Positions 1 through 64,000 of a stretch of 64,000 nucleotides of DNA are shown one piece after another. Source of the DNA: Psychrobacter sp. WY6 (GTDB lineage: Bacteria; Pseudomonadota; Gammaproteobacteria; Pseudomonadales; Moraxellaceae); contig NZ_CP049902.1 in assembly GCF_018448495.1 (NCBI RefSeq), positions 496,001-560,000 on the forward strand, read 5' to 3'. Each line of letters starts with the position of its first letter. The first letter of the stretch is position 1. Below the pieces are notes generated by a model. It had not been told where the DNA came from. It ran no database searches and worked only from the letters and a program-made list of their open reading frames with translations. A program made the position numbers and the translations under genes.

Positions 1-1251
1 ATCTTCGAGCTCCAGTACGCACTTGATACGTTTTACTTTTTAATGTGCGGGGCGCTCGTCATGTGGATGGCAGCAGGCTTCACCATGTTAGAAGCTGGAC
101 TCGTCCGCTCAAAAAACACCGTTGAGATTTTAACCAAAAATATCGCACTTTTTGCCACCGCTTGTACCATGTACATGATATGCGGCTATGCAATTATGTA
201 TGGGGGCAACCTATTCTTGAGCGGTATCGCGGGTAATGAAACGCTGGTAGCAGATGCCTTAGCAGCCTCCGCTGAAAACGGCTTTGACGGTGATTCTGTT
301 TATTCCGCTGCGTCTGATTTTTTCTTCCAAGTGGTGTTTGTTGCAACCTGTATGTCGATCGTTTCAGGAGCGGTGGCTGAGCGCATGAAGCTGTGGTCGT
401 TCTTATTATTTGCTGTGGTGATGACTGGTGTCATTTATCCATTAGAGGGTAGCTGGACGTGGGGTGGCAATGATGTATTTGGTATGTTCAATTTAGGCGA
501 CATGGGTTTTTCTGATTTTGCAGGTTCTGGTATCGTCCATATGGCGGGTGCTGCGGCTGCATTGGCAGGGGTATTACTATTAGGTGCACGTAAAGGCAAG
601 TATGGCCCTAATGGTGAAATACGCGCCATTCCAGGTGCTAACTTACCACTGGCAGCGCTTGGAACACTTATTCTCTGGATGGGTTGGTTCGGTTTCAATG
701 GCGGCTCGGTGCTAAAACTGGGTGATATTGCCAGTGCTAACTCGGTTGCTATGGTGTTTTTGAATACCAATGCAGCAGCGGCAGGCGGTGCAATTGGTGC
801 TTTAATAATAGCACGCATCATCTTTGGCAAAGCTGACTTAACCATGCTCTTAAATGGTGCACTCGCAGGATTAGTCGCTATCACAGCAGAACCCTCAACC
901 CCATCTGCATTACAAGCAACACTGTTTGGTTTGATCGCTGGCGTTATCGTTGTGCTATCTATCTTAGCATTGGATAAAATAAAAATAGATGATCCAGTGG
1001 GTGCTATCTCAGTTCATGGTGTAGTCGGTCTGTTCGGTCTACTTATCGTACCAATTACCAACCCAGCAGCATCGTTCGTAGGTCAGATTGCTGGTGCAGC
1101 CACTATCTTTACTTGGGTATTCATCGCCAGCTTAATCACTTGGGCAGTTATCAAATTAGTGATTGGTCTGCGTATCTCTGAAGAAGATGAGTATGAAGGT
1201 GCGGATATAGCAGAGTGTGGTATGGAAGCATATCCAGAATTTGTGAGATAA
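1..1251 (+). CDS. amt: Ammonium transporter (Amt family), 5' end outside window
   Basis: An inner-membrane channel that conducts ammonium/ammonia. The frame is open from the first base of the window, so the N-terminus lies upstream; 416 residues are visible. The visible start already lies in the first membrane helix (LDTFYFLMCGALVMWMAAGF), followed by the MLEAGLVRSKN loop typical of the family. About ten hydrophobic segments follow. The two pore histidines are recognisable in SGIVHMAG and AISVHGVVG, and GWFGFNGGS is also family-typical. The tail is short and acidic (SEEDEYEGADIAE), which is normal for Amt cytoplasmic tails. A strong hairpin terminator follows 30 bases after the stop. Amt genes often follow glnK; that region is not visible here. 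Confidence 0.93.
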   Translation: MFELQYALDTFYFLMCGALVMWMAAGFTMLEAGLVRSKNTVEILTKNIALFATACTMYMICGYAIMYGGNLFLSGIAGNETLVADALAASAENGFDGDSVYSAASDFFFQVVFVATCMSIVSGAVAERMKLWSFLLFAVVMTGVIYPLEGSWTWGGNDVFGMFNLGDMGFSDFAGSGIVHMAGAAAALAGVLLLGARKGKYGPNGEIRAIPGANLPLAALGTLILWMGWFGFNGGSVLKLGDIASANSVAMVFLNTNAAAAGGAIGALIIARIIFGKADLTMLLNGALAGLVAITAEPSTPSALQATLFGLIAGVIVVLSILALDKIKIDDPVGAISVHGVVGLFGLLIVPITNPAASFVGQIAGAATIFTWVFIASLITWAVIKLVIGLRISEEDEYEGADIAECGMEAYPEFVR

Positions 1252-1282
1252 GCTCTGAAGCCAATATTAAAATATATGTACT

Positions 1283-1320
1283 AAAAATCCCGCATGACCA
1301 AAAGGTATTGCGGGATTTTT
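1283..1320 (+). terminator. Rho-independent terminator after amt
   Basis: A perfect 12-base inverted repeat (AAAAATCCCGCA / TGCGGGATTTTT) with a 14-base loop, ending in a T-run. It lies just past the amt stop codon and would work in both directions, so it may also serve the leftward gene that ends at 1363. Confidence 0.9.
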
Positions 1321-1362
1321 ATTTATCAACATTAGGTCTAATACTAAAAATAAACGATAGGT

Positions 1363-1745
1363 TTATTTCTTTTTCCACGTTTGACTGCGTGAGAATGGAC
1401 CGATATAACCTTTTAGATTTAAGGTATTGCCACTCAAGTTTGCGGTCATACGATAGTCTTTACCTTTTTCAGGATCAGTGATCGTACCACCACTATATTT
1501 GCCACCACCATCAGACTTTAAACCTTTAATAATGGTCGTACCAACGTGCTTTTTGCCTTTGGCTGAGTTGGTAGCGATAAGCGTACCTGTTAGTACACCG
1601 TTTGACTCAGTAATCTTTACGGTACCTTTTGGCTTACCTTCATCAAATGTCTGCCACGTGGTATTGGCCAAAGGATCTGCGGCGAATGCCATGCTTGCTA
1701 AACTGATACCTGCACAGCTAGAGTGGTTTAGGTAAATAATTTCAT
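1363..1745 (-). pseudogene. DUF2147 family exported protein, signal peptide disrupted
   Basis: The mature domain (about 100 residues, from AADPLANTTWQTFDEGK to the C-terminal SQTWKKK) resembles DUF2147 proteins, small periplasmic proteins of unknown function. The only good start is an ATG at 1745 with AAGGGA upstream. From there the frame reads MKLFT and hits a TAA at 1730-1728; a little further on a one-base loss puts the rest of the leader (AGISLASMAFA) in the mature frame. Restoring one base and one codon gives a normal 22-residue signal peptide ending in AFA. As written, the protein could only start inside the leader at 1692 and would not be exported. Real decay or a sequencing fault are both possible. 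Confidence 0.7.
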
Positions 1746-1989
1746 AGACTGATTCCCTTCATACAATGATTACTCGAAACGTTATGTTTCTGATCTCCTA
1801 GGCTTATCCTTCGCTAAAATCCCTATTAACAGCCATGCGACTTTCTACTCTTTGGGAGTGTTTAGCGCATCTAAAAAAACTGCTCATCAAAATTTTATAC
1901 GACATAAGCGATGTCTTGACTCATTATAAGCAATTTTAAGCTTTTGCCTAGTAATTTTTTTATAGTTTATTATTTCTATAAAAATTGAA

Positions 1990-2264
1990 CTATATCAAAT
2001 AGTTATAAAAAGGATTGTCAATATTTTTATCCAACCGGTCATCTTTTTCTTTTGACTTATGCTGACTATTATTGTAAATAGAATTATTTTCAAATGCCTG
2101 AATAATCTTGCTTGTTAGTTCATGCAACTGTTGTGCTTGCTCATATCCAGTAGTATCAAGAGTCAAATCAATATCGCCATATATATAATTTTATCTGTTT
2201 GGTTTTCGATGATAAGCTCACCAATTTGCATGCTTTGGTGGTCATTGGCAAATGGATCAATCAT
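1990..2264 (-). pseudogene. Small conserved-looking hypothetical gene, frame broken in a TA repeat
   Basis: ATG at 2264 with AAGGAG seven bases upstream begins MIDPFANDHQSMQIGELIIENQTDKI; the frame then stops after 33 codons. Removing two bases from the ATATATAT run near 2178-2188 joins it to a second stretch (YGDIDLTLDTTGYEQAQ, then an asparagine/lysine-rich tail) ending at 1990, about 90 residues in all. I do not recognise the family. The good ribosome site and the clean fusion across the dinucleotide run are the evidence that this is one gene. Confidence 0.5.
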
Positions 2265-2346
2265 GTGATTCTCCTTTTTATTAATACCTTGCGTAATTTT
2301 TGGATTTTTTGTGCCTTTTATTATATAGACTCGTGTCACAGAGGCA

Positions 2347-3189
2347 TTATGCTTGCAATTGGACGATTACCCACTCAAGAATCGCCCAAACAAACAGCAT
2401 CCAAGCCGGCTCTTCTGTTGGCTCATCGGGCAACTCGGAGCTTTCACCCGCCTTTAATGGCAGATCAAATGCCTGTGTTTTGGTTTTGGCATCCAAGACG
2501 GGCAGCACATCGATACCAATCCTGGTCGAGAGTTCATCAACACTAATAACCTCTATGCGCTCTGACTCATCATTGGGTGCATAATAGACCCCTGCTTGAT
2601 TAATCGCTGGTATGTAGACGGCTTTGAAAAAATGGCTAGGCACCAGTACACGATCTGCCAGTTGCTTGGTTGTTTTGCCAGTAAATGCTACCCCTGTAAT
2701 GCTATAAACCTCTCCATATTGCTGGGTCAAATAGCGAGTGGCTGATTCAATATTACGCCAGATATAGCGATTGTTACGCGGTGACTGCGGGGCGATATTG
2801 GCAAGGCTAAAGCTCATATTGTTGACTGCGATTCGCCATATCGGCATTGGGTGCTAAATGCCCGCGATCATAGCCAGAGCCTGAATAGTCGGACAATGAG
2901 GCGCGTGCGGATTTTGGTAACCTACTTTCTTCATGAAAGCTGTCTTCACGATCAATTCTTTTGCTTGTTGTAAACGCTTGCGATCCAAATATTCTGCCGA
3001 CCAAAGCGGTGTACGCGACACACCAGAATACATAACGGCAAAACCATCCATGCATAAAGCTTGGGTTTTGTTGCTTAGCTTGGTATTAATAAACTCAGGA
3101 TAGACACCGCCATAAAAGGACTCGCTACACTGAGTAAAGTCATCAGCATGCGCTGAAGTTATACTTACAACCACCGCCATCACGGTCAT
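2347..3189 (-). pseudogene. DNA/RNA non-specific endonuclease (NUC family), two frame shifts
   Basis: An exported nuclease of the Serratia-nuclease type. Translation from 3189 gives a leader ending in SAHA, then SESFYGGVYPEFIN. The frame changes near 2955, where one base is missing between AKELI and REDSFHEESRLP. It then runs through the catalytic motif YDRGHLAPNADM, the histidine of which is the general base in this family. It changes back near 2825, where two bases (AG) are missing before SFSLANIAPQ. The last section is continuous to 2347. The two losses total three bases, so the ends lie in the same phase. As written the active-site segment is out of frame and no active enzyme would be made. 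There is no membrane anchor besides the leader. Confidence 0.75.
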
Positions 3190-3320
3190 TGTAATACTTT
3201 TTTCAAACGAGCATTGAGCCTACCGAAACTTATCATTCAACTTTCAACCATCTATGCTTGTCATTACGTATACGCTATCGTAGCAGGCGTTTGTAAATAA
3301 AGAAAGATAAGGTGCAAGTC

Positions 3321-3349
3321 GTGACATTCTAGACAGTATCCGCTATACT
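3321..3349 (+). promoter_or_regulatory. Likely sigma-70 promoter of tRNA-Ser
   Basis: GTGACA (3321-3326) and TATACT (3344-3349) are separated by 17 bases, 16 bases upstream of the tRNA. Close to consensus; inferred from sequence only. Confidence 0.6.
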
Positions 3350-3364
3350 GAGCCGTCTAAAAAC

Positions 3365-3455
3365 GGTGAAGTGGGTGAGTGGCTGAAACCGCACGCCTGG
3401 AAAGTGTGTATGCGTTAATAGCGTATCGAGGGTTCGAATCCCTCCTTCACCGCCA
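3365..3455 (+). tRNA. tRNA-Ser (GGA)
   Basis: An 88-base body plus an encoded CCA. The acceptor arms GGTGAAG and CTTCACC pair, the T loop is GGTTCGAATCC, and there is a long variable arm as expected for serine. The anticodon loop CTGGAAA gives GGA. The 3' quarter of the gene is duplicated at 30214, marking it as the integration site of the island that follows. Confidence 0.93.
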
Positions 3456-3462
3456 ATCTTAT
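3441..3462 (+). repeat. attL: left 22-bp core repeat of the genomic island
   Basis: The 22 bases beginning CCTCCTTCACCGCCA are repeated exactly at 30214-30235. The repeat covers the 3' end of tRNA-Ser with its CCA and eight or so bases beyond, the usual core for a P4-type tyrosine integrase. The integrase gene starts about 275 bases inward. Confidence 0.88.
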
Positions 3463-3600
3463 ATAATCCTAGTTTTCCTATCTTATCCCAAACACTCCTA
3501 TATACCTTTGCATCCCTTTATAAATAACGCGTCTAGCGTTTTTTTTATGCTGCTGGTTTCCCAACTCTACCCAATACTACCCACCTATCCCATGGCTTGT

Positions 3601-3736
3601 GTTGGTCTATCCGTTGGTCTATGATTTCACTAGACCTCAAAAAGACCAACATTTAAGCTTTACGATTCAGCTTTAGACCAACGTAATTGGTTGTATCGAC
3701 TGAATTATAGCTTGTAGCCATAGGGAATAGACCAAC
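3601..3736. repeat. Left cluster of GTTGGTCTAT sites (probable integrase arm sites)
   Basis: GTTGGTCTAT occurs at 3601-3610 and 3613-3622 in direct orientation. Inverted copies lie at 3643-3650 (first eight bases), 3673-3682 (nine of ten) and 3727-3736 (exact). The last abuts the integrase start codon, so binding there could also repress the gene. The same pair with the same 12-base period recurs at the right end of the island (30133-30154). The role as integrase arm-type sites is inferred from position and symmetry. Confidence 0.6.
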
Positions 3737-5091
3737 ATGTTAAGTGATGCCAAAATACGTAAGCTCAAACCAACTGATAATTGTACCCCTGCCCGTCCAG
3801 ATAAATATAGTGATCAGCATGGGCTACAGCTATTAGTACGTAGCTCTGGAACGAAGACTTGGATAAGTGCATATCGCTTTGATGGTAAGCAGCAGAAAAC
3901 TACTTTAGGTGCATACCCACAGATAAGCTTAGCAGAAGCAAGAATAGCGAACTCTGATATTAAGGCTTTAGTAGCCAATGGAATCAATCCAAAGAATAAA
4001 AACGCCAAGACAAGCTTGCGAATGAGCAAGCTAAAATGTTCAATGATTATGCGCTTGAATGGCTAGAGGAGCGTGAGCGTAACGTAAAGCCCCGCACCTA
4101 TCAGCAGGACTATAATCGCATGCACAAAGACGTGCTACCGAGCTTTAAAGGCATTGCTTTAAAAGATGTGACATTCGAAGATTGTAAACTAATGGCAGAT
4201 GACATTGAAAGTAGGACTAATAATGAAGGGGCATCACCACGAGAAGTAACCAGACGCACTATCGATCTCGTTGGCAATATTCTTAGAAGAGCTATTAGAA
4301 AGCGCCTAATCGAGGTAAATCATACAGATGGGCTTAAAGAGCTATATCCAAAAGCAAAGACTAAGCACATGAAACACGTTGAGCTTAGTGAGCTACCTAA
4401 GCTCTTACAAGATATTGAAGGCTATCATGGTCACGATCAAACCCGATTAGGTATGAAGTTTTTAGCATATTCTTTTTGTCGTACTATCGAGCTTAGAATG
4501 ATGAAGTGGGAGCATATCGACTTCCCTAACCGTCTATGGCGTGTCGATATTGATAACCTTAAGATTGCGCGTAAGCACGTCGTACCGCTGTCAGATCAAA
4601 TGCTAGCAGTATTAGAAGAGATGAAACCCATCACAGGGCAATATGAATACGTGTTCTATCATACGGGCATGCATCAGCCATATAGTGAAGAGTTTATCAA
4701 TAACGCGCTTGATATCTTAGGCTACGCAGGCAAACAGACAGGGCACGGCTTTCGGCACATCGCCTCTACCAACCTAAATGAGCTTGGCTATATGGGAGAT
4801 GCCATCGAAAAGCAGATGGCACATGATAAAAAAAGCAGCATTCGCGCAGTTTATAACGCGCAACACTTAGAAGAGCGCCGTAAAATCATGCAAGTTTGGG
4901 CAGACTTCTTAGACTTACTTAGAGACAAGGGCGAAGTCGTAGACTTCCAGACAGCTCGTCAGCAGATCGAGCAGTCATTGGCAAGTAAGCAACCTGACTC
5001 ATTACAAAATGCTGATAAGCAAACCTTGATTAAAGCATTGTTAAATCAAGGACTCACAGTAGATGATTTACAAGGTTATATTTATAAGTAG
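3737..5091 (+). CDS. int: P4-type tyrosine integrase of the island (frame shift near 4000)
   Basis: Site-specific recombinase that would insert and excise the island at tRNA-Ser. The N-terminal arm-binding domain (DUF4102 type: LSDAKIRKLKP, GLQLLVRSSGTKTW, LGAYPQISLAEAR) covers residues 1-85. The core-binding domain starts at FNDYALEWLEE, and the catalytic domain holds the arginine in CRTIELRMMKW, the HGFRH box and the tyrosine in RAVYNAQ. The frame changes in the A5 run at 3998-4002; one more A gives a continuous protein of about 450 residues. That loss is either real, which would fix the island in place, or one of the many homopolymer errors in this window. The tail overlaps the convergent gene at 5082 by ten bases. 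Confidence 0.88.
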
Positions 5092-6076
5092 TAGTATAAA
5101 TCCTTACCATCTATATCTACATATTCCATTTCGTAAGATCTATTGATCAATATGTCGAGCATGGCTGTCTCTGACAGCCCTTTTACTTGCGCCATCTTCT
5201 CTAGCCTATCCTTTGTATTCTTTGTCAATGGCAGGTGGTAAGGCTTTTCGTTTTTCCAGCATCTCGGTATTTTTGCTGACTCCAAGCTCTTTTCATTTTA
5301 TCAACAAATAGTGTTCTTTCAGGGGAGGGTACATATTTTTCGATACTCATTAAACTTGAACTATATTTGATTAGGTCTAACGAAGTTAAGACTATATCCC
5401 TAACTAACAAAAAATTCTCTTGATCAATACCAATACCTAAATATAGGTTTGACTCTTGCAAGTAATTCTTTGTCCATTGTATTTGATGTTCGTCTCCAAC
5501 TTTTAACCATTTTGAGTAGTTATCTGAATTCATTATTTGATCATATATTGATTTAACTTTTTCTAGTACTTTCACTTTTTCATCTAAAGTTGGAAACTGT
5601 TTACCGTTAAATTGCTGAGTTCGAGTTTGTGGTTGTATTGATTGAGGTTGAATATGCTGCGAAGAATAGGCCATTGAATCAAAATATGATTGAATGTGAT
5701 TAAGTATAGTATTTCCATACAAATCTATTTGACCTTCATAGCCAGGAATTTCTTTAAGTATAGAAAGACAGGTAAACTGTGTTCTAGCATTGGTGTCAAG
5801 CCATTCTAAATTTTCATCCGGTAGCAGTACTAATCTTACATATGACAGATTTTCTTCTATCATTTCCAATACATTCTCTTCCGTATATAAAGAATATATC
5901 AGCCCTTCTTTGATATTTACTATCTGGATATGGCTAAGTCTATTTTCTAGATGTGGGTTCAATAGATTACGAAGTAGCACGGCTTCTCTATCAGAAATTT
6001 TACCTATTGTCTTCTCTAAGAACTTTCTTTTTTCGAAAGCTTCTCTATCTTTAGGATTAGAAAAAATTATTGCCAT
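5082..6076 (-). CDS. Unrecognised protein with helix-helix C-terminal tail (one frame shift)
   Basis: I do not recognise the family. The first 283 residues from ATG 6076 are soluble and helical, with a Gln/Pro-rich hinge (HIQPQSIQPQTRTQQ, about residue 140). The frame ends at 5225, but adding one A to the AAAA run near 5252 fuses it to a 67-codon frame running to 5082 (KPYHLPLTKNTKDRLEKMAQ). That tail has the spacing of a ribbon-helix-helix DNA-binding unit (LEKMAQVKGLSETAMLDILI). I therefore treat the two frames as one gene of about 330 residues. It converges on the integrase, whose last ten bases it overlaps. A role as an island regulator is a guess from the tail alone. Confidence 0.5.
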
Positions 6077-6529
6077 AATAAAACTACCTTTGAATCAGCA
6101 AATATCACTCGTGATATTTATAATATTTACGTTTAATATAACAGTTATTTTTAAGATGTTCGCAAACTATTCCTGAGTTATTTGTATATATATTTTAGGA
6201 GCATGAACACCGTAAAATAGCATATAGACTACCAATGATATCTTTTAAAACAAAAATATCGAAAATTAATTTTCTTATTCCACTTCATCCCAAGAAAATA
6301 GAATTTTATTTTCAAATACGTAACTCCCCAACTGACAAAACACCGTCCAAGCAGGTATCTCATGAATCCTCCATCACGCAGTAGCGGCTTCCTTCACAAA
6401 CCACAAATCCGGTAATATTATTAATAACACTACCCTTATTCTTGAGTTGTTTGGCCTCACCAAACAACGTCAGTAAGAAAATATTTGGTTGCCTTAGTTT
6501 ATGAACTTATAACCTTAAGGCAATGCAAA
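6077..6529. other. Intergenic region without a gene I can support
   Basis: AT-rich spacer between divergent genes. No ORF with a plausible start, no clear repeat and no hairpin terminator was seen. It must hold the promoters for the leftward gene at 6076 and the rightward replication-type genes. Confidence 0.4.
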
Positions 6530-6658
6530 ATGAATAACATACTTTTAGGGCACGACTACGTTGTTACCAAAGTTGATAAACTCGTAAATGATATATTCGA
6601 TCCTGAATTCTCAATTAGTATTCAGCAAATAGTTGAGCAGCTCAATACTTACTACTAA
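6530..6658 (+). CDS. 42-residue ORF coupled to the Gp2-like gene
   Basis: ATG at 6530 gives MNNILLGHDYVVTKVDKLVND and stops with TAA at 6656-6658. The A of the next gene's ATG is the last base of this stop (TAATG), so translation of the two is likely coupled. No family recognised; the short length and weak ribosome site keep confidence low. It may act only as a leader peptide. Confidence 0.4.
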   Translation: MNNILLGHDYVVTKVDKLVNDIFDPEFSISIQQIVEQLNTYY

Positions 6659-7464
6659 TGACATCTCACTTTGATGACGAATTGGTTTATGCCAATTCGA
6701 TCAAATGGTTTATAGGCAGCTGCTATCTTGTTTGTGGTCATTGCTATCCCAATGAGATTATTTGGAATGAGGCGATGGCAGAGAGTTTCTTGAATGCGCT
6801 AAGTTTTTATCAGTACGAGTATGCCACTGATAAGGCAGATTTTGCTTTTCAAGAAGAGCGCAATAGCCAATCACTTATGGAGTATATGAATTATTACTTA
6901 GAGAAATACGCACGTGTACTCATCGTAAGAGTAGATCTTAAATTGAAAGTAGAGTTTGCACACCTTGTTAACGCTGAAACTTTTCAGGGTTTTATGAAGC
7001 AGTTTATGAGGGTTATTCAAAGAGATAAGGAAGTAGAGAAAAAGAGAAAAGCTAATAGCAGTATGAATAGTGACAAAGGCTGCTTTGAAGATCTAAGGGG
7101 TTATGCTTGGGCTATAGAGCAAGGTGTTGAGACTGGTGGCTTACACTGTCACTTGGTTTTGATTTATAACGGTGACAAGCGTCAGAAAGACTGGTTCTTA
7201 GGAGAAGCTGTCAGTAAGAGATGGTTTGAGATTACAGAGGGTATAAGCCATCATTTTAACTGTAATACCACTGAATATAAACAAGAACAAAAACGTAGAG
7301 GTAAGCTCGGTATCGGGATGATTTATAGAGACAAGCCTTTAGAGGTGAATAACGCCATTAATGCAGCGCTATATCTAACTCGTCCCAACAAGTATGAGCA
7401 ACGCCTTAAATCTTGGCCACTTAACATGCGTAGCTTTGGTCGCGGGGCTCTACCTAATAGCTAG
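6658..7464 (+). CDS. Inovirus Gp2-like / YagK-YfjJ domain protein (putative replication protein)
   Basis: 268 residues. The core YAWAIEQGVETGGLHCHLVL (about residues 150-170) is the signature of the YagK/YfjJ family, which is annotated as inovirus-type Gp2 in phages and integrated satellites. The HCH pair sits on a hydrophobic strand as in HUH-type rolling-circle initiators. The C-terminal half keeps the family pattern LYLTRPNK followed by RSFGRG. A role in element replication is inferred from the family's occurrence in satellites and inoviruses; no tyrosine nucleophile can be assigned by eye. It follows the 42-residue ORF with a one-base overlap. Confidence 0.68.
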   Translation: MTSHFDDELVYANSIKWFIGSCYLVCGHCYPNEIIWNEAMAESFLNALSFYQYEYATDKADFAFQEERNSQSLMEYMNYYLEKYARVLIVRVDLKLKVEFAHLVNAETFQGFMKQFMRVIQRDKEVEKKRKANSSMNSDKGCFEDLRGYAWAIEQGVETGGLHCHLVLIYNGDKRQKDWFLGEAVSKRWFEITEGISHHFNCNTTEYKQEQKRRGKLGIGMIYRDKPLEVNNAINAALYLTRPNKYEQRLKSWPLNMRSFGRGALPNS

Positions 7465-7570
7465 GTAGTGCGTAATATAGATGATATCAAAATAATTTCA
7501 AATACATACTATTTTAATAGAGAGCGCTTACAGCTATTAAAGCGCCTAATCCAATCAACATTTAATCAAT

Positions 7571-7598
7571 AAAGGTCTGCCTCGTGCAGGCCTTTTTT
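7571..7598 (+). terminator. Rho-independent terminator
   Basis: AAGGTCTGC and GCAGGCCTT pair around CTCGT, followed by six T. It separates the Gp2-like gene from the zinc-ribbon gene. Confidence 0.75.
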
Positions 7599-7622
7599 AT
7601 GCCCAAAATAAAAGGAGTGCTT

Positions 7623-7904
7623 ATGAAAACCATCTGTCCATGTTGTCAGTCAACTGCGGTCTATGAGATGACTGATGGCATCAATATCAATTTGATCGAC
7701 CAGCTGTTGTCCCCTGCGGTTCTCGTCAGCCTTGGCGTTAGTCTGTGTAAGACGCTTAAGGTTCATCCTGCTATAGGCGTGGTTGCAGGTACAACAATCG
7801 CAGCACTTATTGAGATGACTCAGTCTCATCAAACGCTGCCGATGCTAGTCAATCAACAATATCGCTGTAATGACTGCTCGCATGTGTTCACCTCACTTCA
7901 TTAA
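7623..7904 (+). CDS. Small zinc-ribbon protein
   Basis: 93 residues. The start at 7623 is set by AAAGGAG six bases upstream; an in-frame start at 7584 lies inside the terminator and is unlikely. Cysteine pairs at both ends (ICPCCQS near residue 5; YRCNDCSHVF near residue 83) would form one zinc ribbon. Between them is a hydrophobic stretch with alternating glycines (LVSLGVSLC, AIGVVAGTTIAAL), perhaps a membrane hairpin. Function unknown. It lies in the phage/plasmid-type cassette ahead of the DUF932 gene. Confidence 0.62.
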   Translation: MKTICPCCQSTAVYEMTDGININLIDQLLSPAVLVSLGVSLCKTLKVHPAIGVVAGTTIAALIEMTQSHQTLPMLVNQQYRCNDCSHVFTSLH

Positions 7905-7964
7905 CTCTCAACTCAACCCTCTAACTTATTCAGTTATAAATTATCAATAAAAAGGAAAATTATC

Positions 7965-8957
7965 ATGGCACATTTAATCGAAAGTATGGCTTACGTAGGC
8001 GAAACTCCTTGGCATGGTCTTGGCAATGAGCTATCGCCTAAGCAGCCGTTAGAGGTTTGGGCAAAAGAAGCAGGTCTTGATTGGCGTATTGAATCCTCAG
8101 ATGTCAGCTACATGTCAAGCAATGACAAAGGTCATAACCTCATCATGCCCTTTGCTGAGAACAAGGTGCTCTATCGCAGTGATAACCTAGAGCCGTTATC
8201 AGTCGTCAGCCAACGCTATCAAGAAGTACAACCGCATGAGATTCTAGAGTTCTATCGCGATCTCACTGAGCAGTCGGATTTCGAGCTGGAGACGGCTGGT
8301 GTACTCAAAGGTGGGCGTAAGCTGTGGGCATTGGCTCGTACAGGCCAGTCAGCAACACTTAAGGGCAAAGATGTTAGTAACGGCTATTTATTACTGGCAA
8401 CGGCTTGTGATGGGACGCTTGCGACCACAGCACAGTTCACTAATATCCGTGTGGTCTGTAATAACACACTTGCTGTTAGCTTAGCTAACGGAAGTGGTGG
8501 TGTGGTCAAGGTTCCGCATAGTACATCTTTCAATGCCGAAATGGTCAAGCAGCAATTAGGCGTATCGGTGAAGCAGTGGGAGGAGCATAGCTATGAGATG
8601 AAGCAATTGTCGGAGCGCCGTGTCACTCAAGCTGATGCTGCTAATTATCTCAGCCGTGTGTTCAATGACCAAGACAATGACCTTATCTTGTTTAACAGCG
8701 CTAAAAAGCAAAAGGATGCGGTTCCTAATGCCAAAGCGATGAATAAGGTGATGCAGATGTTTAACGGTCAAGGGCGCGGTGCTGATTTAGATGCCGCCCG
8801 TGACACCGCTTATGGACTGCTATGTAGTATCACGGAATACGTTGACCATGAACGCCGAGCGATGAGTACTGATAATCGTCTCAATTCAGCATGGTTCGGT
8901 GCTGGGGCTAAGCTGAAGCAAAAGGGTTTAGAGGAATCGCTACTGATGCTTGCTTAA
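7965..8957 (+). CDS. DUF932 (phage/plasmid-related, TIGR03299-like) protein
   Basis: 330 residues. The opening MAHLIESMAYVGETPWHGLG is the hallmark of this family, which is found on plasmids, ICEs and phages and is usually near recombination genes. Also typical are YQEVQPHEILEFYRDL, the central ALARTGQ, TNIRVVCNNTL and the closing SAWFGAGAKLKQKGLE. No biochemical function is established; the context (YqaJ exonuclease next) fits a role in element recombination or replication. A ribosome site (AAAGGAAAA) lies upstream and a hairpin terminator follows. Confidence 0.85.
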   Translation: MAHLIESMAYVGETPWHGLGNELSPKQPLEVWAKEAGLDWRIESSDVSYMSSNDKGHNLIMPFAENKVLYRSDNLEPLSVVSQRYQEVQPHEILEFYRDLTEQSDFELETAGVLKGGRKLWALARTGQSATLKGKDVSNGYLLLATACDGTLATTAQFTNIRVVCNNTLAVSLANGSGGVVKVPHSTSFNAEMVKQQLGVSVKQWEEHSYEMKQLSERRVTQADAANYLSRVFNDQDNDLILFNSAKKQKDAVPNAKAMNKVMQMFNGQGRGADLDAARDTAYGLLCSITEYVDHERRAMSTDNRLNSAWFGAGAKLKQKGLEESLLMLA

Positions 8958-8989
8958 TCAGGAATGTTTAAAATCTAGAAACACAACCA

Positions 8990-9015
8990 ACCACGCCTTA
9001 GCGCGTGGTTTTTTT
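8990..9015 (+). terminator. Rho-independent terminator after the DUF932 gene
   Basis: ACCACGC pairs with GCGTGGT around CTTAGC, followed by T7. Confidence 0.85.
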
Positions 9016-9072
9016 ATGCCCGTTATTTAACGAGCCACATTAATTCATGAAGCCACTTATAAGGAATGTATT

Positions 9073-10185
9073 ATGGAAACCATCGTATTAAACACGACCA
9101 CTCAGCCAAGACGCGTAAAGCGTTCAACTGTCAAAGCCAAAACAACGCGCCTACCTTCAAACACGAAAGCCAACATTGAGCACTCAACGCCTTTGGCTTC
9201 ATCGACTCAATCAACCAACGCTAAACGTCTTGTCAGTACCAAAGACTTGAGCCGTGAAGACTGGTTAGCTGTTCGCAAGCAAGGTATTGGCAGCTCTGAT
9301 GCAGCCGCTGCCTGCGGTATTCACCCGTACTTGTCCATGCTTGAGCTATGGATGATAAAAACGGGACGCATGACATCAGACATTGATGAGAGCATTGAAG
9401 GTTACTCTCCACTCTACTGGGGCAATAGCTTGGAGCCGATGGTGGCTAAGTATTATCAAGAACACACGGGTAATAAGGTACGGCGTGTCAATGCTGTCCT
9501 GCAGCACCCTGATCCTGACAAGCACTTTATGCTGGCGAATTTAGACTATGCCATCACTGCTAATGATGAGGTGCAGATTTTAGAGTGTAAGACCGCTGGT
9601 GAACATGGAGCCAAGCTGTGGAAGCATGGTGTACCGCTCTATGTAACTTGCCAAGTGCAGCATCAGCTAGCAGTCACAGGTAAAAGCGCGGCGCATATCT
9701 GTGTACTGCTATGCGGACATGAAGCCAAAATATACAAGGTTGAGCGTGATGAGCACTTGATTGAATCCATTACCCGTCATGAGCGTCTGTTTTGGCAGTA
9801 TGTAAAGACGGACACACCGCCAACCCCTGACCATAGTGAGTCAGCAGCGCGAGCATTAAAACAGCTTTATCCAAAGCCTAAGCCGTCAAGTAAAGTTGAT
9901 TTGCGAGACGATGACCGCGCCAATAGCTTGTTCGCTAAGTTACTTAATCATCGCATGTCTATTGAAGAACTAGAGCAACGTCATGACCAGATTAAGCATC
10001 AGCTACAAACGCTTATCAAAGATAATGAGGTGGCGATCTTCGATAAAGGCGCTATTTCATGGAAGCGCTCTAAAGATAGTGTCGGTCTTGATAGTAAAGC
10101 GGTTATCAAGGCGCATCCTGACTTACTCACTCAATTTAGTAAAACAAAGCAAGGCAGTCGTCGCTTTGTGATACTCAACGATTAA
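9073..10185 (+). CDS. YqaJ-family viral recombinase / lambda-type exonuclease
   Basis: 370 residues. After a basic, disordered leader of about 60 residues comes the YqaJ fold: IGSSDAAAACGIHPYLS (about 73-89), YWGNSLEPMVAKYY (115-128), then the PD-(D/E)XK metal site in ANLDYAI and QILECKTAG (about 157-176). The following QVQHQLAVTGK helix is also diagnostic. Such 5'-3' exonucleases work with an annealing protein in phage-type recombination. The C-terminal third is a helical region (LLNHRMSIEELEQRHDQIK), probably a coiled coil. It is flanked by hairpin terminators on both sides, so it is probably its own transcription unit. Confidence 0.87.
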   Translation: METIVLNTTTQPRRVKRSTVKAKTTRLPSNTKANIEHSTPLASSTQSTNAKRLVSTKDLSREDWLAVRKQGIGSSDAAAACGIHPYLSMLELWMIKTGRMTSDIDESIEGYSPLYWGNSLEPMVAKYYQEHTGNKVRRVNAVLQHPDPDKHFMLANLDYAITANDEVQILECKTAGEHGAKLWKHGVPLYVTCQVQHQLAVTGKSAAHICVLLCGHEAKIYKVERDEHLIESITRHERLFWQYVKTDTPPTPDHSESAARALKQLYPKPKPSSKVDLRDDDRANSLFAKLLNHRMSIEELEQRHDQIKHQLQTLIKDNEVAIFDKGAISWKRSKDSVGLDSKAVIKAHPDLLTQFSKTKQGSRRFVILND

Positions 10186-10235
10186 GCACTCAGCACTTAA
10201 CTAACCCATCTAATCAATAAAATCAGCGCACAACG

Positions 10236-10263
10236 AGCCCACCTATCACAGGTGGGCTTTTTT
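10236..10263 (+). terminator. Rho-independent terminator after the yqaJ-like gene
   Basis: AGCCCACCT pairs with AGGTGGGCT around ATCAC, followed by T6. A strong hairpin. Confidence 0.9.
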
Positions 10264-10296
10264 GACGCTTTAATAAACTAAACAAGGAATATCAAC

Positions 10297-11208
10297 ATGA
10301 TTAAAGGTCTAACGATAACCCCACCTGTACTCGGTCGCATTAGCATCGGTAAAGTCGTGCAAAAAGATGGTAAGCGTCTGCCTGCTAAAAACGATCAATT
10401 TACCATCACCAGCCAAGTACAGAATAAAGACGGCTGGATTAATCATCCATTCGATGAAAAGCTCCGCGCACGTAGTGAGGGTAAGCTCAGACAAATACCA
10501 GTGCGACTGCTGTTCAATGACCCTGAGCTGAATTTACGAGCTGAATACACGCTATTTGACAGGCATACTGGACGCCCACTTTGTGTAGGCGATGGCGAAC
10601 ATTGTCAACGTCGAACGAGTAACGGTGTTGAGCAGCTGCCATGCCCATCGCCAGATCGCTGTCCACTAGCCCAAGGCGGTGCTTGTAAACCATACGGCCG
10701 TCTCTACGTGAATCTTAGTGAAGACGATGAGCTTGGCACGTTTATCTTTCGTACGACGGGTTTCAATAGCATCCGTACCCTATCAGCAAGGCTCAGCTAC
10801 TTCGCCGCAGTATCAGGCAATAAACTGTCCTGTCTACCATTACAACTCACGCTCCGAGGTAAGAGCACCACACAAAGCTATCGTACACCAATCTACTTTG
10901 TGGATTTGACGCTACGTGATGGGGTGACACTCAAAGACGCGGTACAACAAGCTAAGGCGATTGATACGGAGCTTAGCGAGAACGGTTTTGATCAAGCAGC
11001 GCTAGAAATAGCTGCCACGCTTGGTTATGCCAATTCGTGCTTTGAGGTTGATGGTGATGAGATGTCTGATGTGGTAGAAGAGTTTTATCCAGTAGAGACA
11101 GATGAAGCTAAAAGTAGTCATCAAGGAGGGCCCCAAAATGGTATTGCTCCCTACAATGTCGGTAATATCGAAAGAAGTCTAAGGGAGAGTGTGACAGCTA
11201 TAAGTTAA
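10297..11208 (+). CDS. Gp3/recombination-directionality-factor-like protein (cysteine cluster)
   Basis: 303 residues. The opening MIKGLTITPPVLGRISIGKV, the pattern LPAKNDQFTITSQVQ, and a four-cysteine cluster around residues 97-127 (CVGDGEHCQRR; LPCPSPDRCPLAQGGACKPYG) match proteins annotated as hydrolase or metal-binding protein in ICEs, related to Gp3-like recombination directionality factors. If so, it could bias the integrase toward excision, but that role is inferred from the family name and from being on an integrative element. The last 50 residues are acidic and then low-complexity. A hairpin terminator follows. Confidence 0.6.
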   Translation: MIKGLTITPPVLGRISIGKVVQKDGKRLPAKNDQFTITSQVQNKDGWINHPFDEKLRARSEGKLRQIPVRLLFNDPELNLRAEYTLFDRHTGRPLCVGDGEHCQRRTSNGVEQLPCPSPDRCPLAQGGACKPYGRLYVNLSEDDELGTFIFRTTGFNSIRTLSARLSYFAAVSGNKLSCLPLQLTLRGKSTTQSYRTPIYFVDLTLRDGVTLKDAVQQAKAIDTELSENGFDQAALEIAATLGYANSCFEVDGDEMSDVVEEFYPVETDEAKSSHQGGPQNGIAPYNVGNIERSLRESVTAIS

Positions 11209-11233
11209 AGCAGTGGTAAGGATAGACGGCATG

Positions 11234-11264
11234 AAAAAGGATCTGATTATTCAGCTCCTTTTTT
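11234..11264 (+). terminator. Rho-independent terminator
   Basis: AAAAGGA(T)CTGA and TCAG(C)TCCTTTT form an interrupted stem with a four-base loop, followed by T-rich sequence. Confidence 0.7.
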
Positions 11265-11374
11265 ATTGTTTTGTCTAAGGACAGTCGTTGGACGGCATAG
11301 GACGCCATAAAAAAATATGGGACTCGGTAAGTATATGAGAGGTGATGCTCTCATTCACTTACAAGGAGATAATC

Positions 11375-11635
11375 ATGGAAAACTTAAACGTAAACACTCA
11401 GCAAAACACCTCAACGCCAAGCATGCCACAAATACCTCGCATGCTTCCGCTAAAGCAAGTCATACATTATACAGGGCTTAGTAGCACGACGATCTATGAC
11501 ATGCTTGATAAAAGATCGAATCGTTATGACCCCACTTTCCCTATTCAGGTCAAGCTATCAAAGGGACGTGTAGCATGGGTTGAAAGCGAGGTGGCTGAGT
11601 GGATTGAGAGCAAGATAGCTGCCCGATTTCATTAG
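11375..11635 (+). CDS. AlpA-family DNA-binding regulator
   Basis: 86 residues. The start at 11375 is set by AAGGAG seven bases upstream. The helix-turn-helix unit LPLKQVIHYTGLSSTTIYDML (about 24-44), then FPIQVKLSKGRVAWVESEVAEWIESK, is the standard AlpA fold. AlpA-type proteins act as transcription activators or excision factors on P4-like prophages. Here it sits between the recombination cassette and the 10-bp tandem array, which could be its target; that link is only positional. Confidence 0.82.
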   Translation: MENLNVNTQQNTSTPSMPQIPRMLPLKQVIHYTGLSSTTIYDMLDKRSNRYDPTFPIQVKLSKGRVAWVESEVAEWIESKIAARFH

Positions 11636-11650
11636 AGATCAAAATACAGA

Positions 11651-11677
11651 TAAGCCGCACTACGCGGCTTATTTTTT
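11651..11677 (+). terminator. Rho-independent terminator after the AlpA gene
   Basis: TAAGCCGC and GCGGCTTA pair around ACTAC, followed by T6 that runs straight into the tandem array. Confidence 0.85.
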
Positions 11678-11775
11678 CGTCTAAGTTCGTCTAAGTTCGT
11701 CTAAGTTCGTCTAAGTTCGTCTAAGTTCGTCTAAGTTCGTCTAAGTTCGTCTAAGTTCGTCTAAGTTCGTCTAAG
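11676..11775. repeat. Tandem array: ten exact copies of a 10-bp unit
   Basis: Ten uninterrupted copies of TTCGTCTAAG, followed by TTTAGAC, so that GTCTAA-GT-TTAGAC (11769-11782) forms a closing palindrome. A related single copy (TTTGTCTAAG) lies at 11270-11279 upstream of the AlpA gene. The period is close to one DNA turn, which would put every unit on the same face. There are no spacers, so it is not a CRISPR. Confidence 0.9.
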
Positions 11776-11826
11776 TTTAGACTAACTTCCAAACCTTACC
11801 CTCAAAATAGATGAGTTTTTTTCTCT

Positions 11827-13421
11827 TCATTTTTGAAGCAAGTTTTTTATTTTATGAAATTTCTGCTCATCAGTTAGAATATCAGGAAGCTTGTTAGATA
11901 AAAATTTATCAAAATCCGAACGCTGGGCTTGTTCAAATTGTTTCAGAAATTCTAAAACAGCAGTTTCATAATAAGCATCATCTAAACCACGCATCTGCAT
12001 ATACTCCGCCTGCTGTTCTGTATGTCTCGCAACATCAGCGGCTATCATGTAATTATTTTTACGACCTTCTATCAATGATTTTTTACGTAACGTTTCTGCT
12101 TCATCTTCAGTGATCGCTTGTCTTTTTTGTACTTTATCTAGTGCAATAATATCGTGCAATGATAAATTACCTACTTGCGCCAACTGTTTAGCATACTCTT
12201 GATCCAGCACTTTACCAGTGAACTTCACTCGCACTCTGTTGTCTGATAAGTCATAATCTGGCAAAGGAAAAAAGCGCTTGTACTGAATCTGATACATTGT
12301 TTTGATGCCACTACCAATAGTGTCCATCATATTTAGACTGACCATAGCATTAACCAAAAATGGATTACGATAGCTCACTTCAGGCGCATCTTGTAGCAAG
12401 ACGTTTTCGATGGTCTTTGGAATAAACTCACCACTATTTTGGAAAATCAGTGTTGAGTCTTCTTTTTCAACCACCGTAATACGTCCACCTAGCTGATAAT
12501 CTTGATGACCAATGGCATTACTTAATGCCTCACGAATGATATAAGGATCGTACTGCTGCACCTCTTCAGGAAATAGTGTACCAGCAGGCATGTAGCGGTA
12601 GTTTAGATTGCGAATTTTGTTATAAACCTCGTCCAAGGCTAACAAAAACGGCGGTTCAAAATGTTGATAGTCTTTTTCAATGCCATCAGTGCCTTTTAGA
12701 ATCCACGTGATATGCGCTTGCGCTGGGCTTAAAAAATATGTTGACTCGTAATACCCTAATAAAATGATAGCGGAATTGGTGATCTGACCGCGAATGGTAA
12801 TTTTGGCTTTATTCAAAAAGGTGATGTCATCCCATCCTTTTATGTCCTCAGCCAAACGCTTATTCTTTTCAGCAAAGACTTGTCTAGCAACAGCAATGGC
12901 TTTAGGATCAAGATCTTCAAGCGTTGCCTTATGACAAATCTCGGCACTCCAGTCATCTGCTCGGTTTTGCCAGAGCTTACGGCTTTGATCTGGGTATTGC
13001 TTAAGCAGTTTTGTAAAGCTACCAATACGAATATAAGGCTCATGTAAAAAGCTAACAGGCGTATTCTTGGCTGCAGGAATCTCGAACAGTACTACCGCTT
13101 TACCATCAATTTGTAACTCATGAATGGTGAAGTGAATTTTAGGACTTAAGCGGCTAACTAGCCAATGCTCTAAATCTTCGTTGCCTTTGGCTTTTTTATT
13201 TTCGGGCTAAAGCTTGTACCAACAATGTTATGAGTACCGTCCTCTACTCCAAACACTAAGTAGCCAAATTTTTTACCAGACAAACAAGCGCCATTAGCAA
13301 GCGCAGATATACGTTTACCCACCTCTTCAGGGCTATGAAAGTTATGCTTAAACTCAAGCCACTCTTGCTCAGAGGGCTGTTGAGTTAGGCTTAAAACGAG
13401 GTTTTGGTAGTGATTGGGCAT
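11827..13421 (-). CDS. AlbA/Schlafen-type ATP-binding protein (one frame shift)
   Basis: A predicted DNA-binding/ATP-binding protein of the COG2865 type. From ATG 13421 the N-terminal AlbA_2 domain reads EWLEFKHNF and ISALANGACLSGKKFGYLVFGV. The frame changes in the A6 run at about 13191-13197; beyond it one frame stays open to 11827. In that frame lies the GHKL-type ATP site (REALSNAIGHQDY, then FQNSGEF, and MDTIGSGIKTM). The total would be about 530 residues. These proteins are frequent on mobile elements and in defence regions; some act as regulators. It converges on the tandem array and is transcribed away from the DUF262 gene. Confidence 0.75.
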
Positions 13422-13643
13422 AGTAAGTTGTCATAGCTGGTTAGTAGAAAAATAAGTAATGTATCTCATCAGTACGCACGATCTTAATTATTCAAACTGA
13501 CCGAATTTACCTTATTCATTATACGCAGTCTATATCTTAAAAGCAGTGCATCGTCTGGTTTCATTTATGCTAAGCTTGCACTAAACAATCTTCCATAGAA
13601 GATACCATCAACTTAAAGCAAGTGGAACAGTTTAGGGTTAAAT

Positions 13644-15505
13644 ATGAAAATTGATGCGAATGTCTTAAGTATTGAAGATCTTGAAAAGTATTATTTTGTA
13701 GTGCCAGACTATCAAAGAGAATATGTCTGGGAAGCTGACAAACATATCTACCAGTTTTTAGTTGATATAGACGAAGAGTTTGAAGCCCATTCTCACGAGC
13801 AACAAAGCTACTTCATTGGCTCAATCATTGTTGTAAAAAAAGATAGCAAATATGACGTCATTGATGGTCAACAACGTTTGACGACTATTGTCATTAGCTT
13901 ATGTGCAATGCGTAATATTCTAGAAGACTTACAAAAGCATGATCAGCTTACTGATATGAGCAGCAGTATTCTAGATATTATCAAAAAATGGCTCTTTAAA
14001 TTCGATTTGAGGACTAAGTCCACACTCTCTCGTCTTGAGTTACAGTATGACGAAAGTAATGGGTACTTAGACACCGTAATTCAAAAAAAGGCTTATGAAG
14101 GTGAAGTTACAAATTCAATTGAGAAAATGCAAAAGGCATATGACCGTATCTTTAAACATTTGCAAAATTATCTGAACCAAGAGGCAGAGTTATTTGAGGA
14201 GTATGTCCAATATTTTTTGACTAATGTTAACGTTGTTGTGATTGAATCAGACAACTTAGGTAGCGCACTTAAAATATTTGAGACAATCAATCAGCGCGGT
14301 GCTGGTCTAAATGCAATGGATTTAGTCAAGAACTTGATGTTTAGTAAAGCTGATACTTACGACTTTGAGAGTATCAAAATTAAGTGGAAGCAAATTACTA
14401 CCGATCTTCAAGCTTGTGGTGAAGGAGATAATCCATTACGCTTTTTAAGATATTTTATGATTGCACGTTATCATAATGGCATCATACGTGAAGATGATCT
14501 GTACTCGTGGATTATATCTAGAGAAGGTAAGCTGAAACTACAGTATGAAACCAAACCGCTAAATTTAGTCAATGAAATGACTGCAGCGGCTAAACGCTAC
14601 AGTCATTTGGTTCAAGCAACGAATAGCGATAGTAGCAGTCTCGGTATTAATAAGTATCCTAATGTAGCCAAAATTGGCTATATTAATAAGCAACGTTCAC
14701 GTCAGCATCTCATGTTACTAATGGCATTAGATTTGAACTGTAATGACGATGTAATTAACTACTTAGCTCAGCAAATAGAAAGTTTTCTGTTTTTCGCTAA
14801 TACTCTTAAAATGCAGACTAAGAATTATGAAAGACGGTTTACAGACTGGGCTATTAAACTACGTGGGAAGCGTGATATAGAAGAAATCGTAGAACTTATT
14901 GATGAAACTATGATTCCATTTTTAAGAAGCTATTTGTCTGAATTCAAAAATAGCTTCTTGCAAATCAGACATTATGACTATAACCCGCAATATCGAGAGC
15001 GCTATATTTTAGGTTGTCTTGATACAGAAATATGCAAGCAAGCAGGACTCAATCCATTAAGTCAGGACAATATACAAAAGCTTCAAATTGAACACATTCT
15101 CCCACAAACCTTAGTCAATTTAGAGGCAAGTGATGAATTTGATGAAGAAGAACGTGACAAGTACACCTTTATGTTGGGTAATACTACTCTACTTGAGAGT
15201 CAAATAAATCAAGCTATAAATAATTACAACGACTTATCTACTGATTGGTTCAGCATGAAGCAATCAGAATACCTGCACTCAAACTTTGTGCTAACTAAGC
15301 TATTGAATGATCAATATAATTGGCAAAAACGGGGCTAAATCGCCTAAAGAACAAGCTAAACTGTCAATTTGTTGAGTGGACAAAGACATCTATTATACAA
15401 AGACAGCAAATGCTAATGGAGCTAGCTTTTGATTACTGGCAGCTAAATGGTAAGCGTCTTGATGAATACTATAGGGTAAGCGCTGTAGAGAGTGTAGAAG
15501 GATGA
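13644..15505 (+). CDS. DUF262/DUF1524 (GmrSD-like) protein, C-terminal tail frame-shifted
   Basis: Single-chain relative of the type IV restriction enzyme GmrSD. The N-terminal DUF262 domain has the ParB-like motif VPDYQREYVW (about 22-31) and the nucleotide site DVIDGQQRLTT (about 73-83). The C-terminal DUF1524 nuclease shows IEHILPQ (about 483) and MLGNTTLLESQIN. The frame stops at 15338, but a second frame running to 15505 carries the usual closing helix (IIQRQQMLMELAFDYWQL), so one shift lies near 15325-15335. The family cuts modified DNA or acts in other phage defence. The gene stands alone behind its own start and ends in a hairpin, as a one-gene unit. Confidence 0.85.
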
Positions 15506-15527
15506 ACTTAGCTTTTAGATGGTTAGT

Positions 15528-15562
15528 AAAAAAGCCCCTAGCAAATAGCTAAGGGGCCTTTC
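15528..15562 (+). terminator. Rho-independent terminator after the DUF262 gene
   Basis: GCCCCTAGC and GCTAAGGGGC pair (one bulge) around AAATA, flanked by A-runs and T-runs. The 250 bases that follow to 15814 hold no gene I can support. Confidence 0.75.
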
Positions 15563-15814
15563 TATGACAAAATATTTGCTAGTTAGATTTTACTTAAATC
15601 AGTCTTAATAAGGAAGCATTTATAGATTAGGTAATTACCGAAGCTCTGTTTATTACAGCGGCTGCATTATTTTTCAATAAATATAGAACGTTCACCAATT
15701 GAAACGACACGTATTGTCGTATCTAGGTTCAAGCCTCTTGATTGGATTAAGTAACGATCAACAATAAATATTAACTATTGTTTTATTCATATACTAATTC
15801 TCGAGGTTACGAAA

Positions 15815-16491
15815 ATGCTAAGTCGTGGAAAACTAATGTACATTGGTTGTTCTCTTGCAATATTACTTATTATTCCATCTATTTTTTACAATATTGCTTT
15901 GAAAGTCACCATCCTTCTAACATTTATACCAGCAGCTTTGATATTTTGGATTGTTAGAAAAGATCAAAATTCTATACAAGTATTCCTGGTTACATTGCTA
16001 ATAACCATTGTGTCCTTTATTGCAATTATTTTGGCTGAGGTTTCAAGATTGCTGTATTGGTTACTAGTTTTTTCATTTGTGATTCTTCAAGACTTATCGT
16101 TTAAATTCGTACACTATTGTCTTAACAAACCTGAGTGGTTCATACCATTTCAAAGTGGTACGTCTATAAAGAATAATTATTATATTGTATTCCGATACTA
16201 ATTTTGATTTTTGGAGCTTATCATTCATTTCCAAGCAATGCTTATCAGAATATTAGAGAAATGCCTTTTAGTTTCAACCTAATGGATGCATTTTCAGGAG
16301 GCAAACCAATTGAATATCTTATAAACTTCGCTAATGAAACCTACAGTGTTGGTGTTAACAACATAAAATCCTTATTAGAAAATTTGGCAAAACCATTGCA
16401 ATGGTTAATACTTTCATCAGCACTCACCACTTTATACAAGGCATTTGATCCGATAAAATGGATAAGACAATATCTCCAGTTAAGCATATGA
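15815..16491 (+). CDS. Small membrane protein of unknown function (one frame shift)
   Basis: Not recognised. From ATG 15815 three hydrophobic segments are visible (about residues 8-28, 31-46, 53-75), then a polar loop with FVHYCLNKPEWF. The frame stops at 16201; one extra T in the TT run near 16191 joins it to a frame reading PILILIFGAYHSFPS, which completes a fourth membrane segment and runs to 16491 (about 225 residues). The final part (LENLAKPLQWLILSSALTTLY) is again hydrophobic. A hairpin terminator follows at once. It lies between the DUF262 gene and the leftward HipA-like genes, with no partner on its own strand. Confidence 0.5.
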
Positions 16492-16495
16492 TAAT

Positions 16496-16526
16496 AAGCC
16501 ACCTTAAAAGGTGGCCTATTTTTTTG
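16496..16526 (+). terminator. Rho-independent terminator
   Basis: GCCACCTT and AAGGTGGC form the stem, followed by a run of T. Confidence 0.85.
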
Positions 16527-16565
16527 GTTTGAAGTATTAAGAAATCCTATTTAAGTAAGCCTTAT

Positions 16566-17469
16566 CTAATTTACAAAAGTAGCAATCTTGTCATAAATCT
16601 CTTCCTCAGCATCTAAAACCTCTATTTCTATATCGTAGCCTTCTTCTTTTTTAAACGCTTTAAGTTGTATAACGAATTGTCTATATGACTATCTATAATA
16701 TCCATTGCTTCCTTTGTGATACGTTCATTAAAAGATGGACGATATATAAATAGTCCGGCCTTTGCTTCTCTACTTGTCAATAGGCATGCGTTCTGGACGC
16801 TAGTACAGCCTAGGTAATCCAGATTGAAGCTTAGTGCATCTTTGTCTATATAATCGGCTGATACAACACTCGCAAACAAATAATCATGTCCAAACATAGT
16901 TTCATTTGATTGAGGACGCCAAATCGGCAAATCTAAAACAATTTTTTTATCATTTATACGCTTTCCAAGAACACTTTGTTTTCTTGGTAATAGCTAGATC
17001 TGTTAATAGATTGCAAGTTGCTCTTTAAGCCTTTACGTAATTCTGCCGTATTAAGGATAGAAGGCTTAGGTTTCTTTTCCTGTTGATAATGATCCATATG
17101 TATATAGTCACGATATAATGAATCAATGATAGACTTTACAGAAAGACCAGCGATTGGCATTAAAGCTGTGTATTTGACTTGTGCAGAAGGTGGTGAAGTA
17201 TAACCTACTGTATCTAACGCTAATGCTAAGGAATCCAATAGTAATCTTAAGCCTTCGGTAGGTTCTTTACCATAAATACAATTGAAACCTCTTAAGCTAG
17301 AGTCGAGTAATCTAAAGCGGATCTTACTCTCACCTTCTTGAATAAAACCAATACCCAGATTGTGCACTTCTTGAGCTACGATGTCAGGGGTAAATTTTAT
17401 GACAAAAAAATGCCCTTTTATAAAGGCATCTGCAGCATATTTAGATTCTAGTAAGCTTGTCCAGTTCAT
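16566..17469 (-). CDS. DUF3037-like partner of the HipA-like kinase (two frame shifts)
   Basis: ATG at 17469 overlaps the stop of the kinase gene (ATGA). The first 171 residues include FFVIKFTPDIVAQEVHNLGIGFI, which has the pattern of DUF3037 proteins; that family typically follows HipA-like kinases. The frame stops at 16954; a one-base shift opens the next section (NDKKIVLDLPIWRPQ, then SVVSADYIDKDALSFNLDYLG) to about 16680. A second shift near 16670 opens an acidic tail (EEGYDIEIEVLDAEEEIYDK) ending at 16566. The whole would be about 300 residues. The assignment to DUF3037 is by eye and tentative. Confidence 0.5.
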
Positions 17470-18330
17470 AACGACAGCATCCCATAGCGGTTACTTAGAA
17501 TTCGAGTAATATTATGATCCCTACTCTGTAAGAATTTCAAGAATTCTTTCCAATCTTTTTTATCATCATCACTAGCTAACATGTCTATCCAAAACTCACA
17601 TTCTAATATATATCTTTAAACATTTTGTTCTACTCGATGCTACTCCGATGATAGCACTACCTTTACGATGATCAGCTTGTACATCTTTTATTACCAAATC
17701 TGCTAAGTAGTTACTATAATGATAATGATCGATAAGCCCAGCTCTTCGCCAATTTGTACCGTCTTCAATAGCAAGTTTGCCATTATCGATTAACCAAAAA
17801 TCCTTTGAATTAATAGTCAGAATATTACGAGGCAAACGATCAGTATTTGCCATAGCCTCGTCACACACTAAAGCTTTTTTGAAATGCTTCCACTTTCTGA
17901 GTTCATTTTCTACAGCATACATACTGTGGCTATATCTGATAGCCATAGATTTTGAGTATATTCGCTGTGTCGCAAACATAGGAATAATATCAGAAGACTC
18001 ATAACTTTTTTTTATTCGTTCGTTAAGATTGCTCCATAGGTGTGTGAGCTTCTCTTTGGGCATTAACACAAAGAATGCTTGTTCAGGTTGTGGAACCTTA
18101 TGCAAGTGACAAATCAAATAACCAATAATCTCATTAAGTAAGCCTCTATCTCCTTTAGCAATATGGGGATAATTAAAAGCATATGCCTTAAAGTAAACAG
18201 GTATATCTTCGCCCTTATACAGCACGTTGCCAGTAATAACATCACTTACAATATCATTTTTTTCGCAGGTGTCCACCCTGAGTATCTCTAAGGGCTGAAT
18301 AGTTTTAATAACAATGTCTTTGATATTCAT
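17466..18330 (-). CDS. HipA-like kinase (HipA_2 type), frame shift near 17610
   Basis: The opening MNIKDIVIKTIQPLEILRVD and the domain order fit the HipA_2 family, kinase-fold relatives of the HipA persistence toxin. The active-site region reads CDEAMANTDRLPRNILTI (catalytic N-x-D type loop, about residue 155) followed by FWLIDNGKLA, in which DNG corresponds to the metal-binding DFG-like motif. The frame ends at 17596, but another phase continues with LECEFWIDMLASDDDKKDW to a TGA at 17466 that overlaps the next gene's ATG. I therefore extend the gene to 17466. The operon is two genes; toxicity is not shown by sequence. Confidence 0.68.
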
Positions 18331-18372
18331 ATTTAGATTATACCTATTAAGTCATTATCCTGAAAATTAGCC

Positions 18373-18455
18373 TTATTTATTTGCAACCTGCTGATCTTTA
18401 ATACCACCTTCCTGTTCATTAGCATAGACAATAGCCAATCTCTAATCTCAGCTAA
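18373..18455 (-). pseudogene. Remnant of an hsdS 3' end
   Basis: Read leftward from 18455, one frame gives SRLAEIRDWLLSMLMN, and a neighbouring phase gives NEQEGGIKDQQVANK and a stop. The first part closely resembles the C-terminal end of the hsdS gene upstream (KLENLRDWLLPMLMNGQ at about 18920-18970). No other part of a second hsdS is visible. It directly follows the stop of the 143-codon gene at 18452 and looks like a recombination scar. Confidence 0.5.
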
Positions 18456-18882
18456 TCTGCTTTTATATGTGGTGTCAGCTCACCACTAGGTGATTCTAAC
18501 AAGTAGGTTGTCACAAAATATGGTTCTGCTGGGAACTTTAGAGCTTCGGGAATTAGTGGGCCATTTACGCCTATACCGAAATTCTTAATATCAGCAAAGG
18601 ACTTTTCAGCAGCTATCAATGTGTCCTCTAAAATGCTGTGCATATATTGATTAAACAAAGATGCTTCCACAGCCCCAGACATTATCCCATGCTCAGAGAT
18701 AAGATTATAGTTATCGGGTATTTTTACTAACTGTGCCGTTCGATAGTCGGAACGAGCGAGTATGTTAAGAACAGTGCTTTTTCTTGATCGGTGGCATCTA
18801 ATGCATAAGCTCTAAACAAAAAACGCTGAACGACACCCGTCATTTGATCTACAATTGGCCACACATTTGCTACTAGCTCCAT
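18452..18882 (-). CDS. Unrecognised protein downstream of hsdS (one frame shift)
   Basis: ATG at 18882 lies 32 bases past hsdS and begins MELVANVWPIVDQMTGVVQR. A one-base shift near 18760 is needed to enter the frame LARSDYRTAQLVKIPDNYN, which is open to 18452. The total is about 142 residues, soluble, with an alpha/beta look and no cysteine cluster or transmembrane part. I do not recognise it. Position suggests it belongs to the hsdRMS transcript as an accessory gene, or replaced part of a second specificity gene of which the fragment at 18373-18455 remains. Confidence 0.45.
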
Positions 18883-18913
18883 AATGCTTTTCCTAATTAT
18901 AATTTTATAGTGA

Positions 18914-20155
18914 TTACTTTACTGTCACCTGACCATTCATTAGCATAGGTAGTAACCAGTCTCTTAGGTTCTCTAGCTTTTTATTCTCCAAAGTCTTAAC
19001 TTTTATTTGTCTAAATAGAGGATCAACTACTTCGTAATACTTAGTGAGTAGCTCTTTATTTGGGTATAACATATTTATTGAGCTAAAATCGCCCTTGTTC
19101 ATATTAGCGAATGTATTACCTGTTTTAGCTTTTGCTCCTTCAAAGTATGCTTTTATTGCGAAGTACAAATAATACATATTCAGCCGATTACTACAGACTA
19201 CAGAGTTTTCTGCTGATTAGTTTGTGATTTCTCGGTTACGAAACCAACTAACCCAGGACTGGCTATACATGTAACACAAATTGTATCCTCAGGAAGATAC
19301 TTATTTTTTGAGTATCCGCACCTTCAGATGTTAGCGTCTCTTCAGTCTGGACAATAAAAGTATTAGCACGAATATCGCCAATAGTTATAAAAGGAGTATC
19401 GCCATCGAAATACTCAGGCTTCTTTTTTGAAGGTGTTTTACCAGTTACAATATTTGGCTCAATATCCTCTATCGTTGAACTACTCCACCCCTCAGGTATC
19501 TCTCGCTTTAGCACTTCGTTATAAACCATCTTGCCGCCACACGATTTATAAGACTTGCCGTCTGCATTAGGGAAATCAAACTGTACAAACCAGTAGTCAT
19601 ATAGCGTCTTTGCCATAGCTTCTAGTTCGGCGTTGATTTGGTTGTTGAGCTCGATTTTTTTGTCAATAGAAATCAATATCTCAACAAGTCCATCTTGCGA
19701 ACTTCTTTCAGATGGTATGTAAATCTCTATATTTGAAAATGTAGATTTGTTTAGAATTGGCGTTCGAGTTACGGTAGCCTGTGAAAAAAGAAAATCTTTT
19801 TTGTTTTCAGCCAATAGTAAATATAAAAAGGGTTATATCTATCTCTAATATTAGTAATTGAGTTAATTTGTTGATTAGTTACACAAGCGCCTTCAACGAT
19901 GCCTATATTTCCCATATCCCAACCGATACATCCAACAAGTACACTAACTCCATTTAAAGTGCTGCTTTTTATACTGTCAAAACCTTGTTGGGTAACCATC
20001 CTTTCGGACTCAGTAATTAAAAAATGTTTATGTAAGTCTGTAGGACCTATAAACATATAATCATTGCCGTAGTTATTAGGATTACTAGTTTTAGGTGTTC
20101 TACCAGTAGTAACCGTACCTATATCACTAATTTTCACGTAGCTAAAGTTATTCAT
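18914..20155 (-). CDS. hsdS: Type I restriction specificity subunit HsdS (three frame shifts)
   Basis: DNA-recognition subunit of the HsdRMS complex. ATG 20155 overlaps the end of hsdM by eight bases. The first target-recognition domain opens MNNFSYVKISDIGTVTTGRT and contains VGCIGWDMGNIGIVEG. The central conserved helix region is IDKKIELNNQINAELEAMAK, then WFVQFDFPNADGK. The second domain starts at PEGWSSSTIEDIE, and the C-terminal conserved region ends LENLRDWLLPMLMNGQ. The frame changes near 19805, 19290 and 19215; at the last, one base is missing from the codons for TNQQINSVVC. If the shifts are real the system has no specificity subunit; the density of such shifts elsewhere makes error more likely. 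Confidence 0.82.
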
Positions 20156-21775
20156 ACTTTAACTCCGCCAACTGCTTTTTAATCTCATCCTCTAACTCAT
20201 GAGATTGCTTAAACAAGCTATCTAAATTATCAGTAAAGACTTGCATTTTTTCAGCGAACTGCTTAGGTGTATCAGTATATTCAATTTTTACCTCAAAATA
20301 TTGACCTGCACTCAGACTATAATTTTTTAAGCTTATATCTTCATAGCTGACTGTTACGGACAAATCGTCGACTTGCTGTTTGTTATTAAACACATTAACG
20401 ATCTGCTGCTCTTCATCAGCACTTAAGACAGTCTTTTGGGTTTACCTTCCTTAACTTTCTTACCTAGATTTGACGCATCAACCAATACGACATCGCCATC
20501 ATTACTATCATCAATAAATAAAATTGATACGTTTGTCCCTGTAGTGGCAAAGATATTGGATGGCATAGACACCACACCAGCAAGCATTTTATCATCGATT
20601 AATTTTTGGCGAATTTTTTTACCAATACCAGTAGAGGTAATAAAACCAGTCGGTACGACCACCGCTGCCTTACCACCTTTTTTGAGCGAGGTAATAATAT
20701 GCTGTAAAAAGAGCTGATAAATTGCCATACTCTCTTTTTCCTTTTTGGGTATAGTGGGAATACCTGCAAAGAAACGTTCTTTGTTCTCGTTGCTATCTAG
20801 GGCATCTCGATAATCGCTAAAGTCTAGCTTAAATGGTGGATTGGAGACTATATAGTCAAACTTCTTAAGCTTATCATCGTCCTTATGATAAGGGTGATAA
20901 ATGGTATTACCTTGAATCACGTTAGGTATAGAATGCACTAAATTATTTAAGATTAGGTTTAAGCGTAATAGGTTCGATGACTTTTGCGAGATGTCTTGGG
21001 TGTAGATGGTACAACGGTCTTCACCGATGGCATGGGCAACGTTCATCAATAGCGTACCTGAACCTGCTGAAGGGTCGTAACAGGTGACATCCCTTACCGT
21101 ACCACGCTCCGCTTGTGGCACCAGTATCTCAGCCATAATGCGAGCAACTGCATGTGGTGTGAAATACTCAGCATATTTACCGCCCGAGTTACTGTTATAG
21201 TCTTTAATTAAGTACTCAAAAATACCTGCATAAAAATCGAATTTTTGGTCAAAGATACGCTCAAAACTAAACTCGATCAGCTTATTAATAACAGCACGGC
21301 AAAAATCATCACGCTTAGACTCATCAGCGATGTATTGGCTGAGACGATCAAACAGAACAACTTTCGCTCCACCGTCTGTTTTTACCGCAAAGATGTCGTT
21401 GTTCTTAATCGCGATATCAATCAGCGTGTCATCAAATAGCTTAGCAAAGTCAGGCGCGTTACTTTGGCTGAACAGATAGCTGATAAAGTGCTGAGGCTCC
21501 AAACGAGCAGTATCTGAGCTCATCTGTAGCTGTAGCATCTCATAGTCTTCTTCACTCATATCACTAAGCGACTTTTCCCAGTTATCCACCTTGGCGATAT
21601 CTTCATCTATTTTTTTAGCTTCATAAGCAAATTTATCATTTAGAAACTTGTACAAGAATATCTGTGTGATAATTTTGAACTCGTTACCATCATTACCTAG
21701 ACCATAATTGGCACAAATACTTTTTAAACTATCGATTAATTCTTGGGTTTTCGCTTTAAACTCAAGCTCTACCAT
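20148..21775 (-). CDS. hsdM: Type I restriction DNA methyltransferase HsdM (one frame shift)
   Basis: N6-adenine methyltransferase subunit. The N-terminal HsdM_N helical domain occupies residues 1-150. The catalytic core has the cofactor site DPSAGSGTLL (about 235-244) and the catalytic NPPF (about 302), then the family pattern KGGKAAVVVPTGF. The frame stops at 20423, shortly after GKPKR; one extra base near 20430 joins it to the frame VLSADEEQQIVNVFNNKQQ, which runs to 20148. The total is about 540 residues, normal for HsdM. It overlaps the hsdR stop by seven bases at the start and hsdS by eight bases at the end, a tight operon. Confidence 0.9.
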
Positions 21776-24700
21776 GGTCTTGCTCCAACGTTGTATTCAT
21801 TTATATATTCTGAGACAACCAGCTTATTGATGTAGCGTGAACTGTCAGGTTTTAATTTGATTTTGTGGTCTTTCATAAAACGTTTAATAACGATGGGCAT
21901 CATCTGCCCCTCAAAGTAGCTTTCGTTATCGACGATCTGACTACTATTGAGTACCTTTTCATCCGCATCATTTTTTACAGCCATTAGTGCTTCATGTATG
22001 GTACGTTCGGAACTGTTTATATCCGTCTGCTGAGGCTCAGTTAGGCGCTTATGTATGCGAGCATATTTAGCATCACCTTTATATTTCTGCCGCATTTGCT
22101 CATTCATACGGTTGAGCTCTTTTATGCGTTTATGAATTTTAGTGAGCTCATCAATATTTGCATTCATCTGCTCTTGTGAGACTTCGCTAAGCTTTCTCTT
22201 CTTAAAGAGTCGTTCTAATTCTTCTCTTAGGCTGATAAACTCAGGATCTCGTTGATCAAAATTGCTAGCCATTGCTTCACGAGTTTTACGTAGCGTACTT
22301 TTAAGCTCATCAGCTAAGACCAGTTCTTCTTCGCCTATTTTAGTAAACTTAAATATCACATCCTCTAATGCTTGGTTAAGTAAATTACTTGTACCTATAC
22401 CCTGCTCTAGATTTTGCTTGGTATTTAATAAATCAAGATGATGACTGGTCTCTCGGTAAAGAACGTTTAACTTGTTAAAATCAAGCTCTTCTAAGAATTT
22501 ATAGTCACCTTGGAGCCGAACCAGATTATATAGACTTCTAGCATCAGCCAGTACCTTTTTAAGGCTCAGTACCGTTTCTCTATCTTGAATCTGGCTAATT
22601 TGATCGCTGAATAACTCCATGTTGTCCGTCTCGTAAAGAAACAGTACGTCCTTAACATGCTCAATTTCCTGCTGTATCTCTTCATGCGATTTAAACAGAT
22701 GTGAGTAACTCTCCATCTCATCGCCAAACTCTGATTGTAGCTCTTCAAAATAGGCTTTATTAGTTGCATCAAACTCTTTACTGATATCTGCAAAATCAAC
22801 CACGTAGCCATATCTAAAATCTTTATAGGTACGGTTCACACGAGTGAGCGCTTGCAAGAGATTGTGTGCACGAATCATACGTCCAAGGTATAGCTTCTTC
22901 AAACGCTTGGCATCAAAGCCAGTCAATAGCATGTTGTACACAAATAAAATATCTATCTTTCCAGCCTTAAAATCCTCCACCCAGTCCTTACGTTCTTCTT
23001 TAGTACCAACATCGTGCAAAATCAGCTGGGCAGATTTGACTTTTACCTCTTCATGACGGATCTCTGCTAAGGTTTTAACATTCGAATCCGACGCTTGATT
23101 GTTAATAGCTGCTTCGTCTTGAGCATAGAGTTTATTAAACAGCTCGTACATATACTTGGCTTGCGGTGCGCTATCACAAATGACCATGCCGCCTATACTT
23201 GCATCATTTAGCGCTCCACGACTGTTCTCAAAGTCTGTGACAATGTATTTAATCATCGGCTCAACAAAACAAGAATGAGCGTATATGTCCTCACGCTTAA
23301 CATCACCTACCAGCACCTTAGCTTTAGCAAGTGCTTCTTGTAAAATCAGTTTATACTCGGTAGATATCTCTTCTCTTATCAGTCGCAGGGTATAGCCATC
23401 AGCAATAGAAGCATTGTAATAGTACTTATGGATATAATCGCCAAACAAGGCTCTTGAATTATAGTCATCACCCAATAGCGGTGTACCTGTCAGACCGATT
23501 TTAATAGCATTAGGATCTGATTCTTTTAGATTGGCTAAAAAACTGCCTTTAGGATTATAGCTACGATGCACTTCATCTAAAAAATATATTCGCTGAATAT
23601 CAACGTTATAGTCTTTGGTCGAAGCAACGTCAGGATCGTCTTTAAACTTGTGTATATTGACTACTGTAATCTCAGGTACGCCTGCATCATTGTGAATGGC
23701 TTTGGTTGCTTTGATATCACGAGCAAAATCATCTCTGGAGTCAACGGTTCGAACTCTTAGACCACGCGCTGTAAACTCACGCTGTGCCTGTTGTAGTAAG
23801 TCTAATCGATCAACGATGAAATAAAACTTAGGTGTTATTCGTTGCTTTTGAAAATAGTCTGTTAGGAAGCGCACATTATAAAAAGCCAAGGCAGTTTTAC
23901 CGCTGCCTTGTGTATGCCAGATAATACCTTTTCTAATACCCTCATCGAGCTTATTACCAATAGCCTTAGTCGCAAATATCTGCGGATAACGCATGATATG
24001 TTTCTCTAGCCCTTTAGTCTCGTTCACATAAACCAGCGCATAACGCAGAACGAATGCCAATCGCTCACGACTGAGTAAAGAGGTACAGATGCTATTAGTA
24101 GGACGTTCTGGCTGCTTATTGGTTTGGAACTCTGAGCTATTTCGAATGACTTCTAAGTTATTATCCTTCAGTACTCTAAGCTCATCAGCGTCAGTAACTG
24201 GTTCTAGTAATGCCGTATAGTTGAACGTCTCTTCTTCACGGAAATAGTTGAATATCGGTTTGTGGTAAGAGAACTGGCGTAAAAGGCTCCACGTAATGGT
24301 TCAGGATCGCCATCCACATATTCCATGTTGTTTGAAAAAATCATAAACTGCGTAATATTAACGAACCGTTTGAACTTAGGGTTCTCAAATCGTGTATTGA
24401 TACGATTTCTCTCAGCGATAATACCTTCTCGATTATGCGGCTTTTTGACCTCTATAAATACTAATGGCATGCCGTTAATGAGCAAGGTGATGTCAGGACG
24501 GAATTCTTCGTCGCCATTTTTGCAGGTCAGCTCCGTAACCACATGAAAGCTATTATTGTTAAATTTTTCGAAATCAATCAGCTTCGTACCTGAACGCTCA
24601 GATAGCTTGTCAAAAAAAGCTTTCCCTAAATCTTCATTGTCTAAGAGCAACTTCACATCTTCGAATAGGCGTTTGACCTCATCGTCTTTAATGCTCCCAT

Positions 24701-24851
24701 TTATTCGCATCATGGCATCATGAAAAAGTTCAGGGAAAATGTTGGTATCGATATCCCATTTGGCATCTTTAAGCGATAAGTATTGATAACCTAGCTTCAT
24801 CAAATGAAGGATTGTTGGGATTTTTACACGGGAATCTTCATTGAAGCTCAT
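21769..24851 (-). CDS. hsdR: Type I restriction endonuclease subunit HsdR (one frame shift)
   Basis: Motor and nuclease subunit. From ATG 24851 the PD-(D/E)XK site appears as EFRPDITLLING and FIEVKKP (about residues 116-138). The frame changes near 24262 (one base lost after AFYASS; the second frame continues YHKPIFNYFREEE). Walker A is HTQGSGKT, the DEAD-box-like motif is FLDEVHRS, and motif III is GLTGTPL. Further helicase blocks include GFDAKRLKKLYLGR and QALTRVNR. The C-terminal part is a long helical region. The total is about 1,027 residues. The gene is first in the operon (R-M-S), so its promoter lies in 24852-25327, opposite the WYL regulator gene. Confidence 0.9.
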
Positions 24852-25324
24852 GATGAATAGCTCACTTAATCAATAATAAAATGGTTGTAGTAGCAAATCT
24901 ATAGATAAGAGTCACTATACGTCAATCGGTGTCGTTAGTTTTTTTCATTTTAGGCATCAGTATAGCAATATCAGATAAATTTTGAATGCTTCTACCTATA
25001 GGCTAACCCCTGTAGGTCTTAGCTTAAGCTATCAAACTCCAATTTAACTATTATGATTATAGGCATTTCATACTTTCACGATTGCTCTCATTAGTTGAGA
25101 ACTTTTTTACGGGTTTAATATTATTGAATGCGATTAGCCTATCCTTAGACACAACCTGTCATTACTACCATTTATACTTGCTAACATAAACCAAGGAAAA
25201 AGTAGGCTCAATAATACGAACAACTGAATATTTGTTTTATTTCTATTGACACCAATGTATAAAAGCAGATAATTACAATCTTGTAATAAAAAATAATATA
25301 TAGCAACAAAATAGGATATATACG
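24852..25324. other. Divergent promoter region between hsdR and the WYL regulator
   Basis: About 470 bases, AT-rich, no ORF with a plausible start. It must carry the hsdRMS promoter and that of the regulator. I saw no long palindrome that could be named as an operator. Confidence 0.4.
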
Positions 25325-25327
25325 TTG

Positions 25328-26228
25328 ATGGGCAGTAAAAAACACGAACGTTTGGCTTATCGGCTATCAGATATCATCATCCGCCTAAACAACGGTGAGC
25401 GTCTAAACATTGACACGCTTACCCAAGACTATCAAGTCTGTACCCGTACGCTTAAACGCGATTTTCAAGAGCGCTTAGCCATGCTGGACTTTAGTGACTC
25501 AGGTCCAGTTTTTTATCAGCTTTCACCCAATCGAGTTGGATATTTGAACTTGACTGAGATTAAACGCTTTGCAAATTTTGCAAGTGTGCAAGACTTACTG
25601 CCTAAGATTGACCGACAGTTTTTTATGACAAGCTAAATCAGAGTATTGTGATAAAAGGTTTTGACTATGAAAATATTCAAGCACGAACTCAAGAATTTAA
25701 TCTCATTAATCAAGCCATTAGGGATTGCCGAATAATTACTTTTGATTATCAAAAAGTCAGAAAGCAAAGTAGTGAAAATGCGAAAAACACTATCATCTTG
25801 AACCCTATCATCTCCTTAATAAAAATGGTATTTGGTATGTGATAGGTAGACATGATGCACAAACGCGTAATTTTTGTTTTACCCAAATATCTAATCTGTG
25901 TGTCACTGACAAGACCTTTGACTGTGATGAGCAAATTAAAGCAGGTTTAATAAACACAGATAGCTTATTTTTTGATAATCACATCAATGAGATTGTATTG
26001 CAGGTCAGTGCTAAGGTAGCAGGGTATTTTGAGCGACGAGACCTACTACCTAATCAAGAATTGATTCGTAAGCTGGATAATGGCGATCTATTGCTGGCTT
26101 GTCGTCAGGTTCACCCACGTGAGGTCATACCGATTGTGCAATATTGGCTACCCCATATCAAAATTATCAGTCCCTCTACTGTTCAGGAGCAAATGGAGAA
26201 AGTTTTAAAAAGCTATGTGTCTATGTAG
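25328..26228 (+). CDS. WYL-domain transcription regulator (two frame shifts)
   Basis: N-terminal winged helix (RLSDIIIRLNNGERLNIDTLTQDYQVCTRTL is the HTH region, residues about 11-41), then a WYL sensor domain (RIITFDYQKVRKQ; NGIWYVIGRHDAQTRNFCFTQIS) and the WCX-type C-terminus (LQVSAKVAGYFERRDLLP; VHPREVIPIVQYWLP). The frame stops at 25636 after one T is lost from the T-run near 25620, and again near 25820 inside the NGIWYV stretch. Restored, the protein is about 300 residues. WYL regulators commonly control defence genes in response to nucleic-acid ligands. It lies between hsdRMS (divergent) and the unrecognised four-gene module (same strand, 88 bases on), and may control either. Confidence 0.8.
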
Positions 26229-26316
26229 AAAGGTTTCATAAGCAATATTGAGATGACTGTTTTACTATTAACTTCCATTAAATCAAGGGAAGTAACTGAT
26301 ATTTAAGAGGTTGATA

Positions 26317-27856
26317 ATGAATACTGTAGTTAAGGAATATAAGCAGCAAAGAGGTATGGCTTCTGACTTACGAAATATTGCAATCGCAAGCGCAGAGCAC
26401 GAACTGATTCAACGTTATGGTACAGCAGGTAGTCAGTTTTTAACTGGTCTTCGCGGTATTGATCATGAAACTGCTAAAGAATTTGATAGAAGCCTGCTGA
26501 GTATAGCTGAAGGGAAATTAAATCCTGATTATTATGAACAGAACATAAAACAGCAGGCAGGGTATTCAGCTGAGGTTGCCAGCGTTTCAAAACGTAATGC
26601 TGACGCTATTATTAATAAGGAAGCGCCTCGCTTTGCTAGAAGTGAAGATACTGTAGGCTATGGTAAGAATCATAGTGTGGTTGACATCGTAGAGTTATTA
26701 GATGAAACCGAAATTACTTCACAGATGAAGTTTGTCACGAACAAAGAAAACCTACTAAAAAGTATCGCTTGCGGGGAGGGTAAATCGAAAGATTTTTCAC
26801 GTTATCTTAGCGTTGATAAACTTGAAGTACCTACCGAACAAGTTAGTGAGATGAAAGCCATATGTCGAAGCGAAGCTCAGAAACTTACTGAACAAAGTGA
26901 GGTTCTTAAAAATCTAGGTAAGACCGAGCTAGCCGATAAAGCATTGAAACAAGCAAAGAACTATGAAGCATTAGAAAATAAAATAACAGACTCTGGATTA
27001 ACGACTGAAGAAGCCATTAATATAGGCTCGACCCTAAGCCATGGTTCGTAAGGATATCGCTAAGGTAAGTCATAGAGCTGGTGTTGAAGGTTTAAAGTTT
27101 GGTGTGGCTATTGGTGGCTCTATCTCTGCTGTAAATAATATAGCTGTTTATTCCGGAGATAAAGAGTTCTCAGAAGCTGTACTGGCTACAAGTAAAGACA
27201 CTCTTATTTCAGGGGCAACTGGCTATGCTACAGCGGCTTCAGGTACGGCCATAAAAACTTATATGGCACAGTCATCCAAAGAAGTTTTACGTAACATCTC
27301 AAAAAGCAATATGCCAGCGATGGTAGTAACCGCTTGCCTATCAACGGGTAAAAGTATAAAGAAGTATGCTATCGGTGAGCTTAATGAAGCGGAGCTTGCT
27401 CAGGATATTGGTTTATCAGTTACCGGTATGATGTCGTCTTCCATGTTTGCCACTATTGGTCAAGTCGCCATACCTATTCCAGTTTTAGGTGCTTTAATTG
27501 GCGGTATGGTTGGTTACGCTCTAACCAATACAGTATATCAAAGCTTCTTCGACGTTTTAAAAGACGCTAAGTTATCGACCGAACGTAGACAACTTGTAGA
27601 AATACAATGTGAAGCTGCAAGGTTACTTTCAAAAGAATATGAATTAAAAATTAAGGAGCTATTTTCCTACCGTATCAAAGAGTTAGAAGTATATAGCAAT
27701 GATATGTTCGAGGCTTTGGACTCACCTGAGATTGATCCTGAAGAGTTTTGCTTAAGAATGAATCGCTTCGCTGAAGAACTTGGGACAAAAATTTCTATCA
27801 AAAATATGGCTGAACTAGATGAAGCCATGCTCTCTGACCTACCATTAATAATATAA
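26317..27856 (+). CDS. Module gene 1: two-part protein with glycine-rich membrane segment (one frame shift)
   Basis: The start at 26317 has AGAGG ahead of it. About 510 residues once a one-base shift near 27045 is bridged (GSTLSHG to KDIAKVSHRAGVEG). The first 240 residues are soluble and helical, with charged repeats (TELADKALKQAKNYEALENKI). The second half holds small-residue-rich hydrophobic stretches: FGVAIGGSISAVNNIAVY, then MMSSSMFATIGQVAIPIPVL with ALIGGMVGYALT, a glycine-zipper-like hairpin. A helical, acidic C-terminus ends DLPLII. I cannot name the family. It opens an apparent operon whose genes follow at 10 bases, 9 bases and an overlap. Confidence 0.6.
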
Positions 27857-27866
27857 GGCAATAGCT

Positions 27867-28642
27867 ATGTTTTTAAAAGAATTACAAGAAGAATCGCAAA
27901 AAACTTTATTTTTAGAGTTAACTGCTCTCATCATGATGGCAGAAGGCGATAAAGACAACCTCTAAACAAATAAAAAAAGTAAAACTAGATAATAAAAGTT
28001 CTGCTTTTTTCCAAAATATTGATGAGAACGAAATAAAAGTTTTATCAGAATATGCTGTAGAACTTGGAGAAAATAGTCTTGATGGTTTGCTCTCTTCAAA
28101 CGGCTATGACTCCAATAAGCCTGTAGAAGAGTCAAGTATTATCACTAGTAGTATATTAAATAGAATGGCATTTGCGACGAATAGCTTATTAAATAGTAGA
28201 TATAAATTAAGATCTATTCTTGAAGAACAAGCAAATTTAGCATTTGATGAATACAGTCAGTTAGAAGGCTTTAAAAAAGAGGCAATGTTGACTCTTATTT
28301 CAAGTGGCGTAGATGTTTTAAAAATCAATCCTAAAATGGTCGAAGAGGCCATGTTGACTACCTCTATTTTAAAGCAAAAAATACTTAGACGTACTGCTAA
28401 GGAACTAATTTCTATTAAGAAAGATTCACTTGGTAAATTTGAAAGCAAAGAAAAAAATAATATTATTTGAACTGATTGGTGCCGGCTATAGTAGTGGTCA
28501 TTTTGGCGATGAAGAAAGATCGCTCCTACTTTATATCTGTGAACTACTGCGTATCGAAAGTGAGTACATTGAAGAATTTCTAGAGGTTTCAGAAAGGCTT
28601 TTTACGATAAATAAAGATCTAGCAATATTAATAAACGAATAG
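27867..28642 (+). CDS. Module gene 2: TerB-like helical protein (two frame shifts)
   Basis: ATG 27867 begins MFLKELQEESQKTLFLELTA, followed by LIMMAEGDKD, which has the look of a TerB-type helix pair with an acidic metal-like loop. One inserted base near 27957 shifts to the frame holding most of the protein (DENEIKVLSEYAVELGENS and KKEAMLTLISSGVDVLK). A second, in the A-run near 28450, leads to a clearer TerB-like end (FELIGAGYSSGHFGDEERSL, then LLYICELLRIESEYIEEFLE). Total about 257 residues. TerB domains occur in the tellurite-resistance/stress-response systems and in phage-defence modules; the domain call is by eye. No TerC, TerD or other ter genes are near. Confidence 0.52.
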
Positions 28643-28651
28643 GAAAATATT

Positions 28652-29660
28652 ATGCCAATTCCACTAATAATAGGGGTTGTTGCTGGCGTAGCTGGAGCAG
28701 CAAAAACTGGAAAAGCTTTCTATGATAATAAAAAAGCAAGCGAAGCCAATGATACAGCTCAAGGCATAGCAAGACGTGCAGAATGGGGTCTAGAAGAATC
28801 TCGTGAGAAGTGCCAAGTAGCATTAGCAGATTTAGGTGCAAAAAAAGCTGATACTTTATCAAATCATGTAAATACCTTTATCACTACTTTTGGAAAGATC
28901 AAAAATATAGACTTTCAACATGATGGCAACTTAGGAAATTTAACAGTCAAAGAGTTTAGTGATGTCGTACTCAAAGAGTTAAGCAGGATGTTTCATTTGT
29001 CATTGATTCTGGCTTAGGTGCAGGTGGTGGTGCTATGGCAGGAACTCTGACTGCTTTTGGAGCCTATAATGGGACTATGATGTTCGCGGCAGCAAGCACA
29101 GGTACTGCTATTAGTTCATTAAGCGGCGTAGCTGCCACTATGCAACCCTTGCTTGGTTAGGTGGTGGTAGCTTAGCCTCTGGAGGTATGGGAATGGCTGG
29201 AGGCGCATTAGCACTTAATGCTTTGGCCGCAGGCCCTGGTTTACTCATTGCTGGATGGTACATGGGTAGCAAAGCAAAGACTAAATTAAATGACGCTCAC
29301 AGCAATATCGCTAAGGCTGAAGAGTTTGCAGCTGATATAGATAAAGCCATAGCTCTTACAAAAGGAATAGAGGAAGTCGCCTACAGAGCCTCAGAGATCA
29401 TTTCTACCTTACGCAAACATTTGCGTCGTAATTTAAAAGCTCTTGAAGAAGTAATTGAAAGACAAGGTACTGATTATTCACAATATGATCAGGAAGCAAA
29501 AATGGCTGTCTTGAAGAATGTAAAGATTATTCAAGTTCTCAAAGTAGCTATCGATACTCCAATTCTTGATGAAGATGGCAGCATATACGGTAGTGCCTCT
29601 GCAAACCTAGCTCGAATTGACTCTAGTATTAATGATGGTTTTTATAAAGAAAATGTCTAA
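28652..29660 (+). CDS. Module gene 3: glycine-zipper membrane protein (two frame shifts)
   Basis: ATG 28652 begins MPIPLIIGVVAGVAGAAKTG, a hydrophobic segment with GxxxG spacing. An amphipathic helical region follows (ESREKCQVALADLGAKKADT). A shift near 28985 opens SGLGAGGGAMAGTLTAFGAY; another near 29133 (one A missing) opens WLGGGSLASGGMGMAGGALA and LLIAGWYMGSKAK. Two glycine-packed membrane hairpins are therefore predicted, followed by a long helical tail (AEEFAADIDKAIALTKGIEE). Total about 336 residues. The shape recalls pore-forming or membrane-perturbing effectors, but that is inference only. The last codons overlap the start of the next gene. Confidence 0.58.
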
Positions 29661-29919
29661 ACTCTCGTTTCCTTGTACAGCATGTGGGCAGTGTTGTAAA
29701 AAAGTCAATCTAAGTGAACAAACTGACTACCTGAATCGAGGTGATGGCACTTGCCGTCACTTCGATGATAATAGTTTGCTTTGCACCATTTATGAATACC
29801 GCCCTCTTATTTGCCGTGTAGAAGACTATTACGAAAAACATCTTTCACATTTGTATGAATGGGATGGATTTGTAAAAATGAATTTGGAAGTCTGTGAACA
29901 GCTTAAAGATGGAAAGTAG
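29653..29919 (+). CDS. Module gene 4: YkgJ-type CxxCxxCC protein
   Basis: 88 residues. ATG 29653 overlaps the stop of gene 3 by eight bases. The metal-binding box FPCTACGQCCKKV is at residues 7-19; further cysteines follow in DGTCRHF, LLCTIYEYRPLICRV and LEVCEQL, as in YkgJ/CxxCxxCC proteins that bind Zn or an Fe-S cluster. These are usually of unknown function. The overlap argues for co-translation with the membrane protein. The gene is intact in one frame. Confidence 0.8.
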   Translation: MSKLSFPCTACGQCCKKVNLSEQTDYLNRGDGTCRHFDDNSLLCTIYEYRPLICRVEDYYEKHLSHLYEWDGFVKMNLEVCEQLKDGK

Positions 29920-30132
29920 CTATCTTAGTTTAGATTATTAGGAATATCTCGTTATCCAAAGTTTTAATGATAAATAGCAGTAGAAAGTATAAATGTTAAG
30001 ATAGCAGAAAGAGCGTAGATCACCAAAAAGCGTTTTTTAGTGATAGTATGTGTTTGAAATCACATAGTCAAATATAAATATTTTGTTACAATATAAATTG
30101 TAACAAGAGCTTGCGGACAATACTTGCAACTT

Positions 30133-30154
30133 GTTGGTCTATTTGTTGGTCTAT
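30133..30154 (+). repeat. Right pair of GTTGGTCTAT sites
   Basis: Two exact copies at 30133-30142 and 30145-30154, 12 bases apart, as at 3601-3622. They lie 59 bases from the right core repeat. Bases 29920-30213 hold no gene I can support. Confidence 0.6.
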
Positions 30155-30213
30155 ATATCCAATATTATTTTTATAACCATTTAAATCAATGCCTTACATT
30201 TAGTGTTTGACTT

Positions 30214-30235
30214 CCTCCTTCACCGCCAATCTTAT
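30214..30235 (+). repeat. attR: right 22-bp core repeat of the genomic island
   Basis: Exact copy of 3441-3462. The flanking sequence lacks the rest of a tRNA gene, as expected for the distal end of an element integrated in a tRNA 3' end. Confidence 0.88.
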
Positions 30236-30398
30236 TCTGCTTAATCAAAGCCTCTAGCTTTTCCCATCTGTTCAAACAACTCCGAAATACCTTTTAATCC
30301 AAAACACTTTCTGAAATTTTTTAATTACAAGCCTCTTTTTGGCTTAATCTATTTGCCTATGTCATTTTGTAACCTTTTATTTATTACATTCCTCTCGC

Positions 30399-31123
30399 TT
30401 ACGCCCCTCCCGCACCTTTACTTGATGTTTCGCTATTTTCTACCAACATCGCCGCAGCCGTTTTTTTGAGTATCGCCCACTGCTCATCGTCGACATAGAT
30501 GCCTTCTTTCCATGCGCGCTGATGCGTTTCAAATAGCTCATCTGTCGATATTTTATAATTGAAATGCTGTATGTCCTGTTCAATATCAAAATTTTGGGTC
30601 GCAATTTCAATAATCATATCATTGGTATTGTAATTGGCTTGTGCTTGGTCAAAAAAGTATAAATCAGGATACACAAACCTTGATTTAACGTAAATAATGT
30701 ATGCTTGGGCACAGAGCCATTGTCCCATTTAGCCAAACAAGCAAAGCCTTTGGCAGCCAGCTCCACCAGCTCACTATAAGCCAACCAGCGGTTATGACAG
30801 TTCTGTAAATAAATATGAAAATGCGCCAAATCACCCATTTTTTCCAGAGCATAGTCAATGATAGTCGGCAAGTGACAAGCCAAGCTGCTACCATGCAAAT
30901 CTAAACGAATAGCGCCGTCTTCTTGATAGACGATATCGATTGGCGTATCGTGCTCGGTTAAAATATACGGACTGGCATTATTAAAGTGTCTGATACCGTC
31001 CAAGCCCGCCATCTGTAGCTCAGCGACCATAGTAGCAATCACATCCGCTTCGCCTACTTCACGGTGCATCCCAGTAAAGGCTTTGTGTACTATCGTCACA
31101 ATTTCATTATGCGATACGATCAT
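30399..31123 (-). CDS. DUF3726-like protein (one frame shift)
   Basis: About 240 residues. The start at 31123 lies inside the end of the upstream gene (17-base overlap). The opening MIVSHNEIVTIVHKAFTGM, followed by EVGEADVIATMVAELQMAGL, has the pattern of DUF3726, a family found in catabolic clusters. One base is missing near 30660; beyond it the frame reads KSRFVYPDLYFFDQAQANYN and runs to 30399. Function unknown. Last gene of the leftward cluster that begins at the RidA gene. Confidence 0.6.
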
Positions 31124-32846
31124 GAGTCAAACCTCCCTGCTCTTTCGATAAATTGGGTAATAAAGGAAACAGCCACTCATCACTATGCACTTCTGCAAAC
31201 AAAGGCGCACCTTGAAACAAGGTGATCCGCACCCAGCGATCTGATCTGGGATCGAACTTGGTGGCACCAAACATCGATAATTTACACCGTAACAGGTGCA
31301 TGGGTAATGCGGTTTTATGCAAGACATTCATCTGAATATCGCCCAGTGGCTTATGTCCCATTGTCCAAACGCGGCGCGCAATCGAGCGATATTTTGGATG
31401 ATTTAAGATGAATTCTGAAATGAGCTGCTGTGGATCGGTGGGTTTCAACGCGAGATACAGCTTATTTGCTTGCCGTGCGATGTCTAATGCAAGCTCACGA
31501 TCAGCACCCGGTTCTTGCCCGCGCACGCCCATCCTTGGCTCTTCTTTATCCACCGAGCGATACCAAAACCAATGGCTATTATCGGGCTGGCTAAAATCAA
31601 TATTAATCACCCACTGATAATATCGCTCTAATACATCGATTAAATCTTGGATCACCTTGCCTTTCGGTAGCGACAGCGTTTCATCGGCATTTATTTTTTC
31701 TTGAAACGCATCGACACGCTCAGGATAAAGCTCCATCAAGCAAGAGATAATCACTTCTTGGCTCTCAAGGCTTAGATGATGGTGAGCTTGTAAGAACTCT
31801 GCCCATGTACTGTATTGATTAATGGTTACCATCAAATTATTTTGTAATACGGCTAATTCTGCAACGACCGCTTCATTGAGTTTGATTTGCGACTCATTGA
31901 TGGTAACAATCTCGCTAAAATGCTGAATAGCACGTTTGATTAAACTGGCAAAATATGCGGTTTTTTTGGGTTCAATCTGGCAGATCAGTGTTACTTGCAA
32001 CGCTTCTTCACGGGTAGTTAGCCATTGATCGACGACACAAGGATGGTTGATTAGATACGGTGCCATGCCCAGACCGGTGGCGTTACCAACTCCCAAGTAA
32101 CGCTTAATCTCTGGATGCAGCACAGCGGCGTTGCTACCGCCTTTTTGCTTTGCCAAATAATCGACCCAATCTAAGCTAAACTCACGCAGCAAATACACGG
32201 CACACATCTGCGCGCGAAACGATTGGTCAAAGTCCTCGCTGTGATCTAACGGTTTGAAGTCATAAATACCAAACTTACCATTGCCATAGACGGCAGTAGT
32301 GCGCAATATATAACCCACTTGCGCGAGTATATCTAAATCTGGTTGCTGACCAATGGCGAGTGAGCTAACGATATGATCAAAGACCCGTACGCTCTTATTT
32401 GCTCGTGCCAGCACCATCACCATATTAGAGTTGCGACCTGCTTCTTGCAGTGGTACATTGGCTTGTAGATTATCCAGTAATTCCTCACTTATCTCACCAA
32501 AGACCAGACCAAAGGTCACATCCCATTTTTGGGCAATCACCCTATCATTACGCTCTTCATCAGCCAGCTCATTACAAAACACCACCAGATGATACAGATG
32601 CTCTGGGGTATTGAGGCGATAAATAACCGTGCCATAGCCTTGCTCATCCAAATCCCACAAATGGGTACTGAGCGTCCATTGCTCTCTATCAATCTTACGC
32701 AGTAACGTGCGCACAAAGCTAATGCGAGTTTGGTGCATCGCGCCCAACCTTTCTGCATTCATAATCACGTCACGAGTACGAAAGTCAGTGCTCAGTTGAG
32801 GCGGCTTGACATTAATTCTTTCATTATTTGCATGAATCATATTCAT
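31107..32846 (-). CDS. Conserved-looking hypothetical protein, 579 residues
   Basis: Intact. No signal peptide or membrane segment, and no motif I can name. Its N-terminal third is mixed alpha/beta (WTLSTHLWDLDEQGYGTVIY), the middle is helical, and near the C-terminus it carries ARRVWTMGHKPLGDIQMNVL. It is translationally coupled to the DUF3726-like gene by a 17-base overlap, so the two probably act together in the pathway served by the BCCT carrier and the dehydrogenase. Function not assigned. Confidence 0.7.
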   Translation of the reverse strand: MNMIHANNERINVKPPQLSTDFRTRDVIMNAERLGAMHQTRISFVRTLLRKIDREQWTLSTHLWDLDEQGYGTVIYRLNTPEHLYHLVVFCNELADEERNDRVIAQKWDVTFGLVFGEISEELLDNLQANVPLQEAGRNSNMVMVLARANKSVRVFDHIVSSLAIGQQPDLDILAQVGYILRTTAVYGNGKFGIYDFKPLDHSEDFDQSFRAQMCAVYLLREFSLDWVDYLAKQKGGSNAAVLHPEIKRYLGVGNATGLGMAPYLINHPCVVDQWLTTREEALQVTLICQIEPKKTAYFASLIKRAIQHFSEIVTINESQIKLNEAVVAELAVLQNNLMVTINQYSTWAEFLQAHHHLSLESQEVIISCLMELYPERVDAFQEKINADETLSLPKGKVIQDLIDVLERYYQWVINIDFSQPDNSHWFWYRSVDKEEPRMGVRGQEPGADRELALDIARQANKLYLALKPTDPQQLISEFILNHPKYRSIARRVWTMGHKPLGDIQMNVLHKTALPMHLLRCKLSMFGATKFDPRSDRWVRITLFQGAPLFAEVHSDEWLFPLLPNLSKEQGGLTHDRIA

Positions 32847-32972
32847 AATTTCACTACCTTACCTAATATATTGAGCCAGCAGCTTTGTTAATAATGCCAA
32901 TGATGATATCTATTGGTAAATAAGTATTCAGCCGTTTTTAGGATCGTTGTTTTGACCTTGACCGTTTGGTAG

Positions 32973-34658
32973 TCAATCAGTTTTTTGAGTAAGCTTTTCC
33001 TTAGCGAGCTTTTCTTCGCTAATTTTATGTCTTACCTCTACCTGATTAGGTCGATACAAGTCTTGCTCTCGCGCCATTTGCTGGGCAATTTGTGGCCCGT
33101 TCCATAGCGATGGCAGCAGGATAAAGGAGACAGGCACAGCGGTAATCACGATAAAAGACTGCAATGCTGTCACGCCACCTGAACCAAGCGAGATTAAAAC
33201 AATCGCTGTCACCCCCATCATAATGCCCCAAAAGGTACGAATCATGGCGTTTGGCTCACGCTCGCCACTGATGACCACACTGATGGTATAGGTCATCGAA
33301 TCACCTGTCGTGACGATAAAAACGGTGGTTAAAATTAGAAATAATATCGAGGTAATTAAAGGAAAGGGTAATTGCTGGGTAACGGCTAATAGTGCACCAG
33401 GTAAGTTAAAGCCTTCAAATGCGCTACTGACACTGCCCGGATTGGCAATCTCAAACGCCAGACCCGAACCACCAACGACGGTGAACCAAAAGCAAGTAAC
33501 GAGTGGCGCAATGATACAAACCGTGGTAATCAATTGACGAATCGTACGACCACGTGAGATACGAGCGATAAAGATAGCCATCATTGGGCCATAACCTAAG
33601 AACCAACCCCAAAAGAACACGGTCCAACCGCCAAGCCAGCCTTCATCACCGCGAAAAGTGGCCAGTGGAATAAAGTTATCGACCATCGTGCCGACACCTT
33701 GAATATAACCATTGACGATAAAATTGGTCGGTCCAAATATCAAAATAAAGACCATCAGCGCAACTGCCAATATGACATTGAAGCGGCTGAGCAATTGCAT
33801 GCCTCGAGCAAGACCACTGATCGCTGATAAGGTATAAAGCCCAATCGCGAATATGATAATGATAAGCTGGGTGGCAAAAGTATCAGGAATACCAAACAAG
33901 GTATTGAGTGCATAGCTGGTCTGTAGACCCAGAAAACCGATAGGACCAATCGTACCAGCGGCAACGGCAACGATACAACAAGCATCGATAATCGCGCCCG
34001 TTTGACCCGTGAGTACGCGCTCACCAAACATAGGATAAAGAAGTGTGCGAGGTTTCAGCGGCAAGCCTTTGTCATAATGCAAATGCATGACCACAATCGC
34101 GGTCAAACTACCGACAATCGACCACGCCAAAAATCCCCAATGCATAAAAGATTGTGATAAGGCGTTAAATGCTCGTTGTTGCAAGTCTGGTGACTCACCG
34201 TATAAAGGAGGCGCTGACACGAAATGAGCAATAGGTTCTGCCGCCGCCCAAAAAACCCCACCGCCAGCCAACAATGTACAAAACAGGATGGCCATCCACT
34301 TGAAATTGTCCATTTCAGGCTTTGGTAAGTTGCCCAAAATAACACGACCCGTGCGACCTGCACCAACCGCTAAAGCGATGACGAAAGTAGCAAGAAGCAG
34401 AATTTGCCAAAAAGGGCCAAAGATATTGGCTGACCATTTAAAACCAACATCCACAATCGTTGCTAACTGTGCTTCTGCAAAAATCGCCATGAGCACAAAA
34501 ATCGTAATAAACCCGCCACTATACCAAAAGGCAGGGTTTTTTAGCCCCAACGCATCAATATCGGCAGCAGCTGGTACAGCGCTGATCTTATCCGCTGTGC
34601 TATTGGCAGCGTTTGAGCGTCCTTGCTCACCTTGGTTAAGTCCTTTTAAATCGGCCAT
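32973..34658 (-). CDS. BCCT family transporter
   Basis: 561 residues, intact. Inner-membrane carrier of the betaine/choline/carnitine family with about twelve hydrophobic segments after an unusually long polar N-terminus (about 40 residues, AADKISAVPAAADIDALGL). Family marks are the GGGVFWAAAEPIAHF helix and the FFWGWFLGYGPMMAIFIARI stretch with SRGRT. The tryptophan-rich TM8 segment departs from the usual WxxxYWxWW of betaine carriers, so the substrate may differ. The C-terminal tail is short, suggesting uptake for catabolism and not osmosensing. It lies in a leftward cluster with an aldehyde dehydrogenase and a dipeptidase-type hydrolase. Confidence 0.9.
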   Translation of the reverse strand: MADLKGLNQGEQGRSNAANSTADKISAVPAAADIDALGLKNPAFWYSGGFITIFVLMAIFAEAQLATIVDVGFKWSANIFGPFWQILLLATFVIALAVGAGRTGRVILGNLPKPEMDNFKWMAILFCTLLAGGGVFWAAAEPIAHFVSAPPLYGESPDLQQRAFNALSQSFMHWGFLAWSIVGSLTAIVVMHLHYDKGLPLKPRTLLYPMFGERVLTGQTGAIIDACCIVAVAAGTIGPIGFLGLQTSYALNTLFGIPDTFATQLIIIIFAIGLYTLSAISGLARGMQLLSRFNVILAVALMVFILIFGPTNFIVNGYIQGVGTMVDNFIPLATFRGDEGWLGGWTVFFWGWFLGYGPMMAIFIARISRGRTIRQLITTVCIIAPLVTCFWFTVVGGSGLAFEIANPGSVSSAFEGFNLPGALLAVTQQLPFPLITSILFLILTTVFIVTTGDSMTYTISVVISGEREPNAMIRTFWGIMMGVTAIVLISLGSGGVTALQSFIVITAVPVSFILLPSLWNGPQIAQQMAREQDLYRPNQVEVRHKISEEKLAKEKLTQKTD

Positions 34659-34746
34659 GATGTGGCTCCATATGCTAGGCTAATGTTGCGTTTTAAATCA
34701 GAGGTATCGCAATGAGGATATAACCAGATAGCCTCATCATATTATT

Positions 34747-34806
34747 TACTTCAAAGCTACTTACTTCAAAGCTATGTATTTCAAAACTGTCTATTTCAAA
34801 TAGCTG
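34747..34806. repeat. Four imperfect 15-bp tandem units upstream of the BCCT gene
   Basis: Units begin TACTTCAAAGC or TATTTCAAA at 34747, 34762, 34777 and 34792; the first two are almost identical and the rest degenerate. They lie between the dipeptidase gene and the BCCT gene and may be a regulatory or slippage repeat. Confidence 0.6.
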
Positions 34807-34882
34807 TGCGCTATAAAACGTCTGTCGTCTTATAGCGATTTTTAGCGATGACTTGCTAGAATTATCTTTTAGGAATGAGCCT

Positions 34883-35868
34883 TTAGGCTAAAGGCTTTAA
34901 ACCACTCTCAAGGAAATCAAACCAGTTTTGACCGATGACTTTTCCAGCATCGCTTTCATTAAAGCCATGTTTGAGTAGACCGTTATAGATATTTTCCATA
35001 CCGTCCTTGCCAGCAAACCATGGCAAGGTATCTGGCCAACCTGAATTATTGGCATTGCCTTCACCATAATCCATCGCTTTTGACCAGCGCCCATTACGCA
35101 TCCACTCAAGCACGGCTTGCGGTTGATTGAGACACAAGTCACTACCAATGGATAAATGCTCGACGCCATATTTGTCAGCACAATTAGCAATCATCGTACA
35201 GAAGTCATCAAGCGTACAGTCACTACCATTTGGTAAATGAAACGGATATAAGCTGAAACCTAACAACCCGCCTGCTTGGGTCAAGGCACTGATAACCGTA
35301 TCTGATTTATTACGCAGGGCATCGTGTGCTGTGGTTGGATTGGCATGACTGATACATATCGGGCGCGATGATGCTTCTATCGCCTCAAGCGTTGAACGTT
35401 CTGCGCTGTGCGACATGTCAATAATCATACCGACACGGTTCATCTCAGCGATGGCCTGCTGACCAAATCGGGTAATGCCGCTGTCATTCTGCTCATAACA
35501 ACCAGTGGCTAGTAAGCTCTGGTTGTTGTAAGTCAGCTGCATAATCAATAAACCCAAACGGCGCATTACGCTGATTAGTCCGATTTCATCATCGATTGGT
35601 GAGCAGTTTTGCGCGCCAAAGAAGATGCCAACTTTACCCTGCTCTTTTGCCATCTTGATATCAGCAACTGAGTACACTGGCAAGATAAGATCTGAGTTTT
35701 GCTCAAAGCGTGCATGCCACTCGCTAAAGCGGGTCATGGTCTGACGGGCATCTTCGTGATAGACCAAAGTGGCATGTACCGCATTGATACCACTGGCTTG
35801 TAGCATCTTAAAGTCACGATCCAATGGCTATACTGTAATCCGTCAATGACGATATGGTCTTGGTACAT
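34883..35868 (-). CDS. Membrane-dipeptidase-like (M19) hydrolase (N-terminal frame shift)
   Basis: About 328 residues. The start is ATG 35868 (MYQDHIVIDGLQYS); one base is off near 35826, after which LDRDFKMLQASGINAVHATL continues to 34883. M19 fold features are IGLISVMRRLGLLIMQLTYN, GMIIDMSHSAERSTLEAIE, ICISHANP and LSIGSDL. It lacks the HxD at the N-terminus of true renal dipeptidase (VIDGLQ instead), like the variant found with dimethylglycine genes in Pseudomonas. Zinc ligands from IDMSH and ISHANP are present. True substrate unknown; peptidase activity should not be assumed. Confidence 0.78.
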
Positions 35869-35974
35869 ATCAATTCCCTTTAATACTTTTATCGGTAGCC
35901 GCTATCATTAGCGATTGAGCGCGTTTTAGCACAGTATCGCTTCGATAGCGGCGAGTATGCTTGTTAAGACATTT

Positions 35975-37451
35975 TTAGTACGCTTTTTGATAAGCGGTCT
36001 TCACGATGGTATAGAACTCTTTGGCATATTGACCTTGCTCACGCGGGCCAAAGCTTGACTGTTTACGGCCACCAAATGGTACGTGGTAGTCGGTTCCTGC
36101 AGTCGCTAGATTGACCATAACGCAACCTGCTTGCACTTGCTCTTTGAACATCGCACTACTACGCAAGCTTTGGGTGATGATGCCGCCCGTCAGACCAAAA
36201 CGCGTGTCATTGGTCATGGCAATCGCTTCGTCCAAATCCTTGACACGCATCACACAAGCTAACGGAGCAAACACCTCTTCTTGGTTGATATCCCAGCTGT
36301 TGTCCGTCTCGGTAAATAACGTCGGCGACATATAGTAGCCGTCATGTGGCATCTCTAACCGCTCACCACCAAAGGCTAAATTGGCACCTGATTGCTTGGC
36401 CTTTTCGATCCAGTCCATGTTTGATGCCAGTTGTTTATCATCGACGACAGGTCCCATAAAAATACCGTCATCAAGCGCATGTCCGACCTTTAAGGTTTTC
36501 ATTTTGGCAATCACACCTTCGACAAAGGCGTCATGAATACTATCCATGACGATGAGACGAGGAGGAAGCGGTACATTTTTGTCCCGAACCGCCAAACGCA
36601 CCAGCCACTGCCGCATCGATAGCAACTTGCAAATCGGCATCGTCAGCGATAACCAAGGCGTTTTTGCTGCCCATCTCAAGCTGACAACGAATAAAGTTCG
36701 GTGCCGTCGCAGCAGCGACCTTGCGACCTGTTGGTACAGAACCGGTAAAGCTAACGGCATCGATATCTGTAGAATTGATGAGTGCATCACCGACTGACGA
36801 GCCGCCACCCAGTAGCAGGTTGAATGTGCCTTCTGGCATGCCTTGACGGTGGATAATCTCAGCAAATGCCACTGCACTAGCAGGCGTTAAATTCGCAGGC
36901 TTCCAGATAACACTGTTACCAAATGCTAACGCTGGCGCGATTTTCCATACAGCAGTTGCAGTTGGAAAGTTCCAAGGAGAGATAATTGCGACCACACCGA
37001 CAGCTTCACGGGTGACTTCGACTTTGACCCCAGGACGTACTGAGTCAGCAAGGTCGCCCATTTGACGTAAGACTTCAGCGGCATAATAATGAAAGAACTG
37101 ACCAGCACGATAAATCTCACCGCGACCTTCCGCAAACGGCTTGCCTTCTTCAAGAGACAACAGTGTACCTAGCTCATCACAGCGAGCAATCATTTCATCG
37201 CCAATCGCTTGTAGGATAGACTGCTTTTTTTCTAAAGGAGTCGCTTCCCATTTTGGCTGAGCGTGACGCGCCGCTGCAATAGCGTCTTTGACTTGATCGC
37301 CACTGGCCTGTGCGAACTCACCGATAGTGTCAGTGATATCAGATGGGTTAATATTGGCAATGGTATCGATGCCCGCTTGCCACTCACCATTGATATAAAG
37401 TGATTTGGTTGGGTCTTGCTGCAATATCTGTTGGGCGGTATGGGCTGACAT
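35975..37451 (-). CDS. NAD(P)-dependent aldehyde dehydrogenase, KGSADH-like (one frame shift)
   Basis: Oxidises an aldehyde to the acid. From ATG 37451: IISPWNFPTATAVWKIAPAL (about 147-166), IWKPANLTPAS, SFTGSVPTGRKV, LEMGSKNALVI with the general-base Glu, and the catalytic Cys in GSGQKCTASS (about 290). One extra base near 36552 then shifts the frame; the rest (RLIVMDSIHDAFVEGV onward, with NQEEVFAPLA and DYHVPFGGRKQSSFGPREQG) reads to 35975. About 491 residues in all. The C-terminal box matches alpha-ketoglutaric-semialdehyde dehydrogenases more than betaine-aldehyde enzymes; substrate is not fixed by sequence alone. Confidence 0.86.
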
Positions 37452-37499
37452 AAGAGCTTCCTTGATAAAGTATTAAAAGATGGAATATTAAAATTAGTT

Positions 37500-37888
37500 T
37501 TAAGGCACAGCGGCATATACAACCAGCTCAACCAGCATTTCTTCACGAGCCAGTCCTGCTATCACGAGCGCTGCCCGATTTGGATAGGGTGCTTCAAAGT
37601 ATTCAGCATAAACTTGATTGACGGTTTTTAGATAGTCGCGATCGGTCACATAGATCATGACTTGTAGCACCGAATCCATGCCAACATTGGCACATTCTAA
37701 TGTGTGCTTCAGATTATCTAGCGTTTGACGGGTTTGCGCTTCGATACCACCTGCAACCACGTCACCATTTTCATCAATAGGAATCTGCGCAGTGTACAAC
37801 GTACCATTGCTGGTGATTGCCCATTCTAAAGGGGCTTTAGACGCATAAAGTGAGGTTTTGATGGCTTGTTTGGTTGAATGGTCGTCAT
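37500..37888 (-). CDS. RidA family enamine/imine deaminase (N-terminal frame shift)
   Basis: About 129 residues. ATG 37888 begins MTTIQP; one A is missing from the AAA run near 37868, after which QAIKTSLYASKAPLEWAITS runs on to 37500. Family marks are YTAQIPIDENGDVV, GIEAQTRQTLDNLK and the end YFEAPYPNRAALVIAGLA with EMLVELVVYA. RidA hydrolyses reactive enamine/imine intermediates, or is a catabolic deaminase in such clusters. It is the first gene of the leftward cluster and faces the LysR gene across 151 bases. Confidence 0.82.
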
Positions 37889-37985
37889 GTCGTCATATCC
37901 TTTGATCAATGATTGGGCAGCGATTGCTATAGAGTTATCCTACCCAAGTACTAACGATAAATCTAACTAATTAAATTTAGAATAT

Positions 37986-38002
37986 GATAGATTTAATCTA
38001 TC
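37986..38002. promoter_or_regulatory. 17-bp palindrome, probable LysR operator
   Basis: GATAGAT-TTA-ATCTATC is a perfect palindrome with the T-N11-A form bound by LysR regulators. It lies between the divergent RidA and LysR genes, 37 bases before the latter. Confidence 0.65.
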
Positions 38003-38039
38003 GTTTAGAATAAATCATTGAACAATAGCCTTGGATGGT

Positions 38040-38951
38040 ATGGATATGAAGCTACAGCAACTGCGACATTTTTTATGCGTGGTAGAGGAAGGTGGCTTTC
38101 GGGCGGCGGCGGATCGCGCCAATCGCTCGCAAGCGGCGTTGTCTGCCTCGATAAAGGAATTGGAAAAAATACTAGGTCAGCGCTTATTTGAAGGAGGAAA
38201 TAAAGCAACACTCACGCCTTTTGGAGAGACTTGTTTACCCAAAATCGAGCAGTTTATGACGATTTATCAAGCGCTAAAGGATGATTTAAAAGGAGCAGCC
38301 GCTGGCGATAAAGGCAAAATAAGGATTGCAAGCGTGCCATCACTGGTGACAAAACTCTTGCCTAGCGTGTTGGTTGAATACTCCAAAAGATATCCTGATG
38401 TCGAGATTGTACTAATAGATGATAACTCTGTCGGTGTGGCCAATCGTTTATTGGCAGGTGAAATCGATTTGGCATTGGGCAACTGCACCAGTATCGATCA
38501 ATCAAATATAGATTTCACCTTGCTCATATCTGACCCGATTGGCGTGGTCTGCTTAAAAAGCAATTCGTTAAATCAACCAATAAAACCTTCAAGAAACCAT
38601 CAAAAAACAGGGCTTAAATGGCAACAACTGATGACCCAGCCTTTTATCTATAATGGCACTTGCCGATTGCTCGAAAACACCCCAGCCGAGGTACTCAACC
38701 GTAATGCGCGTTACACGGTCGAGAATATTACTTCCTTATTTTCATTATTACGCAATGATCTTGGCATCACCACCCTACCCAAGCTCGCCTTTCCATCGAA
38801 TGAGCCAGAATTGGTATGGCTCGACTTACTTGAACCTGCCTTAGACAGACAAATTGGTATTTTTAAATTGGCAAATAAAACGATTTCACCGCCAGCACAA
38901 GCGTTTCATGAATTGTGCATTCAGTATGTCCAGAATCACTATATTTTATAA
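38040..38951 (+). CDS. LysR family transcription regulator
   Basis: About 303 residues, intact. N-terminal winged helix MKLQQLRHFLCVVEEGGFRA, with RANRSQAALSASIKELEKIL as recognition helices, then the substrate-binding domain (IRIASVPSLVTKLLP; LLAGEIDLALG; LSLLRNDLGITTLP). In-frame starts exist at 38031 (TTG), 38040 and 38046 (ATG); the last two are the likely ones. Divergent orientation and the palindrome at 37986 indicate control of the ridA-aldehyde dehydrogenase-dipeptidase-BCCT cluster and of itself. The inducer would be that pathway's substrate. Confidence 0.88.
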   Translation: MDMKLQQLRHFLCVVEEGGFRAAADRANRSQAALSASIKELEKILGQRLFEGGNKATLTPFGETCLPKIEQFMTIYQALKDDLKGAAAGDKGKIRIASVPSLVTKLLPSVLVEYSKRYPDVEIVLIDDNSVGVANRLLAGEIDLALGNCTSIDQSNIDFTLLISDPIGVVCLKSNSLNQPIKPSRNHQKTGLKWQQLMTQPFIYNGTCRLLENTPAEVLNRNARYTVENITSLFSLLRNDLGITTLPKLAFPSNEPELVWLDLLEPALDRQIGIFKLANKTISPPAQAFHELCIQYVQNHYIL

Positions 38952-39060
38952 AGACAGGTTAAAAAAAGGTTGAAAATGGGTTAAGACATACCTCACTACC
39001 GCCTACTTTTATAAGCCACTATCAGAAACTCCATTCACTTGAATAAAAGCGTCTTTCACT

Positions 39061-39855
39061 ATGTCTAAAGGTTTAATTTCCGTTATTCGTGGCCTCTTAT
39101 CTGTTATCGGCATCATACTTATCATCGATTGCGCTGCATTGATGGTCGTCGGTAAAGTCAACTTCGGCTCGGTTGTACCTTTTTTAGTCGGCATGGTTTT
39201 TGTCATACATGGAATGTTTTGGCATGCAATACGCAGGTTTTGCAGCCAACATTATGGCTTTAACTGCCTTTGGTATGGGTTATGGGCTGTATTTATACTT
39301 TGGTTGTTGAGCTTCGCTCTATTTATTTGGTCATTGCAACAGCAGATTGCGCTTAGCCAGCAGCCTGCACCGACAGTGGCAGCGATTATTATATTAGGCT
39401 CAGGCACGGTTGCAGGTAAGCCGACACCGACGCTCGCCAAGCGCTTGGACACCGCTGTGCCCCTTATCGAGACGCAACCAGATGCTTTGGTGATGACCAG
39501 TGGTGGCGTTGGTTTTCAGCGTACACGTAGCGAAGCCGATATTATGGCCACGTATTTGCATGAGGCACATGGCGTGCCATTCGAACGCATTTTACAAGAA
39601 GGTAAAAGTACCAGTACGGAAGAAAATCTCGCTAACAGCCGAGCGTTGTTAGAAGCAAAAGGGCTGTCTATCACTGATCCTATCGCCATCGTTACCAGTG
39701 ATTTCCATAGCATTCGCGCAGCCAGCATTGCGCGACATCAGGGCTATACACAACCGATCACCGTCGCCAGTCCCACGCCTTTATCCATTCGTTATAACGC
39801 TTGGTTTCGCGAGTATTTTGCCTTTGTCAGTGGCTGGTTGTTAGGAGAGTATTGA
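39061..39855 (+). CDS. YdcF/DUF218 family membrane protein
   Basis: 264 residues. Three N-terminal hydrophobic segments (about 7-27, 36-51, 70-95) are followed by the DUF218 domain: AAIIILGSGTVAGKPTPTLA (about 108-127), TSGGVGFQRTRSEADIMATY, EGKSTSTEENLANSRALLE and IVTSDFHSIRAASIAR. This SanA/ElyC/YdcF fold is linked to envelope functions, such as lipid-carrier metabolism for ElyC. Its exact role here is unknown. A monocistronic gene between the LysR gene and the cardiolipin synthase gene. Confidence 0.85.
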   Translation: MSKGLISVIRGLLSVIGIILIIDCAALMVVGKVNFGSVVPFLVGMVFVIHGMFWHAIRRFCSQHYGFNCLWYGLWAVFILWLLSFALFIWSLQQQIALSQQPAPTVAAIIILGSGTVAGKPTPTLAKRLDTAVPLIETQPDALVMTSGGVGFQRTRSEADIMATYLHEAHGVPFERILQEGKSTSTEENLANSRALLEAKGLSITDPIAIVTSDFHSIRAASIARHQGYTQPITVASPTPLSIRYNAWFREYFAFVSGWLLGEY

Positions 39856-40036
39856 TGGAGGTGTATACTTCACCAGCTTAAACAAGCTTAAACAAGCTTA
39901 CTGCTAAGTATCATAGCTCCAGCGTTGTCGCATTGCTGTTTTTACCAATCAAAACGGTGGTAATTTTACAGTGCGTTATAATCAGTAAGAACCGCTGATA
40001 AATACTGCAAAAAAAATAATAATGATGGAGCGCATT

Positions 40037-41559
40037 ATGCTATTGGATATCTTTTTAACTGTTCATTTTATGCTACTGATACTGATCTCTTTGCGAGTGC
40101 TTGCGCGCCATGATCTGACCTCGCCCGCTCGGCTTGCTTGGCTCGTCATATTGTTCATTTTGCCTTATCTGGGGGTTGTAATTTATTGGATGTTTGGTGA
40201 GGTGCATCTAGGACGCGATTTTACGCGCAAACGTAAAGAAATCATCGATAAATTAAGCGCACATAGTCCTGAAGTACTTGGTGATGACATCGCTTTGTCG
40301 GAGGCTATCAAACCTGAATACCAAGCGGCCTTTGCCTACTCTGCCAATGCAACTGGCTATCATACAACGGTGGGCAATCACGCAGAGCTGATGGCAGATG
40401 CGGCTGAGACGCGCAAACGTATGATTGCCGACTTTGATGCAGCGACCGATCATATTCATGTGCTGTATTATATTTGGCTAATCGATGGTATGGGAATCGA
40501 TACTGCTCAAGCACTCATACGAGCGGCAAGGCGCGGCGTCATATGCCGAGCAATGGTTGACGGTATGGGCTCACGAAAAATGGTCGGCTCAAAGATATGG
40601 CAGGAAATGATAGAAGCTGGCGTACAAGTCAGTGTTGCCCTACCAATTAGTAATATTTTAAAGGTACTCATGTTTAGCCGGATTGACTTGCGAAATCACC
40701 GCAAGATTACGGTTATTGACGGCAAAATCGGCTACTGTGGCAGTCGCAACTGCGCCGATCCTGAGTTTCGTGTAAAGCCAAAATTTGCGCCGTGGGTAGA
40801 CATTATGCTGCGGGTCGAAGGACCAGTGGTGGCACAGAATCAGATGTTGTTTGCCAGTGATTGGCTGACTGAAAATCCTGATACGCCGCTTGACAGCTTT
40901 CCTTATTTTATTGACCCACAACTAAAGCAACAAAAATCCCCACAGCCAGAAACTGATGAGCCTTTACCAATAACATCACCGCCACCTTTACCAGTCACAT
41001 TGCCGCCAAAAGGCTTTGCTGCACAGGTTTTTTCTGATGGTCCTACCCAACGACGCAGCACCACGCCGCAATTTTTAGGTGTCTTAATTGGTCAGGCAAA
41101 GCGAACCCTGATCATCTCAACGCCTTATTTTGTGCCTGATTATTCGCTCGTCAGCATTTTGTGTGCGACCGCTTATCGCGGTGTACAAGTAACCATGATT
41201 TTCCCAAAGAATAACGACTCAATAGTCGTGGCTGCTACCAGCCACAGTTATTACTGGCAGCTGCTTGAAGCGGGGGTCAATATTTACGAATAAAACCCGG
41301 TCTATTACACGCAAAAACCTTGACCATCGATGGCGAAATCAGTCTGATTGGCTCGACCAATTTAGACTTGCGTAGCTTTGATTTGAACTATGAAAACAAC
41401 ATTGTGTTTAGCGATAAAACGCTCACAGCGGCCATCATTGAGCGACAATACCAGTATATCGCTGATTCTGAAGAAGTCACTCGTGAGCAAGTTGAAAACT
41501 GGCCGTTATCTTATAAAATCTGGAATAACATTGTCGCCACGATGGGACCTGTTTTGTAA
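40037..41559 (+). CDS. cls: Cardiolipin synthase (phospholipase D family), one frame shift
   Basis: Condenses phosphatidylglycerol to cardiolipin at the inner membrane. The start at 40037 has GGAG six bases upstream; earlier ATGs at 40022 and 40025 are less likely. Two N-terminal membrane helices (LTVHFMLLILISLRVLA; ARLAWLVILFILPYLGVVIY) are followed by two HKD boxes: NHRKITVIDGKIGYCGSRN (about residue 222) and HAKTLTIDGEISLIGSTN near the end. One base is missing at about 41291, so the first frame stops just before the second box. A proline-rich insert (ETDEPLPITSPPPLPVTLPP) lies at about residue 308. Total about 507 residues. Confidence 0.88.
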
Positions 41560-41569
41560 CCCATTATTA

Positions 41570-41626
41570 GGGCGTGTCCTCAATTCAATTGATCATATCT
41601 AAACGGGCTAAAAATGAGATAAATGT
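41570..41626 (+). repeat. Solo end of the MITE-like element
   Basis: Begins GGGCGTGTCCTCAATT after a TA, directly downstream of cls, and matches the left end of the full element at 45470 for about 55 bases (including the ACTAAAAATG-like stretch). No second end is present before the next gene. Confidence 0.6.
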
Positions 41627-41657
41627 CATGAAAAAATACTAATGACCTTAAGCCATT

Positions 41658-42626
41658 CTATTCAGCTGTCTTCTGCAAAATATAGATGACAAACTTAGCT
41701 TGTGTCGTAAAGGGTTCTGTTTCGACCGCTGCTAGTAGCGCCTGTCTTTTTTCATTAAGCGCGCGATAAGCATAAGGCGTCATGGTCATCAAATCAGCCA
41801 AATCAGCGGCTGACAACGTCATCTCGGTACTGACATGCTCCGTACCCATTAGCGTGAAATATGGAGCCAATTCATGCAAAAACTTATCCGAATCATGCTC
41901 CCGGACGTTGTCAAATAACGCTTCGCGCATCGTCGCTAGATGCCCGATATCTGGCTTGGCAATGATTAAATAACCGTCTGCAGTCAATACCTCATTGAAC
42001 GCGTCTGGCAAGATAGGGCTAAAGATACTGCTAATGCCCTTTATGCTATGCGCGCGTAACGGCAAATGGGCAGCGCTGGTAACAAGCGGATAGATGACTG
42101 CCGACTTGGCTGTCGCATTAGTAACACTGTCTTTAACTTGCTGATACCAAAGACGCCCCGCCGCTTTGCTTGTTTTCGCAAGCTCTACCACAGCCGGTTT
42201 ACTGATATCTGCGGCGATGAGAGTATCCATGCCTGTCTGTGCCATTGCCTGCGTGTAATATCCTTCACCGCAGCCAATATCCAACCAATTGATTGCCTTG
42301 CTATCCTTTGTAGTTATCGGCTCAATTGCTGAATCAGCGACCGACTCATTTTTCGCCAACAATTCCCTCATTTTTTGGCAAATAAGCGTCTGCAATGGCT
42401 GATAATGTCCAGCGTTTAAAAACCGTTTGCGCGCATCAATTGATTGCTGGCTATCGCCCGGTGCTTTGGATTTTTTTTGTTGCACGGGCAATAAATTAAC
42501 ATAACCCTGACGTGCCACATCAAATGGATGAGCGGTTTGTTTTGGGTGCAAGCTGCCATCGCAGCGCCACGTATCTGCGGCAGGCTGCATGGGTGATTGG
42601 CAAAGGGGACAAATAAATAAGCTCAC
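41658..42626 (-). CDS. rlmA: 23S rRNA (guanine-N1)-methyltransferase, RlmA family
   Basis: About 322 residues, intact. Opens SLFICPLCQSPM with a zinc site completed by the following C and H; then ARQGYVNLLPVQQKKSKAPG and RFLNAGHYQPLQ, both hallmarks of RlmA. The SAM site is WLDIGCGEGYYTQAM (about 115-129). I choose the GTG at 42626 because E. coli RlmA starts just before its CPLC box; a TTG at 42668 is also in frame. Modifies a guanine in helix 35 of 23S rRNA. Converges on cls. Confidence 0.85.
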   Translation of the reverse strand: MSLFICPLCQSPMQPAADTWRCDGSLHPKQTAHPFDVARQGYVNLLPVQQKKSKAPGDSQQSIDARKRFLNAGHYQPLQTLICQKMRELLAKNESVADSAIEPITTKDSKAINWLDIGCGEGYYTQAMAQTGMDTLIAADISKPAVVELAKTSKAAGRLWYQQVKDSVTNATAKSAVIYPLVTSAAHLPLRAHSIKGISSIFSPILPDAFNEVLTADGYLIIAKPDIGHLATMREALFDNVREHDSDKFLHELAPYFTLMGTEHVSTEMTLSAADLADLMTMTPYAYRALNEKRQALLAAVETEPFTTQAKFVIYILQKTAE

Positions 42627-42765
42627 AAGTATCTCAACGTCATCGCAATATGGCTGCCATTTTAACAAAATTCAGGCTTACTGCGTGATAAAAGGCGCGA
42701 TAAACAATGCAGGAAAGAAAATGTAGAAAACAAACTATTCGCAACCAAACTATCAGCAACCAAAA

Positions 42766-42799
42766 AAAAGGCCACCTCAACTAAAGTGAGATGGCTTTT
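42766..42799 (-). terminator. Terminator of the division/cell-wall cluster
   Basis: GCCACCTCA and TGAG(A)TGGC form a hairpin with A and T runs on either side, 44 bases past the end of mraY on the minus strand. Confidence 0.8.
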
Positions 42800-42842
42800 G
42801 CGAACATGATATTCATATTAATGTTCGAGCGATATGGCTGTG

Positions 42843-43957
42843 CTAACGCAGTTTTAAGGTCATGAGCCCAAGGATGACGAGAATAATGGCAATAATCCAA
42901 AACCTTGCCACCACTTGCGTCTCTTTCCAGCCAATTTCTTCAAAGTGATGATGCAATGGTGCCATCCGAAAGACCCGCTTTTTACGCAGCTTATACGAGC
43001 CAACCTGTAACATGACCGATAACGCTTCGGCGACAAATAGACCACCCATAATTGCAAAAGCAATCTCTTGACGGGTCATAACGGCAATCGTACCGAGCAT
43101 CGCCCCGAGAGCAAGCGCCCCCACATCGCCCATAAATACTTGGGCTGGATGGGCGTTGAACCATAAAAAACCAAGCCCTGCACCAATCATCGAACCACAG
43201 ACAATGAGAACCTCGGAGTTATAGGCAATATAAGGCACATGTAAGTAGTCAGCAAAGCGTACATCACCTGATACATAAGCCATCGCGCCCAAACCCGCCG
43301 CAACCAAGACCACGGGCAAAATAGCTAAACCATCCAAGCCATCGGTTAAGTTGACGGCGTTAGAAGCCCCATTAATCACAAAGTAGGTAAAGATAATAAA
43401 GCCAATACCAAATGGTACTGCCGAAAAAGGAATCATCCAATCTTTAAAAATCGGTAGCAGCAAATCCTGCATCTCACGCGTGGTCGCGATATCTGGCTGC
43501 AAGGTGGCGATATAATACAAAGACACACCGAACAAAGCACCCATAGAGAGCCAAAAAATTTCTTGCGAGCAATTAAGCCTTTGGGATCTTTATACTTAAT
43601 TTTTAGCCAATCATCTGCCCAGCCGACCGCGCCAAAGATAATCATGACAATGAGCAAAATCCAAACGTACGGATTATTCAAACGCGCCCATAGTAAGGTG
43701 GACACGCCAATCGCACTTAAAATCAGCACCCCACCCATGGTCGGCGTACCAGTTTTCGCCAAATGCGATTGCGGACCATCATTGCGAATCGCTTGACCAT
43801 ATTTCAGTGCACGCAGACGTCGAATGACAGGGCCACCAAAAAACATGCTAAATGCGAGGGCGGTAATGACCGCGAGTAACGCTCGCAGCGTCAACGAAGA
43901 CACCGCAGAAAACGGCGTGTAATACTGGCCAAGCCAGCCAAACAACCAAACTAACAC
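42843..43957 (-). CDS. mraY: Phospho-N-acetylmuramoyl-pentapeptide transferase MraY (one frame shift)
   Basis: Makes lipid I in the inner membrane. From ATG 43957: [13 protein letters not shown] (about 68-80), [16 protein letters not shown] (catalytic Asp pair) and ARKKFF. Then one T is missing from the T-run at 43553-43559, and the second frame carries [24 protein letters not shown] and APLHHHFE, all MraY signatures, to 42843. About 372 residues with ten membrane helices. This enzyme is essential and single-copy, so the shift is best read as a sequence error. Last gene of the cluster; its start lies four bases from the murF stop. Confidence 0.93.
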
Positions 43958-43960
43958 CGC

Positions 43961-45414
43961 CTACTCCTCGATTAGCGCATTGATAAGGGTTTCCATTTGC
44001 ATGGAACGAGAACCTTTAAACAGCACCGTACAAGGCTGCGCCTGCTGCGCTTGCAAATACGGCTTCAAATACGCCAATAAACTGTCTTTATCAGTAAACG
44101 CATGGGCATTGATGCCAGAAACCTCTTGTGCACCCGCCACGGTAAAAGGCGCGTATTCACCAACACACAGCACATTGATGCCCGTTGTTGCAATGGTACG
44201 ACCCAAGCTTTGATGCTCGCTAACCGCCGCCTCTCCCAGTTCTGCAATATCGCCCAGCACCATGACTTGCGTGCCCGTTTGCGCCGCTAGTACTTTTGCT
44301 GCCGCTCGCACCGAATGCGGATTGGCATTATATCATCAATCAAGCGATGCATACCCAGTAATTGACTGTTCAAGCGCCCTTTAGCAGGACGCGCATTTTC
44401 AAGCCCGACGACGATATCACTAACATCGATATTTAGTGCATGGGCACAAGCAGCAGCGGCTAAAGCATTATTGACATTGTGCTCGCCCGCTAGTGGCAAG
44501 TTGATATCATGGACTTGATTGCCGATATGCAACTTAAATTCACTGCGCTCAGGCTCGACATCTAAATGGCTGGCACTGACATCAGTATTACCAAAGCCAA
44601 TCACGTGTGACGTATATTTTTCAGCGATACGGCGTAATTGATTGGTAAAATCATCTTTATCAGGAACGATCGCAAATTGGCTGTCATTCAAGGTATGGTA
44701 AATCTCAGCCTTGGTTTGGCAAATCCCTTCACGGCTACCAAACTCACCCAAATGCGCCGTACCAATGTTTAAAATACACGCGACATCTGGCTTTACAATC
44801 TCGGTAGTATAAGCAATTTCGCCAATATGGTTTGCGCCAAGCTCTAGAATGGCATAACGATGGTGGTCGGATAATTCGAGCAACATCATCGGCACACCCA
44901 AGTCATTATTTAGGTTACCACGGGTAATCAATGTCGGTGCTAGTCTGCCAAAGATACTACCCAGCATCTCTTTACAGGTGGTCTTGCCGCTAGAGCCAGT
45001 AATAGCAATGACGGTTAAATTTTGATGCTGTTGACGACGATACGCAGCCAATTGTCCTAGCGCCAAACGGGTATCGCTCACCACTAACTGCGGAATGCTA
45101 TTTGCATCAGCCGTAGCAATAGGGCGAGCGACGATAGCCGCAACCGCACCTTGCGCGATGGCAGTATCGATATAATCGTGACCATCAAAATTATCACCCG
45201 TTAACGCTAAAAATATATCACCAGGTTTTATCGTACGGGTATCGGTGGCGATACGAGTGCTCATGACATCATTTACTGAAGTGTTTTCTGAGTCGGATTG
45301 CCCCTCACTCAGCTGCCAATGCCCATTGAGTGCTGCGGTTGCCGCGAGCAGATTGTCTGCTTGCCAAACATACAGCCCTTGCGACTGAATGCTGTTATCG
45401 TTGTCGGCTGTCAT
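43961..45414 (-). CDS. murF: UDP-MurNAc-tripeptide:D-Ala-D-Ala ligase MurF (one frame shift)
   Basis: Adds D-Ala-D-Ala to the UDP-MurNAc tripeptide in the cytoplasm. From ATG 45414: DTRTIKPGDIFLALTGDNFD, the ATP loop VIAITGSSGKTTCKEML (about 134-150), NLNNDLGVPMMLLEL, ELGANHIGEI and LPLAGEHNVNNALAA. The frame breaks at about 44330, where the conserved DDTYNANP segment appears as DD then a shifted NANPHS; four bases seem to be missing. The rest (VRAAAKVLAAQ; MVLGDIAELG; FKGSRSMQME) runs to 43961. Essential in most bacteria, so an assembly fault is more likely than a real loss. A MITE-like element sits between this gene and murE. Confidence 0.92.
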
Positions 45415-45469
45415 AATGATTACCTTATATATATGATGACTACTTATTTATTTTTATAGTTAACGACTA

Positions 45470-45637
45470 GGGCGTGTCTTCAATTTAATCGATTATTATA
45501 TAAATGGACTAAAAATGGCTAAATTTTGCCAAACATCGTCAACTAGCTTATTAATATCTCGATATTATTTGCGCTACTTTCCTTGTTTGACGGTAATTTA
45601 TCTCATTTTTATTACCATTTTAAATGAGGACACGCCC
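45470..45637. mobile_element. 168-bp MITE-like element between murE and murF
   Basis: Begins GGGCGTGTCTTCAATTT and ends with the near-inverse AAATGAGGACACGCCC, flanked on both sides by TA (45468-45469 and 45638-45639), consistent with a TA target duplication. No ORF inside. The end sequence also occurs alone at 41570. It splits what is normally a tight murE-murF junction, leaving 282 bases. Confidence 0.75.
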
Positions 45638-45696
45638 TAATACTTTTTAGATAGCATGAAAAACTGACTGTAAGCGCCATTATTTACATATAAATG

Positions 45697-47412
45697 CTAT
45701 AAACGCCCTGCTTGTTTTAAGGCGTTTTGCAAAATAACACTGTCGTCAAAATCATAACGAACATGGTTAATTTCTTGATAGGTCTCATGACCTTTGCCAG
45801 CGATAACGACCATATCATCAGGTGCTGCTTTATTAACTGCATATTCAATGGCGGTTTGGCGCGCAGGCTCAATATAGGTACGCTGATATTGCTCACTCGT
45901 CATGCCTGCTTGCATATCTTGCAATATTGCATTGGGATCTTCGGTGCGTGGATTGTCTGCCGTTAACACGACTTTATCCGCGCCTGCCAAGCCTGCTTGC
46001 GTCATCAAAGGACGTTTGCCCGCATCACGGTCGCCACCGCAGCCAAACACTGCCCACAGCTGACCCTTACAATGGGTCTTTAGGCTGGCAAGCACTTGGC
46101 TTAAGGCATCTGGCGTATGCGCATAATCAACGATAAAGCAACCATCATTAGACGGCACACGCTGCATACGTCCAACCGCACCTTGTAGCTGCGGCACCAC
46201 TGCGGCAATACGCTCAAGGCTAATGCCTAAAGCGACGGCAGCTGCCATTGCGGCAAGCAAATTGGCAACATTAAAGCGCCCCAATAATGGGCTGACGATA
46301 CCTAAATGATTAACTTCGCCATCGCCTAAATCAGTACGTAGGCTAATCTCAACACCTTGTAAGCTTGGTTTGATTTCAGCCGCAACAAAGGTCGCAGATT
46401 TTGATGATTCTAAACTATACGTCCAGACCGTTAAATCACTGGCATGTGCGGTGTCGAGCATAATCTGCGCAGAGTCATCATCGATATTAATGATAGCGTG
46501 TGTCAAATCTGGAAAATGCGCTTTATCAAACAGTCTAGCTTTTGCTGCTGCATACTCTGCCATATCGGCATGGTAGTCTAAGTGGTCACGGCTAAGATTG
46601 GTATAAATCGCCACCGACACTGGCATACCTTGTAAACGTTGCTGATCCAAACCATGTGAGCTGGCTTCCAATGCCAATAACTCAGCATTCTCTGTACCCA
46701 TTTGATATAAAAACTGCTGAACTGCTAAGGCATCACCCGTGGTATGGCTGGCTTGCACCAAAGCGCCAAGCCTACCATTCCCTGCCGTGCCCATAACTGC
46801 GCTGCTCATACCTGTCAGCTGCGTCAATTGCGCCACCAATTGACTGATAGTCGTTTTGCCATTGGTGCCCGTCACCGCTATGACAGTTGGCAAGGTCACG
46901 GGCTGCTGATACTGCAAACGTGCTTGAATGAGCGTCCCTAAAAAATCACGAATATTGGGCACGTATAAAACAGGGCAAGGCAGTGCTGCTAATTGCTGCT
47001 GCACTTTAGTAGCACTATCATTTGGTAAGGTGATATCGGCGTGATTTGATATGCTAATCGTGTTAAGTAAAGCCGTAGGATCTATTTCTGATAGGATAAA
47101 AGCCGCATGTTCAGCGGCTTGATAGAGGTAGTCACGGCTTTTTTGACAGTTTGGTATGTGGCTTTTTAATAACACAAACACATCGTTCGGCTCTAGCTGA
47201 CGAATGTCTAAACGAAACTGCAGGAATGGAATATCAAGAAACGAATTCATTGGTTTTGAATCCGCTCCAACCAATGTCGTCTGAGTCGATAGTTTTTGCA
47301 ATGCCTGCTCTGTACCTACACCATGCCTGCTATTGCTAATACTAGATTCAGTCAGCTGTTGCAAGGTGACTGGTGTGATGCTTGGCGACGAGGGTGACAG
47401 GGTCATTGGCAA
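45697..47412 (-). CDS. murE: UDP-MurNAc-L-Ala-D-Glu:meso-DAP ligase MurE
   Basis: 571 residues, intact; longer than the usual 490-500 because of an extended N-terminus (about 60 residues) and loop insertions. ATP site TVIAVTGTNGKTTISQL (about 179), TTGDALAVQQFLYQMG, ALEASSHGLDQQRL, TNLSRDHLDYHADM with the carbamoyl-lysine region KARLF, and DYAHTPDALSQVL. DNPRTEDP (about 500) is the meso-diaminopimelate recognition motif, so DAP-type peptidoglycan is expected. Follows ftsI by 65 bases. Confidence 0.94.
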   Translation of the reverse strand: MPMTLSPSSPSITPVTLQQLTESSISNSRHGVGTEQALQKLSTQTTLVGADSKPMNSFLDIPFLQFRLDIRQLEPNDVFVLLKSHIPNCQKSRDYLYQAAEHAAFILSEIDPTALLNTISISNHADITLPNDSATKVQQQLAALPCPVLYVPNIRDFLGTLIQARLQYQQPVTLPTVIAVTGTNGKTTISQLVAQLTQLTGMSSAVMGTAGNGRLGALVQASHTTGDALAVQQFLYQMGTENAELLALEASSHGLDQQRLQGMPVSVAIYTNLSRDHLDYHADMAEYAAAKARLFDKAHFPDLTHAIINIDDDSAQIMLDTAHASDLTVWTYSLESSKSATFVAAEIKPSLQGVEISLRTDLGDGEVNHLGIVSPLLGRFNVANLLAAMAAAVALGISLERIAAVVPQLQGAVGRMQRVPSNDGCFIVDYAHTPDALSQVLASLKTHCKGQLWAVFGCGGDRDAGKRPLMTQAGLAGADKVVLTADNPRTEDPNAILQDMQAGMTSEQYQRTYIEPARQTAIEYAVNKAAPDDMVVIAGKGHETYQEINHVRYDFDDSVILQNALKQAGRL

Positions 47413-47477
47413 ATCCTATACGGTTAAAACACATCAAATAGTTAAAAACTGAACATTAAAAAAACTTACGTTTAAGC

Positions 47478-49586
47478 CTATAGATCTTCCGTTTTTAACG
47501 GCTTATCTAAGGGTACATTGTATAAACGCAGCGCCTCTTTCATGACATTATGAAAGACTGGCGCGACTGTTAAACCAGCATAAATCTGACCACGCGGGTC
47601 TTCGATGAGCATCACGCCGACCAGCCTAGGGTTGGATGCTGGCGCCATACCCGCAAAAACGTTGCGGTATTGGTCAGTATAGTAGCCACCTTTTGGATTG
47701 ATACGGCGCGACGTTCCTGTTTTACCAGCGACGCGATAACCGTCAATCGCAGCACCTTTAGCAGTACCACCCGGTTCGGTAACACTTTCCATCATTTGTA
47801 CGATAGACATCGCTTGCTCGTGTGCCATGATACGCTTGCTTGGCTGCGGCTTGTCATCTTTAATGAGGGTCAATGGGTGCATGACGCCACCTGCCGCCAG
47901 CGCCGAATAAGCCTGCGCGACCTGAGCCAGTGTTACCTGTAGACCATAACCATAACTGACCGTTGCACGTCTTGATGTTTCTTTTTCTTTTGGTGTGACC
48001 ACCAGCCCACTACCTTCCCCTGGGAATTGTAGCGGTGTCTTTGAACCAAAACCAAATTGCTTTTGCATATTGGTAATGCCATCAGCTGGTAAAGACAAAG
48101 CAATCTTAGTCGAGGCAACGTTACTAGATTTCTGTAATAGCGTTGCCATCGTTATCCGCCCTAAATTATTATGGTCACGAATGGTATAACCACGGACACG
48201 GATAGAGCCAGGATTGGTATCGATTAAGGTAGTGGCGGTATATTTTCCTGAGTCTAAAGCCGCTGCAACGGTGAATGGCTTCATGACTGAACCGGGTTCA
48301 AAGACATCGAGCAGCGCACGGTTACGTTGGTTTTCACCAGTCATCTCATTCAGGTTATTAGAATTAAAAGATGGCCATGTTGACAAGGCAAGCACTTCAC
48401 CCGTTTGCACATCAACAATCATGCCTGTTGACCAGCGCGCTTTTTGCAAACGCCCTGCTTTCTCTAGTTCTTTATAAAGCAAATACTGCAAGCGCGAATC
48501 AATGGTCAACGCCACATCTTTACCTGGTATTTCTGGTTCAATCTGTTTAATTTCTTTTAAACTGTTTTGTTTGGCGTCTTTTAGCACCAACACTTTGCCA
48601 TCATCACCTGCCAGCTCAGTCTCATATTGGCGTTCGATACCAGCACGACCTTCGTAACCACCTTCAGGATCGCTGACATTTTGACCCATAAAACCCAATA
48701 GCTGCGAGTTTGGTTGTGGCTGCGGGTAATAACGTTGGAAAAAGTTTTTTTCATAGACGCCAGGAAAATCAAGGGTGCTGACACTTTGGGCAATCTCAGG
48801 CGTTACTTTATTCAGTAGCGGCAAATAGTGCGAGCCTGCACCCGATGGCAGCGCTGCTTTAACTGCTGCTTCATCGGTTACATCAATACTATCGTCGATA
48901 GCAGTAACTTTTTTCAGCTCAGTGACCGAAATATTCGCAGCAGCTGCAAGCGTGGTCAGATCCATATTATCCAAACGCTTTTGCATACGCGCAACGAGCT
49001 GTGGACTCTCAGGATTGGTGATAATAATACGCTTAAGCTCATAATATTCGCGCGCGTAATCATGCGGACTAAAAGAGACCGTCGCCAGTGGTGCACTGAC
49101 TGCAAGTGGCAAATTATTGCGATCGGTAATCATACCTCGATAGGATTTTTGCGTGCGCACGCTAGTGATGAGCTCATCACCTTTGTCTTGATAAAACTGG
49201 GCATTGGCAACTTGTAAATAATAAGCACGGGCTATCAGCAAACCCAAGACAACCAATGCAATGACCCAAATAGTACGGAAACGGTTTTTGTCTTGCTCAA
49301 AACCGCCGCGAGAGGAAGCGCCAGACGCTTTACCCAAAAACCCTCTTTTATTTTTCAGGTTTTTGACACTGGTATAAGCGCCTTGCTCTTCACTTTTTTT
49401 CAATCGATCAAACAATTTAGCCTTACGGTTGCCAGAGGATTTTTTTTCAGCCGTACTGCCTGTTTGTCCCGATTTGGCTGCACTGGCAGGACGTAAGGGC
49501 TTAGTGACCTTACCGCTAGTTGGCTTTTTATTCGCATTTTTCGCGGTCGTTTTACCGCTATTGGCATTAGGTTTTTTATCACTCAT
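47478..49586 (-). CDS. ftsI: Penicillin-binding protein 3 (FtsI), septal transpeptidase
   Basis: 702 residues, intact, against about 590-610 in relatives. The surplus is an N-terminal lysine/serine/alanine-rich cytoplasmic stretch of about 105 residues ahead of the single membrane helix (IWVIALVVLGLLIARAYYLQ). The transpeptidase motifs are EPGSVMKPF (SxxK, about 431), KSSNVAS (SxN) and AGKTGTSR (KTG). The pedestal region with DRNNLPLAVSAPLATV is present. Start ATG 49586 overlaps the ftsL stop (ATGA). Works with FtsW/FtsL in septal wall synthesis and is a beta-lactam target. Confidence 0.94.
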   Translation of the reverse strand: MSDKKPNANSGKTTAKNANKKPTSGKVTKPLRPASAAKSGQTGSTAEKKSSGNRKAKLFDRLKKSEEQGAYTSVKNLKNKRGFLGKASGASSRGGFEQDKNRFRTIWVIALVVLGLLIARAYYLQVANAQFYQDKGDELITSVRTQKSYRGMITDRNNLPLAVSAPLATVSFSPHDYAREYYELKRIIITNPESPQLVARMQKRLDNMDLTTLAAAANISVTELKKVTAIDDSIDVTDEAAVKAALPSGAGSHYLPLLNKVTPEIAQSVSTLDFPGVYEKNFFQRYYPQPQPNSQLLGFMGQNVSDPEGGYEGRAGIERQYETELAGDDGKVLVLKDAKQNSLKEIKQIEPEIPGKDVALTIDSRLQYLLYKELEKAGRLQKARWSTGMIVDVQTGEVLALSTWPSFNSNNLNEMTGENQRNRALLDVFEPGSVMKPFTVAAALDSGKYTATTLIDTNPGSIRVRGYTIRDHNNLGRITMATLLQKSSNVASTKIALSLPADGITNMQKQFGFGSKTPLQFPGEGSGLVVTPKEKETSRRATVSYGYGLQVTLAQVAQAYSALAAGGVMHPLTLIKDDKPQPSKRIMAHEQAMSIVQMMESVTEPGGTAKGAAIDGYRVAGKTGTSRRINPKGGYYTDQYRNVFAGMAPASNPRLVGVMLIEDPRGQIYAGLTVAPVFHNVMKEALRLYNVPLDKPLKTEDL

Positions 49587-50080
49587 TGTCCTGCCTCCGC
49601 TACCGTGGTATCGGTGATAGGAGCATCAGGCGATATATCCGTAGAAGCCCGTGGTTCGATAACGTCAGACTTATCCTCATCTGAGTCAGTATCGACGACT
49701 GGCACCTGTGCTGTGGCAACACCCGGCTGGATAATGAGCTTATCTTTTAGCGTCGGTGAAAACATACCCAGTTCAGCCACCGCACGGCTAGCAATTTGCG
49801 GCGTCGCACTAAAAGTCTGCTGTTCAATGAGCAAACGCTGATGTTCGACTTGCAGATTACGCTCTTGTTTTTTCATGTCTTGCAAGGTTTTATAATCCTG
49901 ATGATATTGCTGAACGCCTTCGGCTGTTTTGATACCGCTCCACACAATCGCCACTGCTAACAGCAATAGCACCACTACATAGATACTAACCACATTAAAT
50001 CGGCGTACAAATAGCTCGCCGATATCGGTGTTATGCGGCATTGCAGCACGACGGTTTGCAGGTTTGTCAGATATTGCCAT
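49583..50080 (-). CDS. ftsL: Cell division protein FtsL
   Basis: 165 residues. Short basic cytoplasmic N-terminus with RRFNVVSIYVVVLLLLAVAI as membrane helix (about 27-46), then a periplasmic coiled coil (DYKTLQDMKKQERNLQVEHQ, with LLIEQQTFSATPQIASRA). An acidic, low-complexity tail of about 45 residues (TDSDEDKSDVIEPRASTD) follows, longer than in E. coli FtsL (121 residues). Identity rests on position between rsmH and ftsI and on the topology. Partner of FtsB/FtsQ and activator of FtsWI. Confidence 0.88.
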   Translation of the reverse strand: MAISDKPANRRAAMPHNTDIGELFVRRFNVVSIYVVVLLLLAVAIVWSGIKTAEGVQQYHQDYKTLQDMKKQERNLQVEHQRLLIEQQTFSATPQIASRAVAELGMFSPTLKDKLIIQPGVATAQVPVVDTDSDEDKSDVIEPRASTDISPDAPITDTTVAEAGQ

Positions 50081-50321
50081 GACGCTCTCAAAAAGTGGAC
50101 TTCAAGTATGAAAATTGGCAACTGTTTTAGAGCGGTAAGACGCTTTGTACAGAACCATCAATAAAGTAAAACCAAACGAAAAAGGAACAGCCGAGCCTAG
50201 CAGATAATGTTTACAGATTTTTAACAGCCGCGTAAGTATTCAGACTTTCTATCCTACTAATTGCCAGCAACCAATCACCAGCAACGCAGCCAAACCCCTC
50301 TATAACATCACGCTACCTGTG

Positions 50322-51519
50322 TTATTGCTCAACACTTGGTAGATAGTCGGTATCAGTACGAGTCGCCATGCGCAACCACGCACTACGCGCGCGTGGATTT
50401 TGACTGGTTTCAGCTTTGCTTGGACCCACGCGTTTAGGCTTGCTAAAGTAGCGTGGACGCTTCGGCGGCATCGGCAAATTCTCATCCTCTGGATATTGCC
50501 CTTTACTATGACGCTGCAAAAACTGCTTGATACGGCGATCCTCTAGCGAGTGAAAACTAATCACTGCTAGCTGCCCGCCTGACTTTAAAATCGGAATGCT
50601 TTGTTCTAAAAAGTCGTCAACATCGCCAAGCTCATTGTTAATAAAAATGCGCATCGCCTGAAAACTTTGAGTCGCTGGATGCTTACCGCGCTGCCAATTA
50701 GGATGCGCCACTTTAATCACTTCAGCCAATGCCAAAGTAGAGTCATAACTGTCCATCTGCTTAATAGCACGGGCGATACGACGACTGACGCTCTTCGCCA
50801 AAATCATAAAGCACATTAGCCAAAGTCTCATCGTCGACTTTTTCTAACCACTCAGCGACCGACTGCCCACGACTGGTGTCCATACGCATATCGACCGCAC
50901 CGTCACGCATAAAACTAAAACCACGACTGCCATCATCAATTTGCGGCGATGAGATACCCAAATCTGCCATCAAGCCATCAACTTGAGTGATTCCCATTGC
51001 CGCTAGACTATCCGTCAACGTCGCAAAACTATCGTGCACCACTTTTACGCGACTATCGGTCTTTGCCAATTCGCGCGCGACACTAATCGCTGTAGGGTCT
51101 TTATCAAAAACAATCAAGGTTGCATCATCGGCCAGCTGACTCAATAGCAAGCGGCTATGGCCACCACGGCCAAAGGTTGCATCAACGTAGACGCCACTCA
51201 TCTGCAAGCTATTTTGGTTGTCACTGCTTTGTTCTGCATCGTCTGTTTGCTTAGGTAGCGCTTTGACACCCAGCACTGCCGCGACGGTTTCTTGCAATAA
51301 CACCGCATCATGAACAAAGCTCAATTCATCAGAGCTGGCTTTATCAGTGACAGACTCTTGATTCAACTGATTAGTAGAGTCACTCTCTACCACAAAATCA
51401 TTTTCCACAGCAGACAGCTCAGCCGCTGATGCAGCATTAACAGTGGCTAAAGAAGAGTCTATTTTAGAATCTTGCTTAGTATTCGGCGTATTTTTTGGCT
51501 TATTATTCAATATGGACAC
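50322..51519 (-). CDS. rsmH: 16S rRNA m4C1402 methyltransferase RsmH (MraW), one frame shift
   Basis: SAM-dependent methylase. From ATG 51519 an acidic low-complexity stretch of about 65 residues precedes the conserved start [17 protein letters not shown]. The SAM site is [18 protein letters not shown], then [14 protein letters not shown] and [15 protein letters not shown], and [15 protein letters not shown]. Two bases (CA) are missing near 50786; the second frame continues [27 protein letters not shown] and [15 protein letters not shown] to 50322. First gene of the division/cell-wall cluster; no mraZ precedes it. It diverges from gltX. Confidence 0.9.
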
Positions 51520-51837
51520 AAACGACTCAGTAGATGACGACCATTTTGGTCAGTAAGAGTGAAAAATCAGATGAAAATAAACAAGTTATGACTTGTCTAA
51601 CATTATTATCGCAAGGATACACGGGTAGTCAAGCGCTAGACGGGCATTTCGTTAAAAATATTCCATCTCTCTGTTATACTAGCGCTATATTTTACGCTAT
51701 TTTTCTACATGACGGCTATTGTTTGTGCCGTATTTTTTATTCAAACTTGTCATTCATATTTATCATTAGCATTTTTAACTGCTATTTTTTTCATTTTTCA
51801 CAGCCATATTCATCAACTACCCTATTCTGAGAATTTT

Positions 51838-53366
51838 ATGATGCAATCATCGACTTCAACTAACAGCACGCGCCCTGTCCGCACCCGCATTGCGCCATCG
51901 CCTACTGGCTTTCCGCATGTCGGCACCGCTTATATTGCCCTATTCAATTTAGCTTTTGCTAAAGCCCACGGCGGCGAATTTATTTTACGTATCGAAGATA
52001 CGGATCAAACGCGCTCAACCGAACAATCTGAAAAAATGATTTTGGATGCGCTGCGCTGGGTCGGTCTCGACTGGGCGGAAGGTCCAGATATTGGAGGCCC
52101 GCATGCGCCTTATCGTCAGAGCGAGCGTAGTGATATTTATAAAAAGCACGCCGAACAGCTCATAGAAAACGATCATGCATTCCGCTGCTTTTGTACCAGC
52201 GAAGAGCTCGATGCCATGCGAGCTGCGCAAATGGCCAATGGTGAAACGCCACGTTATGACGGTCGCTGTGCCCATTTAGCACCTGAGAAAACTGCGCAAT
52301 TGGTCAGTGAGGGCAAACCGCATGTCATTCGTATGCGTGTGCCTACCGAAGGCGTCTGTCAAGTACATGACATGTTACGCGGTACGGTTGAGATTCCTTG
52401 GACACAAGTCGACATGCAAGTGCTGCTAAAAACCGATGGCATGCCGACTTATCATTTAGCCAACGTTGTCGATGACCATTTGATGGACATCAGCCATGTG
52501 CTACGCGGTGAAGAGTGGCTTAACTCTGCGCCCAAGCATCAGCTGCTCTATGAGTATTTTGGTTGGGAGATGCCTGTACTTTGCCATATGCCACTGCTGC
52601 GTAACCCAGATAAATCAAAACTGTCTAAGCGTAAAAACCCAACCTCTATCACTTACTATCGTGATGCTGGTGTGCTCCCTGAAGCGTTGCTCAACTACCT
52701 CGGTCGTATGGGCTACTCGATGCCTGACGAAGCTGAGCAATTTACCTTAGAAGAGATGATTGCGAGCTTTGATATCCAGCGTGTGTCGCTCGGCGGCCCT
52801 ATCTTTGATATCGAAAAACTAAACTGGCTCAACGCAGAATGGCTACGCGCGCTTACTCCTGAACAGTTAAAAAATAAAATCCTCGATTGGGCAAATAACA
52901 GTGACAAGCTTACGGCTATCGCAGCGGCGATTCAGCCTCGTATTGAGCTGTTATCTGATGCAGTTAATTGGGGTGGCTTCTATTTCCAAAACTTACCTGC
53001 TATCACTGCGGAAAGCTTTACCCATAAATCGCTCACCCCTGAGCAAATTACTGAGATGCTGCAACTAGCGCTTTGGCAGCTAGAAACCTTGCCAACGTGG
53101 TCAGAAGAAATATCTACGCCACCTTAAAAGGTCTTGCCGCCCATCTTGATATTAAAATGCGTGACTTTATGGCACCATTCTTTATCGCTATCGCTGGTAG
53201 CACCTCATCGACGCCTGTCATGAATTCTATGGCAATTATCGGCGCTGATATGACCTTGACTCGCTTGCGCCATGCAGTTGACGTGCTTGGCGGCTTAGGT
53301 AAAAAGAAGCTAAAAAAACTTGAGAAACAAGCAGCTGAATTGCCAGACTTTTTGGCAGCTGAGTAG
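51838..53366 (+). CDS. gltX: Glutamyl-tRNA synthetase (one frame shift)
   Basis: About 508 residues. Start placed at one of two adjacent ATGs (51838/51841), because the conserved fold begins at [15 protein letters not shown]; the frame is open further upstream but reads as a hydrophobic non-coding stretch. Class I motifs: HIGH-like [38 protein letters not shown] and the KMSKS-like KLSKRKNP. One A is missing at about 53108 ([12 protein letters not shown] in the restored frame), after which the anticodon-binding end continues with [14 protein letters not shown] to 53366. Essential gene, so the shift is most likely a sequence error. Confidence 0.94.
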
Positions 53367-53407
53367 CGATACATGAGTCGATTTAAAAAATTTTATAACA
53401 GCTGTTC

Positions 53408-53446
53408 AAGTTATCCTAATCAATATATTAGGATAACTTTTTTTGG
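53408..53446 (+). terminator. Strong terminator after gltX, with a second hairpin beside it
   Basis: AAGTTATCCTAAT pairs perfectly with ATTAGGATAACTT, followed by T8. A second inverted repeat (TTGGTAAAC / GTTTACCAA, 53444-53473) follows at once and ends in an A-run, so it could terminate leftward transcription from the IS. Bases 53474-53614 hold nothing I can name. Confidence 0.88.
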
Positions 53447-53614
53447 TAAACACTTACTTAGTTTACCAAAAAAAATTTTTAAATAAAATATTCTATATTT
53501 ATTAATAATAAAACTAAGTTACAACCTCTCGTTTTTAGATAGTTTCTGGTGCGTGTCAGTAATGATATTGCAATTAATCATAAGTAGATCTGAAATTTAT
53601 AAAATTAAATTATC

Positions 53615-54531
53615 TATAGTCAGTTCAAAACAAAATTGTTATGGTTAGGACAAACATCATAAAACAACTTGGATAAGTCGTTTTCCAACCAGCCTTGGCG
53701 TAGAAACTTTACTTGTGCCCATTTCTTTTCAATAGGGTTCAAATCAGGGCTGTACGGTGGCAGCCATAGAATACGATGACCATGCCTGTTCAGTAGCTTT
53801 TGAATACGCTTACTCTTATGAAATCTGGCATTATCCATCACAATCACGCATTTGGTTTTAAGACTTGGGATTAGGGTTGTTTGCACCATTCGTAGAATAT
53901 GCTGCTGTTAATGTTGTGCTTAAAGTAATCTAGTGCAAACAGCATCTTGTTATACAGAGCGCCGATAACGTTGGTTCGCTTTTTACCTTGCCAGTTGTAG
54001 CTATCGATACAAGGCTTACCAATCGGTGCATAACCATGAGAGCGAATGGTCTCAGACTCAAAGCCACTTTCATCCATATAAACGATGGGATAGCCTTGCT
54101 GCCTAAAGCTATTAAGCTTACTCTGATATATCGCTCTTTTGATCGGACAGGCTTTTGGTGTTCTAAGGTCTTTTTTTGACTGATGCCTAGGCGCTTTAGG
54201 GCATGATAAATGCCTGTTTTACTACAGTTTAAGCGACGAGCTCGCTCATACTGGTAATCATCGGGATACTCTTTGACATCATTAAGTAGCACGTCATCTG
54301 GTATTTTATAGGGCTTGGTTTGCCTGGTTGTTTTACTATGAACACGCCGCTTCCAGTTCTGTATGGTGGTTGGGCTCAGATTATAAAACTCAGCCGCCTC
54401 GGCAAAGGTCATACCCTCGTCTAAGCTTTTTAGTACCTGTTTGCGAAAATCTAGTGAGTAAGTCATGGTCTTTATAATAACAATTGGGTTTGATAATTAG
54501 TTTATAACACTTTTAGGTGGAATTGACTATA
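53615..54531 (-). mobile_element. IS630-type element, copy A
   Basis: Ends TATAGTCAGTTCAAAAC and, inverted, TATAGTCAATTCCAC; flanked by TA. The transposase begins at ATG 54466 (MTYSLDFRKQVLKSLDEGMT, a helix-turn-helix) and should run to 53620 (DLSKLFYDVCP near the end). The DDE part shows VYMDESGF, VIVMDNARFHKS and SPDLNPIEKKW. A one-base loss near 54147 and another near 53888 break the frame. Unlike the other copies it has A7, not A8, at the orfA-orfB junction, so orfA reads directly into the orfB phase there. Confidence 0.88.
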
Positions 54532-54754
54532 TTGAAGTTGATATTCTAATAATAGAAATATGCATTCTAAACTTTCATTACCTCCATTATAAAAAATACT
54601 ACTTTTCAATTAAAAATCGGTTAAGGTAATATGCCATGAAAAATATGTTTAAACAGTATGATTATAATTTTACAGAGCAAGAATACCGTCATATTTGGGA
54701 AAATTCTTTATTTATTTTGATACCAATATATTACTCAATCTTTAGATACCAAGA

Positions 54755-55666
54755 TATAGTCAGTTCTTTTTAAATAAGATACAATCGTTTTAAAACAAGC
54801 GAAATGGCAGAATAACAAATGACCTATTCAGCAGATTTTCGAGCACAAGTGATTAAAAGTGTCAAAAACAAAGACATGAGTATCCGTCAGGCTTGTACTT
54901 TTTATAATATTAGCAAAACCGCATTACAGCGCTGGCTCAAAGATTCAAGTATCAAACAAACCCGGAATAAACCACCGACTAAAATACCGAATGAAGCACT
55001 CTTAAAAGACGTTGAACAACATCCAGATGACTATTTATATGAGCGAGCTAGGCGATTCAACTGTAGTAAGACCGGCATGCACAATGCTTTAAAACGCCTA
55101 GGTATCAGTCAAAAAAAAGACCTTAGAGCATCCAAAAGCCTGCCTGATAAAAAGAGCGTCGTATCAGAGTAAGCTTGATAGCTTTACACAGCAAGGCTAT
55201 CCCATTGTGTATATGGATGAAAGCGGCTTTGAGGCTGAAACTATAAGACCTTACGGATACTCACCGATAGGCAAACCCTGTATCGACAGCTTCAACTGGC
55301 AAGCAAAAAAGCGCACTAATGTCATCGGTGCTTTGTATAAAAAGATGCTGTTTGCGCTTGATTACTTTGAACAAAATATCAACAGCCATATATTTTATGA
55401 CTGGTGCAAGTTCACGCTAATTCCAAGTCTCAAGACTAAATGCGTGATCGTTATGGATAATGCCCGCTTTCATAAGAGCAAGCGTATTCAAAAACTACTG
55501 AACAGGCACGGTCATCGTGTTCTATGGCTGCCACCCTACAGTCCTGATCTAAACCCCATTGAAAAGAAATGGGCTCAAGCTAAGTTTCTACGCCAAGGAT
55601 GGAGAATAATCTGCCTAAGCTATTTCAGGATATGGGCTGTATTTATTTTATTGTGAACTGACTATA
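54755..55666 (+). mobile_element. IS630-type element, copy B (diverged)
   Basis: Opposite in orientation to the others and clearly divergent in sequence. orfA 54819-55172 (MTYSADFRAQVIKSVKNKDM, HTH) ends in the phase of SQKKDLRASKS. After the A8 run (near 55108) orfB reads TLEHPKACLIKRASYQSKL and onward with VYMDESGF, VIVMDNARFHKS and SPDLNPIEKKW. About four bases appear to be missing near 55605, so the last residues are out of frame. Ends TATAGTCAG at both sides. The downstream gene at 55676 begins ten bases beyond it. Confidence 0.87.
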
Positions 55667-55675
55667 CTTGATGAT

Positions 55676-56209
55676 ATGTATAACCATGCAGAAGTCAAAA
55701 ATTTTCTAATGTATGACGCAGAGTTTTTCCTTAAATATTCTAGAGATTACCTAAAAGCGAGTGTTTCAGAAGAAACTTTGCAGGAGGCAGGTGAAACAAG
55801 AATACTATTGAACCAGCTTATAAATAGTCAAGCTCAGAGTAATCTACAAGCTGAGCGTATTCTACAATCTGAATCATATTTGAGAAAAATAAAGGGGATT
55901 CTAAAACTCCAACGCCACAAACAGAGCCATGAATTTGAAAGGTACGAGAGTCATTCACCTAATGATGAGCAAATAATATATTGTGTAGAATGCTCTAGTG
56001 ATAGCATGATACCTGAAAAGAATAGTGAAACAGGATATCGGTGCGTTTACTGCGATAACGAATATAGTGATGATATAGAAAGTGATTGTACAATATGTGG
56101 TATCACATGGCCTTCTGATGATTTACGAAGAGTTGTATGGACTGATGAAGGTGATGAGATAATTTGTCCACGATGCAGAAGAGATCCTAGCTATGTCAAA
56201 GATGACTAA
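55676..56209 (+). CDS. Cysteine-rich zinc-ribbon-type protein of unknown function
   Basis: 177 residues, intact. The first 100 residues are helical with no recognised fold (FFLKYSRDYLKASVSEETLQ). The C-terminal 75 carry four CxxC pairs: YCVECSS, YRCVYCDN, CTICGI and ICPRCRR, i.e. two zinc ribbons. IS copy B ends ten bases before the start codon, so the native promoter is displaced. Not recognised as a named family; the double ribbon suggests nucleic-acid or protein binding. Confidence 0.65.
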   Translation: MYNHAEVKNFLMYDAEFFLKYSRDYLKASVSEETLQEAGETRILLNQLINSQAQSNLQAERILQSESYLRKIKGILKLQRHKQSHEFERYESHSPNDEQIIYCVECSSDSMIPEKNSETGYRCVYCDNEYSDDIESDCTICGITWPSDDLRRVVWTDEGDEIICPRCRRDPSYVKDD

Positions 56210-56264
56210 CTATCATTAGGTGAAATTATAGTTGTAAAAATAGCTTTACCGAAAGAGAAGTATT

Positions 56265-56464
56265 ATGAATTCGATAATCCAAACTACATTAGAATATTTA
56301 CTGGATGCTAACATGGCCGCCAAAACCGTCACGATAGAAAGCAAAGATTATGTCTTTAACACGCTCAAAGAAGCACAGAAATATTATGACGCCATCGTAA
56401 AGAGCTTTATGATGCACAGCTTACCCTGACAAAGGGTCAAGATTTCGAAGATTTGAAATGGATA
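56265..56464 (+). pseudogene. Fragment of a phage-type small gene cut by IS copy C
   Basis: ATG 56265, with AAAGAGAAG upstream, gives MNSIIQTTLEYLLDANMAAK and FNTLKEAQKYYDAI; a shift near 56400 opens RKELYDAQLTLTKGQDFEDL, which then runs into the IS end at 56465. The rest is not found beyond the IS. The family is not assigned with confidence. Confidence 0.4.
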
Positions 56465-57379
56465 TATAGTCAGTTCAAAACAAAAGTGTTATGTCTAGGA
56501 CAAACATCATAAATAATTTGGATAAGTCATTTTCCATCCACCCTTGGCGTAGAAACTTCACTTGAGCCCATTTTTTCTCAATAGGGTTCAAGTCTGGGCT
56601 GTACGGCGGCAGCCATAGGATACGATGACCATGCCTGTTCAGTAATTTTTGGATACGTCTACTTTTATGAAACCGAGCGTTATCCATGACAATCACGCAT
56701 TTGGTTTTAAGGCTTGGGATTAGGGTGTGTTTGCACCAATCGTAGAATATGCCGCTGTTAATGTTGTGTTCAAAGTAATCCAGTGCAAATAGCATCTTTT
56801 CATATAGAGCCCCAATGACGTTGGTTCGCTTTTTACCTTGCCAGTTGTAGCTGTCGATACAGGGTTTGCCTATCGGTGCATAACCATGAGGACGAATGGT
56901 CTGGCTTTCAAAACCGCTTTCGTCCATATACACAATGGGATAACCTTGCTGTTTAAAGTTATCAAGCTTACTCTGATACGCCGCTCTTTTTATTGGACAT
57001 GCTTTTGGATGCTCTAAGGTCTTTTTTTTGACTGATGCCTAGGCGTTTTAAAGCCTCACAAATGGCTGGGGCAGTACAGTTGAACCGTCTTGCTCTCTCA
57101 TAGTGATAGTCATCAGGGTAACGCTCAACGTCTTTGCGTAGTGCATCATCCGGTATTTTTGATGGCGTAACATTGCGAGTGCTCTTACTATGCAGCCGTT
57201 TCTTCCACTTTTGAATAGGTTGGACTAATGTCATAAAAAGAGGCTGCCTCGGCAAAGGTCATGCCATCTGCTAAGCTTTTAAGAACTTGTTTGCGATAAT
57301 CTAGTGAGTAAGTCATGATAATTGAGTATATCTGTTGAGATGTTTTATCTTATAACATTTTTATACTTAATGCACTATA
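56465..57379 (-). mobile_element. IS630-type element, copy C
   Basis: Left end TATAGTCAGTTCAAAAC, right end inverted TATAGTGCATTAAG; TA at both edges. orfA starts at ATG 57316 (MTYSLDYRKQVLKSLADGMT) and loses two bases near 57220; its restored phase ends in SQKKDLRASKS. orfB follows in another phase after an A8 run (57022-57029) and reads VYMDESGFESQTIRPHG, VIVMDNARFHKS and SPDLNPIEKKWAQ to about 56475. One A is missing near the 3' end of orfB. Almost identical to copy D. Confidence 0.88.
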
Positions 57380-57588
57380 CTACTTACTGTGGTTATACCA
57401 ATCATAATCTAGACAAATTAAGCAAGTTTGACATCACTGGCTTTAAAGGTATAAGAACCGTCAGAGAAAAAGGCGGTCAATACATACCGACTGAATGCAG
57501 TGCTATTATCTTTTCTGATGGCAGCGAAGAAGAGTTTTTCACCGATAAAGCCATCAAAGAGATCTCTCTTAAGCAAAATCCACGCTAA
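57370..57588 (+). CDS. Short ORF starting inside the end of IS copy C
   Basis: 72 residues from ATG 57370 (MHYTTYCGYTNHNLDKLSKF), whose first ten bases belong to the IS end. The rest (DITGFKGIRTVREKGGQYIP, then a polar C-terminus with DGSEEEFFTDKAIKEI) is probably the 3' part of an older gene that the IS has truncated or given a new start. No family recognised. Confidence 0.4.
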   Translation: MHYTTYCGYTNHNLDKLSKFDITGFKGIRTVREKGGQYIPTECSAIIFSDGSEEEFFTDKAIKEISLKQNPR

Positions 57589-57664
57589 TTTGGGCATATT
57601 AAGCAGCTAAAATAGCTTTAAACGCTTTTTTTCAAATATTTATGCATTATTTTTAAAATAGTAG

Positions 57665-57693
57665 TTGACAGGACTGCCGGTCTTGCATAAAAT
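57665..57693 (+). promoter_or_regulatory. Consensus sigma-70 promoter of tRNA-Ala
   Basis: TTGACA (57665-57670), 17-base spacer, TAAAAT (57688-57693), followed 17 bases later by the tRNA. Confidence 0.8.
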
Positions 57694-57710
57694 ACGCACA
57701 CTCTTAGCGA

Positions 57711-57786
57711 GGGGCTATAGCTCAGTTGGTAGAGCACTTGCATGGCATGCAAGGGGTCAACGGTTCGACTCCGTTTAGCTCCACCA
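57711..57786 (+). tRNA. tRNA-Ala (GGC)
   Basis: 76 bases with encoded CCA. GGGGCTA pairs with TAGCTCC (one GU), the anticodon loop is ATGGCAT, giving GGC, and the T arm contains GGTTCGACTCC. Confidence 0.93.
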
Positions 57787-57933
57787 TACTATTTATTGCA
57801 ACGCTCAGTACTACTGAAACGTAATCATAAATACTCGCTAGTAGGACGATATCAGCACCTAGGCAATGCTTATTTATTAAGCTATCTGATATTGTGAAAT
57901 ACCGTTGTAACCATTGGTTATAACACTCTATGC

Positions 57934-58009
57934 GTCCCCATCGTCTAGAGGCCTAGGACACCGCCCTTTCACGGCGGTAACGGGGGTTCGAATCCCCCTG
58001 GGGACGCCA
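57934..58009 (+). tRNA. tRNA-Glu (TTC)
   Basis: 76 bases with encoded CCA. GTCCCCA pairs with TGGGGAC, and the anticodon loop CTTTCAC gives TTC. It lies 147 bases after tRNA-Ala and probably shares its transcript. Confidence 0.93.
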
Positions 58010-58071
58010 CTATTCGGCGTCACTTATTAGCACTTTTGCTTAGCATCAGATTAGACTAGTAAGCGAACAAT

Positions 58072-58108
58072 AAAAAGCCCAGTCATCATACGGTGACTGG
58101 GCTTTTTT
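58072..58108 (+). terminator. Rho-independent terminator after tRNA-Glu
   Basis: AAAAGCCCAGTCA pairs with TGACTGGGCTTTT around a short loop, ending in T6. Strong, and usable in both directions. Confidence 0.9.
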
Positions 58109-58168
58109 ATGTCTATTGGTTTTGTTATATCCAGTTCATTATAGTTTGGATAAGCTGAAATTAATATA

Positions 58169-58468
58169 TCAACGATCATAACAAGAGACAAACTCTCTAA
58201 TCGCCCAGCCCCAATGCCTGTATTCGCCCTTGTAATAGCCTTCTAAATATACCCACGGACGATTTTTATTATCATAAGTGGTATCTGTGACATACACCTC
58301 GCGATCATTACGCAGCTTATTAATAACCTTGCCATTAGGTTCATCACGAATATTTAATGGAGTACCCGTCGGATCTGTTACTTTGCAAACTCTCTCGGCA
58401 TGCGCGGCATTTATCCCAACCGTCGTGGCCAAAACAGATACAGCAATGGTATAAGCCAAACGTTTCAT
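58169..58468 (-). CDS. Exported small SH3-type protein
   Basis: 99 residues. Signal peptide MKRLAYTIAVSVLATTVGIN with cleavage after AHA (about 24). The mature part RVCKVTDPTGTPLNIRDEPN with GKVINKLRNDREVYV is a bacterial SH3 fold (the LNIRDEPNGKVI pattern), and two cysteines (VCKV, VSCYD) could form a disulfide. Probable periplasmic or surface-binding protein; partner unknown. Stands alone, ahead of a 284-base spacer (58469-58752) in which I see nothing else. Confidence 0.7.
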   Translation of the reverse strand: MKRLAYTIAVSVLATTVGINAAHAERVCKVTDPTGTPLNIRDEPNGKVINKLRNDREVYVTDTTYDNKNRPWVYLEGYYKGEYRHWGWAIREFVSCYDR

Positions 58469-58752
58469 CTTAAATCCTTATTATCAACAAATGTCTTATT
58501 AATCTCTGATATCTTATCAGAGTTCACATTGCGGTATCTGCGATTTTATAAGATATTTACGTTTTATTGATTTTGATAAAGACTGAAGCCATAACCTGCT
58601 TTATGGTTTTTAATATCAGTATTTATTGAATGATTTATTCTATTGCCAACCCGTAAGATCCTCGCTACCATCAATCCTATAAGAATTTTATAGAATGTAT
58701 AAATACTTTATAACGTAAAAATTTTTAGGCTTAACACAAGGACGTTTTAACC

Positions 58753-59406
58753 ATGTTCGGGATTGAGAACTATCTAGGGTTTATCATGGCAGCTATTTTG
58801 TTAAACCTGACCCCAGGCACGGATAGCATGTACATCATTACCCGTAGTATTTCGCAGGGGCAAACGGCAGGGTTTTATTCTGTGTTGGGTATTACTTCAG
58901 GCATTCTGGTGCATACGCTACTGGCTTCGCTAGGATTGTCCGTGTTGCTGGCTAACTCCCCTACGGCATTTATGCTCGTAAAATATATTGGTGCCAGCTA
59001 TTTGTGCTATCTAGGCGTCAAAATGCTCATAAGTAAACAACAGCCTTTGATAGCCGCGAGTTTGCAGGATGACGAGAAGCCAAAGCCCGTTCAGCCTTTA
59101 GATCACTGGCAGATATATAAGCAAGGTGTGCTCACCAATACCTTTAATCCAAAAGTTGCATTATTCTTTTTGGCGTTCTTCCCTCAGTTTATCGATGCCA
59201 GTTATGCTTATAGCATGGTGTCGTTCGTCATTTTAGGACTGACCTTTGCTGTCACTGGCTTTATATGGTGCTTATGCTTAGCATTATTGGCGTCAAAATT
59301 CAGTGAGAACCTGAGAAAAAAGCCCTCTATCGAAGCCATTTTAAACAAGATAAGCGGTGTGGTATTTATTGGCTTGGGAATTAGGCTGTTGACTGAGAAG
59401 GGTTAA
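58753..59406 (+). CDS. LysE/RhtB family amino-acid exporter
   Basis: 217 residues, intact. Opens with NYLGFIMAAILLNLTPGTDS (the LTPGxD box of the family, about residue 18-24), then GITSGILVHTLLASLGLSVL and YIGASYLCYLGVKML, and FNPKVALFFLAFFPQF. Six hydrophobic segments, as expected. Exports amino acids or analogues; the substrate is not evident. The start is preceded by AAGGACG. Confidence 0.85.
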   Translation: MFGIENYLGFIMAAILLNLTPGTDSMYIITRSISQGQTAGFYSVLGITSGILVHTLLASLGLSVLLANSPTAFMLVKYIGASYLCYLGVKMLISKQQPLIAASLQDDEKPKPVQPLDHWQIYKQGVLTNTFNPKVALFFLAFFPQFIDASYAYSMVSFVILGLTFAVTGFIWCLCLALLASKFSENLRKKPSIEAILNKISGVVFIGLGIRLLTEKG

Positions 59407-59472
59407 ATAAACGTTTTTAAATTATGTGGGTTAAGGCATGCTAGTCATCCATATTAGCTAAGGTATAAATCT

Positions 59473-59688
59473 ATGAGCGCTGCTAATCAAGATATTGAAG
59501 ACTTGAACTTCATTATAACTGAAGCAATAAGACTTAATAAATTATCTAGACTAGATCCTGAGTTATATAAAAGTGATTTTTACAATGATATTGATTGTAT
59601 AGTTTCTTCTTTAAAACCACCCCAAGACATAGGTGAAATTGATCACACGTTAATCCAATTCAATTTTTCATCAGCTGCTCAGAAAGTA
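59473..59688 (+). pseudogene. 5' part of a small gene interrupted by IS copy D
   Basis: ATG 59473 gives about 72 codons (SAANQDIEDLNFIITEAIRL; NDIDCIVSSLKPPQDIGEID) ending SAAQKV at the IS; the stop seen in the sequence (TAG 59689) is the first codon of the IS. After the IS (60603 onward) the coding pattern resumes (see the next fragment). No homologue recognised by eye. Before the IS, this gene ran into the HEPN gene. Confidence 0.6.
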
Positions 59689-60602
59689 TAGTCAGTTCAA
59701 AACAAAAGTGTTATGTCTAGGACAAACATCATAAAATAATTTGGATAAGTCATTTTCCATCCACCCTTGGCGTAGAAACTTCACTTGAGCCCATTTTTTT
59801 CAATAGGGTTCAAGTCTGGGCTGTACGGCGGCAGCCATAGGATACGATGACCATGCCTGTTCAGTAATTTTTGGATACGTCTACTTTTATGAAACCGAGC
59901 GTTATCCATGACAATCACGCATTTGGTTTTAAGGCTTGGGATTAGGGTGTGTTTGCACCAATCGTAGAATATGCCGCTGTTAATGTTGTGTTCAAAGTAA
60001 TCCAGTGCAAATAGCATCTTTTCATATAGAGCCCCAATGACGTTGGTTCGCTTTTTACCTTGCCAGTTGTAGCTGTCGATACAGGGTTTGCCTATCGGTG
60101 CATAACCATGAGGACGAATGGTCTGGCTTTCAAAACCGCTTTCGTCCATATACACAATGGGATAACCTTGCTGTTTAAAGTTATCAAGCTTACTCTGATA
60201 CGCCGCTCTTTTTATTGGACATGCTTTTGGATGCTCTAAGGTCTTTTTTTTGACTGATGCCTAGGCGTTTTAAAGCCTCACAAATGGCTGGGGCAGTACA
60301 GTTGAACCGTCTTGCTCTCTCATAGTGATAGTCATCAGGGTAACGCTCAACGTCTTTGCGTAGTGCATCATCCGGTATTTTTGATGGCGTAACATTGCGA
60401 GTGCTCTTACTATGCAGCCGTTTCTTCCACTTTTGAATAGTGGTTGGACTAATGTCATAAAAAAGGCTGCCTCGGCAAAGGTCATGCCATCTGCTAAGCT
60501 TTTAAGAACTTGTTTGCGATAATCTAGTGAGTAAGTCATGATAATTGAGTATATCTGTTGAGATGTTTTATCTTATAACATTTTTATACTTAATGCACTA
60601 TA
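59687..60602 (-). mobile_element. IS630-type element, copy D
   Basis: Almost identical to copy C, same orientation, flanked by TA (59687-59688 and 60601-60602). orfA begins at ATG 60539 (MTYSLDYRKQVLKSLADGMT). One base is lost near 60470, and orfB loses one base near 59800 (PIEKNGLK in place of PIEKKWAQ). The orfA-orfB junction again holds an A8 run (60244-60251). Its insertion split a small gene. Confidence 0.88.
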
Positions 60603-60729
60603 TTAGAAAATAGCCAAAAGGCAATATAGACTTACTGAAGGTGTAACAGTACTTGATTTAGAAACTGAGATTAGAAACTCCAATATATACATTAAGAATA
60701 ATGGTAGTTTTGATCACCCGGCTGTATGA
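60603..60729 (+). pseudogene. 3' part of the interrupted gene, overlapping the HEPN gene
   Basis: After the TA, one phase reads LENSQKAI then stops, while another, one base off, reads KIAKRQYRLTEGVTVLDLET, EIRNSNIYIKNN and GSFDHPAV and stops at TGA 60727-60729. That TGA overlaps the ATG of the next gene (ATGA). Joined to 59473-59688 it would be a protein of about 115 residues. The match of phase depends on one indel near 60608. Confidence 0.5.
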
Positions 60730-61721
60730 AATTACGCGCAAGGGCACAGAAAAGAGCGAAGAGAAGTAGGAAGCAGATTACTTACTTCTTTCCGTTTAAT
60801 GCAGTTGGTTTGAGCCCTGAAAAAGAAATAAATATTGGGAATTTAAAAATAATTCATAAAGATAGCATTTACGCTAAAGTCAAAGAGGATGACCATTATC
60901 GTTTCTTTATAAAGAGTAATGAAGATATCTTCAATTGTCTATTACATATACCTATACCAGAGAGCTCTAGTAATCTTAGTAAGCACAGAGCAGAGAATGT
61001 CGCAAATTTCATATATGGTGTTATTAGAGTTTTCACCACATCCTATCACTATAAAGCCGATCAAATAATATTGTTGAATCATCCTTTTCATAAAGATACT
61101 ACTCATTATATAGCTAGTAGCAATGATGATTACTGGATTGAAGGCTCCTATTTGTTCAATGAGGATTTAAAGGAATTTTGGGATTTATTCGAAGAAGACT
61201 TAAAGTCTGATATAGGAACTGTTATAAGCAAGCTTGCTAATCATGCAAGCTCTATCAATAGCAAAGAGTGCTTAGCAGACCGCTTAATTGACGCATTCTA
61301 CTGGTTTGGAGAGGCAGCAAAAGATAATAATGAAAACTCTCAAATTATTAAACTTGTCACTGCGATGGAAAGATTAGTCACTTTATCTGATAAAGATATA
61401 ACAAATAATTTCTGTAATCGTATAGCTTGTACCATTGCTGTTTATCATGGTGATCTAGATAGATGGAAGAGTGATTTGAGCAAAATATATGACCTCAGAT
61501 CAAACTTGGTCCACGGTTCTCGAAGTCTATATAAATCATATAGCTTACCACTAGATTTTAATCCGTTTCAATTAGCTTACCGCACTATACTTTCTACTTG
61601 TATATTGTTTGATAAAGCAGGTTTAGAGCTTTCAGTTAACGAGAGTAAATTAAGATATATATATGCTGAACTAATTGAGATTGGTAAAGACGATAAATAT
61701 AAGCAGAAGAAAAGTCCATAA
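60726..61721 (+). CDS. HEPN-domain protein (Apea-like), putative RNase
   Basis: 331 residues, intact. A basic N-terminus (KLRARAQKRAKRSRKQ) is followed by an alpha/beta region without a recognised fold and, at about residues 190-290, a helical HEPN unit. Its signature is YDLRSNLVHGSRS, where RSNLVH is the R-x4-H catalytic motif of HEPN ribonucleases, preceded by LVTAMERLVTLSDKD. Many HEPN proteins are toxins or phage-defence effectors. The start overlaps the stop of the interrupted upstream gene. A terminator follows. Confidence 0.72.
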   Translation: MKLRARAQKRAKRSRKQITYFFPFNAVGLSPEKEINIGNLKIIHKDSIYAKVKEDDHYRFFIKSNEDIFNCLLHIPIPESSSNLSKHRAENVANFIYGVIRVFTTSYHYKADQIILLNHPFHKDTTHYIASSNDDYWIEGSYLFNEDLKEFWDLFEEDLKSDIGTVISKLANHASSINSKECLADRLIDAFYWFGEAAKDNNENSQIIKLVTAMERLVTLSDKDITNNFCNRIACTIAVYHGDLDRWKSDLSKIYDLRSNLVHGSRSLYKSYSLPLDFNPFQLAYRTILSTCILFDKAGLELSVNESKLRYIYAELIEIGKDDKYKQKKSP

Positions 61722-61761
61722 AAAAGCCCAATCCCCTACTTTGACTGGGGTTGGGCTTTTT
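61721..61761. terminator. Bidirectional terminator between the HEPN gene and acnA
   Basis: AAAAGCCCAA(T)CCCC pairs with GGGG(T)TGGGCTTTT, with A and T runs on either side; it would serve both convergent genes. Confidence 0.85.
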
Positions 61762-61784
61762 GTCATACTAAGCTCAATTGACTA

Positions 61785-64000
61785 TTACGCTGCGTTTTTG
61801 CTCTCAGCAGCTAACTGACGTAGCACATAGTGCAATACACCACCATGACGCACGTACTCGCGCTCTTTTGGCGTCTGTAGCATGACATTGACATCAAAGC
61901 TCTCAGACGAACCATCGGCACGTGTAGCCGTAACTTTGGCGGTCTTGCTCTCGCCATTATCTAGACCTGTAATGCTAAGCACTTCAGAGCCGTCTAGATT
62001 ATAAGTTTCTGCATTTTCACCGTCTTTAAAGGTTAATGGTAGTACACCCATACCGACGAGGTTTGAGCGGTGAATACGCTCAAACGAGCTGGTCAATACT
62101 GCTTTTACGCCAAGCAAAATCGTACCCTTCGCTGCCCAGTCACGGCTAGAACCAGAACCATATTCTGCACCGCCAAGGACTACAAGCGGACGCTTATCTT
62201 CTTTATACTTCATTGCCGCATCATAGATGGCCATTTCTTTGCCGTCTTGTAGAGTGGCGCTATCGCCGTTGAAGTAATAAGTATAGCCGCCCTCTTTGCC
62301 AGCCATCATGGTATTTTTGATACGGATATTGGCAAAGGTACCGCGCGTCATTACCGCGTCATTACCACGGCGTGAGCCATAGCTATTGAAGTCGGCTTGC
62401 ATCACACCGCGCTCTTGCAAGTACTTACCTGCTGGCGAATCTGGATCGATATTACCCGCTGGCGAGATATGGTCAGTGGTGATTGAGTCACCGAACAACC
62501 CTAAGATGCGTGCGCCTTCGATATCAGGAATACCTTCTGGCTCCATGGTCATACCATCAAAGAACGGCGGGTTTTTAATATAAGTAGACGCTTCGCTCCA
62601 CGGATATAACTGACTATCGGCTGAACTAATAGCGTTCCATGCGGCACTACCGTCAAACACTTCACCGTAGTTTTTGCGGAACATATCCGCATCGATATTA
62701 TTGGCAATCAGCTCATTGATCTCATCTGACGTTGGCCAAATATCTTTTAAGAAGACATCTTTGCCATCTTGATCTTGTCCTAACGGCTGCGTCGTTAAGT
62801 CAATATCAACCGTACCTGCCAGCGCATAAGCAACTACGAGTGGTGGTGACGCTAAGTAGCTCGCTTTTACATGTGAGTGAATACGACCTTCAAAATTACG
62901 GTTACCTGATAACACGGCAGCAGCGACTAAGTCTTTTTCTTCGATACCTTTTTCAATCGACTCTAAGAGTGGTCCTGAGTTACCGATACAAGTGGTACAA
63001 CCATAACCCACTAAATAGAAGCCTGTTTTTTCGAGCTCGTCCATTAACTTAGATTTTTCAAGATAATCGGTGACGACTTTCGAACCGGGAGCCAATGAAG
63101 TTTTGACCCAAGGCTTGGCTTTTAGACCTTTTGCAGCGGCTTTTTTCGCCACCAAACCTGCACCAATCATCACCGCAGGGTTTGAGGTATTGGTACATGA
63201 GGTAATCGCTGCGATAACAACAGAACCATCACGCAATTTATGGCTCTTATCATCGATATTGACGTCAGAGAAAACATTAGGCTTAGCATAGAGTCTATCC
63301 GCTTGCTCTTGCTCGCCGCCTTCTTCATCAAAGCGTACCTTGCCTTCGACTTCTGACTTGCGGTCTTTGGTCATTTTTTCTAAAGTTTCGCCAAATTTTT
63401 CGTGCATATCAGATAGATTGATACGCTGCTGTGGCAAGTTCGGACCGGCAAGTGCAGGCTGTACCGATGATAAATCGAGCTCTAATTTACTTGAATACGT
63501 TGCCGCTGGCGTATCGGCATCGTGCCATAAGCCTTGCGCCTTGGCATACTTTTCGACCAACTCAATCTGGCTTTCTTCACGACCTGATAGACGCAAATAA
63601 TCAATCGCCATTTGGTCAATCGGGAAAATACCACAGGTTGCCCCATATTCTGGTGACATATTGGCAATCGTCGCACGATCCGCCAGTGGCATACTGTGTA
63701 AGCCTTCGCCATAAAACTCAACGAATTTACCAACCACACCATGCGCACGTAGCATTTCAACCACACGCAATACCAAATCCGTCGCAGTAACGCCTTCAGT
63801 GAGTTTACCTTTTAGCTCAAAGCCGACCACTTGTGGAATCAGCATTGATGACGGTTGACCAAGCATTGCCGCTTCCGCTTCAATACCGCCGACACCCCAA
63901 CCAAGCACGCCAATACCATTAATCATCGTCGTGTGGCTGTCAGTACCAAATACCGTATCAGGATAAGCCGTCAACTCGCTTTTACCATCAACATTGACAT
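61785..64000 (-). CDS. acnA: Aconitate hydratase A, N-terminus outside window
   Basis: TCA-cycle enzyme isomerising citrate and isocitrate via cis-aconitate. The frame is open to the window edge, leaving about 738 residues of a usual 890-930. The Fe-S ligands appear as ITSCTNTSNP and GYGCTTCIGNSG; DSHTTMINGIGVLGWGVGGI is an early active-site segment. The swivel domain near the C-terminus has FGDSITTDHISPAG, NSYGSRRGNDAVMTRGTF and GGAEYGSGSSRDWAAKG. The order of domains is that of AcnA (IRP-like), not AcnB. Intact in this part. Confidence 0.95.
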   Translation of the reverse strand, partial: VNVDGKSELTAYPDTVFGTDSHTTMINGIGVLGWGVGGIEAEAAMLGQPSSMLIPQVVGFELKGKLTEGVTATDLVLRVVEMLRAHGVVGKFVEFYGEGLHSMPLADRATIANMSPEYGATCGIFPIDQMAIDYLRLSGREESQIELVEKYAKAQGLWHDADTPAATYSSKLELDLSSVQPALAGPNLPQQRINLSDMHEKFGETLEKMTKDRKSEVEGKVRFDEEGGEQEQADRLYAKPNVFSDVNIDDKSHKLRDGSVVIAAITSCTNTSNPAVMIGAGLVAKKAAAKGLKAKPWVKTSLAPGSKVVTDYLEKSKLMDELEKTGFYLVGYGCTTCIGNSGPLLESIEKGIEEKDLVAAAVLSGNRNFEGRIHSHVKASYLASPPLVVAYALAGTVDIDLTTQPLGQDQDGKDVFLKDIWPTSDEINELIANNIDADMFRKNYGEVFDGSAAWNAISSADSQLYPWSEASTYIKNPPFFDGMTMEPEGIPDIEGARILGLFGDSITTDHISPAGNIDPDSPAGKYLQERGVMQADFNSYGSRRGNDAVMTRGTFANIRIKNTMMAGKEGGYTYYFNGDSATLQDGKEMAIYDAAMKYKEDKRPLVVLGGAEYGSGSSRDWAAKGTILLGVKAVLTSSFERIHRSNLVGMGVLPLTFKDGENAETYNLDGSEVLSITGLDNGESKTAKVTATRADGSSESFDVNVMLQTPKEREYVRHGGVLHYVLRQLAAESKNAA

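Follow-up and report, generated by a model that had tools for sequence, protein, structure and literature searches.

Helix-phased repeats behind the stop codons of bacterial Schlafen-ATPase genes, candidate binding sites for the encoded winged helix

The array and its island

The array lies in a Psychrobacter tRNA-Ser defence island within the window, by which is meant the whole 64,000-nucleotide stretch of Psychrobacter sp. WY6 that was analysed. The island encodes an integrase, a YagK/YfjJ-type protein, DUF932 and YqaJ proteins, a Gp3-like recombination directionality factor and AlpA, and downstream of these come a GmrSD-type restriction gene and then a type I restriction system. Ten copies of TTCGTCTAAG plus TT (TRF: period 10, 10.2 copies, 100% matches) separate the 3′ ends of alpA and of a Schlafen gene and start 40 bp behind the former, and an earlier note on this DNA was right in calling the ten copies exact and in placing them just behind alpA between convergent genes (Table 1). 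When the 3.49-Mb genome was scanned with up to two mismatches allowed, this was the only such array found. In the window, GTCTAAG occurs 23 times against 5.9 expected, a count reached in 0 of 100 shuffles.

Table 1. Features at and next to the array, in window coordinates
Feature	Position	Strand	Remarks
Single unit before alpA	11270..11279	-	1 mismatch; one of four 1-mismatch singletons in the window
alpA, AlpA-type regulator (PF05930)	11342..11635	+	neighbour of the array, not its owner; absent beside the arrays of L069, L070, L074 and L076
Terminator-like hairpin and T-run behind alpA	11652..11677	+	read directly from the sequence; the T-run meets the first array unit
Repeat array	11676..11775	-	ten exact 10-bp units; TTCGTCTAAG on the plus strand, CTTAGACGAA on the Schlafen coding strand
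GTCTAA-GT-TTAGAC	11769..11782		last array unit abutting the Schlafen gene's terminal Val and stop codons
Schlafen-ATPase-winged-helix gene, split into several frames	11777..13421	-	from ORFs, homology to intact copies and domains of an intact relative

The stop codon of the Schlafen gene, in the frame of its relatives, is at 11777-11779. The longest of its open fragments in the window ends at 11827. Two other genes in the window are likewise split over frames, the integrase (3737-5091) and a probable hsdS (18914-20393). Because the estimated completeness of the assembly is 85.6%, these breaks are possibly sequencing indels.

Two further elements that the earlier note had described are present in the sequence but do not stand as sites. 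The palindrome GTCTAA-GT-TTAGAC, which was thought to close the array, has as its right arm the last codon and stop codon (GTC TAA) of the minus-strand gene, in the frame of the intact relatives; it is missing from L069 and from both Moraxella loci, and thus was rejected as a conserved element. The related single copy before alpA exists with one mismatch. However, four such singletons in the window are about what plain arithmetic predicts by chance, and the sister loci L071-L073 have no single copy before alpA, so that it is probably a chance occurrence and was dropped as a real site. Other readings of the repeats were also discarded. They are not protein-coding, since a stop triplet within a 10-bp unit blocks every reading frame, as inspection confirmed; nor do they form a CRISPR array, the units running head to tail without spacers. 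Sites in the promoter region of the Schlafen gene itself were rejected as well: in eight loci of 13-16 kb, arrays of the unit were present at their known places and nowhere else, the rest being scattered 1-mismatch singletons.

Arrays at the 3′ ends of Schlafen genes

To which gene does the array belong? Of 105 Psychrobacter genomes, six (counting that of the window) have the exact double unit. A shorter word, GTCTAAGTTCGTCTAA, was found in eight of the 348 family genomes, and the two additional ones both belong to the genus Moraxella (one, G314, is M. lacunata). In the five other Psychrobacter and the two Moraxella genomes the unit stands at the stop codon of a Schlafen gene, and in all eight genomes one flank of the array is the 3′ end of this same gene; in intact copies, the stop codon touches or almost touches the array. 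The other flank varies: it is alpA in the window and in the sister loci L071, L072 and L073, and hsdR in the two Moraxella genomes (HSDR_N was tested in L099, and L098/L076 were assigned by a similar N-terminus); L069 and L070 have other genes there. The Schlafen proteins of Psychrobacter and Moraxella are 46-48% identical, and the unit is shared nonetheless. At the level of sequence, the comparison of these loci shows the array to be a 3′-end feature of the Schlafen gene family. AlpA was rejected as its owner, because the array follows the Schlafen gene without alpA in L069, L070 and the Moraxella loci L074 and L076.

The same observations bear on the idea that the array is an operator or attachment site of the island's AlpA, integrase or segregation machinery, a reading invited by its place so close behind alpA in a tRNA-Ser island with an integrase and a Gp3-like directionality factor. 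This is extremely unlikely, since the Schlafen gene has the array behind it also where alpA is missing and within restriction operons, and since the unit switches along with the Schlafen C-terminus even next to a retained AlpA-like gene: in L088 such a gene adjoins as in the window, yet the Schlafen end and the unit are those of clade B (see below). Roles in segregation, replication or integration, for which the earlier note had invoked parS- or iteron-like arrays, were not borne out either. Ten window ORFs between 4036 and 24060, among which a YagK/YfjJ-type protein lies at 6658-7464, contained no ParB or ParA Pfam domain and no replication-initiator domain.

The number of units is not fixed. 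The CGTCTAAG word is found 11, 3, 8, 9, 9, 10 and 7 times in L069-L074 and L076, and ten times in the window. Since copy number thus varies from 3 to 11 units, slippage is also at work, as the earlier note had supposed. A prophage-like region of M. lacunata G314 has a ninth array at L075:7397-7436, whose four units comprise two exact copies and two with one mismatch. It precedes a small minus-strand ORF by about 130 bp, and the 15 kb examined contain no Schlafen gene; L010 near 2760-2800 and L037 were noted alongside it. G314 also has a Schlafen gene with ten units on another contig. The prophage-like array may serve as a lure or an operator, or it may be a remnant.

Homologs were then collected by protein, disregarding repeats. 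They were present in 40 of 348 genomes of the family, 14 of 369 of the class and 7 of 398 of the phylum (the window's included in the last two sets), and also in 4 plasmid records and 7 viral-contig loci. (Five of the seven viral-contig relatives come from a distant subfamily, and one of the four non-redundant members of that subfamily has a significant array.) Phage records gave one partial relative and nothing more; E. coli genomes held no relative of L113 and, for L110, only two short matches inside a type III endonuclease gene. In most homologs, direct repeats of a 10-12-bp unit run from the stop codon, and the window array is one case of this broader pattern. The unit itself differs among groups: CTTAGACGAA in clade A and Moraxella, TAGCTAAGAA/TAGCTAAAGA in clade B, TTTAGACATT in clade C, L107 and L118, TTTGAGAGAGA-like units in L101, L103, L104 and L109, AATGCAGAATA-like units in L102, L110 and L137, TTTAAGAAAG/CTACGAAAGA in L129-L131 and L134-L136, CTAGACAAACT in L132, TTTAAACGACT in L133 and the TATAGCGGAATCC type in L122.

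Repeats were tested in a 110-nt segment starting 10 nt before the stop codon, with p values taken against dinucleotide shuffles. Loci with a 4-mer overlap above 0.75 were dropped, which left 46, or 42 with L123-L126 counted apart; L120, whose C-terminus is off the contig, and L089/L108, which are the window copy, were left out. Direct repeats were significant at p≤0.05 in 32 of the 42 non-redundant homologs (24 at p≤0.01), namely 19 of 20 within the family and 13 of 22 elsewhere. Ten homologs had no significant array in the 110-nt segment, nine of them among the 22 from outside the family; in a 220-nt segment two of the ten became significant (L103, p 0.027; L115, p 0.030), and L117 reached 0.056. 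The controls gave 5 of 38 for the 110 nt before the start codon (1 at 0.01), 2 of 42 for a mid-gene segment (0 at 0.01) and 6 of 144 for other gene ends in the loci (2 at 0.01, of which one is itself a Schlafen array approached from its far side). One control gene end with a repeat is in the window itself, where 2.6 copies of AGCTTAAACA at 39875-39900 begin likewise near a stop codon, just behind an unrelated ORF ending at 39855 (YdcF-like by eye).

Could the arrays be neutral tandem duplications at the gene end, spread with the gene and without function? Exact copies in numbers from 3 to 11 are what such duplication might leave, and some control gene ends (the 6 of 144) have repeats too. However, the same 10-bp unit is kept in two genera at 46-48% protein identity, the cores are conserved where the spacers have diverged, and repeats are enriched at the stop codon over upstream, mid-gene and other-gene positions, which makes a neutral origin quite improbable.

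What follows the array differs from locus to locus. The next ORF was searched for its family in 20 of 47 listed loci and proved to be hsdR in 8, a type III res gene in 5, hsdM in 1, a TOTE-type primase in 1, an AAA/AbiEii-like gene in 1 and unrelated in 4. In L098, L099, L102, L130 and L131, hsdR or res starts 61-111 bp past the stop codon of the array gene, and this gap is mostly array. In two annotated alphaproteobacterial plasmids the order is methyltransferase, Schlafen gene ('RNA-binding domain-containing protein'), DEAD/DEAH helicase. Arrays are still present where unrelated genes follow (L096, L129, L132), and in the window there is no hsdR or res directly next to the array; thus, the array belongs to the Schlafen gene first.

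The units are also found away from Schlafen genes. Of 105 Psychrobacter genomes, 13 contain TAGCTAARRATAGCTAA, ten of them at the end of a Schlafen gene or next to what remains of one and three elsewhere (L142, L144, L148); TTTAGACATT pairs at 19-22 bp are present in 6 of the 105, four at the gene end, one beside a broken copy and one elsewhere. A TTTAGACATTA array of TTTAGACATT type lies at L155:1480-1540 (Psychrobacter G096), about 60 bp away from where a 234-aa ORF on the opposite strand ends, with no Schlafen gene within the 3 kb examined. Direct-repeat pairs of TTTAGACATT were seen in at least 120 stretches of viral contigs, and none of the 80 viral-contig loci scanned (L162-L241) had a Schlafen gene beside them, so that TTTAGACATT is not exclusive to the gene. 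In these 80 loci the lags were 10-12 in 72 of 110 cases, 13-19 in 5 and 20-22 in 33; a reversed control pattern gave 32 stretches in viral contigs, with 13 of 32 lags at 13-19. At L192:1797-1950, TTTAGACATT and TAGCTAA-type repeats stand side by side behind a gene with an integrase-like C-terminus; these two units are otherwise found behind Schlafen genes of different clades.

Units, winged helices and the helical period

The array gene encodes a protein of about 548 residues with SLFN_AlbA_2 and HATPase_c_4 domains. Both domains score above the curated cut-offs in the intact copies L071, L074 and L076, to which the broken window copy is homologous. An AlphaFold2 model of the L071/L077 protein (pLDDT 82.5, pTM 0.58) predicts helices at 482-496, 501-509 and 518-534 which, with two strands, form a winged helix at the C-terminus (secondary structure 482-547). 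The best Foldseek match was DIP2311 (3lmm), followed by human SLFN14, SLFN11, a RecG-related N-domain, pig SLFN11 and SLFN13. With VIA-align, histidine-kinase ATPase domains matched over about 223-405, and winged helices (Rpa2, DpnI and Z-alpha with Z-DNA) matched 478-548 at Z 9.3-10.2, which by the tool's own note is evidence for the fold, not for its function. The modelled C-terminus is thus a winged helix in its fold.

The unit changes in step with the winged helix. In four pairs of clade A and clade B proteins, identity is 89-95% over 483 residues and then falls to 39-45% over the last 65; despite proteins that are nearly identical up to the winged helix, the arrays differ. As these alignments show, winged helix and array have been exchanged together between near-identical proteins. 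A second case is less simple. Outside the winged helix, the Moraxella proteins are 53-59% identical to clade C and L107 and 46-48% to clade A, and their unit is that of clade A. The Moraxella winged helix as a whole is not closer to clade A (45-48%, versus 44-52% to clade C), and the only part that looks alike between Moraxella and clade A is the presumed recognition helix, HK[IV]KNLLQ. On the other hand, L107 has a clade-A-like helix, HKVKNLLQ, and the TTTAGACATT unit, which goes against a simple helix-unit rule. With N-terminal identity removed, same-unit status correlated with winged-helix identity (partial r 0.46, p 0.0005) and with the recognition-helix slice (partial r 0.31, p 0.0005) among 37 of 45 aligned homologs (all but L104, L111, L112, L114, L116, L119, L121 and L128), with unit classes assigned by eye. 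Since the pairs are not independent and neighbours travel together, the correlation supports recognition without proving it; likewise, as the array adjoins the winged-helix end, the joint exchange could be plain linkage.

The swapped ends and arrays on clade A and B backbones might also suggest that the array is a recombination hot spot serving the exchange of winged-helix ends between gene copies. The A and B arrays share no unit, however, and so cannot guide an exchange between A and B, and the point of exchange, near residue 484, precedes the array by about 200 bp. A hot-spot role is therefore very unlikely.

The best periods of the 32 significant homologs were 10 (10 cases), 11 (8), 12, 17, 20 (5), 21, 22, 30, 31, 32 and 41 (2). 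They cluster near multiples of 10.5 bp, mostly at 10-12 and 20-22 bp, with a vector strength of 0.86 at 10.5 bp that was matched by none of 100,000 uniform draws from 8-45 bp, a simple null that ignores relatedness. In clade C, one 10-bp core recurs every 20-21 bp with changing spacers, and 38 of 58 inter-unit gaps in eight TTTAGACATT loci are 20 or 21 bp. (The clade C units were chosen by likeness to the core, which biases its apparent conservation, and the spacing less so.) Such phasing is as for protein sites on double-stranded DNA, whereas RNA needs none. In most clades the units have a single orientation relative to the gene; inverted copies are also present in L117 and L113 (p 0.016 and 0.033).

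These features have to be weighed against an action at the RNA level. The array would then be the 3′ end of the Schlafen message (and the 5′ leader of hsdR or res where one comes next), which the RNase-like protein binds or cuts, or the number of units would set the stop-to-start spacing and hence coupled translation. An array that begins at the stop codon, with hsdR or res starting 61-111 bp later in five loci, would suit such an element, as would the Schlafen-like N-domain, and a fixed orientation is also predicted by it. However, helical periods are meaningless for RNA, the unit changes along with the winged helix, L117 and L113 have inverted copies, and no restriction gene comes directly next in the window. 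An RNA element is thus unlikely.

The array is probably a row of double-stranded DNA sites bound by the winged helix of its own Schlafen protein. The unit differs with the winged helix and the periods follow the turn of the helix, both as read from sequence, and this suggests pairwise recognition, each protein reading the array that follows its own gene. The helix-phased binding array of the earlier note is thereby upheld indirectly, through the periods and the joint change with the winged helix; its link with AlpA is not.

Possible roles and known systems

What might such an array do? Presumably, the winged helices would bind unit by unit, side by side on one face of the DNA, tying the protein to its own gene end. 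This suggests a use in regulation or anchoring, any single regulatory role being less sure than the binding array itself. Where hsdR or res lies downstream, the bound protein could limit the restriction subunit, as a road-block or as a repressor; alternatively, the array could serve to anchor an ATP-dependent sensor that infection sets free. No hsdR or res comes directly after the array in the window, which makes anchoring or self-control the likelier role there. Slippage would add and remove units, with selection maintaining unit sequence and phase. A wider picture, speculative and with a small chance of being right, is that widespread bacterial Schlafen-ATPases have a private DNA address behind their own gene, read by an exchangeable winged helix: the nuclease would be parked on the helix-phased array and freed once the DNA or the ATPase is disturbed by infection, winged helix and array would form one mobile cassette, and some prophages would carry the host's address array as a lure.

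For a common and little-studied group of proteins, a compact rule would follow, namely that a likely binding site can be read right behind the stop codon. The many natural pairs of winged helix and unit make specificity testable by exchange, and where arrays stand ahead of hsdR or res, control of restriction is directly measurable. A search of the published literature, preprints excepted (among them one on bacterial Schlafens in defence, cited by PMC12839542), found no description of arrays behind Schlafen genes.

Plasmid iterons and parS arrays are helix-phased direct repeats beside the gene for a DNA-binding protein. They differ in that the ten window ORFs contain no Rep or ParB domain and that the unit follows the Schlafen winged helix. 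In type III toxin-antitoxin systems (ToxIN-like), tandem repeats lie upstream of an RNase gene; here they lie behind the Schlafen gene, and this parallel was rejected. The C (controller) proteins of type II restriction-modification systems bind DNA, are encoded before the endonuclease gene and may time its expression. They are small, lambda-cI-like helix-turn-helix proteins, however, and in architecture and in the number and place of their sites are unlike the Schlafen owner.

Among defence-linked proteins, Schlafen AlbA_2 domains occur in pAgo operons (PMC6299218). Proteins with a Schlafen RNase, a minimal histidine kinase and a wHTH are linked to BREX in at least 1017 taxa (PMC12839542). Their domain order is the same as in the array owner; on the other hand, an array is not mentioned in the portions of PMC12839542 drawn on here, and the loci of the present survey are mostly restriction-modification or unrelated ones.

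The closest regulatory parallel is RptR. This regulator binds direct repeats, TTTAGCTAA, that lie in a promoter within a type I restriction island, and C proteins have been compared with it (PMC12255303). The regulation of defence islands before and during infection is poorly known (PMC12255303). In four genomes, a gene for a putative RNA-binding protein lies between hsdS and hsdR (PMC12255303), which may or may not be the Schlafen family described here. Neither the VIA-align nor the Foldseek list has an RptR entry, which has no bearing on kinship either way, and a winged-helix profile compared with PDB 9R2Z gave no sequence match at E up to 10, kinship being still possible. The TAGCTA core of TTTAGCTAA is also present in the clade-B unit, whereas the window unit (TTCGTCTAAG/CTTAGACGAA) has none of the RptR-type palindromes TAGCTA, TAGATA, TATCTA and TATATA. 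RptR is an all-helical protein of 79 residues with sites in its own promoter, the operator being that of rptR-hsdMSR (PMC12255303); the array owner, in contrast, is a Schlafen-ATPase of about 548 residues with a C-terminal winged helix, whose array stands behind its gene, in the window between two gene 3′ ends, and whose unit varies by clade.
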